Of a DNA stretch of 64,000 nt, positions 1-64,000 are shown one piece after another (the first letter of the stretch is position 1; every line of letters begins with the position of its first letter). The stretch covers positions 1 to 64,000 of the forward strand of contig JASMBU010000009.1 in NCBI GenBank assembly GCA_030753675.1. The letters are read 5' to 3'. The position numbers and the translations under genes were made by a program. Under the pieces are notes generated by a model. It had not been told where the DNA came from. It worked only from the letters and a program-made list of their open reading frames with translations, and searched no databases. Origin of the DNA: Methylococcales bacterium. GTDB lineage: Bacteria > Pseudomonadota > Gammaproteobacteria > Methylococcales > Methylomonadaceae.

Positions 1-117
1 TACGACCAACAAGCCCGTGTCCAAGACATTTTTAAACGCTTTAATTATGATAGAATTGCGACCCACAACGACTTGGCCGGCAACCCCCGCGTTACCACCG
101 GCGTTTATAACACTTAA
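1..117 (+). CDS. prmC: Release factor glutamine methyltransferase PrmC, C-terminal end (partial)
   Basis: Only the last 38 codons are present. The reading frame is open from base 1 and stops at 115-117. The tail (YDQQARVQDIFKRF, then THNDLAGNPRVT) matches the conserved end of PrmC/HemK, where the motif H-x-DLAG-x-PR precedes the stop. PrmC methylates the glutamine of the GGQ motif in peptide release factors 1 and 2. A JAMM peptidase begins 44 bases downstream on the same strand, possibly in the same transcript. The catalytic domain with its NPPY motif is outside the window, so the call rests on the tail alone. Confidence 0.8.
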   Translation, partial: YDQQARVQDIFKRFNYDRIATHNDLAGNPRVTTGVYNT

Positions 118-161
118 ATACGCAAACGACTGTATTAACCACTCACTGAACTCATCGCCCC

Positions 162-581
162 ATGACTGCTAACGACATAAGAATTCCACGCCGCATCACC
201 AACGAGCTATTACATCTCGCTCAATTGTCACCGACAAAAGAAGTTTGCGGTCTGGTCGGTAGCAAAGCCGGTATTCCACACCGTTGTTACCATGTAGATA
301 ATGTTGCCGAATGCCCTGAACAACGTTTTTTATTGGATGCCCAACAACAAATTCAAGCGATGACGGCGATCCGCGAGCGCGGAGAAGATTTCTTTGCCAT
401 CTTCCACTCCCACCCTACCAGTCCTGCCATCCCTTCAGAAACCGATATTAAAATGGCTAACTACCCCGATATCATTCAGATGATTATTTCCTTAAATACC
501 AAAGGCATCCTTGAGTTGCGGGCGTTTAAACTAGACACCCCACAGCCTCAAGAAATCAAACTCACACTCTTTAATGATTAA
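162..581 (+). CDS. JAMM/Mov34-type zinc metallopeptidase (Mec-like)
   Basis: A 139-residue protein with a complete bacterial JAMM signature: Glu27 in KEVCGLVG, then His82-x-His84 and Asp95 in the HSHP..PS..D block. These residues bind zinc and activate water. Bacterial members of this size cleave after the C-terminal Gly-Gly of ubiquitin-like sulfur carriers; mycobacterial Mec and Pseudomonas QbsD are examples. The gene follows prmC at a short distance and converges on gatB with 18 bases between the stops. A MoeB/ThiF-type E1, the natural partner, is in this window but about 18 kb away. The family call is secure; the substrate is inferred. Confidence 0.85.
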   Translation: MTANDIRIPRRITNELLHLAQLSPTKEVCGLVGSKAGIPHRCYHVDNVAECPEQRFLLDAQQQIQAMTAIRERGEDFFAIFHSHPTSPAIPSETDIKMANYPDIIQMIISLNTKGILELRAFKLDTPQPQEIKLTLFND

Positions 582-599
582 CTTTCCAAGAAAGCAGGC

Positions 600-2033
600 T
601 TAACGCTTTAATTTTGCCTTCAACATCGCATTCACTTCACCGGGATTTGCTTTACCTTGCGTCAACTTCATCACCTGACCAACAAAAAAACCAAACACCT
701 TATCTTTACCGGACAAATACTGCTCAACTTGACCGGCATTATTGGCAATCACCTCATCAATAATAGCTTCAATAGCACCGGAATCGGTAATTTGCTTTAA
801 GCCCTTCTGGTCAATAATTTCATCGGCCGTTTGATCGCTGTTCCATAACGCCTCAAAAACCTGCTTGGCAATTTTCCCCGAAATCGTATTATCCGCTATC
901 CTCGCCAACAAGCCGGCAAAACGCGCATGTCCGATCGGGCTTTGAGTAATATCTAACCCATCCTTATTTAAGGCACCGGCTAAATGACCGGTCACCCAAT
1001 TGGTACATAACTTTGCCTCACAGCCCGAAGCACTGATAACCGCTTCATAGTAATCAGCCATGTCTTTGGAATGAGTCAATAACACTGCGGTCTCTTCATC
1101 GACACCATACTGTTCTTTAAAGCGCAATTTTTTAGCATCCGGTAATTCCGGCAATTCGCCACGCGCTTGTTCTATCAATGCCTCCGTAATGACTACCGGC
1201 AATAAATCAGGGTCCGGGAAATAACGGTAATCGTTAGCTTCTTCCTTACTCCGCATAGAGCGGGTTTCATCCAAATCAGAATCATAAAGCCGCGTTTCTT
1301 GCACCACACTCAATCCCGACTCAATCCGGTCAATCTGGCGTTCTACTTCATGATTAATAGCTTTCTCAACAAAGCGAAAAGAATTTAAGTTCTTAATCTC
1401 CGCCCGAATACCAAATTCCGCCTGCCCTTTAGGGCGCACAGAAACATTCGCATCACAACGAAAAGACCCTTCCTGCATATTGCCATCACAAATGCCTAAG
1501 TAACGCACCAATGTATGTATCTTTTTCATATAGGCAACGGCTTCTTTAGCTGAACGCATATCCGGCTCTGAAACAATTTCCAGCAATGGTGTGCCTGCCC
1601 GATTTAAATCTATCCCTGACAAACCCTGAAAATCCTCATGCAATGATTTACCGGCATCTTCTTCCAAATGCGCCCGGGTCACACCGATGCGTTTAGTCTC
1701 ACCCTCGACTTCAATATCCAAAACCCCTTGACCGACGATCGGTAATTCAAATTGACTAATCTGGTAGCCTTTTGGCAAATCAGGGTAAAAATAATTTTTC
1801 CTCGAGAAAACCGAATAAGGCGCTATTTCTGCCCCGATCGCCACACCAAACCGCAGCGCTAAATGCATCGCTTGTTCATTTAATACCGGCAAGACGCCGG
1901 GCAAACCTAAATCAACCGCACACGCCTGGGTATTTGGCTCAGCGCCATAGGCGGTCGATGCACCTGAAAATATTTTCGATTTTGTTGCAAGTTGGGCGTG
2001 AATCTCTAACCCAATGACTGTTTCCCATTCCAT
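600..2033 (-). CDS. gatB: Aspartyl/glutamyl-tRNA amidotransferase subunit B
   Basis: A full-length GatB of 477 residues, last gene of the gatC-gatA-gatB operon. GatB binds misacylated Glu-tRNA(Gln) or Asp-tRNA(Asn), activates the side chain with ATP and uses ammonia channelled from GatA. The N-terminal motifs [13 protein letters not shown] and [14 protein letters not shown], the signature [14 protein letters not shown] and the [11 protein letters not shown]-like block (here [13 protein letters not shown]) are all present. The C-terminal YqeY-like tail ends [15 protein letters not shown], as expected. The operon implies that this organism forms Gln-tRNA and/or Asn-tRNA indirectly; which one depends on whether glnS and asnS exist elsewhere. 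Confidence 0.97.
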
Positions 2034-2072
2034 TTAAATGCCTCTGTAACACTGACCATGTTTATCTACATA

Positions 2073-2089
2073 CACTCTTGAAAAGAGTG
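2073..2089 (-). other. Intercistronic hairpin between gatA and gatB
   Basis: A perfect 7-bp inverted repeat (CACTCTT, 3-nt loop, AAGAGTG) lies in the 76-base gap between the gatA stop and the gatB start. No T-run follows on the minus strand, so it is not a convincing terminator. It could stabilise or process the transcript. Its function is inferred only from position. Confidence 0.4.
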
Positions 2090-2109
2090 ACCTCAAAACT
2101 ACTGCTTTC

Positions 2110-3561
2110 TTATTCGATACCCGCGGGTGCTTGTTGGTGCCAATCGGTTTCCTGTTGGTACCGATGAGCCACATTGAGCAACCGTGCCTCTTCAAAATAG
2201 TTACCAATAATTTGCAACCCTACCGGTTTCTGATCCACAAACCCTGCCGGAATCGAGAGCGCCGGCAACCCAGCTAAATTAACAGCAATGGTATACATAT
2301 CAGACAAATACATTTCAATCGGGTCGCCTGATTTTTCACCCAAGCCAAAAGCCGGTGTCGGTGTCACAGGCCCCATTACCACGTCAACTTCTGACAATAC
2401 CTTTTTGAAGTCATCACTGATCAAACGACGAATTTTTTGCGCTTGAAGATAATAAGCATCGTAATAACCGGTCGATAACGCATAGGTTCCGATCAATATT
2501 CTACGTTTGACCTCTGAACCAAATCCTTCTCCACGAGAACGAATATATAGATCGTTTAAATCTTCAGGTGCTTCACAACGATGCCCGTACCGAACCCCGT
2601 CAAAACGCGATAAATTAGCAGAACACTCTGCCGGTGCGATAATATAATAAGCCGGAATAGATAAATTAATATTCGGCATGGACACTTCAACAACCTCGGC
2701 CCCTAATCGTGTATATTCAGCAACGGCATCTTCAACAACTTGCGCCATTTGTGTGTTTAAGTTGTCACCGAAGAACTCTTTAGGTAATCCTATTTTCAGC
2801 CCAGCCAATGAATCATTGAGGCCTTTAGAATAATCCGGCACCGGCTTATCGACACTGGTTGAATCACGCGAATCAAACCCAGCCATTGTCTGCAACATTA
2901 ATGCCGCATCTTCAACCGTTCGCGTCATCGGACCGCCTTGATCAAGACTGGAAGCAAATGCAATCATGCCGTAACGCGACACGCGCCCATAAGTCGGTTT
3001 CAAGCCGGTAATTCCGCAAAAAGCCGCCGGTTGCCGAATAGACCCTCCGGTATCTGTACCGGTAGCCCCAACCGCTAAACGCGCCGCTACCGCGCAAGCC
3101 GAGCCCCCTGAAGATCCTCCCGGCACCGCCGAATGATCCCAAGGATTTTTAACCGGGCCAAAAAAACTGGTTTCATTGGATGACCCCATGGCGAACTCAT
3201 CCATATTTAATTTACCTAAAGTCACCGCGCCAGCTTGATTAAATCGCTCGATGACGGTGGCGTTATAAGGTGCTTGAAAATTATCAAGCATTTTAGAACC
3301 ACAACTGGTTTTAATTCCCTGGGTACAAAAAATATCCTTATGCGCGAGCGGAATACCCGTTAAAGGGCCTGCTTTTCCATCGCTAATTAATTGGTCCGCT
3401 ATTTTGGCCTGCGCAAGGGCTTCAACTTCGGTCACCGTAATAAAACAATTTAATGCGCTGTGTTGCTTGATTCGCGCTAAGTGCGCTGTGGTTAATTCCT
3501 GACTCGAGAACTCTCTCGCCTGAAGGCCTTTAGCCAGTTCAGCGATCGTTTGATTATGCAT
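2110..3561 (-). CDS. gatA: Aspartyl/glutamyl-tRNA amidotransferase subunit A
   Basis: An amidase-signature protein that releases ammonia from glutamine for transamidation in GatCAB. The Ser-cisSer-Lys centre is visible: the lysine in PLAHKDIF and the serine-rich loop [14 protein letters not shown] followed by [16 protein letters not shown]. The ATG at 3561 (MHNQTIAEL) is chosen because it matches the usual GatA start. The frame is open to a TTG at 3570, which would sit almost on top of the AAGGAG ribosome site and add three residues. With the ATG the protein has 483 residues, normal for the family. It lies 18 bases after gatC. Confidence 0.96.
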
Positions 3562-3579
3562 ATACCTCAAAACTCCTTA

Positions 3580-3867
3580 CTAATCAATGACTTTAGGCAC
3601 TAAATACAGGCCCGCTTCAACGTCAGGCGCCTGCGCCTGAAATAATGCCCGCTGATCGCCTTCGGTGACTTCATCCACCCTCAAACGTTGAACCTGATCC
3701 ATTGGATGTGCCATCGGAGTTACCTGTTCCGTGTTCACGGAACTCATTTGCTCCACTAAATTTAAAATTCCAGAAAGTTCTTTTGCGTAACTGTCCACAT
3801 CTTGTTCGTCAATCCCAAGTCGCGCCAAATATGCAATTTTATTAACTTCTTCTGTCGTTAACGCCAT
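3580..3867 (-). CDS. gatC: Aspartyl/glutamyl-tRNA amidotransferase subunit C
   Basis: A 95-residue GatC, the small belt subunit that holds GatA and GatB together. The N-terminal pattern TTEEVNKIAYLARLG and the conserved MAHPMD block in the middle are diagnostic. It is the first gene of gatC-gatA-gatB and is divergent from mreB, with a 115-base intergenic region that must hold promoters for both directions. The gatCAB/mreB divergence is common in gammaproteobacteria. Confidence 0.95.
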   Translation of the reverse strand: MALTTEEVNKIAYLARLGIDEQDVDSYAKELSGILNLVEQMSSVNTEQVTPMAHPMDQVQRLRVDEVTEGDQRALFQAQAPDVEAGLYLVPKVID

Positions 3868-3979
3868 TTACTACTCCATGAACTAAAAATATCATTTCTT
3901 TTAGCAAATATAATACTTGATATCTTGCCCAAATACCCACTCGATTGTTAAAGTAGTATCATTTTAGTCGCAAGGATAG

Positions 3980-5029
<1,050 letters not shown>

Positions 5030-5074
5030 TTACCATTGCCAACCATTCTACTAACCCAGCTAAAGCCAACTTTT

Positions 5075-5107
5075 ACACCGTGCTACACACCTTTATCTGC
5101 ACGGTGT
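5075..5107 (+). terminator. Hairpin between mreB and mreC (possible attenuator)
   Basis: A 9-bp perfect stem (ACACCGTGC with GCACGGTGT) closes a 15-base loop in the mreB-mreC gap. There is no U-tract directly after it, so it is better seen as an attenuator, processing site or 3' stabiliser of mreB mRNA than a true terminator. Excess MreB over MreC and MreD is expected of this system; the link to this hairpin is inference. Confidence 0.4.
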
Positions 5108-5151
5108 TACAGTAAAAAATCTCTTACCAGAGCACAACTGAGGGTTCGACC

Positions 5152-6033
5152 ATAAAACCACTATTCACCACCGGCCCATCATTAAACTTCCGTCTACTGG
5201 TCACGGCCATTTTATCTGCATCCTTATTAATCACCGAACACCAAAGTAATTTCTTGGACAATACGCGTAATGCATTGTCCATAATTACTTATCCCTTAGA
5301 GCGACTTGTCAACCTACCACCACAACTCAATCAAACACTTACCGACTCTCTACTGACCTATCAAGACGTTGTCGATGAAAACACTCGACTCAAAGAACAA
5401 CAGTTCAAAACTCAAACCAAGCTACTTAAACTGGCTGCTCTGGAAAAAGAAAATATTCGTCTACAAGCCCTACTGGGTAACTCTTTCACACTGGGTGAAC
5501 AACTCCTATCAGCCGAAGTATTATCTATAAACCTAGCCCCCTATGAGCACACGATTGCCTTAAATAAAGGCAGTCGATTTAGTATCCATAAGAACCAACC
5601 GGTGCTAAATATTAACGGTGTTGTCGGCCAAGTGACACGCTCGACCCCGATGCGTTCTGAAGTCTTACTCATTTCAGATCCCAGCCATGCCATTCCAGTA
5701 CAAATCAACCGTAACGGGCTCTATACCATTGCCGTCGGTAGTGGCCAACTCAATCAACTTAATTTACCTTACCTCCCTAACAACAGCGATATTCAGCCCG
5801 GTGACCTACTCATTACCTCAGGACTTGGAGGCACCTTCCCGCAAGGCTATCCCGTCGCGACTGTAAAAACAGTCATCTCGCAACCCGACAAACCCTTTGC
5901 TATCATAACGGCTACACCGAAAGCCCAACTGGATCGTATTCGCGAATTATTGGTTGTTTGGAGTAACCCCACCCCAATCCCCTTACTTAATCCTTCTAAA
6001 ACGCCTACCCCCCAAAACAATGAGCCCGACTAA
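5152..6033 (+). CDS. mreC: Rod shape-determining protein MreC (apparent ATA start)
   Basis: MreC is the bitopic inner-membrane partner that links MreB to PBP2 and RodA. The first ordinary start codon in frame is a TTG at 5254, but that would delete the membrane anchor. The frame is open upstream to a stop at 5113, and reading from ATA at 5152 gives (M)KPLFTTGPSLNFRL, then LLVTAILSASLLI. That matches E. coli MreC (MKPIFSRGPSLQIRL) almost residue for residue. A GAGGG ribosome site sits 7 bases before the ATA. The protein is then 293 residues with one N-terminal helix, a coiled coil at about residues 65-105 and the beta-rich MreC domain after it. Its end overlaps mreD by 14 bases. Confidence 0.9.
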   Translation: MKPLFTTGPSLNFRLLVTAILSASLLITEHQSNFLDNTRNALSIITYPLERLVNLPPQLNQTLTDSLLTYQDVVDENTRLKEQQFKTQTKLLKLAALEKENIRLQALLGNSFTLGEQLLSAEVLSINLAPYEHTIALNKGSRFSIHKNQPVLNINGVVGQVTRSTPMRSEVLLISDPSHAIPVQINRNGLYTIAVGSGQLNQLNLPYLPNNSDIQPGDLLITSGLGGTFPQGYPVATVKTVISQPDKPFAIITATPKAQLDRIRELLVVWSNPTPIPLLNPSKTPTPQNNEPD

Positions 6034-6502
6034 TCAACTTAATTACATCTTTTACCTTGGCTCGCTAAGTCTGGCATTTATGTTGCGCATACTACCGCTA
6101 CCCCCTTCGGTTCAACTAATAGCACCGGACTGGGTTTTACTGGTTTTAATCTACTGGCTACTATCAGAACCCCATAAAATCGGTATTTTTCATGCCTTCT
6201 TGATTGGTCTTCTGATTGATGTTCTCACCGGCCGTATTCTCGGGCAGCACCCATCCGGCTATATCTTTGCGGCTTATCTCTGCCTTACACTACACAAACG
6301 ACTACAAAACATTCGATTAATACAACAATGTTTCTTTATTTTTTTAATCCTTTTTATCGCTCAATCAATCATACTCTGGACCGACACATTTCAGCGCCCT
6401 CTCTCTTATAATACAGCCTTCTGGCTACCCGCATTAAGCGGCACCATTTTTTGGCCCGTCGTAAGGTACTTGTTACGCCGTTGCCAACAAGGGTTCCATT
6501 AA
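6020..6502 (+). CDS. mreD: Rod shape-determining membrane protein MreD
   Basis: A hydrophobic 160-residue protein with five to six predicted membrane segments, the size of E. coli MreD (162). The start at 6020 (MSPTNQLNYIF) is chosen because it gives a family-length protein and a 14-base overlap with mreC; an earlier ATG at 5954 would add 22 non-hydrophobic residues. The loop LIGLLIDVLTGRILGQHP carries the conserved D-x-L-x-G pattern of MreD. It acts in the elongasome with MreC and RodA. Confidence 0.9.
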   Translation: MSPTNQLNYIFYLGSLSLAFMLRILPLPPSVQLIAPDWVLLVLIYWLLSEPHKIGIFHAFLIGLLIDVLTGRILGQHPSGYIFAAYLCLTLHKRLQNIRLIQQCFFIFLILFIAQSIILWTDTFQRPLSYNTAFWLPALSGTIFWPVVRYLLRRCQQGFH

Positions 6503-6529
6503 TTTTTAGATTTACGCTAATTCCTGACC

Positions 6530-8359
6530 ATGCCCCAGCACTTCGCTTTACAAAATATTTATTCAGAAAATAGACTATTTCTCAGTCGTATCGTGGTGAT
6601 ATTTTCACTGATCCTTTTACTTTTAACAGCCCTCATTGCACGATTAGTCTATTTACAAATATCCGGCCACGAATACTACAGTACTCAAGCAAACAATAAC
6701 CGCATCAAAGTAGCAACGTTACCCCCAACACGCGGTATTATTTACGACCGCTATGGGAAAATATTAGCTGAAAATATCCCGGCATACAGCTTAGAATTAA
6801 CGCCTGAATTAACACCTAATATTGATGAAACGCTGACACGATTAAAACGCTTACTTAATCTTACAGAAGAAAGAGTCAACCAATTTAAGCAACAATTACC
6901 ACGTCATCGTTCATTCGATAGCATCCCCTTATTAATGAAAATGGATGATGCAACAGTTGCTCGATTTGCTGTGATACAGCATGAATATCCCGGGGTAGAT
7001 ATTCATGCTCGTCTTATCCGTCATTATCCCTATGGTAAAATTGGCGCTCACTTAGTCGGTTATGTTGGACGAATCAATGAAACTGAGCTGAAAGCACTCT
7101 CAGCAACAGATTACAAAGGCACCCATACCCTTGGGAAAACCGGTATTGAAAAAACCTATGAATCAGAGCTCCATGGTACCCCTGGCCATGCAGAAATTGA
7201 AACTAACGCCCAACTACGCCCCATAAAAACCCTAAAATCAGAAGCCTCAATCGCTGGTAAGGACCTACACCTATCCGTAGATATCGAATTACAACGCATT
7301 GCTTCTCACGCCTTTCAAAACCACAGCGGTGCGGTTGTCGCGATTGAAATTACTACTGGGGATATTTTAACCATGCTTAGCCAACCAGGCTTTGACCCTA
7401 ATCCATTTTCTTCCGGAATCTCTACGACGGCCTATAACGCTCTGCAACACTCTGATCAAAAACCGTTGTTTGATCGTGCCCTAAGAGGTCAATACCCTCC
7501 AGGCTCAACACTTAAACCTTTTATTGGTCTCGCTGGACTCCAATTCGGGCTAACCCAAATCAATACCACTTTATTCTGTCCGGGTTATTATCAACTCCCT
7601 AATGTCAGCCATCGTTACCGTGACTGGAAAACATGGGGTCACGGTCTGGTGACACTCAATGATGCTATCGTACAATCATGTGATGTTTATTTTTATGATC
7701 TTGCCCGCACCTTAGGTATTGACCGCATTCACCAGTTCCTCGGGCAATTTGGCTTTGGCCAAAAAACCGGCATTGATTTAATCGGTGAAAAATCAGGCAC
7801 ACTGCCATCCAGAGCCTGGAAACGTCAACATAAAAAATTACCTTGGTACCCGGGTGAAACCTTAATCACCGGTATTGGCCAAGGCTTCATGCAAACCACG
7901 CCACTGCAGTTAGCCGTAGCTTCGGCAACTTTAGCGAATCAAGGCACCCTTGTTAAACCGCATCTGCTCAAACAAGATACTCGCTTGAATAGCGACCCGG
8001 CTAACCCAAAAACCGACCTTAACCCGGCGTACATCCGTGACATTATTAATTCCATGATTAATGTCGTGCATACACCCAAAGGAACCGCCTACAAACTCAG
8101 CAAAAACATCGCTTTTAAAATCGCTGGAAAAACCGGAACAGCTCAAGTATTCACAATTAAACAAAAAGAAAAATATGACGCCAAAAAATTAACCTCAAAA
8201 CTTCTCGACCATGCCTTATTTATTGCCTTTGCACCGGCTAAATCACCTAAAATAGCAGTGGCTGTCATTGTCGAAAACGGTGGGCATGGCGGCACAACCG
8301 CTGCCCCAATTGCCAAAAAAATTATTACCGAATATTTAAATAAAAATGCAGCCCTATGA
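6530..8359 (+). CDS. mrdA: Penicillin-binding protein 2, elongasome transpeptidase
   Basis: A 609-residue class B PBP that cross-links lateral wall peptidoglycan. It has one N-terminal membrane anchor (about residues 20-42), a dimerisation domain that begins with TRGIIYDRYGKILAEN, and a transpeptidase domain. The catalytic motifs are Ser326-x-x-Lys in PPGSTLKP, SCD in IVQSCDVYFYDLA and KTG in AGKTGTAQV. The SCD form of the second motif is typical of PBP2. The stop overlaps the rodA start by four bases (ATGA), so the two partners are probably translationally coupled. Confidence 0.97.
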   Translation: MPQHFALQNIYSENRLFLSRIVVIFSLILLLLTALIARLVYLQISGHEYYSTQANNNRIKVATLPPTRGIIYDRYGKILAENIPAYSLELTPELTPNIDETLTRLKRLLNLTEERVNQFKQQLPRHRSFDSIPLLMKMDDATVARFAVIQHEYPGVDIHARLIRHYPYGKIGAHLVGYVGRINETELKALSATDYKGTHTLGKTGIEKTYESELHGTPGHAEIETNAQLRPIKTLKSEASIAGKDLHLSVDIELQRIASHAFQNHSGAVVAIEITTGDILTMLSQPGFDPNPFSSGISTTAYNALQHSDQKPLFDRALRGQYPPGSTLKPFIGLAGLQFGLTQINTTLFCPGYYQLPNVSHRYRDWKTWGHGLVTLNDAIVQSCDVYFYDLARTLGIDRIHQFLGQFGFGQKTGIDLIGEKSGTLPSRAWKRQHKKLPWYPGETLITGIGQGFMQTTPLQLAVASATLANQGTLVKPHLLKQDTRLNSDPANPKTDLNPAYIRDIINSMINVVHTPKGTAYKLSKNIAFKIAGKTGTAQVFTIKQKEKYDAKKLTSKLLDHALFIAFAPAKSPKIAVAVIVENGGHGGTTAAPIAKKIITEYLNKNAAL

Positions 8360-9486
8360 TTAATGAAACACGCCCTGAACAATTTGAGACCCACTCACCA
8401 GTCACTCGGTTTCTTAGTCGCATTCACCTAGACAGCTTATTACTCGCTGGCTTACTCTTACTCTCTTTACTCAGCCTGCTCATTTTATACAGCACCAGTG
8501 GACAACATATAGATACCCTGTTACGTCAAACCACACGGATCGCTATTGCCTTCTCAGCCATGCTTTTTATCGCGCAAATTCACCCGAATCATATCAAAAG
8601 ATATGCCATAAATTTATACCTTATCGGTATTGCTTTATTACTCGCCGTTCTATTTTTTGGGGAAATAGGTAAAGGCGCTCAACGCTGGCTTGATTTAGGA
8701 TTCTTTCGTTTTCAACCGTCAGAAATGATCAAAATTACAACCCCTATCGCCATTGCCTGGTATTTTTCAGAACACTCGATACCGCCTCGTTGGAAAGAAT
8801 TTTTTATCGCCTCCCTACTGGTCGCCATTCCGACAATCCTAATAGCCAAACAACCTGATCTGGGTACCGCCATTTTAATTGCTAGTTCAGGCGCTGCTGT
8901 CTTTTTCTTTGCTGGAATCTCTTGGCGGATCATCTTTTCCTCCGGTAGCGCCTTAATCGCACTATTGCCTGTGTTATGGCATTTCATGCACGACTATCAA
9001 CGCGCCCGCGTGCTGACCTTTCTCAACCCAGAGAGCGACCCACTAGGCAAGGGCTACCACATCATCCAATCTAAAATAGCCATTGGTTCTGGTGGACTTT
9101 ACGGCAAAGGCTGGCTTGCCAGCACACAAGCAAAATTAGATTTTCTTCCTGAGCGCTCGACTGATTTTATATTTGCTGTTTTCGCTGAAGAATTTGGACT
9201 ATGGGGTTGTTTGTGTTTACTCTTTTTATATCTACTCATTACTTTGCGCTCGCTGTACATCGCCGTTGAGGCACAAGATACTTTTTCCCGGATCCTAGCC
9301 GGTAGTTTATCATTTACTTTCTTTGTTTATGTGTTTGTCAACATTGGCATGGTCATTGGTCTTTTACCGGTCGTTGGCGTACCCTTACCGCTTATTAGTT
9401 ATGGTGGAACATCGATGGTGACACTGCTCATCGGATTCGGTATTCTTATGTCTATCCATACGCATAAAAGTCTGCTACCTCATTAA
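8356..9486 (+). CDS. rodA: Peptidoglycan glycosyltransferase RodA
   Basis: A SEDS-family polytopic membrane protein of 376 residues that polymerises lipid II in complex with PBP2. The signatures GAQRWLDLGFFRFQPSE and KQPDLGTAILI and the C-terminal PLPLISYGGTSMV block are intact. About ten membrane segments are visible. It is coupled to mrdA by a four-base overlap, and a lytic transglycosylase follows after 32 bases. Confidence 0.97.
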   Translation: MINETRPEQFETHSPVTRFLSRIHLDSLLLAGLLLLSLLSLLILYSTSGQHIDTLLRQTTRIAIAFSAMLFIAQIHPNHIKRYAINLYLIGIALLLAVLFFGEIGKGAQRWLDLGFFRFQPSEMIKITTPIAIAWYFSEHSIPPRWKEFFIASLLVAIPTILIAKQPDLGTAILIASSGAAVFFFAGISWRIIFSSGSALIALLPVLWHFMHDYQRARVLTFLNPESDPLGKGYHIIQSKIAIGSGGLYGKGWLASTQAKLDFLPERSTDFIFAVFAEEFGLWGCLCLLFLYLLITLRSLYIAVEAQDTFSRILAGSLSFTFFVYVFVNIGMVIGLLPVVGVPLPLISYGGTSMVTLLIGFGILMSIHTHKSLLPH

Positions 9487-9518
9487 CCATAGTTACTACT
9501 GACCTATTGTCCTAAAAT

Positions 9519-10745
9519 ATGACTCTCCAAAACAAACACTGCACTTTCAGCATCTTTATCGGTCTACTCGGCGCGGCTTTAATGGCTCCTTGCCTCGCCG
9601 AGAAAGTCACTTATAGCCTTGAACAATCTCAAGCCACTCAATACATTATTATTCCAGGCGACACGCTATGGGGAGCCTTCAAAAAACTCAATCTTCCCAC
9701 ACGGTCATGGTCAACTATTTTAGCCAACAACCCTCAGATAAAGGACCGTAACAACGTCCATCCTGGGGATATTATTTACCTGAGCGAGCGACCACCACAA
9801 CCCACACCGCACACTCCGAATTTGCTTTCTCCAAAAATCAATACTTTTATTGATACCATGGTCGCTGAACATTCATTTAGCCGCTCTGCGCTGGTTACTC
9901 TTTTTCAATCGGTAAAAATAAAAGAACCTATTATCAAGGCTATTTCTAAACCGGCTGAAAAACGTCTGGTCTGGCACCAATATAAGAAGATCTTCTTAAC
10001 CCCAAAAAGAATTCAACAAGGTGTCTCTTTCTGGAAAAAGCATGAAAGTGAACTCAGTCAGGTCGAAAAAAAATATGGTGTTCCTGCAAAAATTATTGTC
10101 GCTATCATTGGTGTTGAAACCTATTACGGTAAAATCACTGGTAAGCATCGTGTCATTGACGCTCTGGCAACCATCGCCTTTGGCTACCCTAAGCGAGAAA
10201 CTTTCTTTACCAACGAATTAAAACAATTTCTTATTTTATGCCGTGATGAAGACATGGACCCCTTAGTTCCAACCGGTTCCTATGCGGGTGCAATGGGCAT
10301 CCCTCAATTTATGCCGAGTAGTTTCAGACATTACGCTGCTGATTTTGATGGCGATCAAAAACGTAACATCTGGTCCAATCATGGCGATGTTTTTGCCAGT
10401 ATTGCCAATTACTTTATCCGCCATCACTGGCAACCCGAACAACCGGTGGCCTTTAAGATTCAACATAAAACAGATGCTTTTAATCAGGCTCTCTCAAAAG
10501 GACTCAAACCCGATACGACCGTTTCCGCCCTTCAAAATAGGAATCTTCATCTGGCCTTTCCTGAATCACTAAACCCAACCAATCGGGTTAAATTACTGCG
10601 CTTCCACCAAAAAGAAACCATTGATTTATGGCTCGGATTACAAAACTTTTATGCCATTACCCGATATAACCATAGTCCGCTCTACGCCATGGCTGTTTTC
10701 CAACTCAGCGAGGCCATAGATACACGCCGAACTACCCATGACTAA
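9519..10745 (+). CDS. mltB: LysM-MltB fusion: lytic murein transglycosylase B with N-terminal LysM
   Basis: A 408-residue exported enzyme that cleaves glycan strands to form 1,6-anhydro ends. After a signal peptide (about residues 1-27) there is a LysM-like module at about 40-88 (QYIIIPGDTLWGAF, NVHPGDIIYL). The MltB catalytic domain runs from about 105 to the end, with the catalytic Glu200 in IIGVETYYGKITG and the GAMGIPQFMPSSF motif. Classical MltB is a lipoprotein without LysM. Here no good lipobox is seen (MAPC has proline before the cysteine), so the LysM may replace the lipid anchor. The end overlaps rlpA by 8 bases. Confidence 0.92.
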   Translation: MTLQNKHCTFSIFIGLLGAALMAPCLAEKVTYSLEQSQATQYIIIPGDTLWGAFKKLNLPTRSWSTILANNPQIKDRNNVHPGDIIYLSERPPQPTPHTPNLLSPKINTFIDTMVAEHSFSRSALVTLFQSVKIKEPIIKAISKPAEKRLVWHQYKKIFLTPKRIQQGVSFWKKHESELSQVEKKYGVPAKIIVAIIGVETYYGKITGKHRVIDALATIAFGYPKRETFFTNELKQFLILCRDEDMDPLVPTGSYAGAMGIPQFMPSSFRHYAADFDGDQKRNIWSNHGDVFASIANYFIRHHWQPEQPVAFKIQHKTDAFNQALSKGLKPDTTVSALQNRNLHLAFPESLNPTNRVKLLRFHQKETIDLWLGLQNFYAITRYNHSPLYAMAVFQLSEAIDTRRTTHD

Positions 10746-11538
10746 AACCAAACCAACGATCATGGCGGTGGTATTGTTAGCACTTAACAGTTGCGCTGTA
10801 CCTTTTTGGCTACAACAAGACCAAGCCCCTGATTCCATTCCTGCCAATATTCTGACCATCCCTAATGCCACGCCTCGCTTTGAATCCCAAACACGCGCAG
10901 GTAATGCCCCTGAATATGAGGTCCTTGGAAAACACTACCGCACCTTAAGTCACAACAACCATTATCAGGCCTTAGGGATTGCCTCTTGGTATGGCACTAA
11001 ATTTCATGGTAAAAAAACAGCCAATGGTGAAACTTATGATATGTTTGCTATGACAGCAGCGCATAAAACACTGCCCATTCCTTCTTATGTCAAAGTAACT
11101 CATCTAGACAATAAACGTTTCGTTATTCTACGAATTAATGACCGCGGCCCTTTTCACGACAACCGTATTATCGACCTGTCCTACACTGCAGCGGCTAAAC
11201 TTAACATTCTTAACAAGGGAACAGGGTTTGTTAAAGTCCAGTCCATCACCCCCCCTAAACAGGGTACTTATAAAACCCAGCCTTCAAAACCCATCGCCTT
11301 AAAAAGCCACGTTCACCTCCAAGTGGGTGCTTTTCAACACTTAAAAAATGCCCAAAACCTACAACAACAACTAAAACAAAAAAACTTACCTGCATCACGC
11401 ATCGTCACCACATCCAGCCCACAAGGATTAATACATAAGTTACATTTTGGCCCGATCCTCTCGGTAAATAAAGCCGATCATCTCACCCAACGCCTTAAAA
11501 AAATGGGGTATTCAGTATTCCATTTCATAACTGATTAA
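10738..11538 (+). CDS. rlpA: Septal ring/peptidoglycan lipoprotein RlpA
   Basis: A 266-residue outer-membrane lipoprotein: signal peptide with lipobox LNSC (Cys19). A double-psi beta-barrel follows at about 80-155 (GIASWYGTKFHGKKTANGE, RINDRGPFHDNRIIDLS). A C-terminal SPOR domain at about 195-265 (HVHLQVGAFQHLKNA) binds denuded glycan at division sites. In Pseudomonas, RlpA is a lytic transglycosylase on stem-less strands. The Asp of the N-D-R-G motif is present. It overlaps mltB by 8 bases, so two glycan-cleaving enzymes are co-translated. Confidence 0.94.
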   Translation: MTKTKPTIMAVVLLALNSCAVPFWLQQDQAPDSIPANILTIPNATPRFESQTRAGNAPEYEVLGKHYRTLSHNNHYQALGIASWYGTKFHGKKTANGETYDMFAMTAAHKTLPIPSYVKVTHLDNKRFVILRINDRGPFHDNRIIDLSYTAAAKLNILNKGTGFVKVQSITPPKQGTYKTQPSKPIALKSHVHLQVGAFQHLKNAQNLQQQLKQKNLPASRIVTTSSPQGLIHKLHFGPILSVNKADHLTQRLKKMGYSVFHFITD

Positions 11539-11649
11539 CCGCCCATAATCGGCTCATGTTATAATTGCCTGCAACAGCCTCAAAATGCTAAGTTAATAAC
11601 ACCCCTAACTGTTGTCATTGATCTTTTTTATCTTAAAAACATTACCCTT

Positions 11650-12819
11650 ATGCTATTTATTAAAAACCGTGTTTTTTCGTCAGGTAAATCATTAGCCCTT
11701 TACCTGCTAGTGCTTTTTTTACCCACCCCTTTACTGGCAGCAAATAACCTAATCATTCCCGCCAGCCCAACAATTGCTGCCCGTGGCTATTTCCTTATGG
11801 ATTATGACAGCGGCCAAATCATCACTGAAAAAAATGCAGACGATCGTCTCGCACCGGCCAGCCTGACTAAAATCATGTCTTCCTACGTGATTTTTCACGA
11901 ACTACAAGCAGGCCAACTGGCTCTTGATGAACTCGTTGTTATCAGTAAAAAAGCTTGGAAAACACCCGGCTCAAAGATGTTTGTTGAAGTTAACAAACGA
12001 GTCAGCGTTGAAGACTTACTCAAAGGCATTATTATTCAATCTGGGAATGATGCCACTGTCGCCCTAGCGGAACATGTCGCAGGCGATGAAGCAACCTTTG
12101 CCCGGTTAATGAATCAACATGCACAACGACTCGGCATGATTAACAGTAATTTTCATAACAGCACCGGATTACCGGCCAAAGACCAATATACCACCGCGCA
12201 TGATCTAGCTCTTTTAAGTCAAGCATTGATCGGTGAATTTCCTGACTACTACCAATGGTTCCAAGAAAAACAGTTCACTTTTAATAATATAAAACAAAGT
12301 AACCGCAACAAATTACTCTGGCGTGACGATTCTGTGGATGGCATTAAAACCGGTTATACGGAAAAAGCTGGGTACTGCCTAGTTGCCTCAGCTAAACGCA
12401 ACAATATGCGACTTATTTCCGTAGTTATGGGAACTCAGAATATCAATGCCCGAGCCCGTGAAAACCAGAATCTATTAAATTATGGCTTTCGCTTTTTTGA
12501 AACCCATAAGCTCTATGACGCCCAACAAAAACTCACCGAAGCCAAGGTTTGGAAAGGTGAACTAAACACCTTGCCCTTAGGCATCACTGATGCTCTTTAT
12601 GTTACGGTTCCAAGACGTCATTACGATGACTTAAAGGCTGTTATGTCTGTTGATTCAAGAATTATTGCACCCGTCAATGCCGGTCAACATTTTGGTTCGA
12701 TTGCCATCACCTTACAAGGTGAAACCATCGTCAAAAAACCGCTCATTGCTCTTAATCCTATTGCAATCGGCAGTATTTTTCAAAAACTCTACGACACCGT
12801 ACTTTTGAAAACGCAATAA
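11650..12819 (+). CDS. dacA: D-alanyl-D-alanine carboxypeptidase (PBP5/6 type)
   Basis: A 389-residue S11 peptidase that trims the terminal D-Ala from stem pentapeptides. A signal peptide (about 1-31) precedes the catalytic domain with Ser71-x-x-Lys74 (PASLTKIMSSY), Ser132-Gly-Asn (QSGNDATVALAE) and Lys234-Thr-Gly (DGIKTGYTEKAG). The C-terminal PBP5_C domain ends in an amphipathic helix typical of membrane-surface attachment. The 111-base gap upstream, after rlpA, contains a good -10-like TATAAT near 11560, so a separate promoter is possible. Its stop overlaps the aminotransferase start by one base (TAATG). Confidence 0.95.
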   Translation: MLFIKNRVFSSGKSLALYLLVLFLPTPLLAANNLIIPASPTIAARGYFLMDYDSGQIITEKNADDRLAPASLTKIMSSYVIFHELQAGQLALDELVVISKKAWKTPGSKMFVEVNKRVSVEDLLKGIIIQSGNDATVALAEHVAGDEATFARLMNQHAQRLGMINSNFHNSTGLPAKDQYTTAHDLALLSQALIGEFPDYYQWFQEKQFTFNNIKQSNRNKLLWRDDSVDGIKTGYTEKAGYCLVASAKRNNMRLISVVMGTQNINARARENQNLLNYGFRFFETHKLYDAQQKLTEAKVWKGELNTLPLGITDALYVTVPRRHYDDLKAVMSVDSRIIAPVNAGQHFGSIAITLQGETIVKKPLIALNPIAIGSIFQKLYDTVLLKTQ

Positions 12820-13664
12820 TGACCCCCGATCAATCTCTCGTTTATTTAAACGGTCATTACCAACCACTGTGTGATGCAAAGGTTTCCGTTTTAGACCGAG
12901 GTTTTTTGTTTGGTGATGGGGTTTATGAAGTTATCCCAAGCTACCGGGGTCGATTATTTTATCTTGATGACCATTTAAGCCGCCTTGCACAAAGCCTTAA
13001 TAGTATTCGAATGACGCCCCCGCATAGCGCCACACAATGGCTCGAAATTTTTCAACCGTTGCTCGACCCAACTAAAGACCAATACATCTATTTACAAATT
13101 ACCCGTGGTGCAGCAGCCAAACGAGACCATAGTTTTTCAGACGATCTAACCCCTACTGTTTTTGCAATGAGCGCGGACATGGCACCGATTGAGCATTTAC
13201 GTAGCGGTACCAAAGCACTGACTATTGAAGATACCCGCTGGCACCTGTGTAATGTTAAAGCAACAACACTACTTGCCAATATTTTACTGCGACAAGAAGC
13301 CCTTGACAAACAGTGCGCTGAAGCCATTTTGATTAAAAATGGGCTTGTTCTTGAGGGTGCTGCAAGCAACATCTTTGTAGTTAAAGACGGCGTTATTTTG
13401 ACGCCCCCTCTAGCTAGCAACATATTACCTGGCATTACCCGTAAAGTAATTATTGAACTCATACAAAACCAACGCATTCCCTTTCAAGAAACCGCTATAA
13501 GCACAGAAACCCTTGATCACGCTGATGAAATTTGGCTAACCAGTTCAACGCGAGAAATCATACCGGTCACCGAACTTAATTCACGTTGGGTTAGCTCTGG
13601 GACAATTGGGCCTATGTGGCACAGGATAAACACCATTTTTCAAGAAAAAAAAGCCCATGACTGA
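12819..13664 (+). CDS. dat: D-amino-acid aminotransferase (class IV PLP enzyme)
   Basis: A 281-residue fold-type IV PLP transaminase. The N-terminal motif LDRGFLFGDGVYEVI and the catalytic lysine in WHLCNVKATTLLANIL are typical of D-alanine aminotransferases. The segment EAILIKNGLVLEGAASN and the late LTSSTREIIPV block also fit. It would supply or recycle D-alanine/D-glutamate, which fits its place directly after a D,D-carboxypeptidase. Branched-chain aminotransferase is the close alternative; length and gene context favour the D-amino-acid enzyme. It overlaps ybeD by 8 bases. Confidence 0.88.
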   Translation: MTPDQSLVYLNGHYQPLCDAKVSVLDRGFLFGDGVYEVIPSYRGRLFYLDDHLSRLAQSLNSIRMTPPHSATQWLEIFQPLLDPTKDQYIYLQITRGAAAKRDHSFSDDLTPTVFAMSADMAPIEHLRSGTKALTIEDTRWHLCNVKATTLLANILLRQEALDKQCAEAILIKNGLVLEGAASNIFVVKDGVILTPPLASNILPGITRKVIIELIQNQRIPFQETAISTETLDHADEIWLTSSTREIIPVTELNSRWVSSGTIGPMWHRINTIFQEKKAHD

Positions 13665-13923
13665 ACCAACACGCTTACTGGAATTTCCTTGCGATTTTGC
13701 GATTAAAGTCATGGGCCTTTCAAGCCCTGAGCTTGAGGCAACGGTCTTAGCTCTGATTCAGGGGCATGTGACTACCCTTGACAACGATGCTATTAAGTCT
13801 CGCCCCAGTAAAAAGGGTAAATACACGGCACTGACTGTAACCATAAACGCGACCAGCCAAAAACAACTCGACGCTATTTATCAAGCCCTCAGCAACTGCG
13901 ATGCTATTTTAATGGCCTTATAA
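13657..13923 (+). CDS. ybeD: YbeD-like DUF493 protein
   Basis: An 88-residue DUF493 protein. LLEFPCDFAIKVMG at the start and the alternating beta-alpha pattern with GKYTALTVTINATSQKQLDAIY match YbeD, an ACT-like fold whose molecular role is unknown. The dacA-ybeD-lipB-lipA order is conserved in many gammaproteobacteria. It abuts lipB with no spacer: the TAA is followed directly by the lipB GTG. Confidence 0.9.
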   Translation: MTEPTRLLEFPCDFAIKVMGLSSPELEATVLALIQGHVTTLDNDAIKSRPSKKGKYTALTVTINATSQKQLDAIYQALSNCDAILMAL

Positions 13924-14553
13924 GTGACCCCAACACGACCATCCATTGAAAGCCCTGTTATTCGAAACCTCGGACGCCAGAACTATAACGACAGCTTTCA
14001 AGCCATGTACGACTTTACTCAAAATCGACACGCTGAAACCGCTGATGAATTGTGGATCGTTGAACACCCCCCTGTTTACACACTCGGACTCAATGGGCAA
14101 CGAGAGCATTTGTTAAACCCGACAACCATTCCAGTCATTGCTACCGACCGTGGCGGCCAAATCACCTACCATGGCCCCGGACAAGTGGTCATTTACACCC
14201 TCATTGATCTTACCCGCCAAAAAATGGGTGTTCGAACGCTGGTGACTCTGTTGGAAACGGCTATGATCGATACCTTAAAACAATACGGCCTGTTAGCCTA
14301 TGCCAAAGCCGAAGCACCCGGAACTTATATCCAGCAACAAAAAATAGGTTCCGTGGGTTTAAGAGTTCGCAAAGGTTGCAGTTACCACGGCTTAAGCGTG
14401 AACAATAATATGGATCTGACACCATTCAAAGCTATAAACCCGTGTGGTTTTAAAAACCTTGAAATGACACAACTCATCAATCACAATATCTCCATTACTA
14501 ATGATGAATTAGCCATACCGTTAATTCACTCTATTTACCAACAGCTATCATGA
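13924..14553 (+). CDS. lipB: Octanoyl-[acyl-carrier-protein]:protein octanoyltransferase LipB
   Basis: LipB moves octanoate from acyl carrier protein to lipoyl domains, making a thioester intermediate. The 209-residue protein has the conserved [12 protein letters not shown] loop, Lys140 in [11 protein letters not shown] and the catalytic Cys174 in INPCGF. The start is GTG at 13924, directly after the ybeD stop, and translation is likely coupled. Together with lipA it supplies lipoate to enzymes such as the 2-oxoacid dehydrogenase E2 encoded near the right end of this window. Confidence 0.97.
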
Positions 14554-15524
14554 CCTCAAAAGCCCCTTTCCAAGCACCTTCCAGATCCACCCCTGACAGC
14601 CATCTGCGCAACGACAGCAAATTGTCTCGTATTCCCGTCAAAGTGGATAAAACCATCGAAACCCTGCGTAAACCCGACTGGATTCGCGTCAACATACCGG
14701 TTGGCAACAAAATCAATAAAATTAAAAAAGTTTTACGCGAAAAAAAACTACACAGTGTCTGTGAAGAAGCAGCATGCCCTAACCTTGCCGAGTGCTTTCA
14801 ACACGGTACGGCTACCTTTATGATTATGGGTGATTTATGTACCCGGCGCTGCCCATTTTGCGATGTTGCTCACGGCAAACCTTTACCCTTAGATCCTGGC
14901 GAACCCCTGCATCTCGCAGAATCTATAGAAGCCATGCAACTTAAATACGTGGTCATCACCTCTGTCGATCGTGATGATTTAAGAGACGGCGGCGCCAGTC
15001 ATTTTGCTGCTTGTATTCGTGCTATTCGTGAAAAAACACCGATCACAAAAATAGAAATTTTAGTCCCTGATTTTCGAGGCCGTATCGACGTTGCCTTAGA
15101 AAAATTAGCCACTCACCCTGCTGATATTTTTAATCATAATCTCGAAACCGTCCCAAGACTTTACAAGCAATCTCGCCCCGGTGCCGATTATCATGGATCA
15201 CTCAAACTGCTTAAATTACACCGTCAACAACACCCTCATATTGCCACTAAATCTGGCCTTATGCTCGGCCTTGGCGAAACGCCAGAAGAAGTCCATCAAG
15301 TAATGGCCGACCTACTCGAGCACGACTGCTCCATGCTCACCTTAGGACAATACCTTCAACCCAGCGCTGATCACTTAGCGGTACAACGTTATTACACACC
15401 CGAAGAGTTTGAACAATTTGGCCACTACGCCCGAGAGGTGGGATTTGCCCAAGTCGCTAGCGCGCCGTTAGTCCGCTCTTCTTACCATGCTGACCTACAG
15501 GCTAAAGAAATCACGGGAAACTAA
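14550..15524 (+). CDS. lipA: Lipoyl synthase LipA
   Basis: A radical-SAM enzyme of 324 residues that inserts two sulfurs into protein-bound octanoate. The auxiliary cluster motif C-x4-C-x5-C ([12 protein letters not shown]) and the radical-SAM CxxxCxxC (CTRRCPFC) are intact. The C-terminal R-S-S-Y-H motif that ligates the auxiliary cluster is present (VRSSYHA). The ATG overlaps the lipB stop by four bases. A strong bidirectional terminator follows, closing the envelope/lipoate transcript. Confidence 0.97.
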
Positions 15525-15572
15525 CCGCACTACAAACGGCTATTCGCAACCGGTCATTTCACTACCTATAAA

Positions 15573-15600
15573 AAAAGCCTATCGATTACGATAGGCTTTT
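15573..15600. terminator. Bidirectional rho-independent terminator
   Basis: A perfect 12-bp stem (AAAAGCCTATCG, loop ATTA, CGATAGGCTTTT) lies between the convergent lipA and the minus-strand gene at 15629. A-tracts on one side and T-tracts on the other let it work in both directions. Confidence 0.9.
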
Positions 15601-15628
15601 GATCGAATCATAGAAAATTACTCAGTCA

Positions 15629-15982
15629 TTAATCCAACCAATTGTAACCCACTTTAGCAGTTTCAATCGCCTGCGAAGGGGCTCCTGTTACCAACCCAAC
15701 CGGCACCGCATAAGCAAGACCCACAACACCCACTGGAATCTTTAAGAACATATTTGTTGCATATTGATCATTTACAGAAGACCAAGTATCAACAACACCT
15801 TCCGCACCACCGGTCAGCGCGCCGACAACACCCCCAATAACGCCACCCACCACTTTAAAAGGTAATTTAACAAGGCCCACACCTGTAGAGACCATATCAT
15901 GCGAGTGATTACCGGCAGAAACCGTTCCTAGAGGAAGCAATAGGGTCACCGCTACAAATAATGCTGTCATTTGCTTTTTCAT
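15629..15982 (-). CDS. Exported glycine-zipper protein of unknown function
   Basis: A 117-residue protein I do not recognise. It has a clear signal peptide (MKKQMTALFVAVTLLLPLG, likely cleaved after VSAG) and a small glycine-rich amphipathic stretch (VVGGVIGGVVGALTGGAEG) that resembles glycine-zipper regions. A second hydrophobic part follows (VVGLAYAVPVGLV). An upstream GGAGT site supports the start. It probably sits in the periplasm or at a membrane. It is a single transcription unit ending at the bidirectional terminator. Confidence 0.75.
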   Translation of the reverse strand: MKKQMTALFVAVTLLLPLGTVSAGNHSHDMVSTGVGLVKLPFKVVGGVIGGVVGALTGGAEGVVDTWSSVNDQYATNMFLKIPVGVVGLAYAVPVGLVTGAPSQAIETAKVGYNWLD

Positions 15983-16151
15983 AAAATACTCCTTATTTAT
16001 TAAAAATTAAGTATTGTTTTGTAAAAAACCAACCTACTGACAAAGGAAAAGTACATAAATGCTATTTACGTTATTTTTCTTCCGTTATTTATAACGCTTT
16101 TTATCTTTTTTGTCTAATTTACAGATCTATTCATGACCCTAATCTTCAGGC

Positions 16152-16199
16152 AAAAAAAAGCAGCGCCAAAATCGTTAGATTCCCTGGCACTGCTTCTTT
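16152..16199 (-). terminator. Terminator of the groES-groEL operon
   Basis: On the minus strand an AAGCAGTGCCA arm pairs with TGGCGCTGCTT across a 16-base loop, and eight T residues follow. It lies about 65 bases past the groEL stop. Confidence 0.85.
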
Positions 16200-16261
16200 T
16201 GGTATTGAACAGTCTGTTTTTTTAGATCACTTCAAAAGCACCTAAAAACAGATGGCGAGCA

Positions 16262-17932
<1,671 letters not shown>

Positions 17933-17971
17933 TTAATTAATATTCTTATGCAAGTGAATTAAGTGCGACAC

Positions 17972-18262
17972 TTACTCCAAAACACCCATGATGTCTTCTT
18001 CACGCATAACGATCAGGTCGTCGCCATCAACTTTGACTTCGTTACCGGAATATTTTCCAAACAACACTCTATCGCCAACTTTGACATCAACTGCACGAAC
18101 ATCGCCATTATCAAGAACTTTACCATTGCCTACAGCCAACACCGTACCTTCACTGGGTTTCTCTGCAGCTGAACCAGGAAGCACAATGCCACCGGCTGAG
18201 GTTGTTTCTTCTTCAACACGTTTGACGATTACTCTGTCGTGTAACGGACGTATTCCCATCAA
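17972..18262 (-). CDS. groS: Co-chaperonin GroES
   Basis: A 96-residue GroES lid protein, starting [12 protein letters not shown] and containing the mobile loop [13 protein letters not shown] with the GroEL-contacting IVL. The alternative first Met (MMGIRPL or MGIRPL) matters by one residue only. It is the first gene of the operon; the upstream region holds a sigma-70-like promoter and a CIRCE operator. Confidence 0.98.
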
Positions 18263-18313
18263 CTTCTCCTAATTAAAAAAATTAAACAATTATTTCTTAA
18301 GTCTCTAATGCTA

Positions 18314-18340
18314 TTAGCACTCGACACTAATGAGTGCTAA
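18314..18340 (-). promoter_or_regulatory. CIRCE operator (HrcA site) of groESL
   Basis: A perfect CIRCE inverted repeat, TTAGCACTC-N9-GAGTGCTAA, lies about 50 bases upstream of groES. CIRCE is bound by the heat-shock repressor HrcA, so groE here is under HrcA control. hrcA itself is not in the window. Confidence 0.95.
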
Positions 18341-18367
18341 TAATAACTATCTTTTGCAGTCTGTCAA
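18340..18367 (-). promoter_or_regulatory. Sigma-70-type promoter of groESL
   Basis: On the minus strand TTGACA (18362-18367) is followed after 16 bases by TATTAT (18340-18345). The -10 box touches the CIRCE element, so a bound repressor would cover the transcription start. The -35 box is a perfect consensus. Confidence 0.8.
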
Positions 18368-18413
18368 GTATTTTGGCATTATTTATGCCTCTCTATTTAA
18401 CTGACCTACGCCC

Positions 18414-19160
18414 ATGAACGACCAGCAATTATTACGCTATAGCCGCCAAATCATGTTGCCGCAAATCGATATCGACGGCCAGCAACGCATCTTAAATAGC
18501 CGCATACTGACTATTGGTGCCGGCGGACTCGGTTGCCCTGCGACCCTTTATCTGGCGGCTGCAGGTGTGGGCCAAATAACCCTGTATGACGGTGATGTTG
18601 TCGATCTATCCAATCTACAGCGCCAAATTACCCACCATACTGAAGATATTGGGGCTGATAAGGTTTTTTCAAGCGCACAAACACTAAAAAGTTTAAATCC
18701 TGAAACACAGGTGATTGCAAAAAACGAACGTTTGGAAGGGGAACAACTCTTAGAAGCAGTGAGCCAAGCCGATGTCGTACTAGACTGTAGCGACAACTTT
18801 AAAACGCGTTTTGCGATTAACAAGGCTTGTGTCGAACATCAAACACCCCTTATTTCCGGTGCGGCTATTCGTTTTGAAGGACAACTATCAGTCTTTACCC
18901 CAGGACAGGCTGAAAGCCCGTGTTATAATTGCCTGTATCAGGAAACCGACGACGAACAACAAAATTGCGCCACCCATGGGGTAATTTCCCCCATCACCGG
19001 CATTATCGGGTCCATGCAGGCCTTAGAAGCCCTTAAAGTAATCACCCAAATTGGAAAAACCGTAACGGGCCGACTTTTGTTACTGGATGGCTTAACCATG
19101 GAATGGAACAGCCTAATCTTAAAGAAGAACCCGCAGTGCCCCACCTGCAGGTCAGACTAA
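18414..19160 (+). CDS. moeB: MoeB/ThiF-type adenylyltransferase (E1-like)
   Basis: A 248-residue E1-like enzyme that adenylates the C-terminal Gly-Gly of a small sulfur carrier (MoaD, ThiS or CysO type). RYSRQIMLPQID at the N terminus, the nucleotide loop ILTIGAGGLGCPATLYLAAAG and the DLSNLQRQI motif define the family. Two zinc Cys pairs are present: CYNC in the middle and CPTC at the C terminus. MoeB and ThiF cannot be separated by eye; no rhodanese domain is fused. In related genomes a gene like this often follows prmC; here it stands alone next to groES. Confidence 0.88.
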   Translation: MNDQQLLRYSRQIMLPQIDIDGQQRILNSRILTIGAGGLGCPATLYLAAAGVGQITLYDGDVVDLSNLQRQITHHTEDIGADKVFSSAQTLKSLNPETQVIAKNERLEGEQLLEAVSQADVVLDCSDNFKTRFAINKACVEHQTPLISGAAIRFEGQLSVFTPGQAESPCYNCLYQETDDEQQNCATHGVISPITGIIGSMQALEALKVITQIGKTVTGRLLLLDGLTMEWNSLILKKNPQCPTCRSD

Positions 19161-19193
19161 CCGGTGAGTCGTGCTATTTCCCCACCCGCTAAT

Positions 19194-19403
19194 TTAGCTG
19201 GCTTTTTTTGGCGCCAACCATTTTTGTAAGAAAGGGTCAAACTTAGCCAAGATTGATCCCATGCCATGACTAGCGTCATGCGCTTCTCCAAAGGGTTGCT
19301 TGGGGTCCTTATCAAACGTATAGATAAAAAAACCAAACGGCATAAAAATAAAAACAGCGACTAAAAACATAACAAGTGTTACAAACAAGATTTCACCAAA
19401 CAT
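19194..19403 (-). CDS. Small membrane protein of unknown function
   Basis: A 69-residue protein with one long hydrophobic helix near the N terminus (FVTLVMFLVAVFIFMPFG) and a polar C-terminal half that ends in lysines. I do not recognise the family. It is convergent with moeB with 33 bases between the stops. The hydrophobic and charged halves look like a genuine bitopic protein, but codon-level evidence is limited. Confidence 0.55.
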   Translation of the reverse strand: MFGEILFVTLVMFLVAVFIFMPFGFFIYTFDKDPKQPFGEAHDASHGMGSILAKFDPFLQKWLAPKKAS

Positions 19404-19557
19404 TTATCAAACTCCAAAAAATAATACCGCATTAATATAACGTGACTGCCCTAACACTTCAAGTGTAATATCTTAAAAAACAAGCAATTACTCCGACACA
19501 CAGACAAAAAAAGAGCCTCCAAAGGCACTTTACTCCTAACAATCCCTTCAATCGATA

Positions 19558-19586
19558 TTGCGTTCTCCCTGTGTTCATCGTATACT
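19558..19586 (+). promoter_or_regulatory. Predicted promoter of pqqA
   Basis: TTGCGT, a 17-base spacer and TATACT lie about 60 bases upstream of the pqqA ATG. The -10 box matches five of six consensus bases; the -35 box is weak. Confidence 0.5.
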
Positions 19587-19645
19587 CACGAACAGCTTTC
19601 TTGATCAAGCTAGCTTAAATAATAAAAATTTTGGAGGTATATACC

Positions 19646-19720
19646 ATGAAATGGGAAACACCAAGCTACACAGATCTTCGTTTTGGTTTCGAAGTGACTA
19701 TGTATATCAGCAACCGTTAA
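19646..19720 (+). CDS. pqqA: PQQ precursor peptide PqqA
   Basis: A 24-residue peptide ([20 protein letters not shown], then ISNR) with the invariant Glu16 and Tyr20 in the E-x3-Y motif. These two side chains are joined by PqqE and become the PQQ skeleton. A strong GGAGGT ribosome site lies just upstream. A terminator follows directly, so most transcripts should encode pqqA alone, as expected for a substrate peptide needed in excess over the enzymes. Confidence 0.97.
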
Positions 19721-19740
19721 TCGATTAACGACTTGTTAAA

Positions 19741-19768
19741 AAAAGGGGCTCACTGAGCCCCTTTTTTT
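19741..19768 (+). terminator. Terminator/attenuator between pqqA and pqqB
   Basis: AAAAGGGGCTC pairs with GAGCCCCTTTT across a 3-base loop and is followed by further Ts. It sits 20 bases after the pqqA stop and about 90 before pqqB. Confidence 0.9.
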
Positions 19769-19854
19769 ATTGCTCTCTTTATTCTTTAGCCAACCCCTAG
19801 TATCATTCAGCCTCTACATTGACTGACCCATCGCATTTATTTAGGATTTAAAAC

Positions 19855-20766
19855 ATGAAAATAAGAGTATTAGGTTCCGGTGCTGGCGGCGGCTTTCCCC
19901 AATGGAACTGCAACTGCGATAATTGTCGTCATCTGCGGAACAATGAGATTAACGCCAAAGCCCGCACCCAGTCATCCATTGCGGTTAGTACCGATAACAC
20001 GAACTGGCTCCTGATTAATGCTTCTCCGGATATTCGCGCACAACTAGAAGCCTTTCCAGCAATTCAATCCAAACACGGTATCCGTGGTAGTGGCATCAAA
20101 GCCATTATGCTTGTAGACAGTCAGATTGACCATACTACTGGGTTGTTGATTTTACGCGAAGGCGAGCCTTTAAATATTTACTGCAGCGAAATGGTCAAAC
20201 AAGACCTGACTACCGGTTTCCCACTCTTTAACATGCTCGCTGACTATTGCACCGTGAATCACCACCCGATTCCGGTCGATGGCAGTAGCTTTGAAATTGC
20301 CGGCATTAATGATTTACGTTTTTACACCCACGCCTTAAAAAGTAAAGCCCCGCCGTATTCACCGCACCGCCACGACCCCCATGACGGCGACAATGTCGGG
20401 GTGATTATTGAACAAATCTCAACCGGGAAAAAAGTGTACTATTCACCGGGCTTAGGCGAAATTGAACCCCATGTGATGCGCGCGATGGAAGCCGCTGACT
20501 GTTTGTTAGTCGACGGTACTTTCTGGACTGATGACGAAATGATTTTAATAAATGTTGGGACAAAGAAGGGGATGGAAATTGGGCATTTACCTCAATCCGG
20601 TTCGGGCGGCATGATCGAAACGCTCAACACAGTCGACAATACCCGAAAAATATTGATTCATATCAACAACACCAACCCGATTTTAGATGAAGATTCACAG
20701 CAACGACAAATTCTCGATCAAGCCGGTATTGAAGTATCCTACGACGGCCTTGAAATTGAACTATAA
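19855..20766 (+). CDS. pqqB: PqqB, metallo-beta-lactamase-fold PQQ biosynthesis protein
   Basis: A 303-residue protein of the MBL fold. It begins with the PqqB signature [18 protein letters not shown] and the zinc-type C-x-C-x2-C (NCNCDNC). The core metal loop is the family form [13 protein letters not shown]. PqqB acts as a hydroxylase/dioxygenase on the cross-linked Glu-Tyr intermediate. Length is normal. pqqC starts 12 bases later. Confidence 0.97.
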
Positions 20767-20778
20767 CGGAAAAAAAAT

Positions 20779-21504
20779 ATGACCGAACGACAACCTTTAA
20801 GCCGTGCTGACTTTGAAGCTCAAATTCGGGACATGGAACGCTATTACCACATTCATCATCCTTACCATGTGATGATGAATAACGGCGAGCTCACTCAAAA
20901 ACAAATCCAAGGCTGGGTGGCGAACCGTTTTTATTATCAGGTAAGTATTCCTATTAAAGATGCCAATATCATGGCTAATTGTCCCGATCAAGCGACTCGC
21001 TCACAATGGGTACAACGGATTCTGGACCACGACGGTCATGGCGATGATCCTGGCGGCATTGAAGCGTGGATACAACTGGGTGAAGCGGTCGGGTTAACCC
21101 GCGACGAAGTGGTATCACAAGAACATGTACTGCCCGGGGTCCGCTTTGCAGTCGACGCTTACATTAATTTTGCCCGACGCGCCGACTGGCATGAAGCGGC
21201 TAGTTCTTCGCTCACAGAATTGTTTGCCCCTAAAATCCATCAACAACGTATTGATAACTGGCCTGAAAACTACCCTTGGATTGATCTGCAGGGCTATCGA
21301 TACTTTAAAAAACGCCTGACCGAAGCCCGACGTGATGTCAACCACGGCCTTGAAATCACGCTGGATTGGTATAAAACCCGTGAACAACAAGAAAAAATGC
21401 TCAAAATACTTAAGTTTAAACTGGATCTGTTATGGAGTATGGCCGATGCCATGTATATGGCATATATTCTTGAATGTCCACCCTATTTTAATTTACCTGA
21501 TTAG
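20779..21504 (+). CDS. pqqC: PqqC, pyrroloquinoline-quinone synthase
   Basis: A 241-residue cofactor-free oxidase that carries out the last ring closure and eight-electron oxidation of PQQ synthesis. [32 protein letters not shown] and the [17 protein letters not shown] block hold the family's active-site His and Arg residues. The last of these precedes the conserved helix RRADWHEA. After its stop the expected pqqD and pqqE are absent; an unrelated, partly decayed stretch begins instead. Confidence 0.97.
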
Positions 21505-21820
21505 AACTTATAAAATTAGTTCCCTGATTGGGATACTTTAAGAATTTCATGAAACACTGCGGAGTTATTACCATTTAAAAAATTGATGTGGATCAAAAGG
21601 TATTAGTAAATTTCGTTTAAAATTAGCTTAGTTAAATAGAGCGGTACATGTCAAGTGCCACCTCAAAGTCCTGAGTATGACATAAAAAGGCTCCTTCTTT
21701 ATTAATGAATTAATCAGTGTACATGTTGAGAACTCTAAGTGTTATCTAAATTGATAGTTAAAGAGATGATTTAAGTTTTAGATCACTAACTCTTTTTAAC
21801 TGTTATTGATTCGATGATAA
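21505..21820. other. Gap after pqqC; no gene recognised
   Basis: About 316 AT-rich bases. I see no pqqD remnant, no RNA gene and no convincing promoter or terminator. It marks the border between conserved backbone and accessory DNA. Confidence 0.6.
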
Positions 21821-22081
21821 ATGTTTGAGGAACAGAAGGCCTTTAATGCTGTATTAATGCATTACAATAATCTATCCAGAATTGCCCAATACCAATGCCC
21901 CCGAGTCATTCTTAAGCATACAGATGAAAAACCGTATGTTGTTAAGAATAGTGACTCGGATAAACAAGCCTATATGACTTTAACTTACAGAGGTGATAAT
22001 GAATTTTCAGAATCTATTTGTACTGTTGCTAGATTAGGAAAGGTTGCTAAATTGCTTGTTGATGGTAGAAAAATAATATGA
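21821..22081 (+). CDS. Hypothetical 86-residue protein
   Basis: A short soluble protein without a recognised family. It is rich in beta-type residues, with two short charged segments (DEKPYVVKNSDSDKQAY, YRGDNEFSES) and no signal peptide or membrane helix. Its 3' end overlaps the tail of the ppk2 pseudogene on the other strand. It may be a remnant rather than a working gene; there is no strong ribosome site upstream. Confidence 0.35.
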   Translation: MFEEQKAFNAVLMHYNNLSRIAQYQCPRVILKHTDEKPYVVKNSDSDKQAYMTLTYRGDNEFSESICTVARLGKVAKLLVDGRKII

Positions 22082-22822
22082 TTGATCGAGTTTTATAAGA
22101 TTAGCTGATCTACAAGGACTCAATTGTATTGGTTTTTTATTAACCACAAAATCATTTAAGGTATAGCTTGGATGTTTACCCTTATAGCTCATGCTACTCA
22201 AAAGATAACGCATAGATTCTAGCCGAGCCTTCTTTTTATCATTACCATTAAAGACGATCCAGGGAGACCGTTTACAACTGTTTTGTTTAAGCATGGTTTC
22301 CTGATAATGGCAGTATTGTCCCCATAAGGTTTGTGCTTGGCATCTACTCTTCCATTGTTTTGCCGGGGACACGCAACGGGCTTGAATGCGCCTAGTCTGC
22401 ACTTCCTGACTAATATCAAGCCAGAACGTTACAATCATAATCCCGGAATCAATTAGCATTCGCTCAACATAATTCACCTGACGCATAAATAAAGCATACT
22501 GTTGGTCTGTACAATAACCATTAACTTACTCAACAACTGCGCGGTTGTACCACGAGCGGTCAAATAAAACAATCTCGCCTACAGTTGGAAACTGACTAAG
22601 GTTACGTTGTAAGTACCACTCTCCACATCACTGGGTTTTAGAAGCGCAACAACGCGACAAAAGGTGTTGACTAAAACGTGGAATGACGCCGCCTTTGCCT
22701 GCAGCATCTCAACCTTCAAATACGACCGCCAGTCGCTTGCCATTATTTACAATTGAGTTTGGTAATTTAATAAGTTCGACTTGTAATTCATTCAATAACC
22801 GTAAATACAATTGCTTAGTCAT
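22034..22822 (-). pseudogene. ppk2: ppk2 pseudogene (polyphosphate kinase 2), three in-frame stops
   Basis: The whole stretch reads as a PPK2 in one frame. It starts MTKQLYLRLLNEL, continues RLAVVFEG-stop-DAAGKGGVIPRF (the P-loop-like Walker A region), then [16 protein letters not shown]-stop (Walker B and lid region) and YVERMLIDSGIMIVTFWLDIS. Stops interrupt the frame at 22709-22711 (TGA), 22628-22630 (TGA) and 22526-22528 (TAA). PPK2 enzymes use polyphosphate to phosphorylate nucleotides. No frameshift is needed to read it, so decay is by point mutation. The last part after YLLSSMSYKGKH diverges from the family. Confidence 0.88.
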
Positions 22823-23236
22823 ACTGCACCTTATCCAGAAACTAATAACTCAACAATAAAAATGCCTGTCTGCTTTGTCAATGATTATGCAAGCATCTTG
22901 GCTTGGAGAGGTTATAGATTCTAAGTCAGCATTGATTGAGTTGAGATAAAGTTTAGTGAGCAGATTTGATTCATGCTCAGGACTTAAAACTTTAAGAGAA
23001 TCCTCTCGCTGAGGTCGTACGTTGTTACAGCAGAGGAATTACTGAATAGACACGATAAACAAATCTTTTAATCTTGTAGAAGAACTCGATAACTTTTCAG
23101 AAGCTCTAGCTGATCGAGAGTATAATATATAACATATTTATATTGCAAAAGTGTTTTAGAGGTGTAATATGAAATTATTAGGTTTTGTGTGAGATGTTAA
23201 ACATCGTAAATTAACAACGCATAGGGGAATTAAATT
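22823..23236. other. Upstream region of the copper oxidase pair
   Basis: About 414 bases without an ORF. It contains a -10-like TATAAT near 23120 and, closer to the gene, a short palindrome (23193-23205). It likely carries the promoter of the multicopper oxidase; nothing else is supported. Confidence 0.4.
23193..23205 (+). promoter_or_regulatory. Palindrome upstream of the multicopper oxidase
   Basis: GATGTT-A-AACATC is a perfect 6+1+6 palindrome 32 bases before the ATG at 23237. It could be an operator for a dimeric regulator or part of a leader hairpin. No regulator is identified. Confidence 0.3.
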
Positions 23237-24220
23237 ATGACTAAACAGGTGCGAAAAAAACGTTTTTTGCTATTGTACTTTGGGATGGTGTTTGGCTTGC
23301 TCAACTGTCTTCAATCTTCCCCTGTCTGGGCTATGGAGAGCGGAGAAACGCATGTAATCACCTTGAAGGCATCGAATCTTACTTCCGGTCAGTTGGCTTA
23401 TCAGATGGCGTCTCACAAGATTAAGTCAAAAAACGGGAGAATTCGTAATGTAACCGATCGTTATCCACAAGGCCCAACAGTACCTGGCCCAACCATTATC
23501 ATGACAGAAGGCGATGTTGCAGAAATCACGCTAGAACATGACATCGAAGGGTCTTCTCTGCCAGTTAGCCTCCATGTGCATGGTGTTCATTACAAGATAA
23601 AAGACGATGGAACCGTAAAAGCGATGAATGGAATAGTTGATTCAGCCGCTTTTCCGGGCAAGCCTTATACCTATCGCTGGGAAGCAGCGTCAGGCACTGC
23701 GGGAACTTGGCCTTACCACGACCATACGTTCGGGAACCCCATGCTAGGTGCTGAGGATAAAGGGTTGTACGGTGCGGTCATTGTCAACCCAAGCAGTATG
23801 GAAGTTCCTGCATTGATTGATGGTGAAATCGTAGACGTGGACCTTGACGATGTTAAGCGAGAGTTCGTACTTTGGATGCACGAGACAACATTTTGGGGGA
23901 CAGAGATCAATCATATCCTAGATGGTCAGCAAATCCCCCTTTGGAGCAACCCAACAATTGGCGCACGCCTTGGTGAACTGGTTCGTTTTCATGTTATTGG
24001 TATAGGAACCGCTTTTCACTCTTTCCATCTGCACGGTCATCGATGGCTTGAACATGGAACCACTAGCGTCGTTGATACCGTCAATATAGGTCCTATATCC
24101 CGTCAGACCTTCGTGGTTGAAGCGGGTGAGGGTGTCGGACCCGGCGCATGGCACTATCACTGCCATGTTCTCCAGCATATGCAAAGCGGAATGATGGGGA
24201 AATTTCGAGTTCTGGAGTAG
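23237..24220 (+). CDS. Two-domain multicopper oxidase (laccase-like), exported
   Basis: A 327-residue copper oxidase with a signal peptide (about 1-32, ending in PVWA). Two cupredoxin domains are visible. Domain 1 gives HVH (113-115) and HDH (161-163). Domain 2 gives H-S-F-H-x-H (261-266) and the H-C-H...H...M block (308-319). Domain 1 has no type 1 cysteine, so the single T1 copper is in domain 2, and the T2/T3 trinuclear site would form between trimer subunits as in two-domain laccases. It could oxidise metal ions or phenols with O2, or reduce nitrite; copper nitrite reductase is a less likely alternative because the HCH set is laccase-like. A cupredoxin-propeller lipoprotein follows after 27 bases. 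Confidence 0.9.
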   Translation: MTKQVRKKRFLLLYFGMVFGLLNCLQSSPVWAMESGETHVITLKASNLTSGQLAYQMASHKIKSKNGRIRNVTDRYPQGPTVPGPTIIMTEGDVAEITLEHDIEGSSLPVSLHVHGVHYKIKDDGTVKAMNGIVDSAAFPGKPYTYRWEAASGTAGTWPYHDHTFGNPMLGAEDKGLYGAVIVNPSSMEVPALIDGEIVDVDLDDVKREFVLWMHETTFWGTEINHILDGQQIPLWSNPTIGARLGELVRFHVIGIGTAFHSFHLHGHRWLEHGTTSVVDTVNIGPISRQTFVVEAGEGVGPGAWHYHCHVLQHMQSGMMGKFRVLE

Positions 24221-24247
24221 TTTTTTTAACAAATGAGGTTAATTGAC

Positions 24248-26080
24248 ATGCAAATAAAAATAAAATCAAGAAGTATTATATTGTGCTTGGCAGTATTTTT
24301 GGTTGGTTGCCAACAAGGAGGTCCGAAACCTAAAGCCGAGGATATCATCCTAAGCAAACCGGGCCTTATGCCATCAGCAATTCTAGAAATAACGGACGAG
24401 CCGGGACATTGGTTTAAAGATCCGGTTGATGGCGATTCCCTAGTAGTGATTAAACCGGGCCAAGCCGTCATGTTGAAGATGACGGCAGAAACACGAACAG
24501 AACATACCATTACAAGCCTATTGTGGCCGTCGAATGCTTCTGGTTTTCCAATTGATCAGGAAAAACCATCAAGTGTCAGCGTAACCACCGCTTTTGATCA
24601 ACCGGGCTTATATGTGTTTACTTGTAAGGTGCATCCGTATGTGTTTGGTGCAGTCGTAGTTGATGATCCGAAGACGGAAGGGTTGGACATCGGTTCTGAA
24701 ATGCAATTAGTCACTGGTGCCAAAGTGCCAACAACGAGTGACATTGCAAAGAAACTGCTTCGAACCTATTTTATAGCAACTACACCCGCATTATGGCGTG
24801 ATTATTCCAAACCCACCTGGGATGTGGCATTGCCGGATATTCCACTAAACCTTGCTGGGAACACGATTAGTTTATCAGCACTTAGTTTTTCTGCACCCAA
24901 TAAAGCGTTCAATCCTGCAATCCCAGGAATAGGCGAAGTATGGGTGGATACTCAATTTGAGAAAATCGACGGAAAGACTAAGGCTGGTTCGGCAACTCAA
25001 GTGGATGCAACCACCTGGTCAATCAAGAAAAAGGTCAAAGGCGTGGATATCAACATGAACCACCCTCATAATATGTGGACGGATAGTCAATATAAAAATA
25101 TCTATCAGACCGAATGGTTTGACAAAAGGCTAACAACTTTCGACCGGGATACGGGTAAAGTCTTGAGCACGGTCGATGTTGGTGAATCGCCTTCTCATGT
25201 TCTCACACGACCCACCGATGATTCACTATACGTAGCGATCAATGCTGGAGAATCGGTTGTTAAACTTTCTGCTGGGGAAAGACCTTCTGTATTGAGCGCG
25301 ATCAATACAGGGCCGCATACATCGCCGCACGGTCACTACATTACCGAAAATGGGAAGCTGATGGTAACGCCGAATGCGTTGGCGTCCAGTGTTTCAGTAG
25401 TGGATCTGAACAGCGAGGAAGTAGTGGAAATACCTACAGGCGCAGTGATTCCCATTGCCGTCTGGGGGAATCCAGAAGGAACCCGCGCTTATGTTGCCAA
25501 TCTATTAGGGACACCACCTGCTTTGTTAAGTTCAATGAGCGTGATCGACTTGGAAACGAAAACCAAAATCACCGATATAAACTTAGCAGAAGATTATAAC
25601 CCGATTACAGGTAAAGTAACTGGGGAGGCCTATGGACTGTTGCCTATACAAACCCCGGTTAGCCCGGATGGAAAATATGTTGTTACAGCCAATACATTAA
25701 GCGCCAGTATCACGATTGTTGATACGGCTTCGAATAAAGTCATTAAGAGTCTTCCCTGCGAACCAGGTTGCCACGGTGCTCATTTTGGATTGAAGAAAGG
25801 CGGTGGTTACTACGCGTATGTTGCCAGCAAGTTTGCCAACGACCTTATTATCATCGATATGGACAAGCTTGAGATTGCTGGCAGGGTGGTTCTTGCCGAC
25901 CGCAATGATTCGACGATATCGGCAAACAATGGCATGGGAGGGCAAGGGGTTTTACCGTTACCGTTAGCTGAAAAAAGTCGGCTTCAGCGTACTAAAGGAC
26001 TGTTAGGTAGTGGTAAGTTGACCCCCGAAGTCGAAAGATGGTTGAAGCAAGCCACAAAGAGTCAAATTGGAGGAATCTGA
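24248..26080 (+). CDS. Cupredoxin plus beta-propeller lipoprotein
   Basis: A 610-residue lipoprotein: lipobox FLVGC with Cys21, a cupredoxin domain at about 40-140 and a YVTN-type beta-propeller from about 230 on (repeated DRDTGKVLSTVDVGESPSHV-like blades, SMSVIDLETKTKI, SITIVDTASNKVIKSL). The cupredoxin offers His86, Cys126 and His129 (FTCKVHPYVFG), but no methionine sits in the usual axial position. A start at 24248 is preferred to the ATG at 24233 because GAGG lies 9 bases before it. It is probably co-transcribed with the multicopper oxidase and may be its electron donor or acceptor in the periplasm. Confidence 0.82.
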   Translation: MQIKIKSRSIILCLAVFLVGCQQGGPKPKAEDIILSKPGLMPSAILEITDEPGHWFKDPVDGDSLVVIKPGQAVMLKMTAETRTEHTITSLLWPSNASGFPIDQEKPSSVSVTTAFDQPGLYVFTCKVHPYVFGAVVVDDPKTEGLDIGSEMQLVTGAKVPTTSDIAKKLLRTYFIATTPALWRDYSKPTWDVALPDIPLNLAGNTISLSALSFSAPNKAFNPAIPGIGEVWVDTQFEKIDGKTKAGSATQVDATTWSIKKKVKGVDINMNHPHNMWTDSQYKNIYQTEWFDKRLTTFDRDTGKVLSTVDVGESPSHVLTRPTDDSLYVAINAGESVVKLSAGERPSVLSAINTGPHTSPHGHYITENGKLMVTPNALASSVSVVDLNSEEVVEIPTGAVIPIAVWGNPEGTRAYVANLLGTPPALLSSMSVIDLETKTKITDINLAEDYNPITGKVTGEAYGLLPIQTPVSPDGKYVVTANTLSASITIVDTASNKVIKSLPCEPGCHGAHFGLKKGGGYYAYVASKFANDLIIIDMDKLEIAGRVVLADRNDSTISANNGMGGQGVLPLPLAEKSRLQRTKGLLGSGKLTPEVERWLKQATKSQIGGI

Positions 26081-26447
26081 TCTCAAGCATTTTTCGATGC
26101 AGTTAACTCTTTGATGGTTTTGTTTCTCTGGAGCCAATCGTGTTGTCTACCCGCCATAGCGGGTGGACAACACGGCCAAGCTCTCGCCATTATTTTTGCA
26201 AAAGCTTGTTTTGAGGCATCCCATCCCAAAGCAAGCGGCAAAAATTACCTGGCAATTAATACCTTCGGCGCCCTAGTTCGTCCTTGTATCTGCATCATAT
26301 CATTGTAAGCTCGATGCAGACTCCGTAACACTACCTCAAATAACTTGAGGGCGTTTCGGATGTAACACCAGATCCTCTCTGGCGCTACGCCTACTGGAGA
26401 CTACTAGTCCTCGCGTTCGCTCTCCATGGCTGGCAGCAATGGTTTTT
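26081..26447. other. Intergenic stretch with hairpin; possible dispersed repeat
   Basis: About 367 bases without a credible gene. It holds the 15-bp hairpin at 26140-26173 and a GC-richer part near 26280-26430 with short inverted repeats. The composition differs from both neighbours and looks like repeat or element debris. I could not assign it. Confidence 0.4.
26140..26173. repeat. Strong 15-bp stem-loop
   Basis: GTGTTGTCTACCCGC pairs with GCGGGTGGACAACAC across a CATA loop, with a single T-G wobble. No T-run follows on the plus strand. It lies 60 bases after the cupredoxin gene, so it may protect that mRNA's 3' end, or be a REP-like unit. Confidence 0.7.
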
Positions 26448-27089
26448 TCAGTCTTTTTTCATGGTGTTAATTTTAAAACGACAGGCACAACCTCCTTTTG
26501 CAAGACATTCTGTTAGTTTGACTTCTTGTTCCAGAAAGGTAGACATCAAACCAATATCAAATTCACAAATTTCAGGGTGTGATTGTGCTAACTCGTGGTA
26601 AACACAATTATGGGCTTCGATCATAGTATGCGAATTATTTTCGGATTTATTAATTAGGTTAGCCTGATAGCCTAGATCAGTCATAATGTTAATTAATTTT
26701 TTAAGTCGATCCGTTATATTAGATTCGTTGAGGGGGTCTTTTAACTGTTGAGCCATCTCCATACCCATGTTTTTAAGGTGATTTCTGAAGGCATTTGTAC
26801 CGAGTATTTTCTTGAAATCCTTTAAAAGGAGTTCAGAAAACCAAGCATATTGTTTTGGGAAGCATTTGATGCCTCTTTCAGTTAAAGCAAAATGACGTGC
26901 GGGTCGGCCACGGGTCTTTTGAGATTCGCTTTCAGTGATATAACCTTTTTTTTCTAAAGTAGCAAAGTGTTGCAGTACAGCAGTTCGTGAAATACCCAAT
27001 TCTTCAGAAATTTTGTTAATACTATGACTTTTTCTGTGTTTAAGCAGTAGTTCAAGAATTTGGTTTTGTCTGGGCGTTATGGGAGGCAT
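26448..27089 (-). CDS. Winged-helix regulator with cysteine cluster (SufR/COG2345-like)
   Basis: A 213-residue DNA-binding protein. An N-terminal winged helix (about 1-75; ISEELGISRTAVLQHFATLE, then the wing TRGRPARHFALT) is followed by a ligand domain with Cys162-x12-Cys175, Cys195, Cys201 and Cys203. The Cys162-x12-Cys175 spacing matches the iron-sulfur site of SufR repressors. It is divergent from truncated hemoglobin across 202 bases and so probably controls that operon. Iron-sulfur regulators of this kind respond to O2, NO or iron; which one applies here is inference. Confidence 0.8.
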   Translation of the reverse strand: MPPITPRQNQILELLLKHRKSHSINKISEELGISRTAVLQHFATLEKKGYITESESQKTRGRPARHFALTERGIKCFPKQYAWFSELLLKDFKKILGTNAFRNHLKNMGMEMAQQLKDPLNESNITDRLKKLINIMTDLGYQANLINKSENNSHTMIEAHNCVYHELAQSHPEICEFDIGLMSTFLEQEVKLTECLAKGGCACRFKINTMKKD

Positions 27090-27291
27090 AGTTAGTTCTT
27101 GTCGGTTTCAGAAAGCTTTATTTTAAGTTTACATTAAATTTTTTATTAAAGTACTCATACAAGGAAATTACCTGTACTCTTTTAACATAAAAATATTGTT
27201 TATATTTATTAATGCCGATAGAATGTGTTTGCGAATGTGATTAGTTCGGATTTTGACACTAAATAATTATAATATTTAAGAGAGGTTTAGA

Positions 27292-27654
27292 ATGAGTCTT
27301 TATGAACGTTTAGGTGGAGAAGGAGCAGTAGATGCAGCTGTTGATATTTTTTATCGTAAAGTGGTCGCGGATGATAGCATTAACCGTTTTTTTGAATCGA
27401 CGGATATGGCTCAACAATCCGTAAAACTTAAAGCATTTCTAACCATGGCATTTGGTGGCCCTAATAATTATACAGGTAAAGATTTACGTGAAGGGCACGC
27501 CCATTTAGTTGAAGATGGTTTAAATGATAGCCATTTCGATGCAGTTGCAGGGCATCTTGCTGCGACATTAGGGGAGCTAAATGTACCTGATGAATTAATC
27601 GATGAAGTGATGGCTATTGCTGGCAGCACACGAGGGGATGTGTTGGGAAAATAG
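27292..27654 (+). CDS. Truncated hemoglobin, group I (TrHbN/GlbN)
   Basis: A 120-residue 2-over-2 globin. It begins MSLYERLGGEGAVDAAVD and contains the family's FFESTDM and FGGPNNYTGKDLREGHAHL blocks. His69 is the likely proximal haem ligand. Group I globins convert NO to nitrate with O2 or carry O2. A good GAGAGG ribosome site precedes the ATG. It is the first gene of a putative operon with a reductase and an HPP protein, divergent from an iron-sulfur-type regulator. Confidence 0.93.
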   Translation: MSLYERLGGEGAVDAAVDIFYRKVVADDSINRFFESTDMAQQSVKLKAFLTMAFGGPNNYTGKDLREGHAHLVEDGLNDSHFDAVAGHLAATLGELNVPDELIDEVMAIAGSTRGDVLGK

Positions 27655-27683
27655 TTTGGCTGGTATATTGTTAATTATCTTTT

Positions 27684-27726
27684 AGAGACCGTTTGTGGTT
27701 ATCAACGATAATCTTAGACGGTCTCT
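27684..27726 (+). promoter_or_regulatory. Nested hairpin between hemoglobin and reductase genes
   Basis: An outer stem AGAGACCGT with ACGGTCTCT encloses an inner stem GGTTATC-AAC-GATAATC. It ends only 3 bases before the TTG and 9 before the ATG that could start the reductase, and no clear Shine-Dalgarno site remains. It could reduce reductase expression relative to globin, by attenuation or by hiding the start. Confidence 0.6.
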
Positions 27727-27735
27727 GTTTTGAAA

Positions 27736-28695
27736 ATGTCCATTTTAAAGTACCGTGAGCGTGAATACAGTTGCCATAGTGGTGAAACTATTTTGGATGC
27801 AATGTTGCGCCAGAAAGTTGATCTTAGTTATGGCTGTAAGCAAGGTATTTGTCAGGCTTGTATGTTACGTAGCAATATCACACCACCTGATTACACGCAG
27901 AACAATTTAACAACTGATCAACGTTCTAAAAATTGCTTTTTAGCTTGTCAGTGGCAACCTGAAGAAGATGTCTGCATCGATCCAGTTGAATCACAAAGTT
28001 TTGTTAATGCTCGGGTTATTTGCAAATCTTTATTAAGTCAGGATGTTTTGAGATTAACATTAGAATTTCAAGAGCCCTTTGAATTTCACGCTGGGCAATT
28101 TGTGAATTTAAAGAAATCCGAGCAGGTAATTCGAAGTTATTCTATTGCCAGTACCCCTAATCACTCGAACACAGTTGAGTTTCATATTCAGTTATTTAAC
28201 AATGGTCAGTTTAGCCAATGGGCTTTTAATGAATTAGTTTTGGGCGATGTTCTTCCAGTGTCAGAACCCAAAGGTAACTGTGTTTATAGTATTAAAGGTA
28301 CTGATAAAAACCTATTGTTGATTGGCACTGGTACCGGTTTAGCGCCTTTGTTTGGTATTGTAATTGATGCACTTGAGCACGGACATTCAGGACATATTCA
28401 TTTGTTTCATGGTAGCTACAATTCTGATGGTTTGTATTTAAATGCTCAGTTAACTGAGTTATCTGAGAAATACGGAAATTTCTCTTATACTGGTTGTGTC
28501 ACTAGAGAGAAGTCGGACGTTTTTTTTAGAGGCCGAGCAAACGACAAGGCTTTTTTACAATACCCTGACCTCAAGGGCTGGCGTACTTATCTCTGTGGTA
28601 ACCCTGAAATGGTCAAAGTTTCGCAAAAACAGGCTTTCTTAAACGGAGCTTTGTGCAGTGATATTTTTTCCGACGCTTTTGTTTTAAATCAGTAA
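27736..28695 (+). CDS. Ferredoxin-FAD-NAD(P)H oxidoreductase
   Basis: A 319-residue electron-transfer flavoprotein. An N-terminal plant-type [2Fe-2S] domain has C-x4-C-x2-C (GCKQGICQAC) and a fourth Cys in NCFLACQ. The FAD-binding motif RSYSIASTP comes next. The NAD(P)H domain has GTGTGLAPLFG and the C-terminal YLCGNPEMV. This is the architecture of reductases of bacterial oxygenases such as BenC or MmoC. A TTG at 27730 would add two residues. No oxygenase neighbours it; its place after truncated hemoglobin suggests that it re-reduces the globin. Confidence 0.9.
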   Translation: MSILKYREREYSCHSGETILDAMLRQKVDLSYGCKQGICQACMLRSNITPPDYTQNNLTTDQRSKNCFLACQWQPEEDVCIDPVESQSFVNARVICKSLLSQDVLRLTLEFQEPFEFHAGQFVNLKKSEQVIRSYSIASTPNHSNTVEFHIQLFNNGQFSQWAFNELVLGDVLPVSEPKGNCVYSIKGTDKNLLLIGTGTGLAPLFGIVIDALEHGHSGHIHLFHGSYNSDGLYLNAQLTELSEKYGNFSYTGCVTREKSDVFFRGRANDKAFLQYPDLKGWRTYLCGNPEMVKVSQKQAFLNGALCSDIFSDAFVLNQ

Positions 28696-28704
28696 ACTTG
28701 AATA

Positions 28705-29832
28705 ATGATACAGTTTAGGGATACCTTAGTTTCCTCAATAGCCTGTTTTGTTGGGATATTTTTGGTCTCGTATAGTTGCAATGAAATAATATCAGGACCC
28801 GGTAAAATAATTCTTGTTGCTTCCTTAGGTGCATCAACGGTTATTATTTTTGCTATTCCTAATAGTCCTGTGGCTCAACCTTGGGCTTGTTTAGGTGGGC
28901 AAGTTATCTCTGCTTTTACAGGGGTTAGTATTGGTTTATTATTTCCTGATCCAATTTATGCTGCAGCCTTTGCTGTTGGTGTGTCTACATTTTTGATGTT
29001 ATTGCTACGATGTTTGCATCCACCCGGGGCTGCGACGGCATTAGCACCTATTGTGGCAAGTGACCAGTTAGGTGGTTTGGGATTTAATTTTGTTTTAGTA
29101 CCCGTCGGGCTTAATATTCTCATCTTACTGATTTTAGCATTAATCATTAACCGTTGGATTTTAAACCGAGATTACCCTTCAGGTTCAAAAGTTAGAGAGA
29201 GGAAACAAGAGTTTATTGATCAAGAATCCATTGTTTTAAGTCATGTGGGTATTTTGGATGAAGATTTAAAAACTGCTTTAGCGCAACACGATGGATTTAT
29301 AGATGTCACTTCTCAGGATTTGACTCTTTTGTTTAATCAGATGGAAGCATTATCTTTTCAACGTAAGCAAGGGGCTATGTTGTGTCGGGATATCATGGTG
29401 ACAGAGATCCCTACGGTTGAATTTGGGACCGATATTGAAGCGGCGTGGAATTTATTACACACGCAATTACTCAGAGCGCTACCGGTGCTAGATCGTACGG
29501 GTCGAGTTATTGGTATAGTGACGCGGAATGATTTTTTAAAAAGTTTTGATTTAAAGCCATATGCAAGTTTTCAACAACGATTTAAAAATTTTATCCACAA
29601 AACGGGATTCTTGCATTCAGAAAAGCCAGAAGCGGTAGGTCAGATTATGTCCAATAAAGTTGCTATTATTTCAGCAGATGAACCGATTGTATCGCTTATT
29701 CCCTTGATGGTGCAGCAACTTCATAAACAAGTCCCCATTGTGGATAATCAGAATCGTTTGGTTGGTATTGTCTACTGTAATACACTCATCGCAACACTGT
29801 ATAATCGAGCGCTTTATGGGGACTCTGTTTGA
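28705..29832 (+). CDS. HPP-family membrane protein with two CBS domains
   Basis: A 375-residue protein. The first 155 residues are four to five membrane helices containing the HPP motif (RCLHPPGAATAL, residues 105-107). The C-terminal half has two CBS domains (CRDIMVTEIPTVEFGTDIE, then QIMSNKVAIISADEPIVSL) that usually sense adenine nucleotides. HPP proteins of cyanobacteria and chloroplasts transport nitrite, so nitrite uptake or export is the likeliest role. It begins 9 bases after the reductase stop. Confidence 0.85.
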   Translation: MIQFRDTLVSSIACFVGIFLVSYSCNEIISGPGKIILVASLGASTVIIFAIPNSPVAQPWACLGGQVISAFTGVSIGLLFPDPIYAAAFAVGVSTFLMLLLRCLHPPGAATALAPIVASDQLGGLGFNFVLVPVGLNILILLILALIINRWILNRDYPSGSKVRERKQEFIDQESIVLSHVGILDEDLKTALAQHDGFIDVTSQDLTLLFNQMEALSFQRKQGAMLCRDIMVTEIPTVEFGTDIEAAWNLLHTQLLRALPVLDRTGRVIGIVTRNDFLKSFDLKPYASFQQRFKNFIHKTGFLHSEKPEAVGQIMSNKVAIISADEPIVSLIPLMVQQLHKQVPIVDNQNRLVGIVYCNTLIATLYNRALYGDSV

Positions 29833-29881
29833 TGATCAGGTCTTGTTATGGTAGCGTAGAAATGATGCGCAGGGAGTTATT

Positions 29882-31324
29882 ATGAAAATTGGTATTGTTG
29901 GTGCGGGTGTTTCAGGTATTGGAGCTGGCAGACTGTTAAGTCAGGCAGGTTTTGATTGTGAAATATTTGAGCAAGGTAGTCAAGTAGGGGGGGTCTGGAC
30001 AGAAGGATATCATACGTTTGGTTTGCAAACGCCTAAATCTTTATATGAAGTTCCAGATTATCCCTTTCCTGATAGTTATCCCCGCTTACCTAGTGGGGAA
30101 GAGTTGCAAGCTTATCTGGAGAATTATGCTAAAGACTTTAACGTTTTTGACAAAATACAATTTCATTCAAGTATTACAAGATTAGAACGAAAGCATCCTA
30201 GTGGGTGGGTCATGTATTACACTCATCAAGAAACAGCTGAAGAGGTAAAGAAGACATTTGATTATATAGTGATTACATCGGGTATTTATTTTGACCCTTA
30301 TATGCCAGAGTTTCCAGGGCAAAAACGGTTTAAAGGAGAAATAATACACACCAAGCAATATCGAGCTCCTAAACAAGTTACAGGCAAAAAAGTAGTTGTG
30401 CTCGGTTTTGGTAAGAGTGCTTTAGATGTGGTCGGAGAAGTTGTTAAATTCGCTCATGAAGTCACATTGGTTTACCGTAAAGCTCATTGGCCTATTCCAA
30501 TGGATATCCTTGATTTTTTAGATGTCCGTCGGATATATTTAACCCGTTTTGTCGCTCAGTTTTTACCCTTATATCAACGACCTTTTAAATGGACGAAGTG
30601 GGGTCATAAATATTTCAAATGGTTAATTTATGGTTTTTGGCGATTAACTGAGAGTATTATTAAATTTCAATATTCTCTTAAGGGCTGTAATGTCATTCCG
30701 GATCAGGCCATTGAGATTGACATCTTCAATTTGGATTTTTTACCTCGAAAGGACGTTTTTCAATTAATGCGGAAAGGTAAAATAAAAACTCAAAAAACAA
30801 GTATTAAAGAATTTACAGAAAATGCAGTGGTTCTTGAAAATGGTAAAAATATCAAATGCGATGTGGTGATTTTAGGAACGGGTTATAAAGCAAATGACCA
30901 GTTTTTACCTGAAAGTTTTCAAAAATCACTAGAAAAGGATGGGGTGTATCTTTATCGACATATTCTTCATCCTGATTTACCTGATATGGCTTTTATTGGC
31001 AGAGCGGCTACTTTTTCTAACTCGTTAACAGCGCATCTTTCATCAGTTTGGTTAGCCCATTTATTAAAAGGAAAATTTCAATTACCTGAGAATGAGGATA
31101 TGTTCTCAGAAATAGAATCGATAAAAGAATGGAAGCGTGGTTTTATGCCTTCTATTGCAAGCCGTGCTACGGTTATTAAATTACACTTGATACATTTTCA
31201 TGATGAATTATTGCGGGATATGTCTATTTCACCTTTTCGCAAAAAGAACTTACTCTTAGAGTGGTTTGGTGATTATCGCCCATCTGATTATCGTAAGGTT
31301 TTATCTGAACTTGATGATTCTTGA
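29882..31324 (+). CDS. Flavin-containing monooxygenase (FMO/BVMO class B)
   Basis: A 480-residue class B flavoprotein. The FAD Rossmann motif (IGIVGAGVSGIGAG) is at the N terminus. The fingerprint F-x-G-x3-H-x3-Y appears as FKGEIIHTKQY near residue 145, followed by the NADPH Rossmann motif VVVLGFGKSALD. The ATG-type second motif is GTGYKAN. FMOs oxygenate amines, sulfides or ketones with O2 and NADPH. It is 49 bases after the HPP gene and may share its transcript; its substrate cannot be told from sequence. The region is AT-rich. Confidence 0.85.
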   Translation: MKIGIVGAGVSGIGAGRLLSQAGFDCEIFEQGSQVGGVWTEGYHTFGLQTPKSLYEVPDYPFPDSYPRLPSGEELQAYLENYAKDFNVFDKIQFHSSITRLERKHPSGWVMYYTHQETAEEVKKTFDYIVITSGIYFDPYMPEFPGQKRFKGEIIHTKQYRAPKQVTGKKVVVLGFGKSALDVVGEVVKFAHEVTLVYRKAHWPIPMDILDFLDVRRIYLTRFVAQFLPLYQRPFKWTKWGHKYFKWLIYGFWRLTESIIKFQYSLKGCNVIPDQAIEIDIFNLDFLPRKDVFQLMRKGKIKTQKTSIKEFTENAVVLENGKNIKCDVVILGTGYKANDQFLPESFQKSLEKDGVYLYRHILHPDLPDMAFIGRAATFSNSLTAHLSSVWLAHLLKGKFQLPENEDMFSEIESIKEWKRGFMPSIASRATVIKLHLIHFHDELLRDMSISPFRKKNLLLEWFGDYRPSDYRKVLSELDDS

Positions 31325-31386
31325 AATAAACCACTTGCTAAAGAATGTTATAAATTATTTTGATAATTTAACTTATAGAAAAAAAT

Positions 31387-31710
31387 ATGTTGAAAACGAC
31401 AACTTCAGTTGTTGATGGAAAGCAAATAGTGGAATATCTAGATATTGTTGTAGGTGAAGCTATCCTTGGAGCTAACATTATTAAAGATATTTTTGGTGCT
31501 ATTAGAGATTTTGTCGGTGGTCGTTCTGCTGCTTATGAACAAGAAATGGCAAAAGCCCGGGAAATCGCCTTCAGCGAGATGGAAAACAAAGCTAAATTAT
31601 TAGGTGCTGATGGTATTGTTGGTATCGATATTGATTATGAGGTTGTTGGCCCAAAGGGGGGCATGATGATGGTTAGCGTAAGTGGTACTGCAGTAAGATT
31701 TAAAGGTTAA
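31387..31710 (+). CDS. ybjQ: YbjQ/UPF0145 family protein
   Basis: A 107-residue YbjQ-type protein with the repeated family features: [15 protein letters not shown] at the start, [10 protein letters not shown], and the C-terminal helix and strand ([17 protein letters not shown]). YbjQ forms ring-like pentamers and is sometimes annotated as heavy-metal binding, but its role is unknown. It converges with the SpoIIAA-like gene, with 19 bases between the stops. Confidence 0.88.
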
Positions 31711-31729
31711 AAACGATCTCTCGAGCTAT

Positions 31730-32119
31730 TTAAATTTTGGATGCAATAACCCATTCTAAGGCTTCATCATAATTTTCAAAGTATTTCATTTCTCCTGAAA
31801 TAAACAATGCCCCAATTTTCGCAGCATATTTAAACCAAGCTTTATTGCCATAAATAGCCACCCTTGAAAACTTCTTTCCATGCCGTAGGCCTAATTTACA
31901 ATCATCACATCCAGCTCTTAGCGTCCATCCTTCCATATCAGTAGTATCAAGTAACGCTTTTATTTCAGGATGCTCAAGGCCTTGGAGCGCAGCATCAATT
32001 TTTGGTATTAAGATTAGATAATCTTCATGCGTTAATTTCCCCGTTGCCTTTAAGATAATAAAAATTTCATTTTCATTTTTTTTAATGTCAATTGAAAAAC
32101 CCTGTTTGTTAAAAACCAT
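31730..32119 (-). CDS. SpoIIAA/STAS-like protein
   Basis: A 129-residue protein of the SpoIIAA-like family, with an STAS-type alpha-beta fold. ILKATGKLTHEDYLILIPKID, then ALLDTTDMEGWTLRA and RVAIYGNKAWFKYAAKIG match the family. In this version a Cys pair (GCDDCKLGLRHG) replaces the usual acidic segment. Members may bind lipids or nucleotides; no function is established. Confidence 0.8.
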   Translation of the reverse strand: MVFNKQGFSIDIKKNENEIFIILKATGKLTHEDYLILIPKIDAALQGLEHPEIKALLDTTDMEGWTLRAGCDDCKLGLRHGKKFSRVAIYGNKAWFKYAAKIGALFISGEMKYFENYDEALEWVIASKI

Positions 32120-32206
32120 AAAAGAATATCAGTCAGCTAGAATTGTTGGCATGATATCACAAGATTATCTACTGTTCTAATAGATACAATGGGGTTGTGG
32201 TTTTTA

Positions 32207-35200
32207 TTATGTGTGGCCAAACCCGCCACCTCCTGGCGTCGTTATAACAAATACATCGCCTATGTCCATGTCAGCTTGGTCGGAGTTAGATAATTGTTCT
32301 ATCTGGCCGTTAATGCGTTCAATAAAATTATCCCCGCGTTGTCCGGGTTGGCCGCCCTCAAGCCCAAAAGGTGCTGTTTTACGCTGACCGGATATAATAC
32401 TGGCTGTCATGGGTTGTAGGAATCGTAGGCGGCGCTGGGCTCCGTTACCGCCCCGGTGTTTACCCGTGCCGCCAGAACCTTTACGGATACAGAAGGATTC
32501 AAGTAATACTGGGAAACGTTGTTCGAGGACCTCAGGGTCGGTCAGGCGAGAATTGGTCATATGGGAATGAATGGCATCACAACCGTTATGGTTAGTGCTG
32601 GCGCCGGTGCCACCACATAAGGTTTCATAATATTGATGTTCATCATCGCCAAAGCTAAAGTTGTTACAGGTGCCTTGTGAACCGGCCTGGATACCCAGAG
32701 CGCCGAACAGGGTGTCGACAATGATCTGCGAGGTTTCAACATTGCCGGCAACGACAGCGGCGGGGTAGTTGGGTTTAAGTATGGAATTGTCAGGTATCGT
32801 TATTTTCAGGGGTTTTAGGAAGCCATGATTAAGTGGGATATCTTCATTGATCAGGCAACGAAACACATACAAGACCGCAGCCTTACACACTGAGGCTGGA
32901 GCGTTGAGGTTGCCCGAGTGAATGGAGCTGCTACCGGTGAAATCGACATGGGCTTCTGATTGATTATATGGATGTGTTCCTTTGCTGATTTGGATAGTAA
33001 CTTCGATATGGCTACCGTCATCCATGGTGTACCGATAGTTGCCACCTTCTATATTGTTTAACAGTTGAGCAACAGCTCGAGCGGCATAGTCTTGTACGTG
33101 TTGCATATAGGCCTGCACAACAGTAAGGCCATAATGCTGACAGACCCGTTCCAGTTCCAGAGCACCGCGGTTGCAAGCGGCAATTTGAGCCTTAAAATCA
33201 GCGATGTTCTGATCGATATTACGAGCAGGCCAGGGCTGTTTGTTGAGTAATGTGCGTATTGTTTCTTCATCAAATTGACCGTCACTGACAATTTTAAGAT
33301 TGTCGATAACGATACCTTCTTCATCAATATGCTGGCTATTAGCAGGCATTGATCCAGGGCTAATACCGCCGATGTCAGCATGATGGCCACGGGCGGCGAT
33401 ATAAGCAATTAATTGTTGCGCTTTAAAGACGGGGCGGATGGCTGTGACATCGGGTAGGTGGGTACCACCGTTATAGGGGTTGTTAGACAGGTAGACGTCA
33501 CCGGGTTGGATGGTCGCACCATGATCATTGATCACGGCTAAGATGGTATCGCTCATTGAGCCAATGTGGACTGGGATATGTGGTGCATTAGCGATGAGTT
33601 GACCACGGCTATCGAATAAGGCGCAGGAGAAATCCAGTCGCTCTTTGATGTTTACGGAACGGGCGGTGTTTTGTAATATCAGTCCCATTTGCTCGGCCAC
33701 GGACATGAAAAGGTTGTTAAAGACTTCAAGCAACACAGGATTGGCTGCGGCTTTATCATTACTGATGACCGGAGCGATTTGTTGCGCTTTACGGCTGAGT
33801 AGTAGTTCACCACCGACAAGACTTTCTACCTGCCACTCTAATTCAACAACGATGGTATTATTAGGTTCAATGATAATAGCAGGACCATTGATGTTAGTAC
33901 CAGAATCCAGTTGGTTTCGATCATAGACCGGTGTCGACAGCGTCTTTCCAGACATGGTGGTATTGACATATTCCAGTACGTGAATGGTTTTTTTTGTACG
34001 CTTATTTTGAACTGGTTTAGCTGCGTGGGGTGATTTCGTCGAGGGGTCGATCATCAGTTCAACATGCATTTCTACCTGGACAGCGGCAATGATCAATGGG
34101 GTTGAGTTATTGACAAAGCCAAACTGTCGTTGATGGGCTTGTTTAAATTGTGATTGTAACTCCTGTTCAGATGAAAAATTAATCAGTAGTTGGGTGTCAG
34201 CATCCTGATAGTGAATAAAACAGCGACGGTGACTGTTGCAACTGTTCTTCCCGAAGCCTTGTTCTTGTAATTCATCGCTGGCCTGCGTCTCTAGTTTCTT
34301 ATACTGTTGTTCCAAATGTACCACCAGGTCAGTTGATAACGGTTCTCCGATGGCGGCTTCACAAATAATGCGGGGTTGTGCCAGACCTATACCCAGAGCA
34401 GACAATACTCCAGCAAGGGGATGAATTAATATCCGTGACATGCCTAAAGCATCGGCTACCAAACAAGCATGTTGGCCGCCGGCACCGCCAAACGAGCACA
34501 GGATATAGTCGCAGACATTATAGCCACGTTGTACGGAAACTTTTTTTATGGCATTGGCCATATTGTCGATAGCAATATCGAGAAAGCCTGCGGCAACCTC
34601 GATGACTGATCGCTTAGTTTGAGTGGCCGCATTGATGGTACGGGTCAGTGCAGTGAATTTATGGTGAACGGCATCCGTATCGAGAGGTTGGTCACCAGCA
34701 AGGCCGAAGAGCTGTGGAAACCAATTGGCTTGTAGTTTGCCAAGCATGACATTGCAATCGGTGACAGTGAGAGGCCCATCATTACGATAACAGACAGGAC
34801 CAGGATTAGCGCCAGCCGAATCAGGCCCAACCCGATAACGTTCGCCATCAAAGTGCAGGATGGAACCACCACCGGCAGCAACAGTATGGATGCGCATTAG
34901 GGGTACGCGTAGACGGGCACCTGCAATCTCGGTTTCAATGTCGCGTTCGTATTCGCCGGCATAATGGCTAACATCGGTTGAAGTGCCGCCCATGTCAAAG
35001 CCGATGACTTTGTCGAATCCGGCAACTGCTGAAATATGAGCCATACCGATAATACCTCCTGCTGGACCGGAAAGGATGGCATCCTTACCATGAAAATGGC
35101 CGGCATCAGTCAAACCGCCACTGGATTGCATAAACATGAGCGATGTCTTGCCCAGTTTACGACGAACACCTTCAACATAGTGGTGTAATAAGGGTGATAG

Positions 35201-35863
35201 GTAAGCATCAATGACCGTGGTATCGGCACGACTGATTAGCTTGATTAATGGGCTGATAGCATGGCTACATGAAATTTGCTTAAAACCAATCTGTTGTGCG
35301 TAAGCGGCAATCTGTTGTTCGTGTTGTGGAAATTGATAACCGTGCATACAGGCGATGGCAATAGAATGGATACCCTGTTGATACAGTGATTGGAGATGCT
35401 GTTTGAGTTTGTCAGTATCCAGTGCGGTTATCAGTTCACCATTGGCGCTGATACGCTCATCGATCTCTATGATCTGTTCATAAAGCATGGGTTGACGCTG
35501 GATATGTAGGGCGAAGATATCCGGGCGGTTCTGGTAGCCGATTTTCAAGGCATCGCCGAAGCCACGGGTAATGAGTAGGGCAGTACGTGCGCCACGGCGT
35601 TCTAGTAGAGCATTGGTAGCGACGGTGGTCCCCATCTTAACTCCATTCAGCAGTTGTTCCGGTAGTTGGCGGGTGATTGGAATGTTTAGGATCTCATGAA
35701 TGGCCTGAATGGCGGCATCTTCATAGTGTTGCGGGTTTTCAGATAACAATTTATAGCTTCTGATCTGCCCAACAGGATTTTTGGCGATGACATCAGTAAA
35801 TGTACCGCCACGATCAATCCAAAATTCCCAACCAATACCATTTTTCCCTTTATTATCAACCAT
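32207..35863 (-). CDS. oplAH: 5-oxoprolinase (HyuA-HyuB fusion)
   Basis: A 1218-residue ATP-dependent 5-oxoprolinase that opens 5-oxo-L-proline to glutamate. The first part (about 10-690) is HyuA-like with the actin-fold motif [11 protein letters not shown], a later [12 protein letters not shown] and [16 protein letters not shown]. The second (about 710-1215) is HyuB-like with [29 protein letters not shown] and the C-terminal [12 protein letters not shown]. It resembles the one-chain eukaryotic and proteobacterial enzyme; separate bacterial PxpABC is a different system. A hydantoinase is the alternative, but the fused form favours 5-oxoprolinase. It is GC-richer than its neighbours and appears monocistronic. 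Confidence 0.92.
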
Positions 35864-36002
35864 TTATATATTTACAAAGTATTTACACAAGGGATTTATT
35901 TTTAATTGGTTTGAGTTGGTTATTTGTAAGCAGTTGATTCTATTGTAAATAATGTTTTCACGAATTCATGGTTAGTACAAAATATTTACATATGTAAAAA
36001 CA

Positions 36003-36344
36003 CTACTTGATTTTATTTGCCTGCCTAATCTTTTCCACTCGTCTAATCATTCTACTAACACCTGCTCTATCCCAAAGACCACCACGAGGTCTTAATAGGT
36101 TTCTTTGGTTAAGAAAATTTGCCTCTTCATCAAGTGTTTTTGGTTTTTGAAGAATCTTCCTAGTCCTTGGATGAGTCACATCTAATTCAAGTTCTTTAAC
36201 CATCCTTAATGCGAACTCGTATCCTTTAGATGTTCGTTTCTGATTTACCTTTTCTGTCCTTTTTATAAAATCACTATACCTTGTTCTGACGAAATGACAC
36301 ATAGGGATAATCATCAATTTTATAAATACTCTTGATAAAAACAA
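36003..36344 (-). CDS. Short recombinase-like or hypothetical protein
   Basis: A 113-residue basic protein. Its C-terminal part (FLNQRNLLRPRGGLWDRAGV, then SRMIRRVEKI) follows the pattern of the DNA-binding region of large serine recombinases, where an L-N-x-R-G-x-x-x-P-R-G-G-x-W segment precedes a helix. No resolvase catalytic domain is present, so this may be a remnant or a small mobile-element protein. It lies next to an IS3 orfA. Confidence in function is low. Confidence 0.45.
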   Translation of the reverse strand: MFLSRVFIKLMIIPMCHFVRTRYSDFIKRTEKVNQKRTSKGYEFALRMVKELELDVTHPRTRKILQKPKTLDEEANFLNQRNLLRPRGGLWDRAGVSRMIRRVEKIRQANKIK

Positions 36345-36391
36345 AGAGTAGAACCGAGATGATTACAATTGATTCAATAACATTTAATTAA

Positions 36392-36697
<306 letters not shown>

Positions 36698-36836
36698 GTA
36701 TTGTGATTTGAATCAATTTTTTTAAAGTTAATTTTTTTAAAACTAGAACATAGATCACTTATCAAGGTCTAAGTTTTTGTGTCCAGTAAGTAATTGTCTT
36801 ATAGAATTTTATAATGACGCAAAAGGAGTTAAGACT

Positions 36837-36959
36837 ATGGAATTAACGAAATCGATTTACATTACAGGAATGACTCATGTTTTATTTTTCTTAAGTGGAG
36901 TTGTTATATTATGTATGCTCACGAGTCAGGGTGCGATATTTCTTTTGGGAGTCTTGTAA
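36837..36959 (+). CDS. 40-residue single-helix membrane protein
   Basis: A tiny gene of 40 codons: MELTKSIYITGMTHVLFFLS followed by a hydrophobic run that ends at the stop. The ATG at 36837 is chosen because AAAAGGAG lies 7 bases upstream; a longer frame from 36777 lacks a ribosome site. A rho-independent terminator 32 bases after the stop gives a complete small transcription unit. It resembles hydrophobic type I toxins in size, but could be any small membrane protein. Confidence 0.55.
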   Translation: MELTKSIYITGMTHVLFFLSGVVILCMLTSQGAIFLLGVL

Positions 36960-36990
36960 TCAAACTTATAATTATTAGATTACAAAGACC

Positions 36991-37031
36991 AAAAAACTCA
37001 TATGAACTGTGAAAGGTTATATGAGTTTTTT
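36991..37031 (+). terminator. Rho-independent terminator after the 40-residue gene
   Basis: AAAAAACTCATAT pairs with ATATGAGTTTTTT around a 15-base loop that can pair further (AAC with GTT). The 3' arm ends in a T-run. Confidence 0.85.
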
Positions 37032-37162
37032 CTGTGTGGGTTATTGAGTAAAAAAAATGTTTGGATGTAAGGTTAAAGATGGTTAAGTAAAATGGATTAA
37101 AGGATTGTTATGGGACTATCTGGTATGAAAATGGTCTCAATTTAACTATCAGGGGTCACGAA

Positions 37163-37915
37163 ATGAAAATTAAAATCATAAGCAATGAGAATGACGTCAC
37201 TTATACCCAGAGATCTGTTGTAATCGAAACTGATGATTACAACAATTTAAAAAACCTTTCGTTTGATGAGATTAGTCAATTAATTGAAGATGGAGAAGTG
37301 GAATTAAACAATGAAAGATTAGAGGTCTTTATATTGGATAACGGTGAGGTTTTTAATGAGGATGGATATTCGAATACAGAGTTATTAATTGAAGATGAAG
37401 AAGAAAGACTAGTCACTTCTTGGTATGAAAATGGACAGAAAGAGGAGGAAGGATACTATAAGAATGGAAAGAAAGAAGCTCTTATGACTTCTTGGTTTGC
37501 CAATGGACAGAAACGGAGTGAAATTAACTACAAGAATGGAAAGAAAGAAGGACTTGAGATTCACTGGTATAAAAATGGACAGAAAATGATCGAAAGAAAC
37601 TGGAAGAATGGGGACATGGAAGGAATTTGGTATCTTTGGTATGAAAACGGTCAGAAAGATTGGGAAGAAAACTACAAGGATGGAAATAGGGATGGACATT
37701 TTACTGAGTGGTATAAAAACGGACAGAAAGAGGAGGAGGGATACTATAAGAATGGAAAGAAAGAAGGACTTGAGGCTCACTGGTATGAAAATGGACAGAA
37801 ACAGAGTGAGATAAACTATAAGAACGGAGAGATAGAAGGACTTCACATCTCTTGGTATGAAAACGGACAGAAAATGTCCGAACAAAAATGGAAGAATGGA
37901 AAGTTAATTGATTAA
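37163..37915 (+). CDS. MORN_2 repeat protein
   Basis: A 250-residue protein. The first 85 residues form an acidic domain I do not recognise. Then seven repeats of 24 residues follow, each W-Y-x-N-G-Q-K-(x)5-Y-K-N-G-x3-G (MORN_2 type, seen in YwqK-like antitoxin-annotated proteins). Units 1-3 closely resemble units 5-7, so the array grew by block duplication. An in-frame, start-less MORN-like remnant (NGLKDCYGTIWYENG) lies just upstream at 37091-37135. No toxin partner is adjacent. It sits between two IS relics. Confidence 0.8.
   Translation: MKIKIISNENDVTYTQRSVVIETDDYNNLKNLSFDEISQLIEDGEVELNNERLEVFILDNGEVFNEDGYSNTELLIEDEEERLVTSWYENGQKEEEGYYKNGKKEALMTSWFANGQKRSEINYKNGKKEGLEIHWYKNGQKMIERNWKNGDMEGIWYLWYENGQKDWEENYKDGNRDGHFTEWYKNGQKEEEGYYKNGKKEGLEAHWYENGQKQSEINYKNGEIEGLHISWYENGQKMSEQKWKNGKLID
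37421..37909 (+). repeat. 72-base tandem repeat coding MORN_2 units
   Basis: Six full units of 72 bases plus a shorter seventh. Units 1 and 5 differ by very few bases over the shared GAGGAGG-containing stretch. Together with units 2/6 and 3/7 this shows a higher-order period of four units (288 bases). Confidence 0.85.
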
Positions 37916-38069
37916 TTTTCTCACTCTGTAACATTTTACAAACTGATAATCTCAAATCTGTATCATTTTTGATACTAACCATCGATGTAATTATTAAAAA
38001 AGAATAGAAGAACCTGTAATCCCCCCAATAAATAATAGGAGTTGAAAGTAGAAAACTCAGATACACTAA

Positions 38070-38351
38070 ATGAATGAGTTTTCTATAAAAAAGATAAGAC
38101 ACACCGACAGCCAAAAACTCAGTATCTTAAAGCAAAACGAGATGGGCAAATCCGTTCCTGACCTTTGTCGTGAACACGGAATGAGTAGCGCTTGTTTTTA
38201 TCAATGGCGATCAAAATATGGCGGCATAGATGCGTCATTAATGAAGCGAATGAAAGAACTTGAAGAGGAAAATCGTCGCCTTAAAAAAATATATGCTGAA
38301 GAGTGTCTGATGGAGGAAATAGCACGAGAGGCACTTGAAAAAAAGTGGTGA
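38070..38351 (+). mobile_element. Orphan IS3-family orfA (IS407-like)
   Basis: A 93-residue OrfA with the helix-turn-helix (KSVPDLCREHGMSSACFYQW) and the zipper ending MKELEEENRRLKKIYAEECL. The tail EIAREALEKKW normally leads into a -1 frameshift and orfB, but no orfB follows. Instead a ubiG fragment begins within 15 bases. It is a different IS3 subgroup from the orfA at 36407. Confidence 0.88.
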
Positions 38352-38363
38352 AGCTGTTATTTG

Positions 38364-38649
38364 CTAATAATCAACTGATTCTAATTTATGTAACTGAGCA
38401 ACACTTAACGGTGCTTTGCCCATATCAATGCCGAGTACGTGAGCGCCTTTTAGAGCCATACTTTCCACGAGAATTCCACCACCACAACCAATATCAACAA
38501 CAGTTTTTCCCTTGAGTGAACTATGACGTTAAATATATTCCAGTCGTAGTGGGCTAATTTCGTGCAAAGGTTTAAATTCACTCGTGAGGCGCGAGTTCTT
38601 TAAATTTAGCTATTTCTTTTGGATCAAAATTTAATCTATGTTCAGTCAT
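38364..38649 (-). pseudogene. ubiG: ubiG fragment (ubiquinone methyltransferase), decayed
   Basis: The 5' third of ubiG survives: MTEHRLNFDPKEIAKFKELA, then a small deletion with frame change, then SEFKPLHEISPLRLEYI, a TAA (38529-38531), and [19 protein letters not shown] with [20 protein letters not shown]. The glycine-rich SAM loop is recognisable. The rest is lost at the junction with the IS3 orfA, which suggests the insertion or a deletion from it removed the 3' part. A working ubiG must be elsewhere if ubiquinone is made. Confidence 0.8.
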
Positions 38650-38890
38650 AGTGTAATAATAACGTTAAAGTTGGAGGTAAAGAATAACGAATTAACTTTC
38701 AGCCATTTCGGTAAACGACAGAAAAAGAACCTGAATTGAATGAGAACAGTTACCTTCATGTAATCAAGATCTTATCCAATGATAGAAATTGCATGATTTT
38801 CATTTCTCAGTCTAACGCCTGGTGCCAGCAGTAAAATAGGAACATAGAGAATATTTAAGCCGGTGGCATGCTTTTGTTCGGAATTTTAGA

Positions 38891-39379
38891 TTATCTTTTA
38901 GATGTATTTAATAAAAGATTGTTATTAATTGGAATGTATTTAGATGCTACATTAATTAGTGAAGTAGATGTAAACTTAGGGACCCCATATACCTCTACTC
39001 TCGCATTTAAATCTGTACGGATTTTTTCAACCAGTAAATCAAAATCTCCGTCACCTGAGGCTAACACGACCACATCTGCATCTTTGGCGTACTCTATTGC
39101 GTCGAGAGTTATACCCACATCCCAATCGCCTTTTGCTGACCCATCAACCCTTTGGATAAATGGCTTAAGTTTTACCTCAAAACCGATTGCTCTCAGTATA
39201 TTTTGAAACTGTCTTTGTTTTTCATCATCGCGATCTATGGCGTAAGCAATCGCTTTTATTACCTTCCTATTCGAAGTGACTTTCGCCCAAAAATTATTGT
39301 AATCAAAATTACAATCATAAGACTGCTTTGTCGTGTAATAAATATTCTGCACATCAACGAGTACAACTAATTTTTCCAT
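38891..39379 (-). CDS. NYN-domain (LabA/DUF88-like) putative ribonuclease
   Basis: A 162-residue PIN-like NYN protein with the conserved aspartates: VVLVDVQNIYY at the N terminus, KGDWDVGITLDAI in the middle and VVLASGDGDFDLLVEKIR later. These residues bind Mg2+ in RNases of this group. No extra domain is fused. The flanks carry sequences like integron recombination sites, so it may be a captured cassette. Function is inferred from the family. Confidence 0.83.
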   Translation of the reverse strand: MEKLVVLVDVQNIYYTTKQSYDCNFDYNNFWAKVTSNRKVIKAIAYAIDRDDEKQRQFQNILRAIGFEVKLKPFIQRVDGSAKGDWDVGITLDAIEYAKDADVVVLASGDGDFDLLVEKIRTDLNARVEVYGVPKFTSTSLINVASKYIPINNNLLLNTSKR

Positions 39380-39669
39380 TGCTTAGGTAGCCAGATTTCC
39401 TAATGTTAAGTTAATTTGTTCCGCTTTGGCGTCAAATTGAACGCCTTGTTAAAAGGCAACATGTAAAACGCTGAATTTTCGTAATGGGTCTATTATTTTG
39501 AAATAATAGACCTTAATGCACATGGCGACTAGCTAATCCTATCAATTGATCATCCATAGGGTCATACTGATACTGTTACACATTGACTTGACCGCTTGAA
39601 TTGAGGTTGTTACGTGACCACAGTCCATAGGGTAGTTCAAACTGACTTTAGGTTTAAGAGGAGAGTATC
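39380..39669. other. Gap with palindrome and attC-like sequence
   Basis: About 290 bases. Near 39405-39457, read on the minus strand, TTTTAACAAGGCGTTCAA and CTTAACATTAGG resemble the ends of an integron attC site. A perfect 12-bp palindrome follows at 39487-39512. No gene is seen. Confidence 0.4.
39487..39512. repeat. Perfect 12-bp inverted repeat
   Basis: GGTCTATTATTT, two bases, AAATAATAGACC. It is AT-rich inside and may be an operator or a cruciform-forming site. Confidence 0.6.
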
Positions 39670-39786
39670 ATGAGTAAAGGACAAGACAGTAAAAAAAATA
39701 TCAAAAAGAAACCGCTTTTAACGGCAAAAGAGAAGAAAGCTGCAAAGGCGGCCAAAAAATCCAAAGCCAATGTTTTAGGTAATTAA
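39670..39786 (+). CDS. 38-residue lysine/alanine-rich small protein
   Basis: A very basic small protein (MSKGQDSKKNIKKKPLLTAK and a KKAAKAAKKSKA tail). A strong AGAGGAGAG site 5 bases before the ATG supports translation. The lysine-alanine repeats resemble histone-H1-like or ribosome-associated peptides, but no family is recognised. Confidence 0.5.
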   Translation: MSKGQDSKKNIKKKPLLTAKEKKAAKAAKKSKANVLGN

Positions 39787-40055
39787 TCATGGGATGGCCA
39801 TTATTTTTGAGTCAAAATGGCGCCGTAATAACCCTAGTCAACTAGCAAAACCCAACAAGGCAATAGCCGGCATCAGCAATAAATTGACACTTCCTTGTTA
39901 AGGGAAAAAGGGGAAAAGGGCAACTAAATTCGGAAACGTGGTGTTTGCTCATTTCTGGCGTTAGCGGACTTTAATCTGCCCTATAACATTTAAGCCAACT
40001 TGATCGTGTTTTATGCGCAGGTCAAGTTCAGTGGCTTGTCATGTGTGTATTTTTA

Positions 40056-40262
40056 CTAAATTGCTACAACGTTGGTAGCACAAGGACCTTTCTGGCCTTG
40101 TCCTACTTCATATTCTACTGCTTGGCCGTCATTAAGAGATGCATAATCCCCACCACTTTGAATTTCTGAATGATGAACGAAAAGATCTTTACCACCATCA
40201 TCTGGAGCAATAAAACCAAAACCTTTACTAGCATCGAACCACTTTACTGTACCTTTACTCAT
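40056..40262 (-). CDS. Cold-shock-domain protein (CspA family)
   Basis: A 68-residue CSD protein starting [18 protein letters not shown], with RNP1 (KGFGFI) and RNP2 (LFVHH). It binds single-stranded RNA/DNA as a chaperone. The ATG at 40262 is chosen to match the family; an ATG-like start 15 bases upstream would add MRIYI. A putative promoter lies about 35-65 bases upstream. Confidence 0.93.
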
Positions 40263-40277
40263 AATATATATTCTCAA

Positions 40278-40926
40278 ATTATTGGGTGAAATACTAAATT
40301 TAACACATTTGAATTCATTAGGTCAAAATAAGCATTTCTGTCAAGACACATGGTCAAGATTTTACTTCAATGTTCTAACTTTTTTTCCTGACCGGATCCA
40401 TTAATTCAAGTCACTTCAGACTTTTTAACTGTTCCTATTCACTATGTAAAAAAATACTAGTCGTCTATCAATATCAATTCATAGATCAGTATCTTCATTT
40501 ATTAATTGATCACACAGTATCTCGACTGGTAGATAGTTGCTTGTATGTGAAAGTTCGGGGTTAAACGAATCAGCGCGTTATTCTTGTAGAAGGCACGTCC
40601 AGAATTGGCTCTAGTATGGGAAAATGGATAAAACTTTATACCAGAAAAAGAGGGTGCACTAGGCTAATATCAGGAACTATACGCTTCAAAGGTTTGGAGG
40701 TTAAATATCAACCTAGTGCGTTCATCAGACACCTCGCTTGGAATATAGTTCTCTTTACCTGTCAAAGTTATGCTACTAACCCCTTATGCGGTAGACTTTA
40801 AACACGTACAAAATAACAGTGCAGGACTCCTGCCTCGCGAGGCCGAGCAGTCTGTTAGACTGTTGGTTACATTTATAAGATCTTTTAAGCGCTCACACTG
40901 CTGTTTTGTTTTTTAGACGTTTTTAT
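40278..40926. other. Long leader/intergenic region between csp and hspQ remnant
   Basis: About 649 bases. Next to the csp gene it holds its promoter. Further on is an 8-base inverted repeat (GCACTAGG near 40653 and CCTAGTGC near 40712). The open frame at 40616-40801 has no ribosome site or family and is not called. Confidence 0.4.
40298..40326 (-). promoter_or_regulatory. Putative promoter of the cold-shock gene
   Basis: Minus strand TTGACC (40321-40326), a 17-base spacer and TTAAAT (40298-40303). The -35 box matches five of six bases, the -10 box four of six. Confidence 0.4.
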
Positions 40927-41199
40927 ATGGCTGAAGTTAACTTTTCTATTGGACAAATTGTCCATTACAAGCTATTTGATTATCGCGGCGTTATTATCGA
41001 TGTTGACTACAAGTTTTTAGGGGATGACAATTGGTATGATGCAATGGCTCGTAGCCTCCCACCCAAGGATCAACCTTAGTATCACGTTCTAGTCCATAGT
41101 GGAATTCACCAAACCTATGTTGCCGAGCGTAATCTTATGCTGAGTAGCAATCATGAAGCGATTAACCATCCTTTTATTGAACATTACCCCCTTATTTAA
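40927..41199 (+). pseudogene. hspQ: hspQ with an in-frame amber codon (Trp to stop)
   Basis: Both halves of HspQ read in the same frame: MAEVNFSIGQIVHYKLFDYR and GVIIDVDYKF, then KDQP-TAG-YHVLVHSG and HQTYVAERNLM. In HspQ the interrupted position is Trp in PWYHV, so one G-to-A change made the TAG at 41077-41079. HspQ binds hemimethylated DNA and stimulates Lon. The remaining 40 codons after the stop are well kept, so the mutation is recent or is suppressed. It converges with the pyrophosphatase, with 5 bases between the ends. Confidence 0.88.
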
Positions 41200-41204
41200 C
41201 GTAA

Positions 41205-43301
41205 TTAACTAATTATAGGCGCTATAACTAAGGCAACAACACTAATAAGTTTAATTAAAATATTAAGAGAAGGGCCTGCTGTGTCTTTAAACGGATCTCC
41301 AACAGTATCACCAACCACGGTCGCCTGATGGGTCTCTGAGCCTGCACCTTGTATTGAACCGTCTGGCATTGTAAAACCAACAGTTTCTAATGATTTTTTG
41401 GCATTGTCCCAGGCTCCACCAGCGTTAGACATAAAAATAGCCATCAAAACACCCGATGACGTAACGCCTGCCAAGAGACCCCCCAACGATTCAGCACCTA
41501 AAATAAATCCTGTCAGAACGGGGAAGGTAATCGCTAACATTCCTGGATAAATCATTTCTTTAATCGCCGCAACGGTAGCAATATCAACACATCGTGCCGT
41601 ATCGGGCTCAACTGACCCGACAAGCAAGCCCTCAATTTCACGAAACTGCCGGCGTACTTCTTCAATCATATCCATAGCCGCATTACCGACTGCTTTCATC
41701 GCTAATGAACTAAACCAAAATGGTAACATAGCACCTAAAAATAAGCCGGCGATAACCGTTGGCTTAGCAATATTAATAGTTTCTAAATTTGCTTGTAACA
41801 TAAAAGCTGCAAAAAGTGCCAAGGCTGTCATCGCCGCCGAAACAATAGCAAAGCCCTTTCCGATTGCTGCCGTGGTATTACCAACCGCATCAAGGTTATC
41901 AGTTATCGCTCTAACAGCAGGTGGCTGCTTACTCATTTCAGCAATCCCTCCGGCATTATCGGCAATGGGGCCATAGGCATCAACAGCAAGTTGAATACCA
42001 GTGGTGGATAACATTCCTACCGCCGCGATAGCGATTCCATACATACCACAAACACCATAAGCACCAAGGACCCCTAGAACAATTAAAATAATAGGAATAA
42101 CAGTCGACTCCATTCCTATTGTAAGACCTGCAATAATATTTGTTGCAGAACCTGTTTTGGATTTTTCTACAATATAATTAACCGGTCGTTTACCCATGGC
42201 GCAATAAAAAGCGGTCGTCAACCCGACCAAAACACCTACGATTAATCCAATAATAATTGCCATTGTAACGTTTAGCGCAGCAATCAATTTCCCAGTTGCC
42301 ATATCAATCACGACTTCAGGCCACAATGCTTGGGTGATAAAATAACTCACCACAGCCATAATAGCCGCTGTTCCGAATGAACCCATATTGAGCGCCCGTT
42401 GTGCATTATCGCCCGCCTTTAAATGTACAAAAAATATGCCCACAATAGAGCATAAAACACCCGCGGCCGCTAATAACAAAGGTAAAATTATCGGTAGACT
42501 CCTATCGCCATCAACCGATGAAAAACCGAGTCCCAAAATCATAGTACCAATAATAGCACCCGCATAAGACTCAAATAGGTCAGCCCCCATTCCGGCAACA
42601 TCGCCCACATTATCACCTACATTATCTGCGATGACAGCGGGGTTCCTAGGGTCATCTTCAGGTAATCCGGCTTCAACTTTACCGACTAAATCAGCTCCAA
42701 TATCAGCGGCTTTAGTAAATATGCCACCACCAACACGGGCAAACAACGCAATGGAAGAGGCTCCCATGGAAAAGCCAGAAATGACTATGAGTACTTTATT
42801 GAGACCATTAACGCCTTGAAATAATTGTATATAACCAATAAACAGCGAACCCAGCCCCAAAAGCGCCAACCCAACAACACTCATCCCCATTACCGAACCA
42901 CCGGCAAAGGCTACTTTTAAAGCATCTTCTAAGCCATTACAGGCAGCAGCAGTGGTGCGGTTATTGGCCATCGTGGCAACTCGCATGCCAATATAACCTG
43001 CGGATGCTGAAGCAATCGCTCCAATCAAAAAAGATAAACCAATTAAAGGGCTTCGAAAATCATTAACCTCACCACTATTAACATTTCCTAGCACTAATAA
43101 AATAACAACAACCAAGGTAAAAACAGTAAGCACTTTATATTCACGCCTTAAAAAGGCCATGGCACCGCTACGAATCAAATTAGCAACTTTCTGCATCGCC
43201 TTATCGCCTGGGTCTTGTTTAGCCACCCAAACATATTGTGACCAAGCATAAATGAGTGCAATAACACCTGCTGCGGGTACTAGGTAAACTAATTGACTCA
43301 T
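41205..43301 (-). CDS. hppA: K+-dependent membrane-bound ion-pumping pyrophosphatase
   Basis: A 698-residue protein with about 16 membrane helices that couples pyrophosphate hydrolysis to cation export. The substrate loop [16 protein letters not shown] with [14 protein letters not shown] and the late acidic motif ([14 protein letters not shown]) are intact. [10 protein letters not shown] carries alanine where K+-independent pumps have lysine, so this belongs to the K+-dependent branch, which includes H+ and Na+ pumps. The ATG at 43301 (MSQLVYLV) is preferred because AGGATGGA lies just before it; an ATG at 43310 would add three residues. Confidence 0.95.
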
Positions 43302-43986
43302 AGATTCCATCCTGAATAATCAGTGTTTTTGGCTTAAATTAAAAATTCTCAGTGCATTTCTTAACCTATAGGGTCAAAAAAATTTTAAAATCTTAATAAT
43401 CTAAGATTTACATTATTACTGTAGCACTTAATTTCAATTTGAACACTACCCATAACCTTACCCACTGAAGTCATTAGAGGGGAAACTAAAGCTGTCTATG
43501 TTTACTTAAGCATATAAGGGCCGCCTCTGTCTAAAAACGTTGCTTAGATCTCCTCTCGCGCACTCATTTATCTCGGTAAGAGTTGGGCAGGGAACTAACA
43601 TGACTGTGTCAGTAAAAAAAAAGCTCAGTGGCACTTGAGGGGTTGGATTTGATCATGGTTGGTGTTCGCGGCAAGGCGTTAGGCTAGAACGAATCCAATC
43701 GTATGGAGGGGTGCAGGGTCGTACTTCACCGTGGCTTATGATGATCAGGTTGTTAAGAACATAAGGCTATATGTGGGTCTTAAATTTAACTATACGATGC
43801 ATGTGAACTCGGACATCTTAATCCCTTATGGTCGTGTGGCGTGCGATGCTGATTTGAGCGCATTGAGTCTTTCGATGCGGAGCATAATGATAGTCTTAAT
43901 CTAAATGCTGGACGTCAATTATATATAGTTAAAGCGTATCTAGACAATAACGGGGACGTCTTTTTAATATCTATGTCTCAACTCAC

Positions 43987-44049
43987 CCACAACTCCTGTG
44001 AGCTACCCTGTGGACAATGCTGACACAAGTCAATTGAGTCATTGTTGTG
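43987..44049 (+). repeat. Module copy 1 with DnaA-box-like 9-mers
   Basis: About 86 percent identical by eye to copy 2 over 63 bases (9 mismatches). It carries TGTGGACAA at 44009-44017, one mismatch from a DnaA box, and a weaker opposing 9-mer at 43983-43991. Confidence 0.7.
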
Positions 44050-44563
44050 ATAGACGTTACTGAGGGGCTGTCTATATTTTATACGCCCTAATGCTGATGA
44101 AAATGATCGAGCTATAAAGTTGTTAAATAATGTTCAACGGTCTATACAAAAAGTGCATCTCTTAACTCGAAAGTCACGCATCAAGTACTTAGCCTTCCCC
44201 TTATTTTCATAAACCCAAACTACCATCACTGTTTATACAACGTTGAGCCGTACATCTATTACTGCAACCATCCTCTCCGCACCAAAATTGATCGCCACAA
44301 CCGCTTAAAAACAACACACCCAATATCACCCAAAATAACTTTATTATTCTCATTATTTATGCACCATCGAATTTTGTTTATATAAACCACACGTCCTGAG
44401 CATCTTATTCACTACTACGCCTTATTTACCTCAGTGTCAATATTAACTTTCATTCATAATGACAATATTGTCATCGCTCTATCATTCAGTTAGACAAGGG
44501 TGAGGGTGGTTTTTAGAAAACATGCCTTTTATGTGTCTTTTCAGTAACTACGATTTAACTAAT

Positions 44564-44626
44564 CCACAACGCATGTGAGTAACCCTGTGGACAACGCTGA
44601 CACAAGTCAATTAAGTTGTTGCTGTG
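44564..44626 (+). repeat. Module copy 2 with paired DnaA-box-like 9-mers
   Basis: TAATCCACA (44560-44568) and TGTGGACAA (44586-44594) each differ from the DnaA consensus by one base and face each other. The shared core GCTGACACAAGTCAATT is identical in both copies. Confidence 0.7.
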
Positions 44627-44781
44627 TCTGCAGTTGTTGTCAGATTGTCTGTTTTCTATACAATAGCCTAACGATGGTGTTGAAAACATAATGACTGATT
44701 CACAATTAGAAAAGCCATAAGCATTAACACCAGAATGGATGCAAACACATTAGCAAATAATCGTTACGTAACTAGCGACCG

Positions 44782-46596
44782 TCATAGTTCTGATTGAGGA
44801 AGAAAACCACCAGCCTGCATAGACCACATTTGGGCATAATGACCTTCATGCCTTAATAGTTCGCTGTGACTACCATCTTCCACAATTGCACCTTGCTGAA
44901 ATACCAGAATCCTATCCAGATGTGACAGCGTTGATAACCGGTGTGCAATCACCATCACCGTTTTATCTCGCATAAGATAGGCCAGACTTTCCTGAATATG
45001 ATGTTCTGTCACGGAGTCCAGTGCACTCGTTGCTTCATCAAGTAATAAAATGGACGTGTTTTTTAAAATCGCTCGAGCCAGTGTAATACGCTGGCGCTGG
45101 CCCCCGGATAATTTAACCCCTCGCTCCCCTACCAGCGATTGGTAACCACTCTCGCTGGCCATTATAAACTCATGTGCATGGGCCTTTTTGGCTGCTGAAA
45201 TGACCTCATCATCCGTCGCATTTAATCGGCCGTAACGAATATTTTCAAGTAGCGAGCGGTGAAATAACATGGGATCTTGAGGAATCATGGTAATGCTATT
45301 ACGTAAGCTTTCCTGTGTGACAGATTGGATGTTTTGTTGGTCTATTAAAATAGCGCCAGATTGTGGATCAAAAAGACGCAATAGAAGATTAAACAAGGTA
45401 CTTTTACCCGCCCCTGAAAAGCCGACTAGCCCTACTTTTTCTCCGGATTTTATCGTTATATTTAGATCTTGGAAAACCGACTTGCCACTCCCATAACTGA
45501 AACTAAGCTGTGTAAACTGAACAGTAGCATGAGTAACAATGAGTGGCTTGGCATCAAAATTATCCATGATTTCATGGGACTGAATGATTCTATTCACACC
45601 TTCATTGATATTTCCAGTATATTCAAAGAACTCAAGAAAACGACGGCTCAATCCACGGGCCTGTTCAATCAGCATTAATGACAAACTCGCCGACATAGCA
45701 AATTCACCGACAGTCATCCCCTTATCGCTCCATATTTTCAGCGCATAACCAATAATGCCAAGCATTAAAATCATAGCTGAAACAAACTGGAACCAGCGTA
45801 TACGTTCCATAAACCAAAAGGTCTTCCGTGCAATATTAACCTCTTTTAGTAAATAGCCTTCCAAATAGCGTTGTTCATAATCTCGTCGCGCAAACAGTTT
45901 TGCATTCTGTATATTAGTCACTGAATCAACAATCTTGCCACTAACCAAACTTCTTGCTGCAGCATATTTTTGTGCATAATGCCGGCATCGTAGCGCTAAA
46001 AAAAAAGAAATCAATACATATATAGCAAGCCATAAACCGAGTGCCAAAGCCAATTTATTATTAACACTTATCAATAAAACCAGAGAAACACCGAAGGTTA
46101 TAATTAAGGGCCAAAAATCAAATAACACCGTCCAAATAGTATTAGCAACACCTAGCGCTACCTCACTAATGCGATTAGCCAGAGAACCTGCGTAATGGCT
46201 GAGAAAATAGCGATGAGAATGGCCTTGTAAATAATTGAATAATTCACGGCGAACCTGTAAACGTAATGTGGGTCCCAATAGCACCAACATGGCACCGCTA
46301 GCGCGTGAAAATAATACGATACCAAGATTCAATCCACCAAATAGCCACAGTGCTGGTTCTACCTCGCTCCAAACGTCTATTTTAAGTTGTTGGGCCAGTG
46401 CGACTGCATCCATAATCTTTTTTATGGCATAGGGAAGTAATATAGAACATGTAGCCTGACCGCCTTCAAGTACTAGCATTAATATTAAACGCCACAGATA
46501 GGTTTTAATATAGCGACAACAAAACAAGAATGACGTTGTCGGTAGCTCAGGCACTTTAACGGTATGGTTTAGGTTTTCTGAAGATCTAGATTCCAC
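44782..46596 (-). CDS. ABC exporter, fused membrane and ATPase (MsbA-like)
   Basis: A 604-residue half-transporter with six membrane helices (about 40-330). The nucleotide-binding domain carries Walker A GFSGAGKSTLF, signature LSGGQRQRI, Walker B ILLLDEATSALD and the H-loop MVIAHRLSTL. It would homodimerise to export a lipid, drug or peptide. No adjacent substrate gene gives a hint. The ATG is followed by a polar N terminus of about 20 residues. Confidence 0.93.
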   Translation of the reverse strand: MESRSSENLNHTVKVPELPTTSFLFCCRYIKTYLWRLILMLVLEGGQATCSILLPYAIKKIMDAVALAQQLKIDVWSEVEPALWLFGGLNLGIVLFSRASGAMLVLLGPTLRLQVRRELFNYLQGHSHRYFLSHYAGSLANRISEVALGVANTIWTVLFDFWPLIITFGVSLVLLISVNNKLALALGLWLAIYVLISFFLALRCRHYAQKYAAARSLVSGKIVDSVTNIQNAKLFARRDYEQRYLEGYLLKEVNIARKTFWFMERIRWFQFVSAMILMLGIIGYALKIWSDKGMTVGEFAMSASLSLMLIEQARGLSRRFLEFFEYTGNINEGVNRIIQSHEIMDNFDAKPLIVTHATVQFTQLSFSYGSGKSVFQDLNITIKSGEKVGLVGFSGAGKSTLFNLLLRLFDPQSGAILIDQQNIQSVTQESLRNSITMIPQDPMLFHRSLLENIRYGRLNATDDEVISAAKKAHAHEFIMASESGYQSLVGERGVKLSGGQRQRITLARAILKNTSILLLDEATSALDSVTEHHIQESLAYLMRDKTVMVIAHRLSTLSHLDRILVFQQGAIVEDGSHSELLRHEGHYAQMWSMQAGGFLPQSEL

Positions 46597-47143
46597 TTTT
46601 TAGTAAACCTCCACAGCGAACTGATCTGATTATTATAAGTAAAGTTGGTAACTGGAGCAGCAAGTTATTTAGTAATTTGATCTTACACGCTATAACGAGT
46701 CTACCCGTAGAAAATTGAACTATTATTAATATGCTTTATCCAATTATTATGCGTGAGAAACTCTCGTATTTATCCTTTCCCTCCATCGGGTATAAAGGTG
46801 AGTATCTCTTTTATCAAAACGCAAGAAAGAGCGTATCTGAGCTGTCTATTCCCTTCCGTTTTTAGATGCGCTCTTTCGATCGCCAAAGCATCCACTACGT
46901 CAATTAACGAATAAATCATCGTACTATCGTCTATCACCTATACGAAGGAAATGCATAATATTATTCCTTACAAACACCTTACAAAAACGAGTTTTATTTT
47001 TTTCATTATTTAATGAAGCCACTTCAAACTGCAAATCGTCTAAAAATATTTTACGATGTACAATTGTTAAATGTATGAAGTTGTGGTGAAAAATTTAGGT
47101 ATAGTGATAGATGAATTGTAGATAAAAAAGTAGGAATGAAATC
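46597..47143. other. Intergenic region with long inverted repeat
   Basis: About 547 bases upstream of both the ABC exporter and the thioesterase. It holds the inverted repeat at 46825-46877 and presumably both promoters. No gene is supported. Confidence 0.5.
46825..46877. repeat. 14-bp inverted repeat with 25-base loop
   Basis: GAAAGAGCGTATCT pairs with AGATGCGCTCTTTC with one wobble. No T-run follows, so it is not a clear terminator. Confidence 0.55.
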
Positions 47144-47524
47144 ATGCGTTTTTTAACTCGTAGGTTAGTTATGCCGGGGCACCTTAACAGTGCAGATCGG
47201 TTATTCGGGGGTACATTATTACGTTGGGTAGACGAAGAGGCCTTTATCTTTGCTAAGTGTCAATTAAAAATACCTCATTTGGTTACAAGGTATATTTCAG
47301 AGATTAATTTTGTTTCGCCAGCAATGCAGGATGATATCGTTGAGTTCGGACTTAAGGTGACTAAAATAGGTAATACATCTATTACGCTGACCTGTCTTGT
47401 TAGAAACAAAGAAACCGCTAAGACTATTATCAATATTGACAAGATTGTATTTGTTTCTGTTGACCGTTTAGGTAATCCTATTAATCATAATTTATCTAAA
47501 TCATTACCCGTAGAAATTCTTTAA
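47144..47524 (+). CDS. Hotdog-fold acyl-CoA thioesterase (YciA/BACH-like)
   Basis: A 126-residue acyl-CoA hydrolase. MPGHLNSADRLFGGTLLRWV followed by DEEAFIFAK is the family signature; the Asn and Asp in this stretch act in catalysis. The strand pattern GNTSITLTCLVRNKETAKTI is typical of a single hotdog. It would release free acids from acyl-CoAs, which fits the acyl-CoA island that follows, although about 600 bases separate them. Confidence 0.88.
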   Translation: MRFLTRRLVMPGHLNSADRLFGGTLLRWVDEEAFIFAKCQLKIPHLVTRYISEINFVSPAMQDDIVEFGLKVTKIGNTSITLTCLVRNKETAKTIINIDKIVFVSVDRLGNPINHNLSKSLPVEIL

Positions 47525-48118
47525 ATTAGTTTTTATGGCTCTACAGCATTACTAAAGAACTGAATCTATCGTTCGCAGAAATAGAACAACCTGAACACGG
47601 AACGGAGGCTCTATGGCAGTAAAGATTATCAAATTTCTCAGGCTGCTAGTTTTGCAATCGAAAACCGGGCTGCGGCTGGATTTTGTAATCAATTGATTCT
47701 GGGGTTCAGATGACTTAACCATCGAAATGCACTGGATCTCCCCTTAGATTTTTTTATTTTGCACAACCAATTAGAAGCCACTTTATTTTTCTGCGACGAA
47801 TTAATTCGGCTCAGCATGCCGCGCATACACAGGAAGAACTGGAAGAGCTCTATTTTGCGTTGAATATGATGATGCCTTTATTGACCACTGCAATGAAATG
47901 CTGGACGGTGTTGCTGTATTTTGGGACGGCTTAGACATGCAAAGGCGTGCATTAGCGTCAACCCACTGAGGCGGTTAGCTAAACTATGACTACTGTGAAA
48001 GATGAGTAATGTGTTATGGCATTGGTTGTTGTAACGAAAATATCTTTCTATTTTGATCCGCGCTTGATTGTAGGTGCAACACATTAGGATGGAACGGTAC
48101 AAGTTTTTTTGTCTGGGT
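47525..48118. other. Intergenic region with coding remnants
   Basis: About 594 bases. Short frames such as YQISQAASFAIENRAAAGFC and HCNEMLDGVAVFWDGLDMQ look like former protein, but they are short, in different frames and unrecognised. The minus-strand frame at 47878-48102 lacks any signature. Confidence 0.4.
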
Positions 48119-50089
48119 CTATTTTAACGTTATTAATTCTTTGATACGCCGATACTGTTCGAGTGCTTCTGGGTTGGATAGAGCACTTCGATTTTTTACC
48201 TCATGTCCGTGAATAATATTATGCACAGCCATTTCGGCAATCTTTCCACTTTTAGTATAGGGTATTTCGGCCACCTGAAAAATCTCAGCAGGTACGTGAC
48301 GGGGAGAGGTCTGGCGCCTGATGTGTTGTTTGATTATTATTTTTAATTTGTCGGACAACACAATATCTTTGCATAGAATTACAAATAAAATAATTCTACA
48401 ATCATCTTCAATCTCTTGTCCAACCACTAGACTTTCCAGAATTTCGTCTATCTGTTCTACTTGGCGATAGATTTCAGCTGTTCCTATTCTGACTCCCCCA
48501 GGGTTTAATATCGTATCAGAACGACCATAAATGATCATGCCTCCACTATCCATTAGTGCCACATAATCGCCGTGCCACCAGACCCCCGCGTATTTCTCAA
48601 AATAGGCTGCACGATATTGGTTTTGTTCGAAGTCATCCCAAAAACTAATGGGCATAGAAGGAAAAGGTTTTTTGCAGACCAGTTCACCTTTTTTATTTTG
48701 CAATGATTGTCCATTTTCGTCAAAAACATCGACATCCATTCCTAAACCACGACATTGGATCTCTCCTCGGCGTACCGGAAGGATAGGCGCACCAAGAACA
48801 AAGCAGGAAATTATATCTGTACCACCGGAAATTGAAGATAAGCATATATCTGATTTGATTGAAGTGTAGACAAAATCGAACCCTTCGGCCGTTAACGGTG
48901 AACCAGTAGATAAAATCGTACTCAGCGATGAAAGATCATGCGTTTTTTTAGGAATAACACCTCGTTTCTGGATGACGTTAAGATACTTGGCTGAAACGCC
49001 AAAGAAATTAATTTTAAACTCATCAATTAAATCAAATAATGCGTCAGTATTGGGATAAAATGGAGAGCCGTCATAAAGGATGAGTCTTGCACCGGAAGCT
49101 AAACCGGAAGCCAGCCAATTCCACATCATCCAACCGCAAGTCGTGTAAAAAAAAAGGCTGTCTCCAGGGTGGATGTCTACATGGAGTAAATGTTCCTTTA
49201 AGTGTTGAATCAGGGTTCCCCCGACACTGTGGACAATGCATTTTGGAGGGCCTGTAGTTCCTGATGAATAAAGAATAAATAGAGGAGCATCGAACTTCAT
49301 TGGTTCGTATTCAATAGGAAGACTTTCAGAGAAAGATGATAAATAATGATTCCAAAGTAATAACGGGCTTTTGACAGTGAGGTCTTCACTATTGAGATAG
49401 GGGATTAATATGGTTTTTTTAATCGATGGAAGTGCTTTAACTAAAGGCATAATCTGATTTAGTCGATCGAATTCCTTGCCATTAAAATAATAACCATCGC
49501 TAACAAACAATATTTTGGGCTTAATTTGCTTAAAGCGGTCTATGATGGCGGGAACTCCGAAGTCAGGAGAACAACTAGTCCAAATTGCGCCGAGGCAGGC
49601 GGTAGCTAACATAGCGAAAATGGCTTCTGGAATATTAGGTAACACGCCTGCGATGCGGTCGCCGGGTTTGACATTTTCATTACGTAACGCTTGGGCCAGT
49701 TGAGAAACACGCTGATGAATACCCGCCGATGAAATGTGTCTGGTAGTTCCATTTTCTCCGTGAAAAATGATGCTTGAGGAATGGCTATTACGATGATTTA
49801 ATAGGTTTTCTGCATAATTGAGGCGGGTTCCGGGAAACCATTGGGCACCGAGCATTTTATCTGCATGTAATAGTGTTTCATTGCCTTTTTTATGAGCTCT
49901 GATATTGGAAAACTGCCAAAATAAGTCCCAGAAATTCGCTGGGTTTTCAATCGACCATCGATATAGCTGATTGTATTCGCAGACGTCAATTCCATATTTA
50001 TTTCTCACCCATGTCATAAAATGGGTAATGTTGGCATTCTTTCGTCGTACGGCAGAAGGTCGCCATAGAACTTTATTCACTGTGTTCAC
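48119..50089 (-). CDS. acsA: Acetoacetyl-CoA synthetase
   Basis: A 656-residue adenylate-forming ligase that activates acetoacetate to acetoacetyl-CoA. It carries the P-loop FILYSSGTTGPPKCIVHSVG, the YTTCGWMMWNWL motif characteristic of acetoacetate-CoA ligases, and the C-terminal PYTKSGKIAEMAV with the catalytic lysine. In this island it would return the acetoacetate made by HMG-CoA lyase to thiolase. The gene symbol is used loosely for this family (aacS in other schemes). Confidence 0.93.
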   Translation of the reverse strand: MNTVNKVLWRPSAVRRKNANITHFMTWVRNKYGIDVCEYNQLYRWSIENPANFWDLFWQFSNIRAHKKGNETLLHADKMLGAQWFPGTRLNYAENLLNHRNSHSSSIIFHGENGTTRHISSAGIHQRVSQLAQALRNENVKPGDRIAGVLPNIPEAIFAMLATACLGAIWTSCSPDFGVPAIIDRFKQIKPKILFVSDGYYFNGKEFDRLNQIMPLVKALPSIKKTILIPYLNSEDLTVKSPLLLWNHYLSSFSESLPIEYEPMKFDAPLFILYSSGTTGPPKCIVHSVGGTLIQHLKEHLLHVDIHPGDSLFFYTTCGWMMWNWLASGLASGARLILYDGSPFYPNTDALFDLIDEFKINFFGVSAKYLNVIQKRGVIPKKTHDLSSLSTILSTGSPLTAEGFDFVYTSIKSDICLSSISGGTDIISCFVLGAPILPVRRGEIQCRGLGMDVDVFDENGQSLQNKKGELVCKKPFPSMPISFWDDFEQNQYRAAYFEKYAGVWWHGDYVALMDSGGMIIYGRSDTILNPGGVRIGTAEIYRQVEQIDEILESLVVGQEIEDDCRIILFVILCKDIVLSDKLKIIIKQHIRRQTSPRHVPAEIFQVAEIPYTKSGKIAEMAVHNIIHGHEVKNRSALSNPEALEQYRRIKELITLK

Positions 50090-50554
50090 CAGTGACTAAA
50101 CATAACTAATTAGAGTGAGTGTAATTTAGAAAAGTTCATGCGGATAGATTTAATTGATTTTTAATATTATTAATGAAGAGTTTAAAACAGCAACCAGTGT
50201 TTTTTTTGTTATTTTTTACAAGTGCTCTTAAAAAACAGCACCGTAAATGACCGGTAAAGAAGGCAACATGATTATATAAGCGAATCATTTTGAAATGCAT
50301 TCAAGTACGCCCGATGGAACCGACGCTCATGCCCCTTACACCTTATCATTGTATACTTGGTATAGGCTTCAATTCCAAAAGGGAATGGCATAGTCAGAAA
50401 TTATGCTATGGCAATATTTTTTTTTGGTGTCTCCACACGGACGGCTCGTTCCATCAGATATGAATCTATGTGGTTCATAATAGATAAGACGACGATTCAG
50501 TATTTCATTAAATGTGTTTGGATAATTATGGTTCTAGTTTAAGAGCAATCGTAG
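50090..50554. other. Intergenic gap between carboxylase and synthetase genes
   Basis: About 465 bases with no gene. It must carry the promoter of the minus-strand acetoacetyl-CoA synthetase at its left end. A weak inverted repeat lies near 50383-50410. Confidence 0.5.
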
Positions 50555-52165
50555 CTACATACGGAAAACTCCAAATTTGGTCTCAGCAATAGATGTGTTC
50601 ATTACAGCGGATAAACAGAGACCCAATATGACTCGAGTATCCGCGGGATCGATAATACCATCATCCCAAAGACGAGCACTGGCGTAATAAGGGTGACCTT
50701 GGTTCTTATATTGTTTTAAAATCGTTTTTTTATATTGCTCCTCGGTTGCATCTGTCCATTGTTTCCCTTCTGAGGTTGCTCGATTGTGTTGTATTTGCGC
50801 CATAACACTGGCGGCTTGTTCGCCACCCATAATTGATATGTGGCTATTAGGCCAACTCCAAAGAAATCTTGGAGCATAAGCACGCCCACACATAGCATAA
50901 TTTCCTGCGCCGTGGCTACCGCCGATAATAATAGTTATTTTAGGTACTTTCGCACAAGCGGCAGCCATGACCATTTTGGCACCGTCTTTGGTGATGCCAC
51001 TCGCTTCCGCTTGGCTACCGACCATAAAACCTGTAATGTTTTGTAAGAATAATAACGGTATTTTACGTTGGCAACAGAGTTGTATGAAATGGGTTCCTTT
51101 GACGGCTGAATCGGAAAATAGTACGCCATTGTTGCCAATGATACCTACTAAACGTCCGTAAAATCTCGCAAAGCCACAAATCAGAGTGGTGCCATATAAT
51201 TGTTTAAATTCATCAAACTCACTGCCATCAACGATTCGTGCAATAACTTCACGAACATCATATAAGTGCCGATAATTCTTAGTCACAATTCCATAGAGTT
51301 CTTTAGCTGAATAGAGAGGGTCTTGGTAACGAAGACTATTGTTTTGAGACGATTGTTCGGTGTTCGGTAGATTGGCAATAATGGCTCTTGTCATCGCTAA
51401 TGCCTGTTGATCATTTTTAGCTACATGGTCGATAACGCCGGAAGACTTCGCATGAACCTCGCTACCGCCTAATTCTTGTGCTCCTATTTGCTCACCGGTT
51501 GCTGCTTTGACTAAAGGTGGGCCTGCTAAAAAAATAGTGCCTTGATTTTCAACAATAATACTTTCATCACACATAGCCGGGATGTAAGCCCCTCCAGCAG
51601 TGCATGAACCCATAATAACGCCGATCTGGGAGATTCCTTTGGCTGACATATTTGCCTGATTGTAAAAAATACGGCCAAAATGATCGCGATCTGGAAACAC
51701 TTCAGCTTGTTTAGGTAAAAAGGCACCACCGGAATCGACAAGAAACACGCAGGGTAAATGATTGATTTCGGCTATTTCTTGAGCCCGTAAATGTTTTTTA
51801 ACGGTCAGTGGATAATAAGTGCCACCTTTGACAGTGGCATCATTGGCAATGATGACACATTCTTTTTTAGCTATACGACCAATACCCGTAACGATACCAG
51901 CAGCAGGAATGCTTTCTTCATAGACGTGATAGCCAGCTAATTGTGAAAATTCAAGAAACGGTGAGTTTTCATCAAGTAACAAGGCAATACGATCACGTAC
52001 TAACAACTTACCTCTATCCGTATGTTTTTTTCGAGCCAGTTCACTACCACCGTGCATGGTAGTATTTATTATGTTACGCCAGTCATTCACTTTATTCTGC
52101 ATCGCTGCTTCATTAAGTTTGAATGTATCGCTACCCTTATCAATTGCTGTGGTTAATATGTTCAT
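50555..52165 (-). CDS. mccB: Methylcrotonyl-CoA carboxylase, carboxyltransferase (beta) subunit
   Basis: A 536-residue carboxyltransferase of leucine catabolism that moves CO2 from biotin to 3-methylcrotonyl-CoA. Features: [16 protein letters not shown] near the N terminus, [10 protein letters not shown]-like [34 protein letters not shown]-like [15 protein letters not shown], and [16 protein letters not shown], all diagnostic of MccB. The ATG at 52165 is chosen because it overlaps the thiolase stop by four bases and gives a normal length; the frame extends 14 codons further into the thiolase gene. The biotin-carrying alpha subunit is not in this window. Confidence 0.93.
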
Positions 52166-53343
52166 TTTGAAATCAGCATTGCTGTTGCTTCGCCACCCCC
52201 TATACATAATGCTGCAAGGCCACGTTTTAAGTTATATTGTTGCAGTGCAGAAAGTAGGGTGACAATGATGCGTGCTCCTGATGCGCCGATAGGATGACCT
52301 AATGCACAAGCCCCTCCATGAATATTGACTTTATTAATGTCCAAATGTAATGTTTGAATAGCCGCCATGACTACTACTGCAAAGGCTTCATTTATTTCAA
52401 ATAAATCAATTTCGTCACCGGTTAAGTCTTGTTGCTTTAAGAGCTTTTCAATAGCAAGTATAGGCGCGGTAGTAAACCTTGTGGTTTTTTGGGCATGACT
52501 TTGATGGCCAATGATTCTGGCCAAAGGGGTTATGTGGCGTTTTGTTGCTTCAGATTCAGACATTAATACAACAGCAGCAGCGCCGTCAGCAATACCACTT
52601 GAATTAGCGGCGGTCACAGTACCATTAGTTTTAAAAGCGGGCTTTAATTGGGATATTTTGTTTATCTCGAGTCGCAGAGGACGTTCGTCCTGATCGATAG
52701 TGATTGGAGTTAGTTTTGAATTTATAATGACCGGTTCAATTTCATCATTAAAGTACATGTTGTGGATAGCCCTTTGAGCGCGAGTTAATGAAAGGCTGGC
52801 GAATTCATCTTGTTGACTACGACTGAAGCTAAATTTCTCTGCACAATCTTCAGCATAACAGCCCATTAAGCGTTGACTTTTATAATCCTCTAGGCCGTCT
52901 TTGAGTAGATGATCAAAAACATTGTTGTGTCCAAGGTGCTGACCTGAACGCATAGTAGATAATAGATAAGGCGCATTGCTCATGCTTTCCATACCGCCGG
53001 CAACAACTATTTTAGCACTGCCGGCTTGAATTAAATCGTGTGCTAACATGATTGCTTTCATCCCTGAGCCACACATTTTATTGATCGTGGTGCAACCTAC
53101 TGATGGAGGTATACCTGCAGTTAAAGAAGCTTGCCTCGTAGGGGCTTGACCCAAACCAGCTGTAAGTACGCAACCCATTAAAATTTCATCAATTTGATGT
53201 GGCTTTATATCGCAGCGCATTAACGCGCCCTTAATTGCAACGGCACCTAATTGAGTAGCAGAACACGGGCTTAGACATCCGCTAAAATCACCTATGGGTG
53301 TTCTGGCACTACCGGTGATGACTACTGTTTCGGCATTATTCAC
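52162..53343 (-). CDS. Acetyl-CoA C-acetyltransferase (thiolase)
   Basis: A 393-residue thiolase II. The nucleophile cysteine lies in [14 protein letters not shown], the active-site His in [11 protein letters not shown] and the second Cys in [13 protein letters not shown]. The [17 protein letters not shown] motif is complete. It would split acetoacetyl-CoA to two acetyl-CoA. Four-base overlap with mccB shows an operon. Confidence 0.94.
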
Positions 53344-53715
53344 TGTTGTTATCCTTAATAAAGAGGATGATTTTCAGTTGTCGTTTGAAAGCTACTCCGT
53401 GAGAAAAATCTATCAGCTGATGGAACCAGAGGGCTTATATAATAACAGTAGTCACAAGCGGTACCCCTAATACCCCCGATAACACTCAGGTTTAACTATA
53501 TTGGGTAACTTTCTATAGTTCCTGTTTTTTATATCTGTTATTAAGACCTTAACGCGTTGTTTAGAGTTCAAAACTCCAGAGTTTATTATTACGCTAGGAA
53601 CTTAAGAGACATGGATTTATCAAATTAACAAGTAGCAGAATAAAGACGGCGTGAATTCGCAGCTAAAACTTGATGCTATTTGTAATATTAAAACAAGGAA
53701 ATAGCAGGGAGCGTC
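53344..53715. other. Divergent promoter region between thiolase and SDR
   Basis: About 372 bases between divergent genes. It must hold both promoters; no box is strong enough to name. A GGGAG site precedes the SDR ATG. Confidence 0.5.
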
Positions 53716-54471
53716 ATGGAAATTGCCAAGCATACTTTCTTTGTTACCGGTGCAAACTCAGGGCTAGGTAAGGCAACGACACGACAATTAATTAAACTTA
53801 ACGCCAATGTGGTGGGTGCTGATTTAATTATCAATGAAGCACAACAGACTGCATCTGAATCGCTATTTATTCACATGGATGTCACTAATGTTGAAAGTAT
53901 TGAAGCGGCATTAACTACAGCGACTGAGCGTTTCGGAACGATTCATGGTTTGGTTAATTGTGCTGGAATATTGGTTGCAGAACGGATCTTAAAGAAAGAC
54001 GGCTCATTATTTTGTCTGGAAAACTTTCGTCGTTGTTTAGATGTCAATCTTGTTGGAACTTTTAATATGATACGCCTAATGACTCGTCTGCTAAGTAATA
54101 ACACGCCAAACAGTAATGGTGAATGTGGAATTATAATTAATACTTCATCAATTGCTGCTTATGAAGGTCAAGTTGGTCAGGTCGCTTATGCTGCATCCAA
54201 AGCGGGTATAAATGGGATGACGTTACCGTTATCCAGAGAGCTAGCGGATTTTGGTATTCGAGTGATGGCCATTGCTCCCGGCATTTTTTCTACACCTTTA
54301 CTGGCTGATATGAATATAACCCAATCAAAGAATCTAGAACAACAAACGCCTTTTCCACGGCGGTTAGGAAAACCGTCAGATTACGCAGTTTTAGTTCAGC
54401 ATATTATCGAAAATCCGATGCTCAATGGTGAAGTGATACGGTTAGATGGTGCATTGCGATTGACGTTTTAA
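53716..54471 (+). CDS. Short-chain dehydrogenase, 3-hydroxyacyl-CoA dehydrogenase type 2-like
   Basis: A 251-residue SDR with the NAD loop FVTGANSGLGKATTRQL, NCAGIL, and the catalytic Tyr-x3-Lys in VAYAASKAGINGMTL. The end (VMAIAPGIFSTPLLADM) and overall length match HSD17B10-type 3-hydroxy-2-methylacyl-CoA dehydrogenases that act in isoleucine and fatty-acid breakdown. It converges with the AcuI-like gene, and their stops overlap by four bases. Confidence 0.88.
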   Translation: MEIAKHTFFVTGANSGLGKATTRQLIKLNANVVGADLIINEAQQTASESLFIHMDVTNVESIEAALTTATERFGTIHGLVNCAGILVAERILKKDGSLFCLENFRRCLDVNLVGTFNMIRLMTRLLSNNTPNSNGECGIIINTSSIAAYEGQVGQVAYAASKAGINGMTLPLSRELADFGIRVMAIAPGIFSTPLLADMNITQSKNLEQQTPFPRRLGKPSDYAVLVQHIIENPMLNGEVIRLDGALRLTF

Positions 54472-55454
54472 AATTTGATAATGGTTCGCCCAATAATTTG
54501 CCCTTGAAGATAAGCATCAAACATTTCCGGTAATTGTTCAAAGCTAATCTCTTGAGTAACGATTTTATTTATATACTGCGGTTTTAAATCAGTCGCTAAC
54601 CGGTGCCATATTTTTTTTCTACGCACCGGAGAGCTATCGGCTGAATTAATACCCAATAAATTGATACCACGCAGGATAAACGGCATCACAGTTGTATTAA
54701 TATTCGTGCCTCCAGTTAAGCCAATCACAGCAATATTGCCTAGTGGCTGTACGGTGCGGGTTAACCACGATAAAAGTCCGCCGCCGACACAATCGATGGC
54801 GCCAGCCCATAAACCTTTTTCCAATGCACGATCGCCCATAAATAGTGCCTTTGAATAGACAATTTCACTAGCGCCTAAACCATGGAGATAATCATCTTGA
54901 TCTCGTTTTCCAGTTAAAGCTATCACCTTAAAGCCCAGATTAGACAGCAGGTCGATTGCATAACTACCCACACCACCGGTAGCACCGGTCACGAGAATAG
55001 GTCCCTGATCTGGACTTTGACCGTTAGTTTGCATTTGATCAATGGCTAAAGCGGCCGTGAAACCAGCAGTACCAATAGCCATAGCTTCATATAAAGAAAT
55101 ACCTGTAGGTAATTTCATGATGTATTGGCCTGGAATACGTACATATTGAGCATAGCCCCCATCACGTACTTCAGAAAGTCCTGAGCCACATATGAAAACT
55201 TTCTTGCCACGTTGATAGTGATTATCTTCAGAACTCTCGATCACACCAGACACATCAATACCACCCACTAAAGGTGATTTTTTTAATATCTTGCTCTGGC
55301 CTGTTGCGGCTAATGCATCTTTATAATTGATTGATGAATAGATTGATTTGATAATGACATTACCCGAAGTAAGATCGTTAAGTTCTAGCATTTCAAATCC
55401 TGAATGAATTTCATTCGGGTTTGAATGAATACGGTATGCTTTGAATTTGTTCAT
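54468..55454 (-). CDS. acuI: AcuI/YhdH-like acrylyl-CoA reductase (NADPH)
   Basis: A 328-residue zinc-free medium-chain reductase. KAYRIHSNPNEIHSGFEML, SSINYKDALAATGQSK and the nucleotide motif ILVTGATGGVGSYAIDLL match YhdH/AcuI. These enzymes reduce acrylyl-CoA to propionyl-CoA and detoxify enoyl electrophiles. It could clear acrylyl-CoA arising from valine or propionate side reactions here. Confidence 0.88.
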   Translation of the reverse strand: MNKFKAYRIHSNPNEIHSGFEMLELNDLTSGNVIIKSIYSSINYKDALAATGQSKILKKSPLVGGIDVSGVIESSEDNHYQRGKKVFICGSGLSEVRDGGYAQYVRIPGQYIMKLPTGISLYEAMAIGTAGFTAALAIDQMQTNGQSPDQGPILVTGATGGVGSYAIDLLSNLGFKVIALTGKRDQDDYLHGLGASEIVYSKALFMGDRALEKGLWAGAIDCVGGGLLSWLTRTVQPLGNIAVIGLTGGTNINTTVMPFILRGINLLGINSADSSPVRRKKIWHRLATDLKPQYINKIVTQEISFEQLPEMFDAYLQGQIIGRTIIKF

Positions 55455-55609
55455 TACCAGACCTATTTTGTTTAGACAGAATTTTTTAGAATATACTCAT
55501 TATAATTTAAGCAGATGCAGCATAGTTATTTTACCTACTGAGTTCCTTGGAACTGGATTAGTTATGTACAGTCAAAATAGGTATGTTCCGTAATTAACTA
55601 GAGTATGCT

Positions 55610-57571
55610 GTGGTTGAATCCAACTATGAACGTTTTAAAAAAACTTTTGAGTTTGCACATGGGCAACAGGGGAACTCCCCCTTTTCAGAATTATTAACGG
55701 GGAAGATTAATTATTCTGCTATAAACTGTTATTTGTCCCATTGGAAAAAGAGCACTGATGATGTCGCATTGTTGGAAAGACTGCACCACTGGTTGGTCGT
55801 TGATGTAGATCCTGAACGTATAGAAAATAGTTCGAAAATACCCGATTCATATCTGAATGAATTAAGAGAGCTAGGCTGTCTACAGGCAAAAATACCCAAA
55901 AAATATGGCGGCTTGGGGTTGTCACAATGCCAATATAGTATGCTCTTAGAAAAGCTTGGTAGTCGGAGTGAAGTGTTAGCCTTAATTGTTTCGGTTCAAC
56001 AACTGGGTGTAGCACAAGGTTTATTATCTTTACAAAAACTGGAGCGAAACCAGAGGCAACGGCAAGAGGATGAAGTTTTACGAAAAAAATATCTAAAACA
56101 ATTAGCGACCCATGCGCTCGGTGCCTTTTGTTTAACAACACCTGAAACAGGTTCAGATCCCAGTGGATTACAAACGATCGCTAGAGTATCGGCTGATAGT
56201 AATCACTTTGAAATCAGCGGTGACTGGAGTGCAGGAGGCAAATTATTCACCACCTTGGGGACAATAGCGGATATTTACATTATGTTAGCGGTGGTAGTTT
56301 ATCATGGTGAGGACATTAATAACATTGACCCACGTAAGCGCATTACGGCTTTTATTGTTGAACGAGCCTATGCTGGAATTACGGTAAAGCCGTTATCGTT
56401 CTGTGGTTGGCATGGTCTACCCAATGCCGCCATTAAACTAAATAAAGTAAAAATACCCAAAGAAAATATTGTCGGTGCAGTAGGTGATGGCTTGAAAATT
56501 GCTTTTATGAATTTGGGCTCAGGGCGTATTAATATTTCATCCATTTCATTGGGCATGATGAAGCACTTAGGCCGTGTCGCACGATGGTGGGGGGTAGAGC
56601 GTGTTCAAGGCGGTAATCCAATCGGTGAGCATGAGCTTAATACCGAACAATTGGTAAACATGAATGCGACTATTTATGCGTGTGAATCGTTTTTACAATT
56701 CGTTTCTGCTTTTGCTGATCACACAGACGTCGATATGCGTTTGGAAGCGGCTATGTTAAAACTTTTTAGTTCACATGCACTGGTTGATATTGCTGATGAA
56801 ACATTACAATTGCGTGGTGGCCGCGGCTATGAAAGCTATGCCTCACAAGCCAGTCGTGGTGATACCGCGGTGGCTGTGGAGCGTTTGTTTCGCAGTGCTC
56901 GGATGATGAAAATAGGTGAGGGGGGATCCAATGTGTTGAAATTATACATAATGCGCTGCTTACTTAACGACTTTTTAAAAGATTACGAAAAAATAGCTGA
57001 TCAGTCATTATCGTTAATCAGTAGACTTTTTACTTTGGTTAAAATCATGGGTCAGTACGCTAAAGGCTATTTATTCACCACCCGTAGCCCAAAACAAAAT
57101 CGTTTATCCCCACTTTATTTACATATGCGTTATGTGCCGAAAGCTCAGCAAGGTTTGATACGGTTACTAATGCTTAAGGTCATTTCACAATATCTCATTT
57201 ATTACCAAATAATTATTGTCAGCTGTTTTCAAAAACATCCCCGACAAGATATAACCAAACCACGTGTGCGTATTGAACAACAGCAGGTTGTACTGGGTTA
57301 TAGTGCCGAGATTGCAATGTTATTGTCAGTTATGACGGTGACGTGTCAACGGGCAGTACAGGATGGAAGTCCGCATGCCCTTGCGTTGGCTGAAGAGTTT
57401 TGCATACGAGCTCGTGACCAAATAGCACTCTATTTTATTAAAATAAAAAAACATCGACCAGCTAGAAGTTCTGCGATAAGTGAATTAGGCACAAAAATTA
57501 TGCAGGGTGATTATGCAGATTTACTGGAACAAAATGTAGTGCGCGAGAATTTACCTAATATAAGAGACTAA
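55610..57571 (+). CDS. Long acyl-CoA dehydrogenase (VLCAD/ACAD9-like architecture)
   Basis: A 653-residue flavoprotein with a GTG start. The N-terminal alpha domain (YLNELRELGCLQAKIPKKYG), the beta domain (FCLTTPETGSDPSGL, GGKLFTTLG) and the C-terminal FAD helix (LQLRGGRGYES, VERLFRSARMMKIGEGGSN) are in order. An extra C-terminal region of about 200 residues is unlike short-chain enzymes and like VLCAD/ACAD9. Whether it serves isovaleryl-CoA or long chains cannot be decided by eye. It stands alone on the plus strand within a minus-strand island. Confidence 0.85.
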   Translation: MVESNYERFKKTFEFAHGQQGNSPFSELLTGKINYSAINCYLSHWKKSTDDVALLERLHHWLVVDVDPERIENSSKIPDSYLNELRELGCLQAKIPKKYGGLGLSQCQYSMLLEKLGSRSEVLALIVSVQQLGVAQGLLSLQKLERNQRQRQEDEVLRKKYLKQLATHALGAFCLTTPETGSDPSGLQTIARVSADSNHFEISGDWSAGGKLFTTLGTIADIYIMLAVVVYHGEDINNIDPRKRITAFIVERAYAGITVKPLSFCGWHGLPNAAIKLNKVKIPKENIVGAVGDGLKIAFMNLGSGRINISSISLGMMKHLGRVARWWGVERVQGGNPIGEHELNTEQLVNMNATIYACESFLQFVSAFADHTDVDMRLEAAMLKLFSSHALVDIADETLQLRGGRGYESYASQASRGDTAVAVERLFRSARMMKIGEGGSNVLKLYIMRCLLNDFLKDYEKIADQSLSLISRLFTLVKIMGQYAKGYLFTTRSPKQNRLSPLYLHMRYVPKAQQGLIRLLMLKVISQYLIYYQIIIVSCFQKHPRQDITKPRVRIEQQQVVLGYSAEIAMLLSVMTVTCQRAVQDGSPHALALAEEFCIRARDQIALYFIKIKKHRPARSSAISELGTKIMQGDYADLLEQNVVRENLPNIRD

Positions 57572-57721
57572 TGATGACATTTCGTTATATGAACAGAAAA
57601 TACTCGACGAAAAAGGCTTGATATTCCAAGGTGGGTTGCCGTGTACCTTAAGGTTTACCGGGTAACGAGTTTTTTAGCTGGGTCAGCTTCAGTATTATAT
57701 TCATTTAACAATAACTGGTTG

Positions 57722-58189
57722 CTAGTCATGTGGCAGTAAAAAAGCAATGACATCAGCCGTTACTGTTCGCTCGTTTTTAGTGAATACGTCGCAGTGTAAA
57801 GTGTATATTCGGGCTTCTTTTATGTTAGTCACTTTGGCTTTTAAGATTATGGGAGTTGAAATCGGTGTTGGGTTTAAATATTTGATATTGAGAGTGCCCG
57901 TAGCAAAACGATAGTATGGTTTTGAATCTGGGAGTCGGTTTTCATTACGGAGAGCAGTACCCATGGCAGAGCTTATGCAGTGGCAATCTATGAGGGTAGC
58001 AATAATCCCACCACAGGTTACCTCTGGCCATCCTTGATGTTTTGGTTCAGGCTGCCAAATACAAATGCAGTTATCGTCTTGCCAGTAGCTTTTAATTTGC
58101 AAGCCATAAGCATTATTGTGACCGCATCCGAAGCACATTTTGTCAGGCATGTATTGTTGAAGAAAAGCATCGATGGGTTGACTAGCCAT
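57722..58189 (-). CDS. PaaI-like hotdog thioesterase
   Basis: A 155-residue hotdog protein: CFGCGHNNAYGLQIKSYW at the N terminus, GGIIATLIDCHCISSA as the long helix with Asp, and a C-terminal strand ending TADVIAFLLP. The Cys-x2-Cys in the first motif is typical of a PaaI-like subgroup. It would hydrolyse dead-end acyl-CoAs. It starts 9 bases after the E2 stop, so it is in the 2-oxoacid dehydrogenase operon. Confidence 0.85.
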   Translation of the reverse strand: MASQPIDAFLQQYMPDKMCFGCGHNNAYGLQIKSYWQDDNCICIWQPEPKHQGWPEVTCGGIIATLIDCHCISSAMGTALRNENRLPDSKPYYRFATGTLNIKYLNPTPISTPIILKAKVTNIKEARIYTLHCDVFTKNERTVTADVIAFLLPHD

Positions 58190-58198
58190 AGTTTCACC

Positions 58199-59308
58199 CT
58201 ATTCAGCTAGTTCAAGTTCATTGAGTAGGACAGCAAGAAATCTGCTTGCTTCTCCTCCCGTTACTGCTCGGTGATCAAAGGTTAAGGATAAAGGTAAAAT
58301 CATATGAGACTCAAATTGATTAGCGCCGAGTACCACTTGCGGTCTGGCTTTTCCCGCTCCGATTATGGCAACAGTGGGCGGTACAATAATAGGATTAGCA
58401 TAGCGTCCGGAAAAGATACCAAAGTTAGAGAGCGTTATGGTATGACCTCGTATTTTTTCCAGTGCTATGGAACGTGTTTGGACGGCTTCTTTAAGTGTAT
58501 CAAGGGTGTTTCTCAAATCGATAGAATCACGACTTTCAATATGGTCCAGTACGGGCACAAATAGTCCATGTTTGGTATCGACTGCGATACCCAAATCAAC
58601 TTTTTCATGTAAGATTCGTGCGACAGAATGGTTATCATACCAGGCATTGAGCGTTGGTTCAGCTTTACAGGCCTTTGCAATTGCTTTAATTAAACGTAAG
58701 GTAATATCTCCTTTATTATACCAGGCTGCAATATCAGCATCATCATTGATGGTGACGGCAACGACGTCACGGTGAGCTTGATTAAGGGTTAGCGCCATGG
58801 TTCGACGCGCTCCTTTTAGAGGCACCATAGCACCGGATTCTTTGATCATCTTTGCAACTCTTTTGATATCGTTAGCCGTAATGGTGTTATTGCTACCGCT
58901 AGGTTTGACCATGGTTAAGTCAACTTTTAAGCGAGTAGCCAGCGCTCTGACTGCAGGGGTGGCTCTACTGTTCATCGGCGAGGCATAATGAACTGCAATC
59001 GCTGGCTCAGTGATAACCGTATCACTTTCGTTGACAACACCAACCACGGTGCCAGAGTCTTGTTTGGCTGAGGAGGGCGTAAAAAATTCTACTAATGGGT
59101 CGCCGACTTGAATAATATCACCGGGCTGACCATAGACGTGTTCAATGATGCCATCTTGTGGACTAGGAAGGTCAACTATTGCTTTTGCGGTCTCAACTGA
59201 AAGTAGGATGTCATCTTGTTGAACGCAATCGCCTTTGCGGGTAAAACATTCAATGATCTGGGCTTCTTGCAAACCTTCGCCAAGATCGGGTAGGTTAAAG
59301 AAATTCAT
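58199..59308 (-). CDS. bkdB: Branched-chain 2-oxoacid dehydrogenase, E2 acyltransferase
   Basis: A 369-residue E2 with one lipoyl domain (lipoyl Lys in SVETAKAIVDLPSP), a peripheral-subunit-binding domain at about 112-150 (ATPAVRALATRLKVDLTMV) and a catalytic domain. The active-site His is in DHRAVTGGEASRFL. The usual Asp of the H-x3-D-G motif is Thr here (HRAVTGG), a variant seen in some gammaproteobacterial E2 proteins. The ATG at 59308 overlaps the E1 beta stop by four bases. It uses lipoate made by the lipAB genes in this window. Confidence 0.9.
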   Translation of the reverse strand: MNFFNLPDLGEGLQEAQIIECFTRKGDCVQQDDILLSVETAKAIVDLPSPQDGIIEHVYGQPGDIIQVGDPLVEFFTPSSAKQDSGTVVGVVNESDTVITEPAIAVHYASPMNSRATPAVRALATRLKVDLTMVKPSGSNNTITANDIKRVAKMIKESGAMVPLKGARRTMALTLNQAHRDVVAVTINDDADIAAWYNKGDITLRLIKAIAKACKAEPTLNAWYDNHSVARILHEKVDLGIAVDTKHGLFVPVLDHIESRDSIDLRNTLDTLKEAVQTRSIALEKIRGHTITLSNFGIFSGRYANPIIVPPTVAIIGAGKARPQVVLGANQFESHMILPLSLTFDHRAVTGGEASRFLAVLLNELELAE

Positions 59309-60285
59309 GCGTTTTTCAACGACCTAGTTACGGCTGCGATGATGCGAACGACGCTGGGCATATATTTTTGTTCAAGCTTAAATAAGGGCATCACTGTGTC
59401 AAACCCTGTCACTCGTTCAACTGGCGCAAATAAACTCATCAAACCTTGCTCGGCTAACTGTGCCGCTATTTCAGCACCAACGCCACAGGTTTTTGCCGCT
59501 TCATGGACTATCACACAATGCCCCGTTTTGGCGACGGATTCTAATATGGTATTCATATCTAAAGGTTTGATTGTGGCAACATCAATAACTTCAGCATTGA
59601 TACCGTTAGTCGCTAATTGTTCTGCTGCTGCTAATGTTTCATGGATCATCGCACCCCATGAAACCAGGGTGACATCGGTGCCTTCAGTTAAGACAAAGCA
59701 AACATCTAAAGGTAATGCTTCGGCATTATCTTGTACCTGTTGTTTAAACATACGATAGATACGTTTGGGTTCCAGAAAAATAACCGGATCAGGATCGCGT
59801 ATAGCTGCGAGCAACAAACCATAAGCACGACTGGGTGAAGATGGAATGACGACACGTAAGCCGGGAATATGCGCTAACAATGCTTCAGTGCTTTCAGAAT
59901 GATGTTCGGGAGCATGAATTCCCCCACCGAATGGGGCGCGTAACACTAAGGGGCAAGTGAGCCTGCCTCGGGTGCGGTTACGTAAGCGACTAGCATGATT
60001 AATAATCTGATCAAAAGTTGCATAAATAAAACCCATAAATTGAATTTCGACTACTGGTTTTAGACCCTCAGCAGCCATACCTATTGCCATGCCAGCAATC
60101 AGCGTTTCTGATAATGGTGTGTCTATAACTCGTTGTTTACCGAATGTATTCTGCAAGCCAGCCGTTGCTCTAAATACCCCGCCATTGACCCCAATATCTT
60201 CACCCAATAAGACAACGTTGGAATCTGCTGCCATTTCTGTCCGTAGCCCCATATTAATTGCATCAAGCATAGTAACATCGGCCAT
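59305..60285 (-). CDS. bkdA2: Branched-chain 2-oxoacid dehydrogenase, E1 beta
   Basis: A 326-residue transketolase-type beta subunit. VVLLGEDIGVNGGVFRATAG, the GFIYATFDQIINHASRLRNR segment and the HHSESTEALLAHIPGLRVV motif are E1 beta hallmarks. It binds the pyrimidine part of TPP with E1 alpha. The start overlaps the E1 alpha stop by one base (TAATG). Confidence 0.95.
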   Translation of the reverse strand: MADVTMLDAINMGLRTEMAADSNVVLLGEDIGVNGGVFRATAGLQNTFGKQRVIDTPLSETLIAGMAIGMAAEGLKPVVEIQFMGFIYATFDQIINHASRLRNRTRGRLTCPLVLRAPFGGGIHAPEHHSESTEALLAHIPGLRVVIPSSPSRAYGLLLAAIRDPDPVIFLEPKRIYRMFKQQVQDNAEALPLDVCFVLTEGTDVTLVSWGAMIHETLAAAEQLATNGINAEVIDVATIKPLDMNTILESVAKTGHCVIVHEAAKTCGVGAEIAAQLAEQGLMSLFAPVERVTGFDTVMPLFKLEQKYMPSVVRIIAAVTRSLKNA

Positions 60286-61424
60286 TATTTGGGCTCCTTA
60301 ACCATGATGGAATTACGTTGTTCTACTAAGGTATCAGGCAATGTTTCATATAAATAATCAAACATGCTTTCGGGACTTTGTTCAGGTGTATTAAGATACT
60401 CCTTCACAGCAGTTTCTACTTTTTCTTGACTCTGGCTATATAATTTTTCTTCATCAGCATTTGACCAGTAACCTTGCTTAATTAAATAGTATTTAAGTCT
60501 TTGGATAGGTTCATAATGCCAGTTTTCTTGCACTTCTTGTTGGTTCCGATAATGACTAGCATCATCGGCTGTAGTATGGTCACAGAGTCGATAGGTAAGC
60601 GCTTCGATAATAGTTGCTCCAGCGCCACTACGAGCTTTCTCTAAGGCTTTTTTGAGACGGCAATATAAGGCAATAGTATCATTACCATCAACTTGTTCCC
60701 CCGCAATTCCAGCCGCTATTGCTTTTTGTGCTAGCGTCTGTGCATGAGTTTGTTTGTCTTGTGGTAAAGAAATGGCCCAACGATTATTGTTGATAACAAA
60801 GATAATAGGTAAATTCCATATGCCCGCAGCATTGATCGCTTCATAAAAATCACCTTTTGAAGTGGCTCCATCACCGAGAACACAAACTGCTACTCGCTGT
60901 TGTTTACGCAATTGCATGGCGTAAGCCGCACCCACTGCTTGAGGGACTTGGCTGGCAATTGGAATACAAATGGGGAAATCATGACGTGCTTTTTGAAAGT
61001 TCATGCCTTGTTCATTTCCACCCCAATATAATAAGATTTCACTCATCTTAACCCCGCGCATGAATTGTGCTGCGTATTCACGGTAGTAGTTAAATAGAAC
61101 GTCTTCATCATGCATAAGACAGCCAATTGTGGCACCTATAGCTTCCTGTCCCAGTGAAGAGGAATAAGTGCCTAGTTGTCCGCGTCGTTGTAGGAGGGTG
61201 GCTTTTTTATCAAATAAACGGGTGCTCACCATTGATTGATAAAGTTTAATGAGTTGTTGTTGATTATTAGCGATATCAGGAATATTTGTATCCAAAAGGT
61301 TACCTTCGTAATCAAGCATTTTATGGTGCTCAATATTGAATTTAGCAACACTATGGCAGAATTTATAGGTAGGAGAAAATGGTTTATGTTTTGGCTTTCT
61401 TAGTGCGCCTACAGTTTCGTTCAC
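60285..61424 (-). CDS. bkdA1: Branched-chain 2-oxoacid dehydrogenase, E1 alpha
   Basis: A 379-residue alpha subunit with the TPP motif GDG-x-NN (GDGATSKGDFYEAINAAG, then INNNRWAISLP) and YREYAAQFMRGV for TPP binding. It decarboxylates 2-oxoisovalerate, 2-oxoisocaproate and 2-oxo-3-methylvalerate. It is the first gene of E1 alpha-E1 beta-E2-thioesterase. An N-terminal extension of about 35 residues precedes the core. The lipoamide dehydrogenase E3 is not present and must come from elsewhere. Confidence 0.94.
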   Translation of the reverse strand: MNETVGALRKPKHKPFSPTYKFCHSVAKFNIEHHKMLDYEGNLLDTNIPDIANNQQQLIKLYQSMVSTRLFDKKATLLQRRGQLGTYSSSLGQEAIGATIGCLMHDEDVLFNYYREYAAQFMRGVKMSEILLYWGGNEQGMNFQKARHDFPICIPIASQVPQAVGAAYAMQLRKQQRVAVCVLGDGATSKGDFYEAINAAGIWNLPIIFVINNNRWAISLPQDKQTHAQTLAQKAIAAGIAGEQVDGNDTIALYCRLKKALEKARSGAGATIIEALTYRLCDHTTADDASHYRNQQEVQENWHYEPIQRLKYYLIKQGYWSNADEEKLYSQSQEKVETAVKEYLNTPEQSPESMFDYLYETLPDTLVEQRNSIMVKEPK

Positions 61425-61555
61425 AATACATTCTCCACTAAATAATGCGACCTTAGGGCATACCTTGCGATTTTGTATCTATTTCTATGCCTGAAAAAAT
61501 TACCTATATGATAATTTGATATGGGTAATTCTAATTCGTTCACTATTTATCACTA

Positions 61556-62458
61556 TTAATGATTAACAGCATTTGCCAAGGCCACTTTGGAGGTGGGTGG
61601 ACGACCCAGAAGGTCAGCAATAAACCAGCTTGTAGCTATTAATTCATCAAGATTAACACCCGTTTTTATGCTTAATCCATTAAGCATAAAAACAAGATCC
61701 TCACTGGAAATATTACCCGAAGCACCGGGGGCAAAAGGGCAGCCCCCTAAGCCACTCACTGAACTGTCAATGATATGGATACCTGTTTGTAAAGCGGCGA
61801 AAATATTGGCTAATGACTGGCCATAAGTGTCATGGAAATGTACGGCAATAGCATCAGTAGGAATAACTTTTTTAACGGCAGAAAGTAGTTCAATTACTTG
61901 ACGAGGAGTACCCACCCCGATTGTATCGCCTAACGAGATCTCATAGCAGCCATATTGATATAATTTGGCTGCCAGTTCACAGACTTTATCTGTTTGAACT
62001 GCACCTTCAAATGGGCACCCCAGTACACATGAAATATAACCTCTGACGGCCATGTTTTTTTCTTTTGCTTGATCAACAATGGCTTGTATGCCTGCCATGC
62101 TGACATCAATCGAACAATTAATGTTATTTAAAGAGAAAGCATCTGTAGCTGCGCAAAACACTGCAATAGTTGTTGCTTGACAAGAAATTGCTCTGGCAAA
62201 GCCTTGTTGGTTAGCTACCAACATAATATATTCAGCATTGGACTGTTGATGAATTTGTTGATATACAATCTCACTGTTTGCCATTTGCGGAATTTGTTGC
62301 GCTGATACCAAACTGCCTGTTTCGATTGCGGTAAAGCCACACCGGGCTAGCCGTTCAATAAGCTCAACCCGTTGGGCAATAGAAACCGTAATGGGTTGAT
62401 TTTGCAATCCATCGCGAGGACCGACTTCAACCAGCTTAACCTGACTCGGAAGTTCCAT
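61556..62458 (-). CDS. mvaB: Hydroxymethylglutaryl-CoA lyase
   Basis: A 300-residue TIM-barrel lyase: KLVEVGPRDGLQNQ with the catalytic Arg-Asp, and the signature GLGGCPFAPGASGN with the active-site Cys. The HFHDTYGQSLAN metal motif is intact. It splits HMG-CoA to acetyl-CoA and acetoacetate, the last step of leucine breakdown. It is separated from E1 alpha by 131 bases. Confidence 0.95.
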   Translation of the reverse strand: MELPSQVKLVEVGPRDGLQNQPITVSIAQRVELIERLARCGFTAIETGSLVSAQQIPQMANSEIVYQQIHQQSNAEYIMLVANQQGFARAISCQATTIAVFCAATDAFSLNNINCSIDVSMAGIQAIVDQAKEKNMAVRGYISCVLGCPFEGAVQTDKVCELAAKLYQYGCYEISLGDTIGVGTPRQVIELLSAVKKVIPTDAIAVHFHDTYGQSLANIFAALQTGIHIIDSSVSGLGGCPFAPGASGNISSEDLVFMLNGLSIKTGVNLDELIATSWFIADLLGRPPTSKVALANAVNH

Positions 62459-62623
62459 AGTCTTACAATTTCTGCTAAAGAAGATTTACTAGCGGGGTCA
62501 TATTTAATTCTCATTCATCGTGTTTTTTACTGTCTTATAAACGTTGGAATATCTCGTTAGGGTTTCGTCTAGTAACACAACCACTGTGTTTAGTGTTTCC
62601 ATTAAATTTTTCTGGATAGAAGC

Positions 62624-63421
62624 TCACGGTAATTCTTTAATCCAAGTAGCTTTACGTTTTTGAAGAAAGGCAGAGATGCCTTCTTGAGCTTCTGATGTAT
62701 TACGTATTTCCGTGATCAACTGTGATGTCCTCTGGATAAGCGCATCATCAAGAGGCCGTGTTGATACTTCAGCGACTATCATTTTGGTTTTAGAGAGTGC
62801 AGTTGGACTTGCCGCAATTAAGGCGCTGGTGATTTTGTTTAAATAGTCGCCTAGTTTTGCTTCAGTAACGACATGATGCACTAATCCGATGCGCCAGGCC
62901 TCTTGGGCATCAAAACTTTCGGCAGTTAAAAAATAGCGTAGCGCTATACGTTTACCGAGAGCCTTAACTATATAAGGACTGATGATTGCAGGAACCAGAC
63001 CTAATCGTACTTCTGAAAAACAAAAAGTTGTATTCTGGGTGGCTATAGCAATATCACAACAGGCAACCAAGCCAATACCACCGCCATAAGTAGCCCCGGT
63101 TATTAAAATAATCGTCGGCTTAATATAGTTGTGCAATAGCTGCATAAGTTGCGCAAGTTTCAGACTCACAATGTCTGTACTTGTAGTGGCCCTCATTTCA
63201 TTGCTGGATATCCAGTTAAGATCAGCGCCCGCACAAAAAACTTTGCCTGTTGATTTGAGTACTACGATTCGTACAGAAGGATTGTCTTCCAGTTCATTCA
63301 GGTAATCAATGAGTAGATTAACACTCGCTTCATCCAAAGCATTATTAACCTTTGGCCTATTCAAAGTTAATGTAGCAATGCCGTCAGTACTAATTTCTAA
63401 CAAACAAGTTTGCTTGGACAT
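62624..63421 (-). CDS. Enoyl-CoA hydratase, probable methylglutaconyl-CoA hydratase
   Basis: A 265-residue crotonase. The oxyanion loops KVFCAGADLNWI and GATYGGGIGLVACCDIAIA and the Glu in FCFSEVRLGLVPAII are present. The position next to HMG-CoA lyase suggests methylglutaconyl-CoA hydratase (LiuC); a general enoyl-CoA hydratase is the alternative. It ends with the family-typical GISAFLQKRKATW. Confidence 0.88.
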   Translation of the reverse strand: MSKQTCLLEISTDGIATLTLNRPKVNNALDEASVNLLIDYLNELEDNPSVRIVVLKSTGKVFCAGADLNWISSNEMRATTSTDIVSLKLAQLMQLLHNYIKPTIILITGATYGGGIGLVACCDIAIATQNTTFCFSEVRLGLVPAIISPYIVKALGKRIALRYFLTAESFDAQEAWRIGLVHHVVTEAKLGDYLNKITSALIAASPTALSKTKMIVAEVSTRPLDDALIQRTSQLITEIRNTSEAQEGISAFLQKRKATWIKELP

Positions 63422-63848
63422 GCTTTTAACCTAATGATGGTTACACATATTTATGACCTTGAACAAGTAATTTAATTCAAACTGGTGAGAAATAAGCAAG
63501 TAATAGAATGTCGTTGAATTATCTTAGTACCCTAATTTCAAACCCGAGCCGTGTTGTAAAAGTCAAGGTCAGACAACAGTGCTTCAATCTCTCGGTGCTG
63601 GATAAATAGTACTGGAAAAAATAACACCTATGCTGATTGAAACTTCTTCCAATCCACTTGGGTCTTAGTAATTTAAGCTGATAATGGCAGTGACACAATA
63701 TAATTCAGTGGCAACACGGATGTGGATCAGCATAAGTCTTATTAAAAAGAATTAAAAGTGATTGGTTTTACCTGAGAACTCGATAGAGAATTTTTGCCCC
63801 ACTCGAATAGAATGCAGAAGGGTGTTACAGACGTTGAGGATAGTTTGG
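63422..63848. other. Terminal intergenic region with coding remnants
   Basis: About 427 bases. On the minus strand, at about 63535-63615, one frame reads VLFIQHREIEALLSDLDFYN before a stop, and another stays open for about 50 codons. These look like the end of a former gene or repeat, but I cannot name it. Confidence 0.35.
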
Positions 63849-64000
63849 ATGAACAAAAAACAAAATTTGTTATTTTCTACTGAATTAAACCCTAACATAT
63901 ATGCCGAAATTTCCCAATCTGCTGGGTTGAGGCTAAGAATTTTAGTTGATGACGTACGGCCATTACAACTTGTAGGAACAGTGAATGCCTATTGTGCGCT
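63849..64000 (+). CDS. Unrecognised protein, N-terminal part (runs off the window)
   Basis: The frame starts ATG at 63849 (MNKKQNLLFSTELNPNIYAE) and is open to the last base. A GAGG site lies about 10 bases upstream. The 50 visible residues (then ISQSAGLRLRILVDDVRPLQ and LVGTVNAYCA) show no signal peptide or motif I recognise. Confidence 0.5.
   Translation, partial: MNKKQNLLFSTELNPNIYAEISQSAGLRLRILVDDVRPLQLVGTVNAYCA

Follow-up and report, generated by a model that had tools for sequence, protein, structure and literature searches.

A multicopper oxidase paired with a cupredoxin-propeller lipoprotein in methanotrophs and nitrifiers, a candidate reactive nitrogen oxidase complex

Gene content and copper ligands of the pair

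The window analyzed here, a 64,000-nucleotide stretch of a Methylococcales contig, contains two adjacent forward-strand genes for predicted copper proteins. The first (P0001; positions 23237 to 24220) encodes a secreted, SLAC-like two-domain multicopper oxidase (2dMCO) of 327 amino acids with a Sec signal at approximately residues 1 to 32, and a profile search recovered the Pfam domains Cu-oxidase_3 and Cu-oxidase_2. All eight histidines of the trinuclear copper cluster (TNC) are present (H113, H115, H161, H163, H264, H266, H308, and H310), including the domain 1 motifs HVH (113 to 115) and HDH (161 to 163). The T1 copper ligands H261, C309, H314, and M319 all lie in domain 2, with C309 inside the HCH motif (H308-C309-H310), and domain 1 has no cysteine ligand. 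This ligand mapping agrees with the initial annotation of the protein as a type B-like oxidase with T1 copper in domain 2 only and HCH at 308 to 310; with its single T1 site confined to domain 2, the enzyme falls into type B of the commonly used scheme (PMC13151041). Its predicted fold aligns with the Streptomyces small laccase 8aip (Z score 25.8, rmsd 2.1, 233 aligned residues, 40% identity), and it shares with the type B 2dMCOs (SLAC, Ssl1, and the small laccases) two cupredoxin domains, T1 copper in domain 2 only, and eight TNC histidines. Assignments to CopA (73.5 bits versus a curated cutoff of 479) and CueO (25 bits versus 525) were both rejected.

Other two-domain copper oxidases are found in nitrifiers. 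BCO of Nitrosomonas is a type C 2dMCO, with T1 in domain 1. Like the window oxidase, BCO and the NVIE MCOs of Nitrososphaera are two-domain copper oxidases of organisms in these guilds, their roles are debated, and to our knowledge no propeller partner has been described for these type C enzymes. The NVIE MCOs also have T1 in domain 1 and are type C (PMC11561398).

The second gene (P0002; positions 24233 to 26080) encodes a protein of 615 amino acids from the ATG at 24233, with the lipobox LVGC, and the product is predicted from its sequence to be an outer-membrane lipoprotein. A GAGG ribosome-binding site is visible in the forward-strand sequence at 24237 to 24240, 7 bases before an internal ATG at 24248, and this ATG is probably the true start. 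Counted from it, the 27-base gap between the genes and the ligands first reported as His86, Cys126, and His129 hold; they correspond to H91, C131, and H134 from the ATG at 24233, the numbering used below. The protein consists of an N-terminal cupredoxin of the blue-copper type (H91, C131, and H134) and a C-terminal seven-bladed YVTN propeller supported by a Pfam YNCE match and by a fold search, so that Pfam, fold search, and ligand set are all in accord with the earlier claim that one lipoprotein joins a cupredoxin to a beta-propeller.

The His-Cys-His ligands of the cupredoxin are kept in 62/62 aligned family sequences. The axial position is valine (V137) in the window protein and in a sister genome (G004), and methionine in 61/62 aligned family members. 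The absence of an axial methionine from the window protein, to which the initial annotation had attached a raised copper potential, is thus real, but it is limited to this genus and is not a family trait; by the alignment, the loss is a genus-level substitution rather than something inherent to the system. Blue copper sites without methionine exist, so V137 does not exclude copper binding, and blue-copper chemistry predicts a raised potential when the axial methionine is absent.

Pairing, fusion, and distribution

The gene directly upstream of the lipoprotein is a 2dMCO with all of its ligands in 17/17 surveyed loci (16 from Methylococcales and one from another gammaproteobacterium, G062). The same order occurs on the Methylocystis rosea plasmid pGW6_2, where the oxidase has 71% and the lipoprotein 67% identity to the window proteins and where the latter is annotated as a "hypothetical protein." In Nitrosomonadaceae and many ammonia-oxidizing archaea (AOA), members of the lipoprotein family occur as fusions with a 2dMCO. 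Seventeen pairs, from Nitrosomonadaceae and from AOA of the soil type, have an additional, separate 2dMCO gene ahead of the fusion gene; there the separate protein has kept the domain 1 histidines and lost the domain 2 set, including HCH, whereas the fused protein has kept the domain 2 ligand set and lost the domain 1 histidines. In type B 2dMCOs, each TNC lies between two subunits, one contributing domain 1 and its neighbor domain 2 (PMC13151041), which, taken with this complementary loss, indicates that the O2-reducing center of these nitrifiers can form only between both proteins. Whatever the function of the complex, this distribution of TNC ligands over two genes, seen in Nitrosomonas and AOA, clearly illustrates how an active site can become hetero-oligomeric. 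Unlike SLAC and Ssl1, then, the window oxidase family consistently adjoins or is fused with a cupredoxin-propeller protein, and in nitrifiers the ligands of the two oxidase domains are divided between two proteins.

Further architectures were recovered: in seven other AOA loci a single chain of approximately 1,050 to 1,120 residues holds everything, and in Nitrospira a three-domain MCO precedes the lipoprotein homolog in place of the 2dMCO. Three solutions to the combination of an MCO with a cupredoxin-propeller protein, together with the fusion and the TNC split between chains in nitrifiers, make it highly probable on comparative grounds that oxidase and lipoprotein form a physical complex. 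Conserved adjacency, fusion, and the complementary ligand losses provide strong support for the dedicated pairing proposed at the outset, and it is this part of the original interpretation that stands, while axial methionine loss as a system feature does not. The search for fused or adjacent homologs that had been suggested as a check recovered both, showing that the two proteins do occur together, and the role envisaged for the lipoprotein as a tethered donor or receptor is plausible.

Lipoprotein paralogs also stand alone in AOB, Nitrospira, and AOA, with no neighboring MCO, and the propeller protein therefore probably also serves without an adjacent oxidase. These standalone cupredoxin-propeller proteins of approximately 600 to 650 amino acids form a clade (L175 to L179, L184 to L186, L147 to L149, and L194), and the surrounding gene order is conserved in two of the Nitrospira loci (L186 and L194).

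Lipoprotein homologs are thus present, in several architectures, in Methylococcales, Nitrosomonas, Nitrospira (including comammox), and AOA. The lipoprotein was detected in 86/125 Nitrosomonadaceae genomes, where a single genome can have as many as five matches, in 46/79 genomes of one Nitrospira genus whose members include comammox organisms, and in 34/250 genomes of one AOA order, 26 with the full family and 8 with a more distant relative of 710 to 743 amino acids. The 25 carriers among 251 Methylococcales genomes (10 of 48 genera) bear out the earlier view of the pair as accessory DNA. An even sample of Gammaproteobacteria (in the GTDB sense) yielded 3 carriers in 274 genomes; two of these are Methylococcales and the third is G062. 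The last genome has no PF02461 and has the gene order ECF sigma factor, small protein, MCO, lipoprotein, and folE in common with pGW6_2, for which reason a transfer is likely. Our phylogenetic tree places the methanotroph sequences next to a nitrifier clade containing both bacterial and archaeal members, and the GC content of the pair gives no sign of a foreign origin. The lipoprotein is weakly associated with amoA in the one Nitrospira genus (33/46 carriers versus 16/33 noncarriers, P = 0.06, in MAGs that have gaps). We rejected the module as the general archaeal hydroxylamine enzyme, since only about one-tenth of AOA carry it. The individual domains are known; in the open-licence papers that we searched, we found no description of the oxidase-lipoprotein pair, nor of the complex, the split TNC, or the methanotroph-nitrifier distribution.

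These distributions bear on the possibility that the oxidase is a general laccase whose substrates are phenols or Mn(II)/Fe(II) and that the lipoprotein does no more than anchor it to the cell surface. The nearest solved relatives are indeed Streptomyces two-domain laccases, and the type B 2dMCO of Cellvibrio is a slow laccase (PMC13151041), but a mere anchor need not retain a full blue-copper site and propeller histidines, a phenol oxidase is not expected to concentrate in CuMMO-type guilds, and the split site in nitrifiers points to a specialized complex. We consider a general laccase role improbable.

Genomic neighborhood and the reactive nitrogen link

The pair was originally described as lying next to an NO-type cluster, and the genes that follow it fit that description: a SufR-like HTH regulator with a C-terminal Cys cluster (26448 to 27089, reverse strand), a group 1-type truncated hemoglobin (trHb; 27292 to 27654, forward strand), a 2Fe-2S/FAD/NAD reductase that is likely the trHb partner (27730 to 28695, forward strand), and, after it, an HPP protein (from 28705). 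We treat the trHb as part of a linked module outside the complex. Homologs of the SufR-like regulator are found beside the pair in eight further Methylococcales genomes; one locus (L135) has a SufR-like copy beside the pair and a paralog beside the trHb/reductase module 5 kb away. On the Methylocystis plasmid pGW6_2, each module instead has at its head the genes for an ECF sigma factor and for a small HxxxCxxC protein (anti-sigma), and the two cassettes are paralogous (61% and 75% identity). Two unrelated regulator types, each placed on both modules, argue for a regulon shared by the copper pair and the trHb/reductase module. An operator palindrome common to the oxidase and trHb upstream regions was sought and not found, and scans for promoters and terminators returned no signal beyond chance expectation.

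Additional genes at these loci point in the direction of nitric oxide. NnrS lies beside the pair in one locus (L141) and 4 kb from it on pGW6_2, and one genus has an NsrR/RirA-like regulator divergent from the pair (NsrR 149 bits, with a curated cutoff of 182; RirA 140 bits). Both trHb and NnrS belong to families that deal with NO. Across the 251 Methylococcales genomes, the hydroxylamine dehydrogenase HaoA (called by PF13447 at E < 1e-90) is present in 21/25 lipoprotein carriers versus 38/226 noncarriers (Fisher P = 1.6e-11), an association that is partly confounded by phylogeny; counted by genus, HaoA occurs in 8/10 carrier versus 15/38 noncarrier genera (P = 0.03). The carriers of the pair in which HaoA was not detected are the window genome, G004, G021, and G336.

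Copper detoxification is the main rival to a reactive nitrogen function, and it stays so because of the copper-rich nature of the guild and the efflux genes that lie close to the pair both in G062 and on pGW6_2. The oxidase would here be a periplasmic cuprous oxidase, comparable in role to CueO, and the tethered lipoprotein would donate or accept Cu(I), the two protecting organisms that handle much copper for CuMMO. The G062 pair lies near CusC/FixH-type copper-efflux genes (by ORF reading), pGW6_2 has FixH-TolC-CusBA-copper ATPase genes approximately 14 kb away as well as another CusA system, and the three-domain MCO partner in Nitrospira is distantly CopA/CueO-like. However, the pair has no conserved copper gene as a neighbor in Methylococcales, P0001 falls far below the curated cutoffs of CopA and CueO, and copper homeostasis leaves both the conservation of the propeller histidines and the trHb/NnrS/HaoA link unexplained, so that we regard this explanation as unlikely.

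Several other features of these replicons were recorded. The plasmid pGW6_2 (NZ_CP034088.1; L195 to L197) carries an orphan amoC, two smbP genes, copper efflux, NnrS, the trHb/reductase module, and the copper pair, and is a mobile set of CuMMO-related accessory genes. The window genome (G000) is small (1.7 Mb) and has PF02461 (PmoA/AmoA) only as fragments (G000:C33:181489-181803 and G000:C55:89951-90040, covering model positions 133 to 237 and 1 to 30, respectively), which perhaps reflects an assembly break or a decaying gene. Between pqqC and the copper pair, a reverse-strand ORF of 150 amino acids (22034 to 22486) matches only the C-terminal half of PPK2 (positions 120 to 226 of 229) and is probably a broken PPK2 gene. 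A 250-amino-acid protein with MORN-like repeats of the type EEGYYKNGKKEG is encoded on the forward strand at 37163 to 37915, in a gene-poor stretch after 36 kb.

Propeller histidines and proposed function

The propeller of the window lipoprotein contains eight histidines, three of which vary among the 62 aligned sequences. The other five are invariant or nearly so in this set, which spans bacteria and archaea (H279, H322, and H514, 62/62; H366, 61/62; H368, 60/62), and Q473 is also among the conserved residues. All five conserved histidines sit in blade-entry loops, and since these near-invariant positions are the only conserved histidines of the propeller, a role for it as a mere scaffold appears unlikely. 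N2O reductase carries copper at the center of its propeller, as thiocyanate dehydrogenase does, and together with the conserved histidines these precedents make a second metal site in the lipoprotein propeller plausible. Thiocyanate dehydrogenase is a periplasmic seven-bladed propeller with a trinuclear copper center in its central tunnel (PMC9456337). It resembles the lipoprotein in its seven blades and differs from it in having no reported cupredoxin or MCO partner; the enzyme is absent among the fold matches listed for the propeller, an absence that carries no weight.

The comparison with N2O reductase can be taken further. Like NosZ and L-NosZ, the lipoprotein has a cupredoxin and a seven-bladed propeller in one chain, with an alignment over the full propeller, and it has an SPHG motif in common with NosZ (NosZ H326). 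It differs in that its cupredoxin is N-terminal with one cysteine (blue copper), while the CuA domain of NosZ is C-terminal with two. A CuZ site was rejected on the basis of a motif comparison with NosZ in L167 to L169, as the seven CuZ histidines are not kept as a set: the HH pair corresponds to N276 and H/N277, the H382 place to A409, and the H433 place to Q473. Position 277 looked like a conserved histidine in 22 sequences and is histidine or asparagine about equally in 62. An hhalign comparison of NosZ with the lipoprotein family gave a weak alignment. Assignment to L-NosZ (NF052460) was also rejected (55.9 bits versus a curated cutoff of 700), and canonical NosZ is present in 3/121 Methylococcales, none of them carriers of the lipoprotein.

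A different propeller chemistry has to be weighed against this background, in which the lipoprotein would use a metal site in its propeller to transform another periplasmic N-oxide (N2O or nitrite) or a small anion, in the manner of thiocyanate dehydrogenase or N2O reductase, with the MCO as electron partner. It would account for the histidines conserved in the blade-entry loops and fits both the subthreshold L-NosZ match and the fold search, in which residues 226 to 602 align with N2O reductases at Z scores of 31 to 33, although YVTN lactonase-type propellers match equally well or better. With the CuZ histidines not conserved as a set, CuA absent, and an O2-reducing partner ill suited to a reductase, we view such a chemistry as quite improbable.

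Our preferred reading is that the two proteins form an extracytoplasmic copper oxidase complex that removes NO or NH2OH and passes the electrons to O2, to which, on the genomic evidence above, we assign a probability of roughly 0.5. The lipoprotein would anchor the oxidase at the outer membrane, and electrons would pass from the cupredoxin to the T1 copper of the oxidase and then to the trinuclear cluster for the reduction of O2 to water; we consider this direction of electron flow reasonably likely. The electron source is less certain, with the chances evenly balanced that it is a reactive nitrogen intermediate (NO or NH2OH) arising from ammonia oxidation by CuMMO enzymes. Such an intermediate might be oxidized at the propeller metal site or directly at the cupredoxin, with nitrite as the end product, and the complex would then act alongside the cytoplasmic truncated-hemoglobin NO module.

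The step from NO to nitrite in ammonia oxidizers has yet to be assigned, and archaea still lack a verified hydroxylamine enzyme (PMC9040604). The module is patchy, yet it crosses bacteria and archaea within the methane- and ammonia-oxidizing guild, and in methanotrophs it co-occurs with HaoA. We raise, as a tentative proposal only, a new copper enzyme class: a laccase-cupredoxin-propeller complex of bacterial and archaeal CuMMO organisms that would use O2 to oxidize NO (or NH2OH) on the cell surface, would supply the step from NO to nitrite in many nitrifiers and ammonia-oxidizing methanotrophs, and in AOB and soil AOA would have a two-protein O2 site. If the propeller held copper that acts catalytically on NO or NH2OH, the system would be categorically new.

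A distinct AOA protein of 716 to 717 amino acids was also observed (L164, 6156 to 8303; L165, 5323 to 7473). Proteins of this type occur, without an MCO neighbor, in approximately 8 of 250 AOA; the two examples have an extra N-terminal part and a cupredoxin, keep the places of H279, H322, H366, and H514, and are followed by an NHL-repeat propeller gene.
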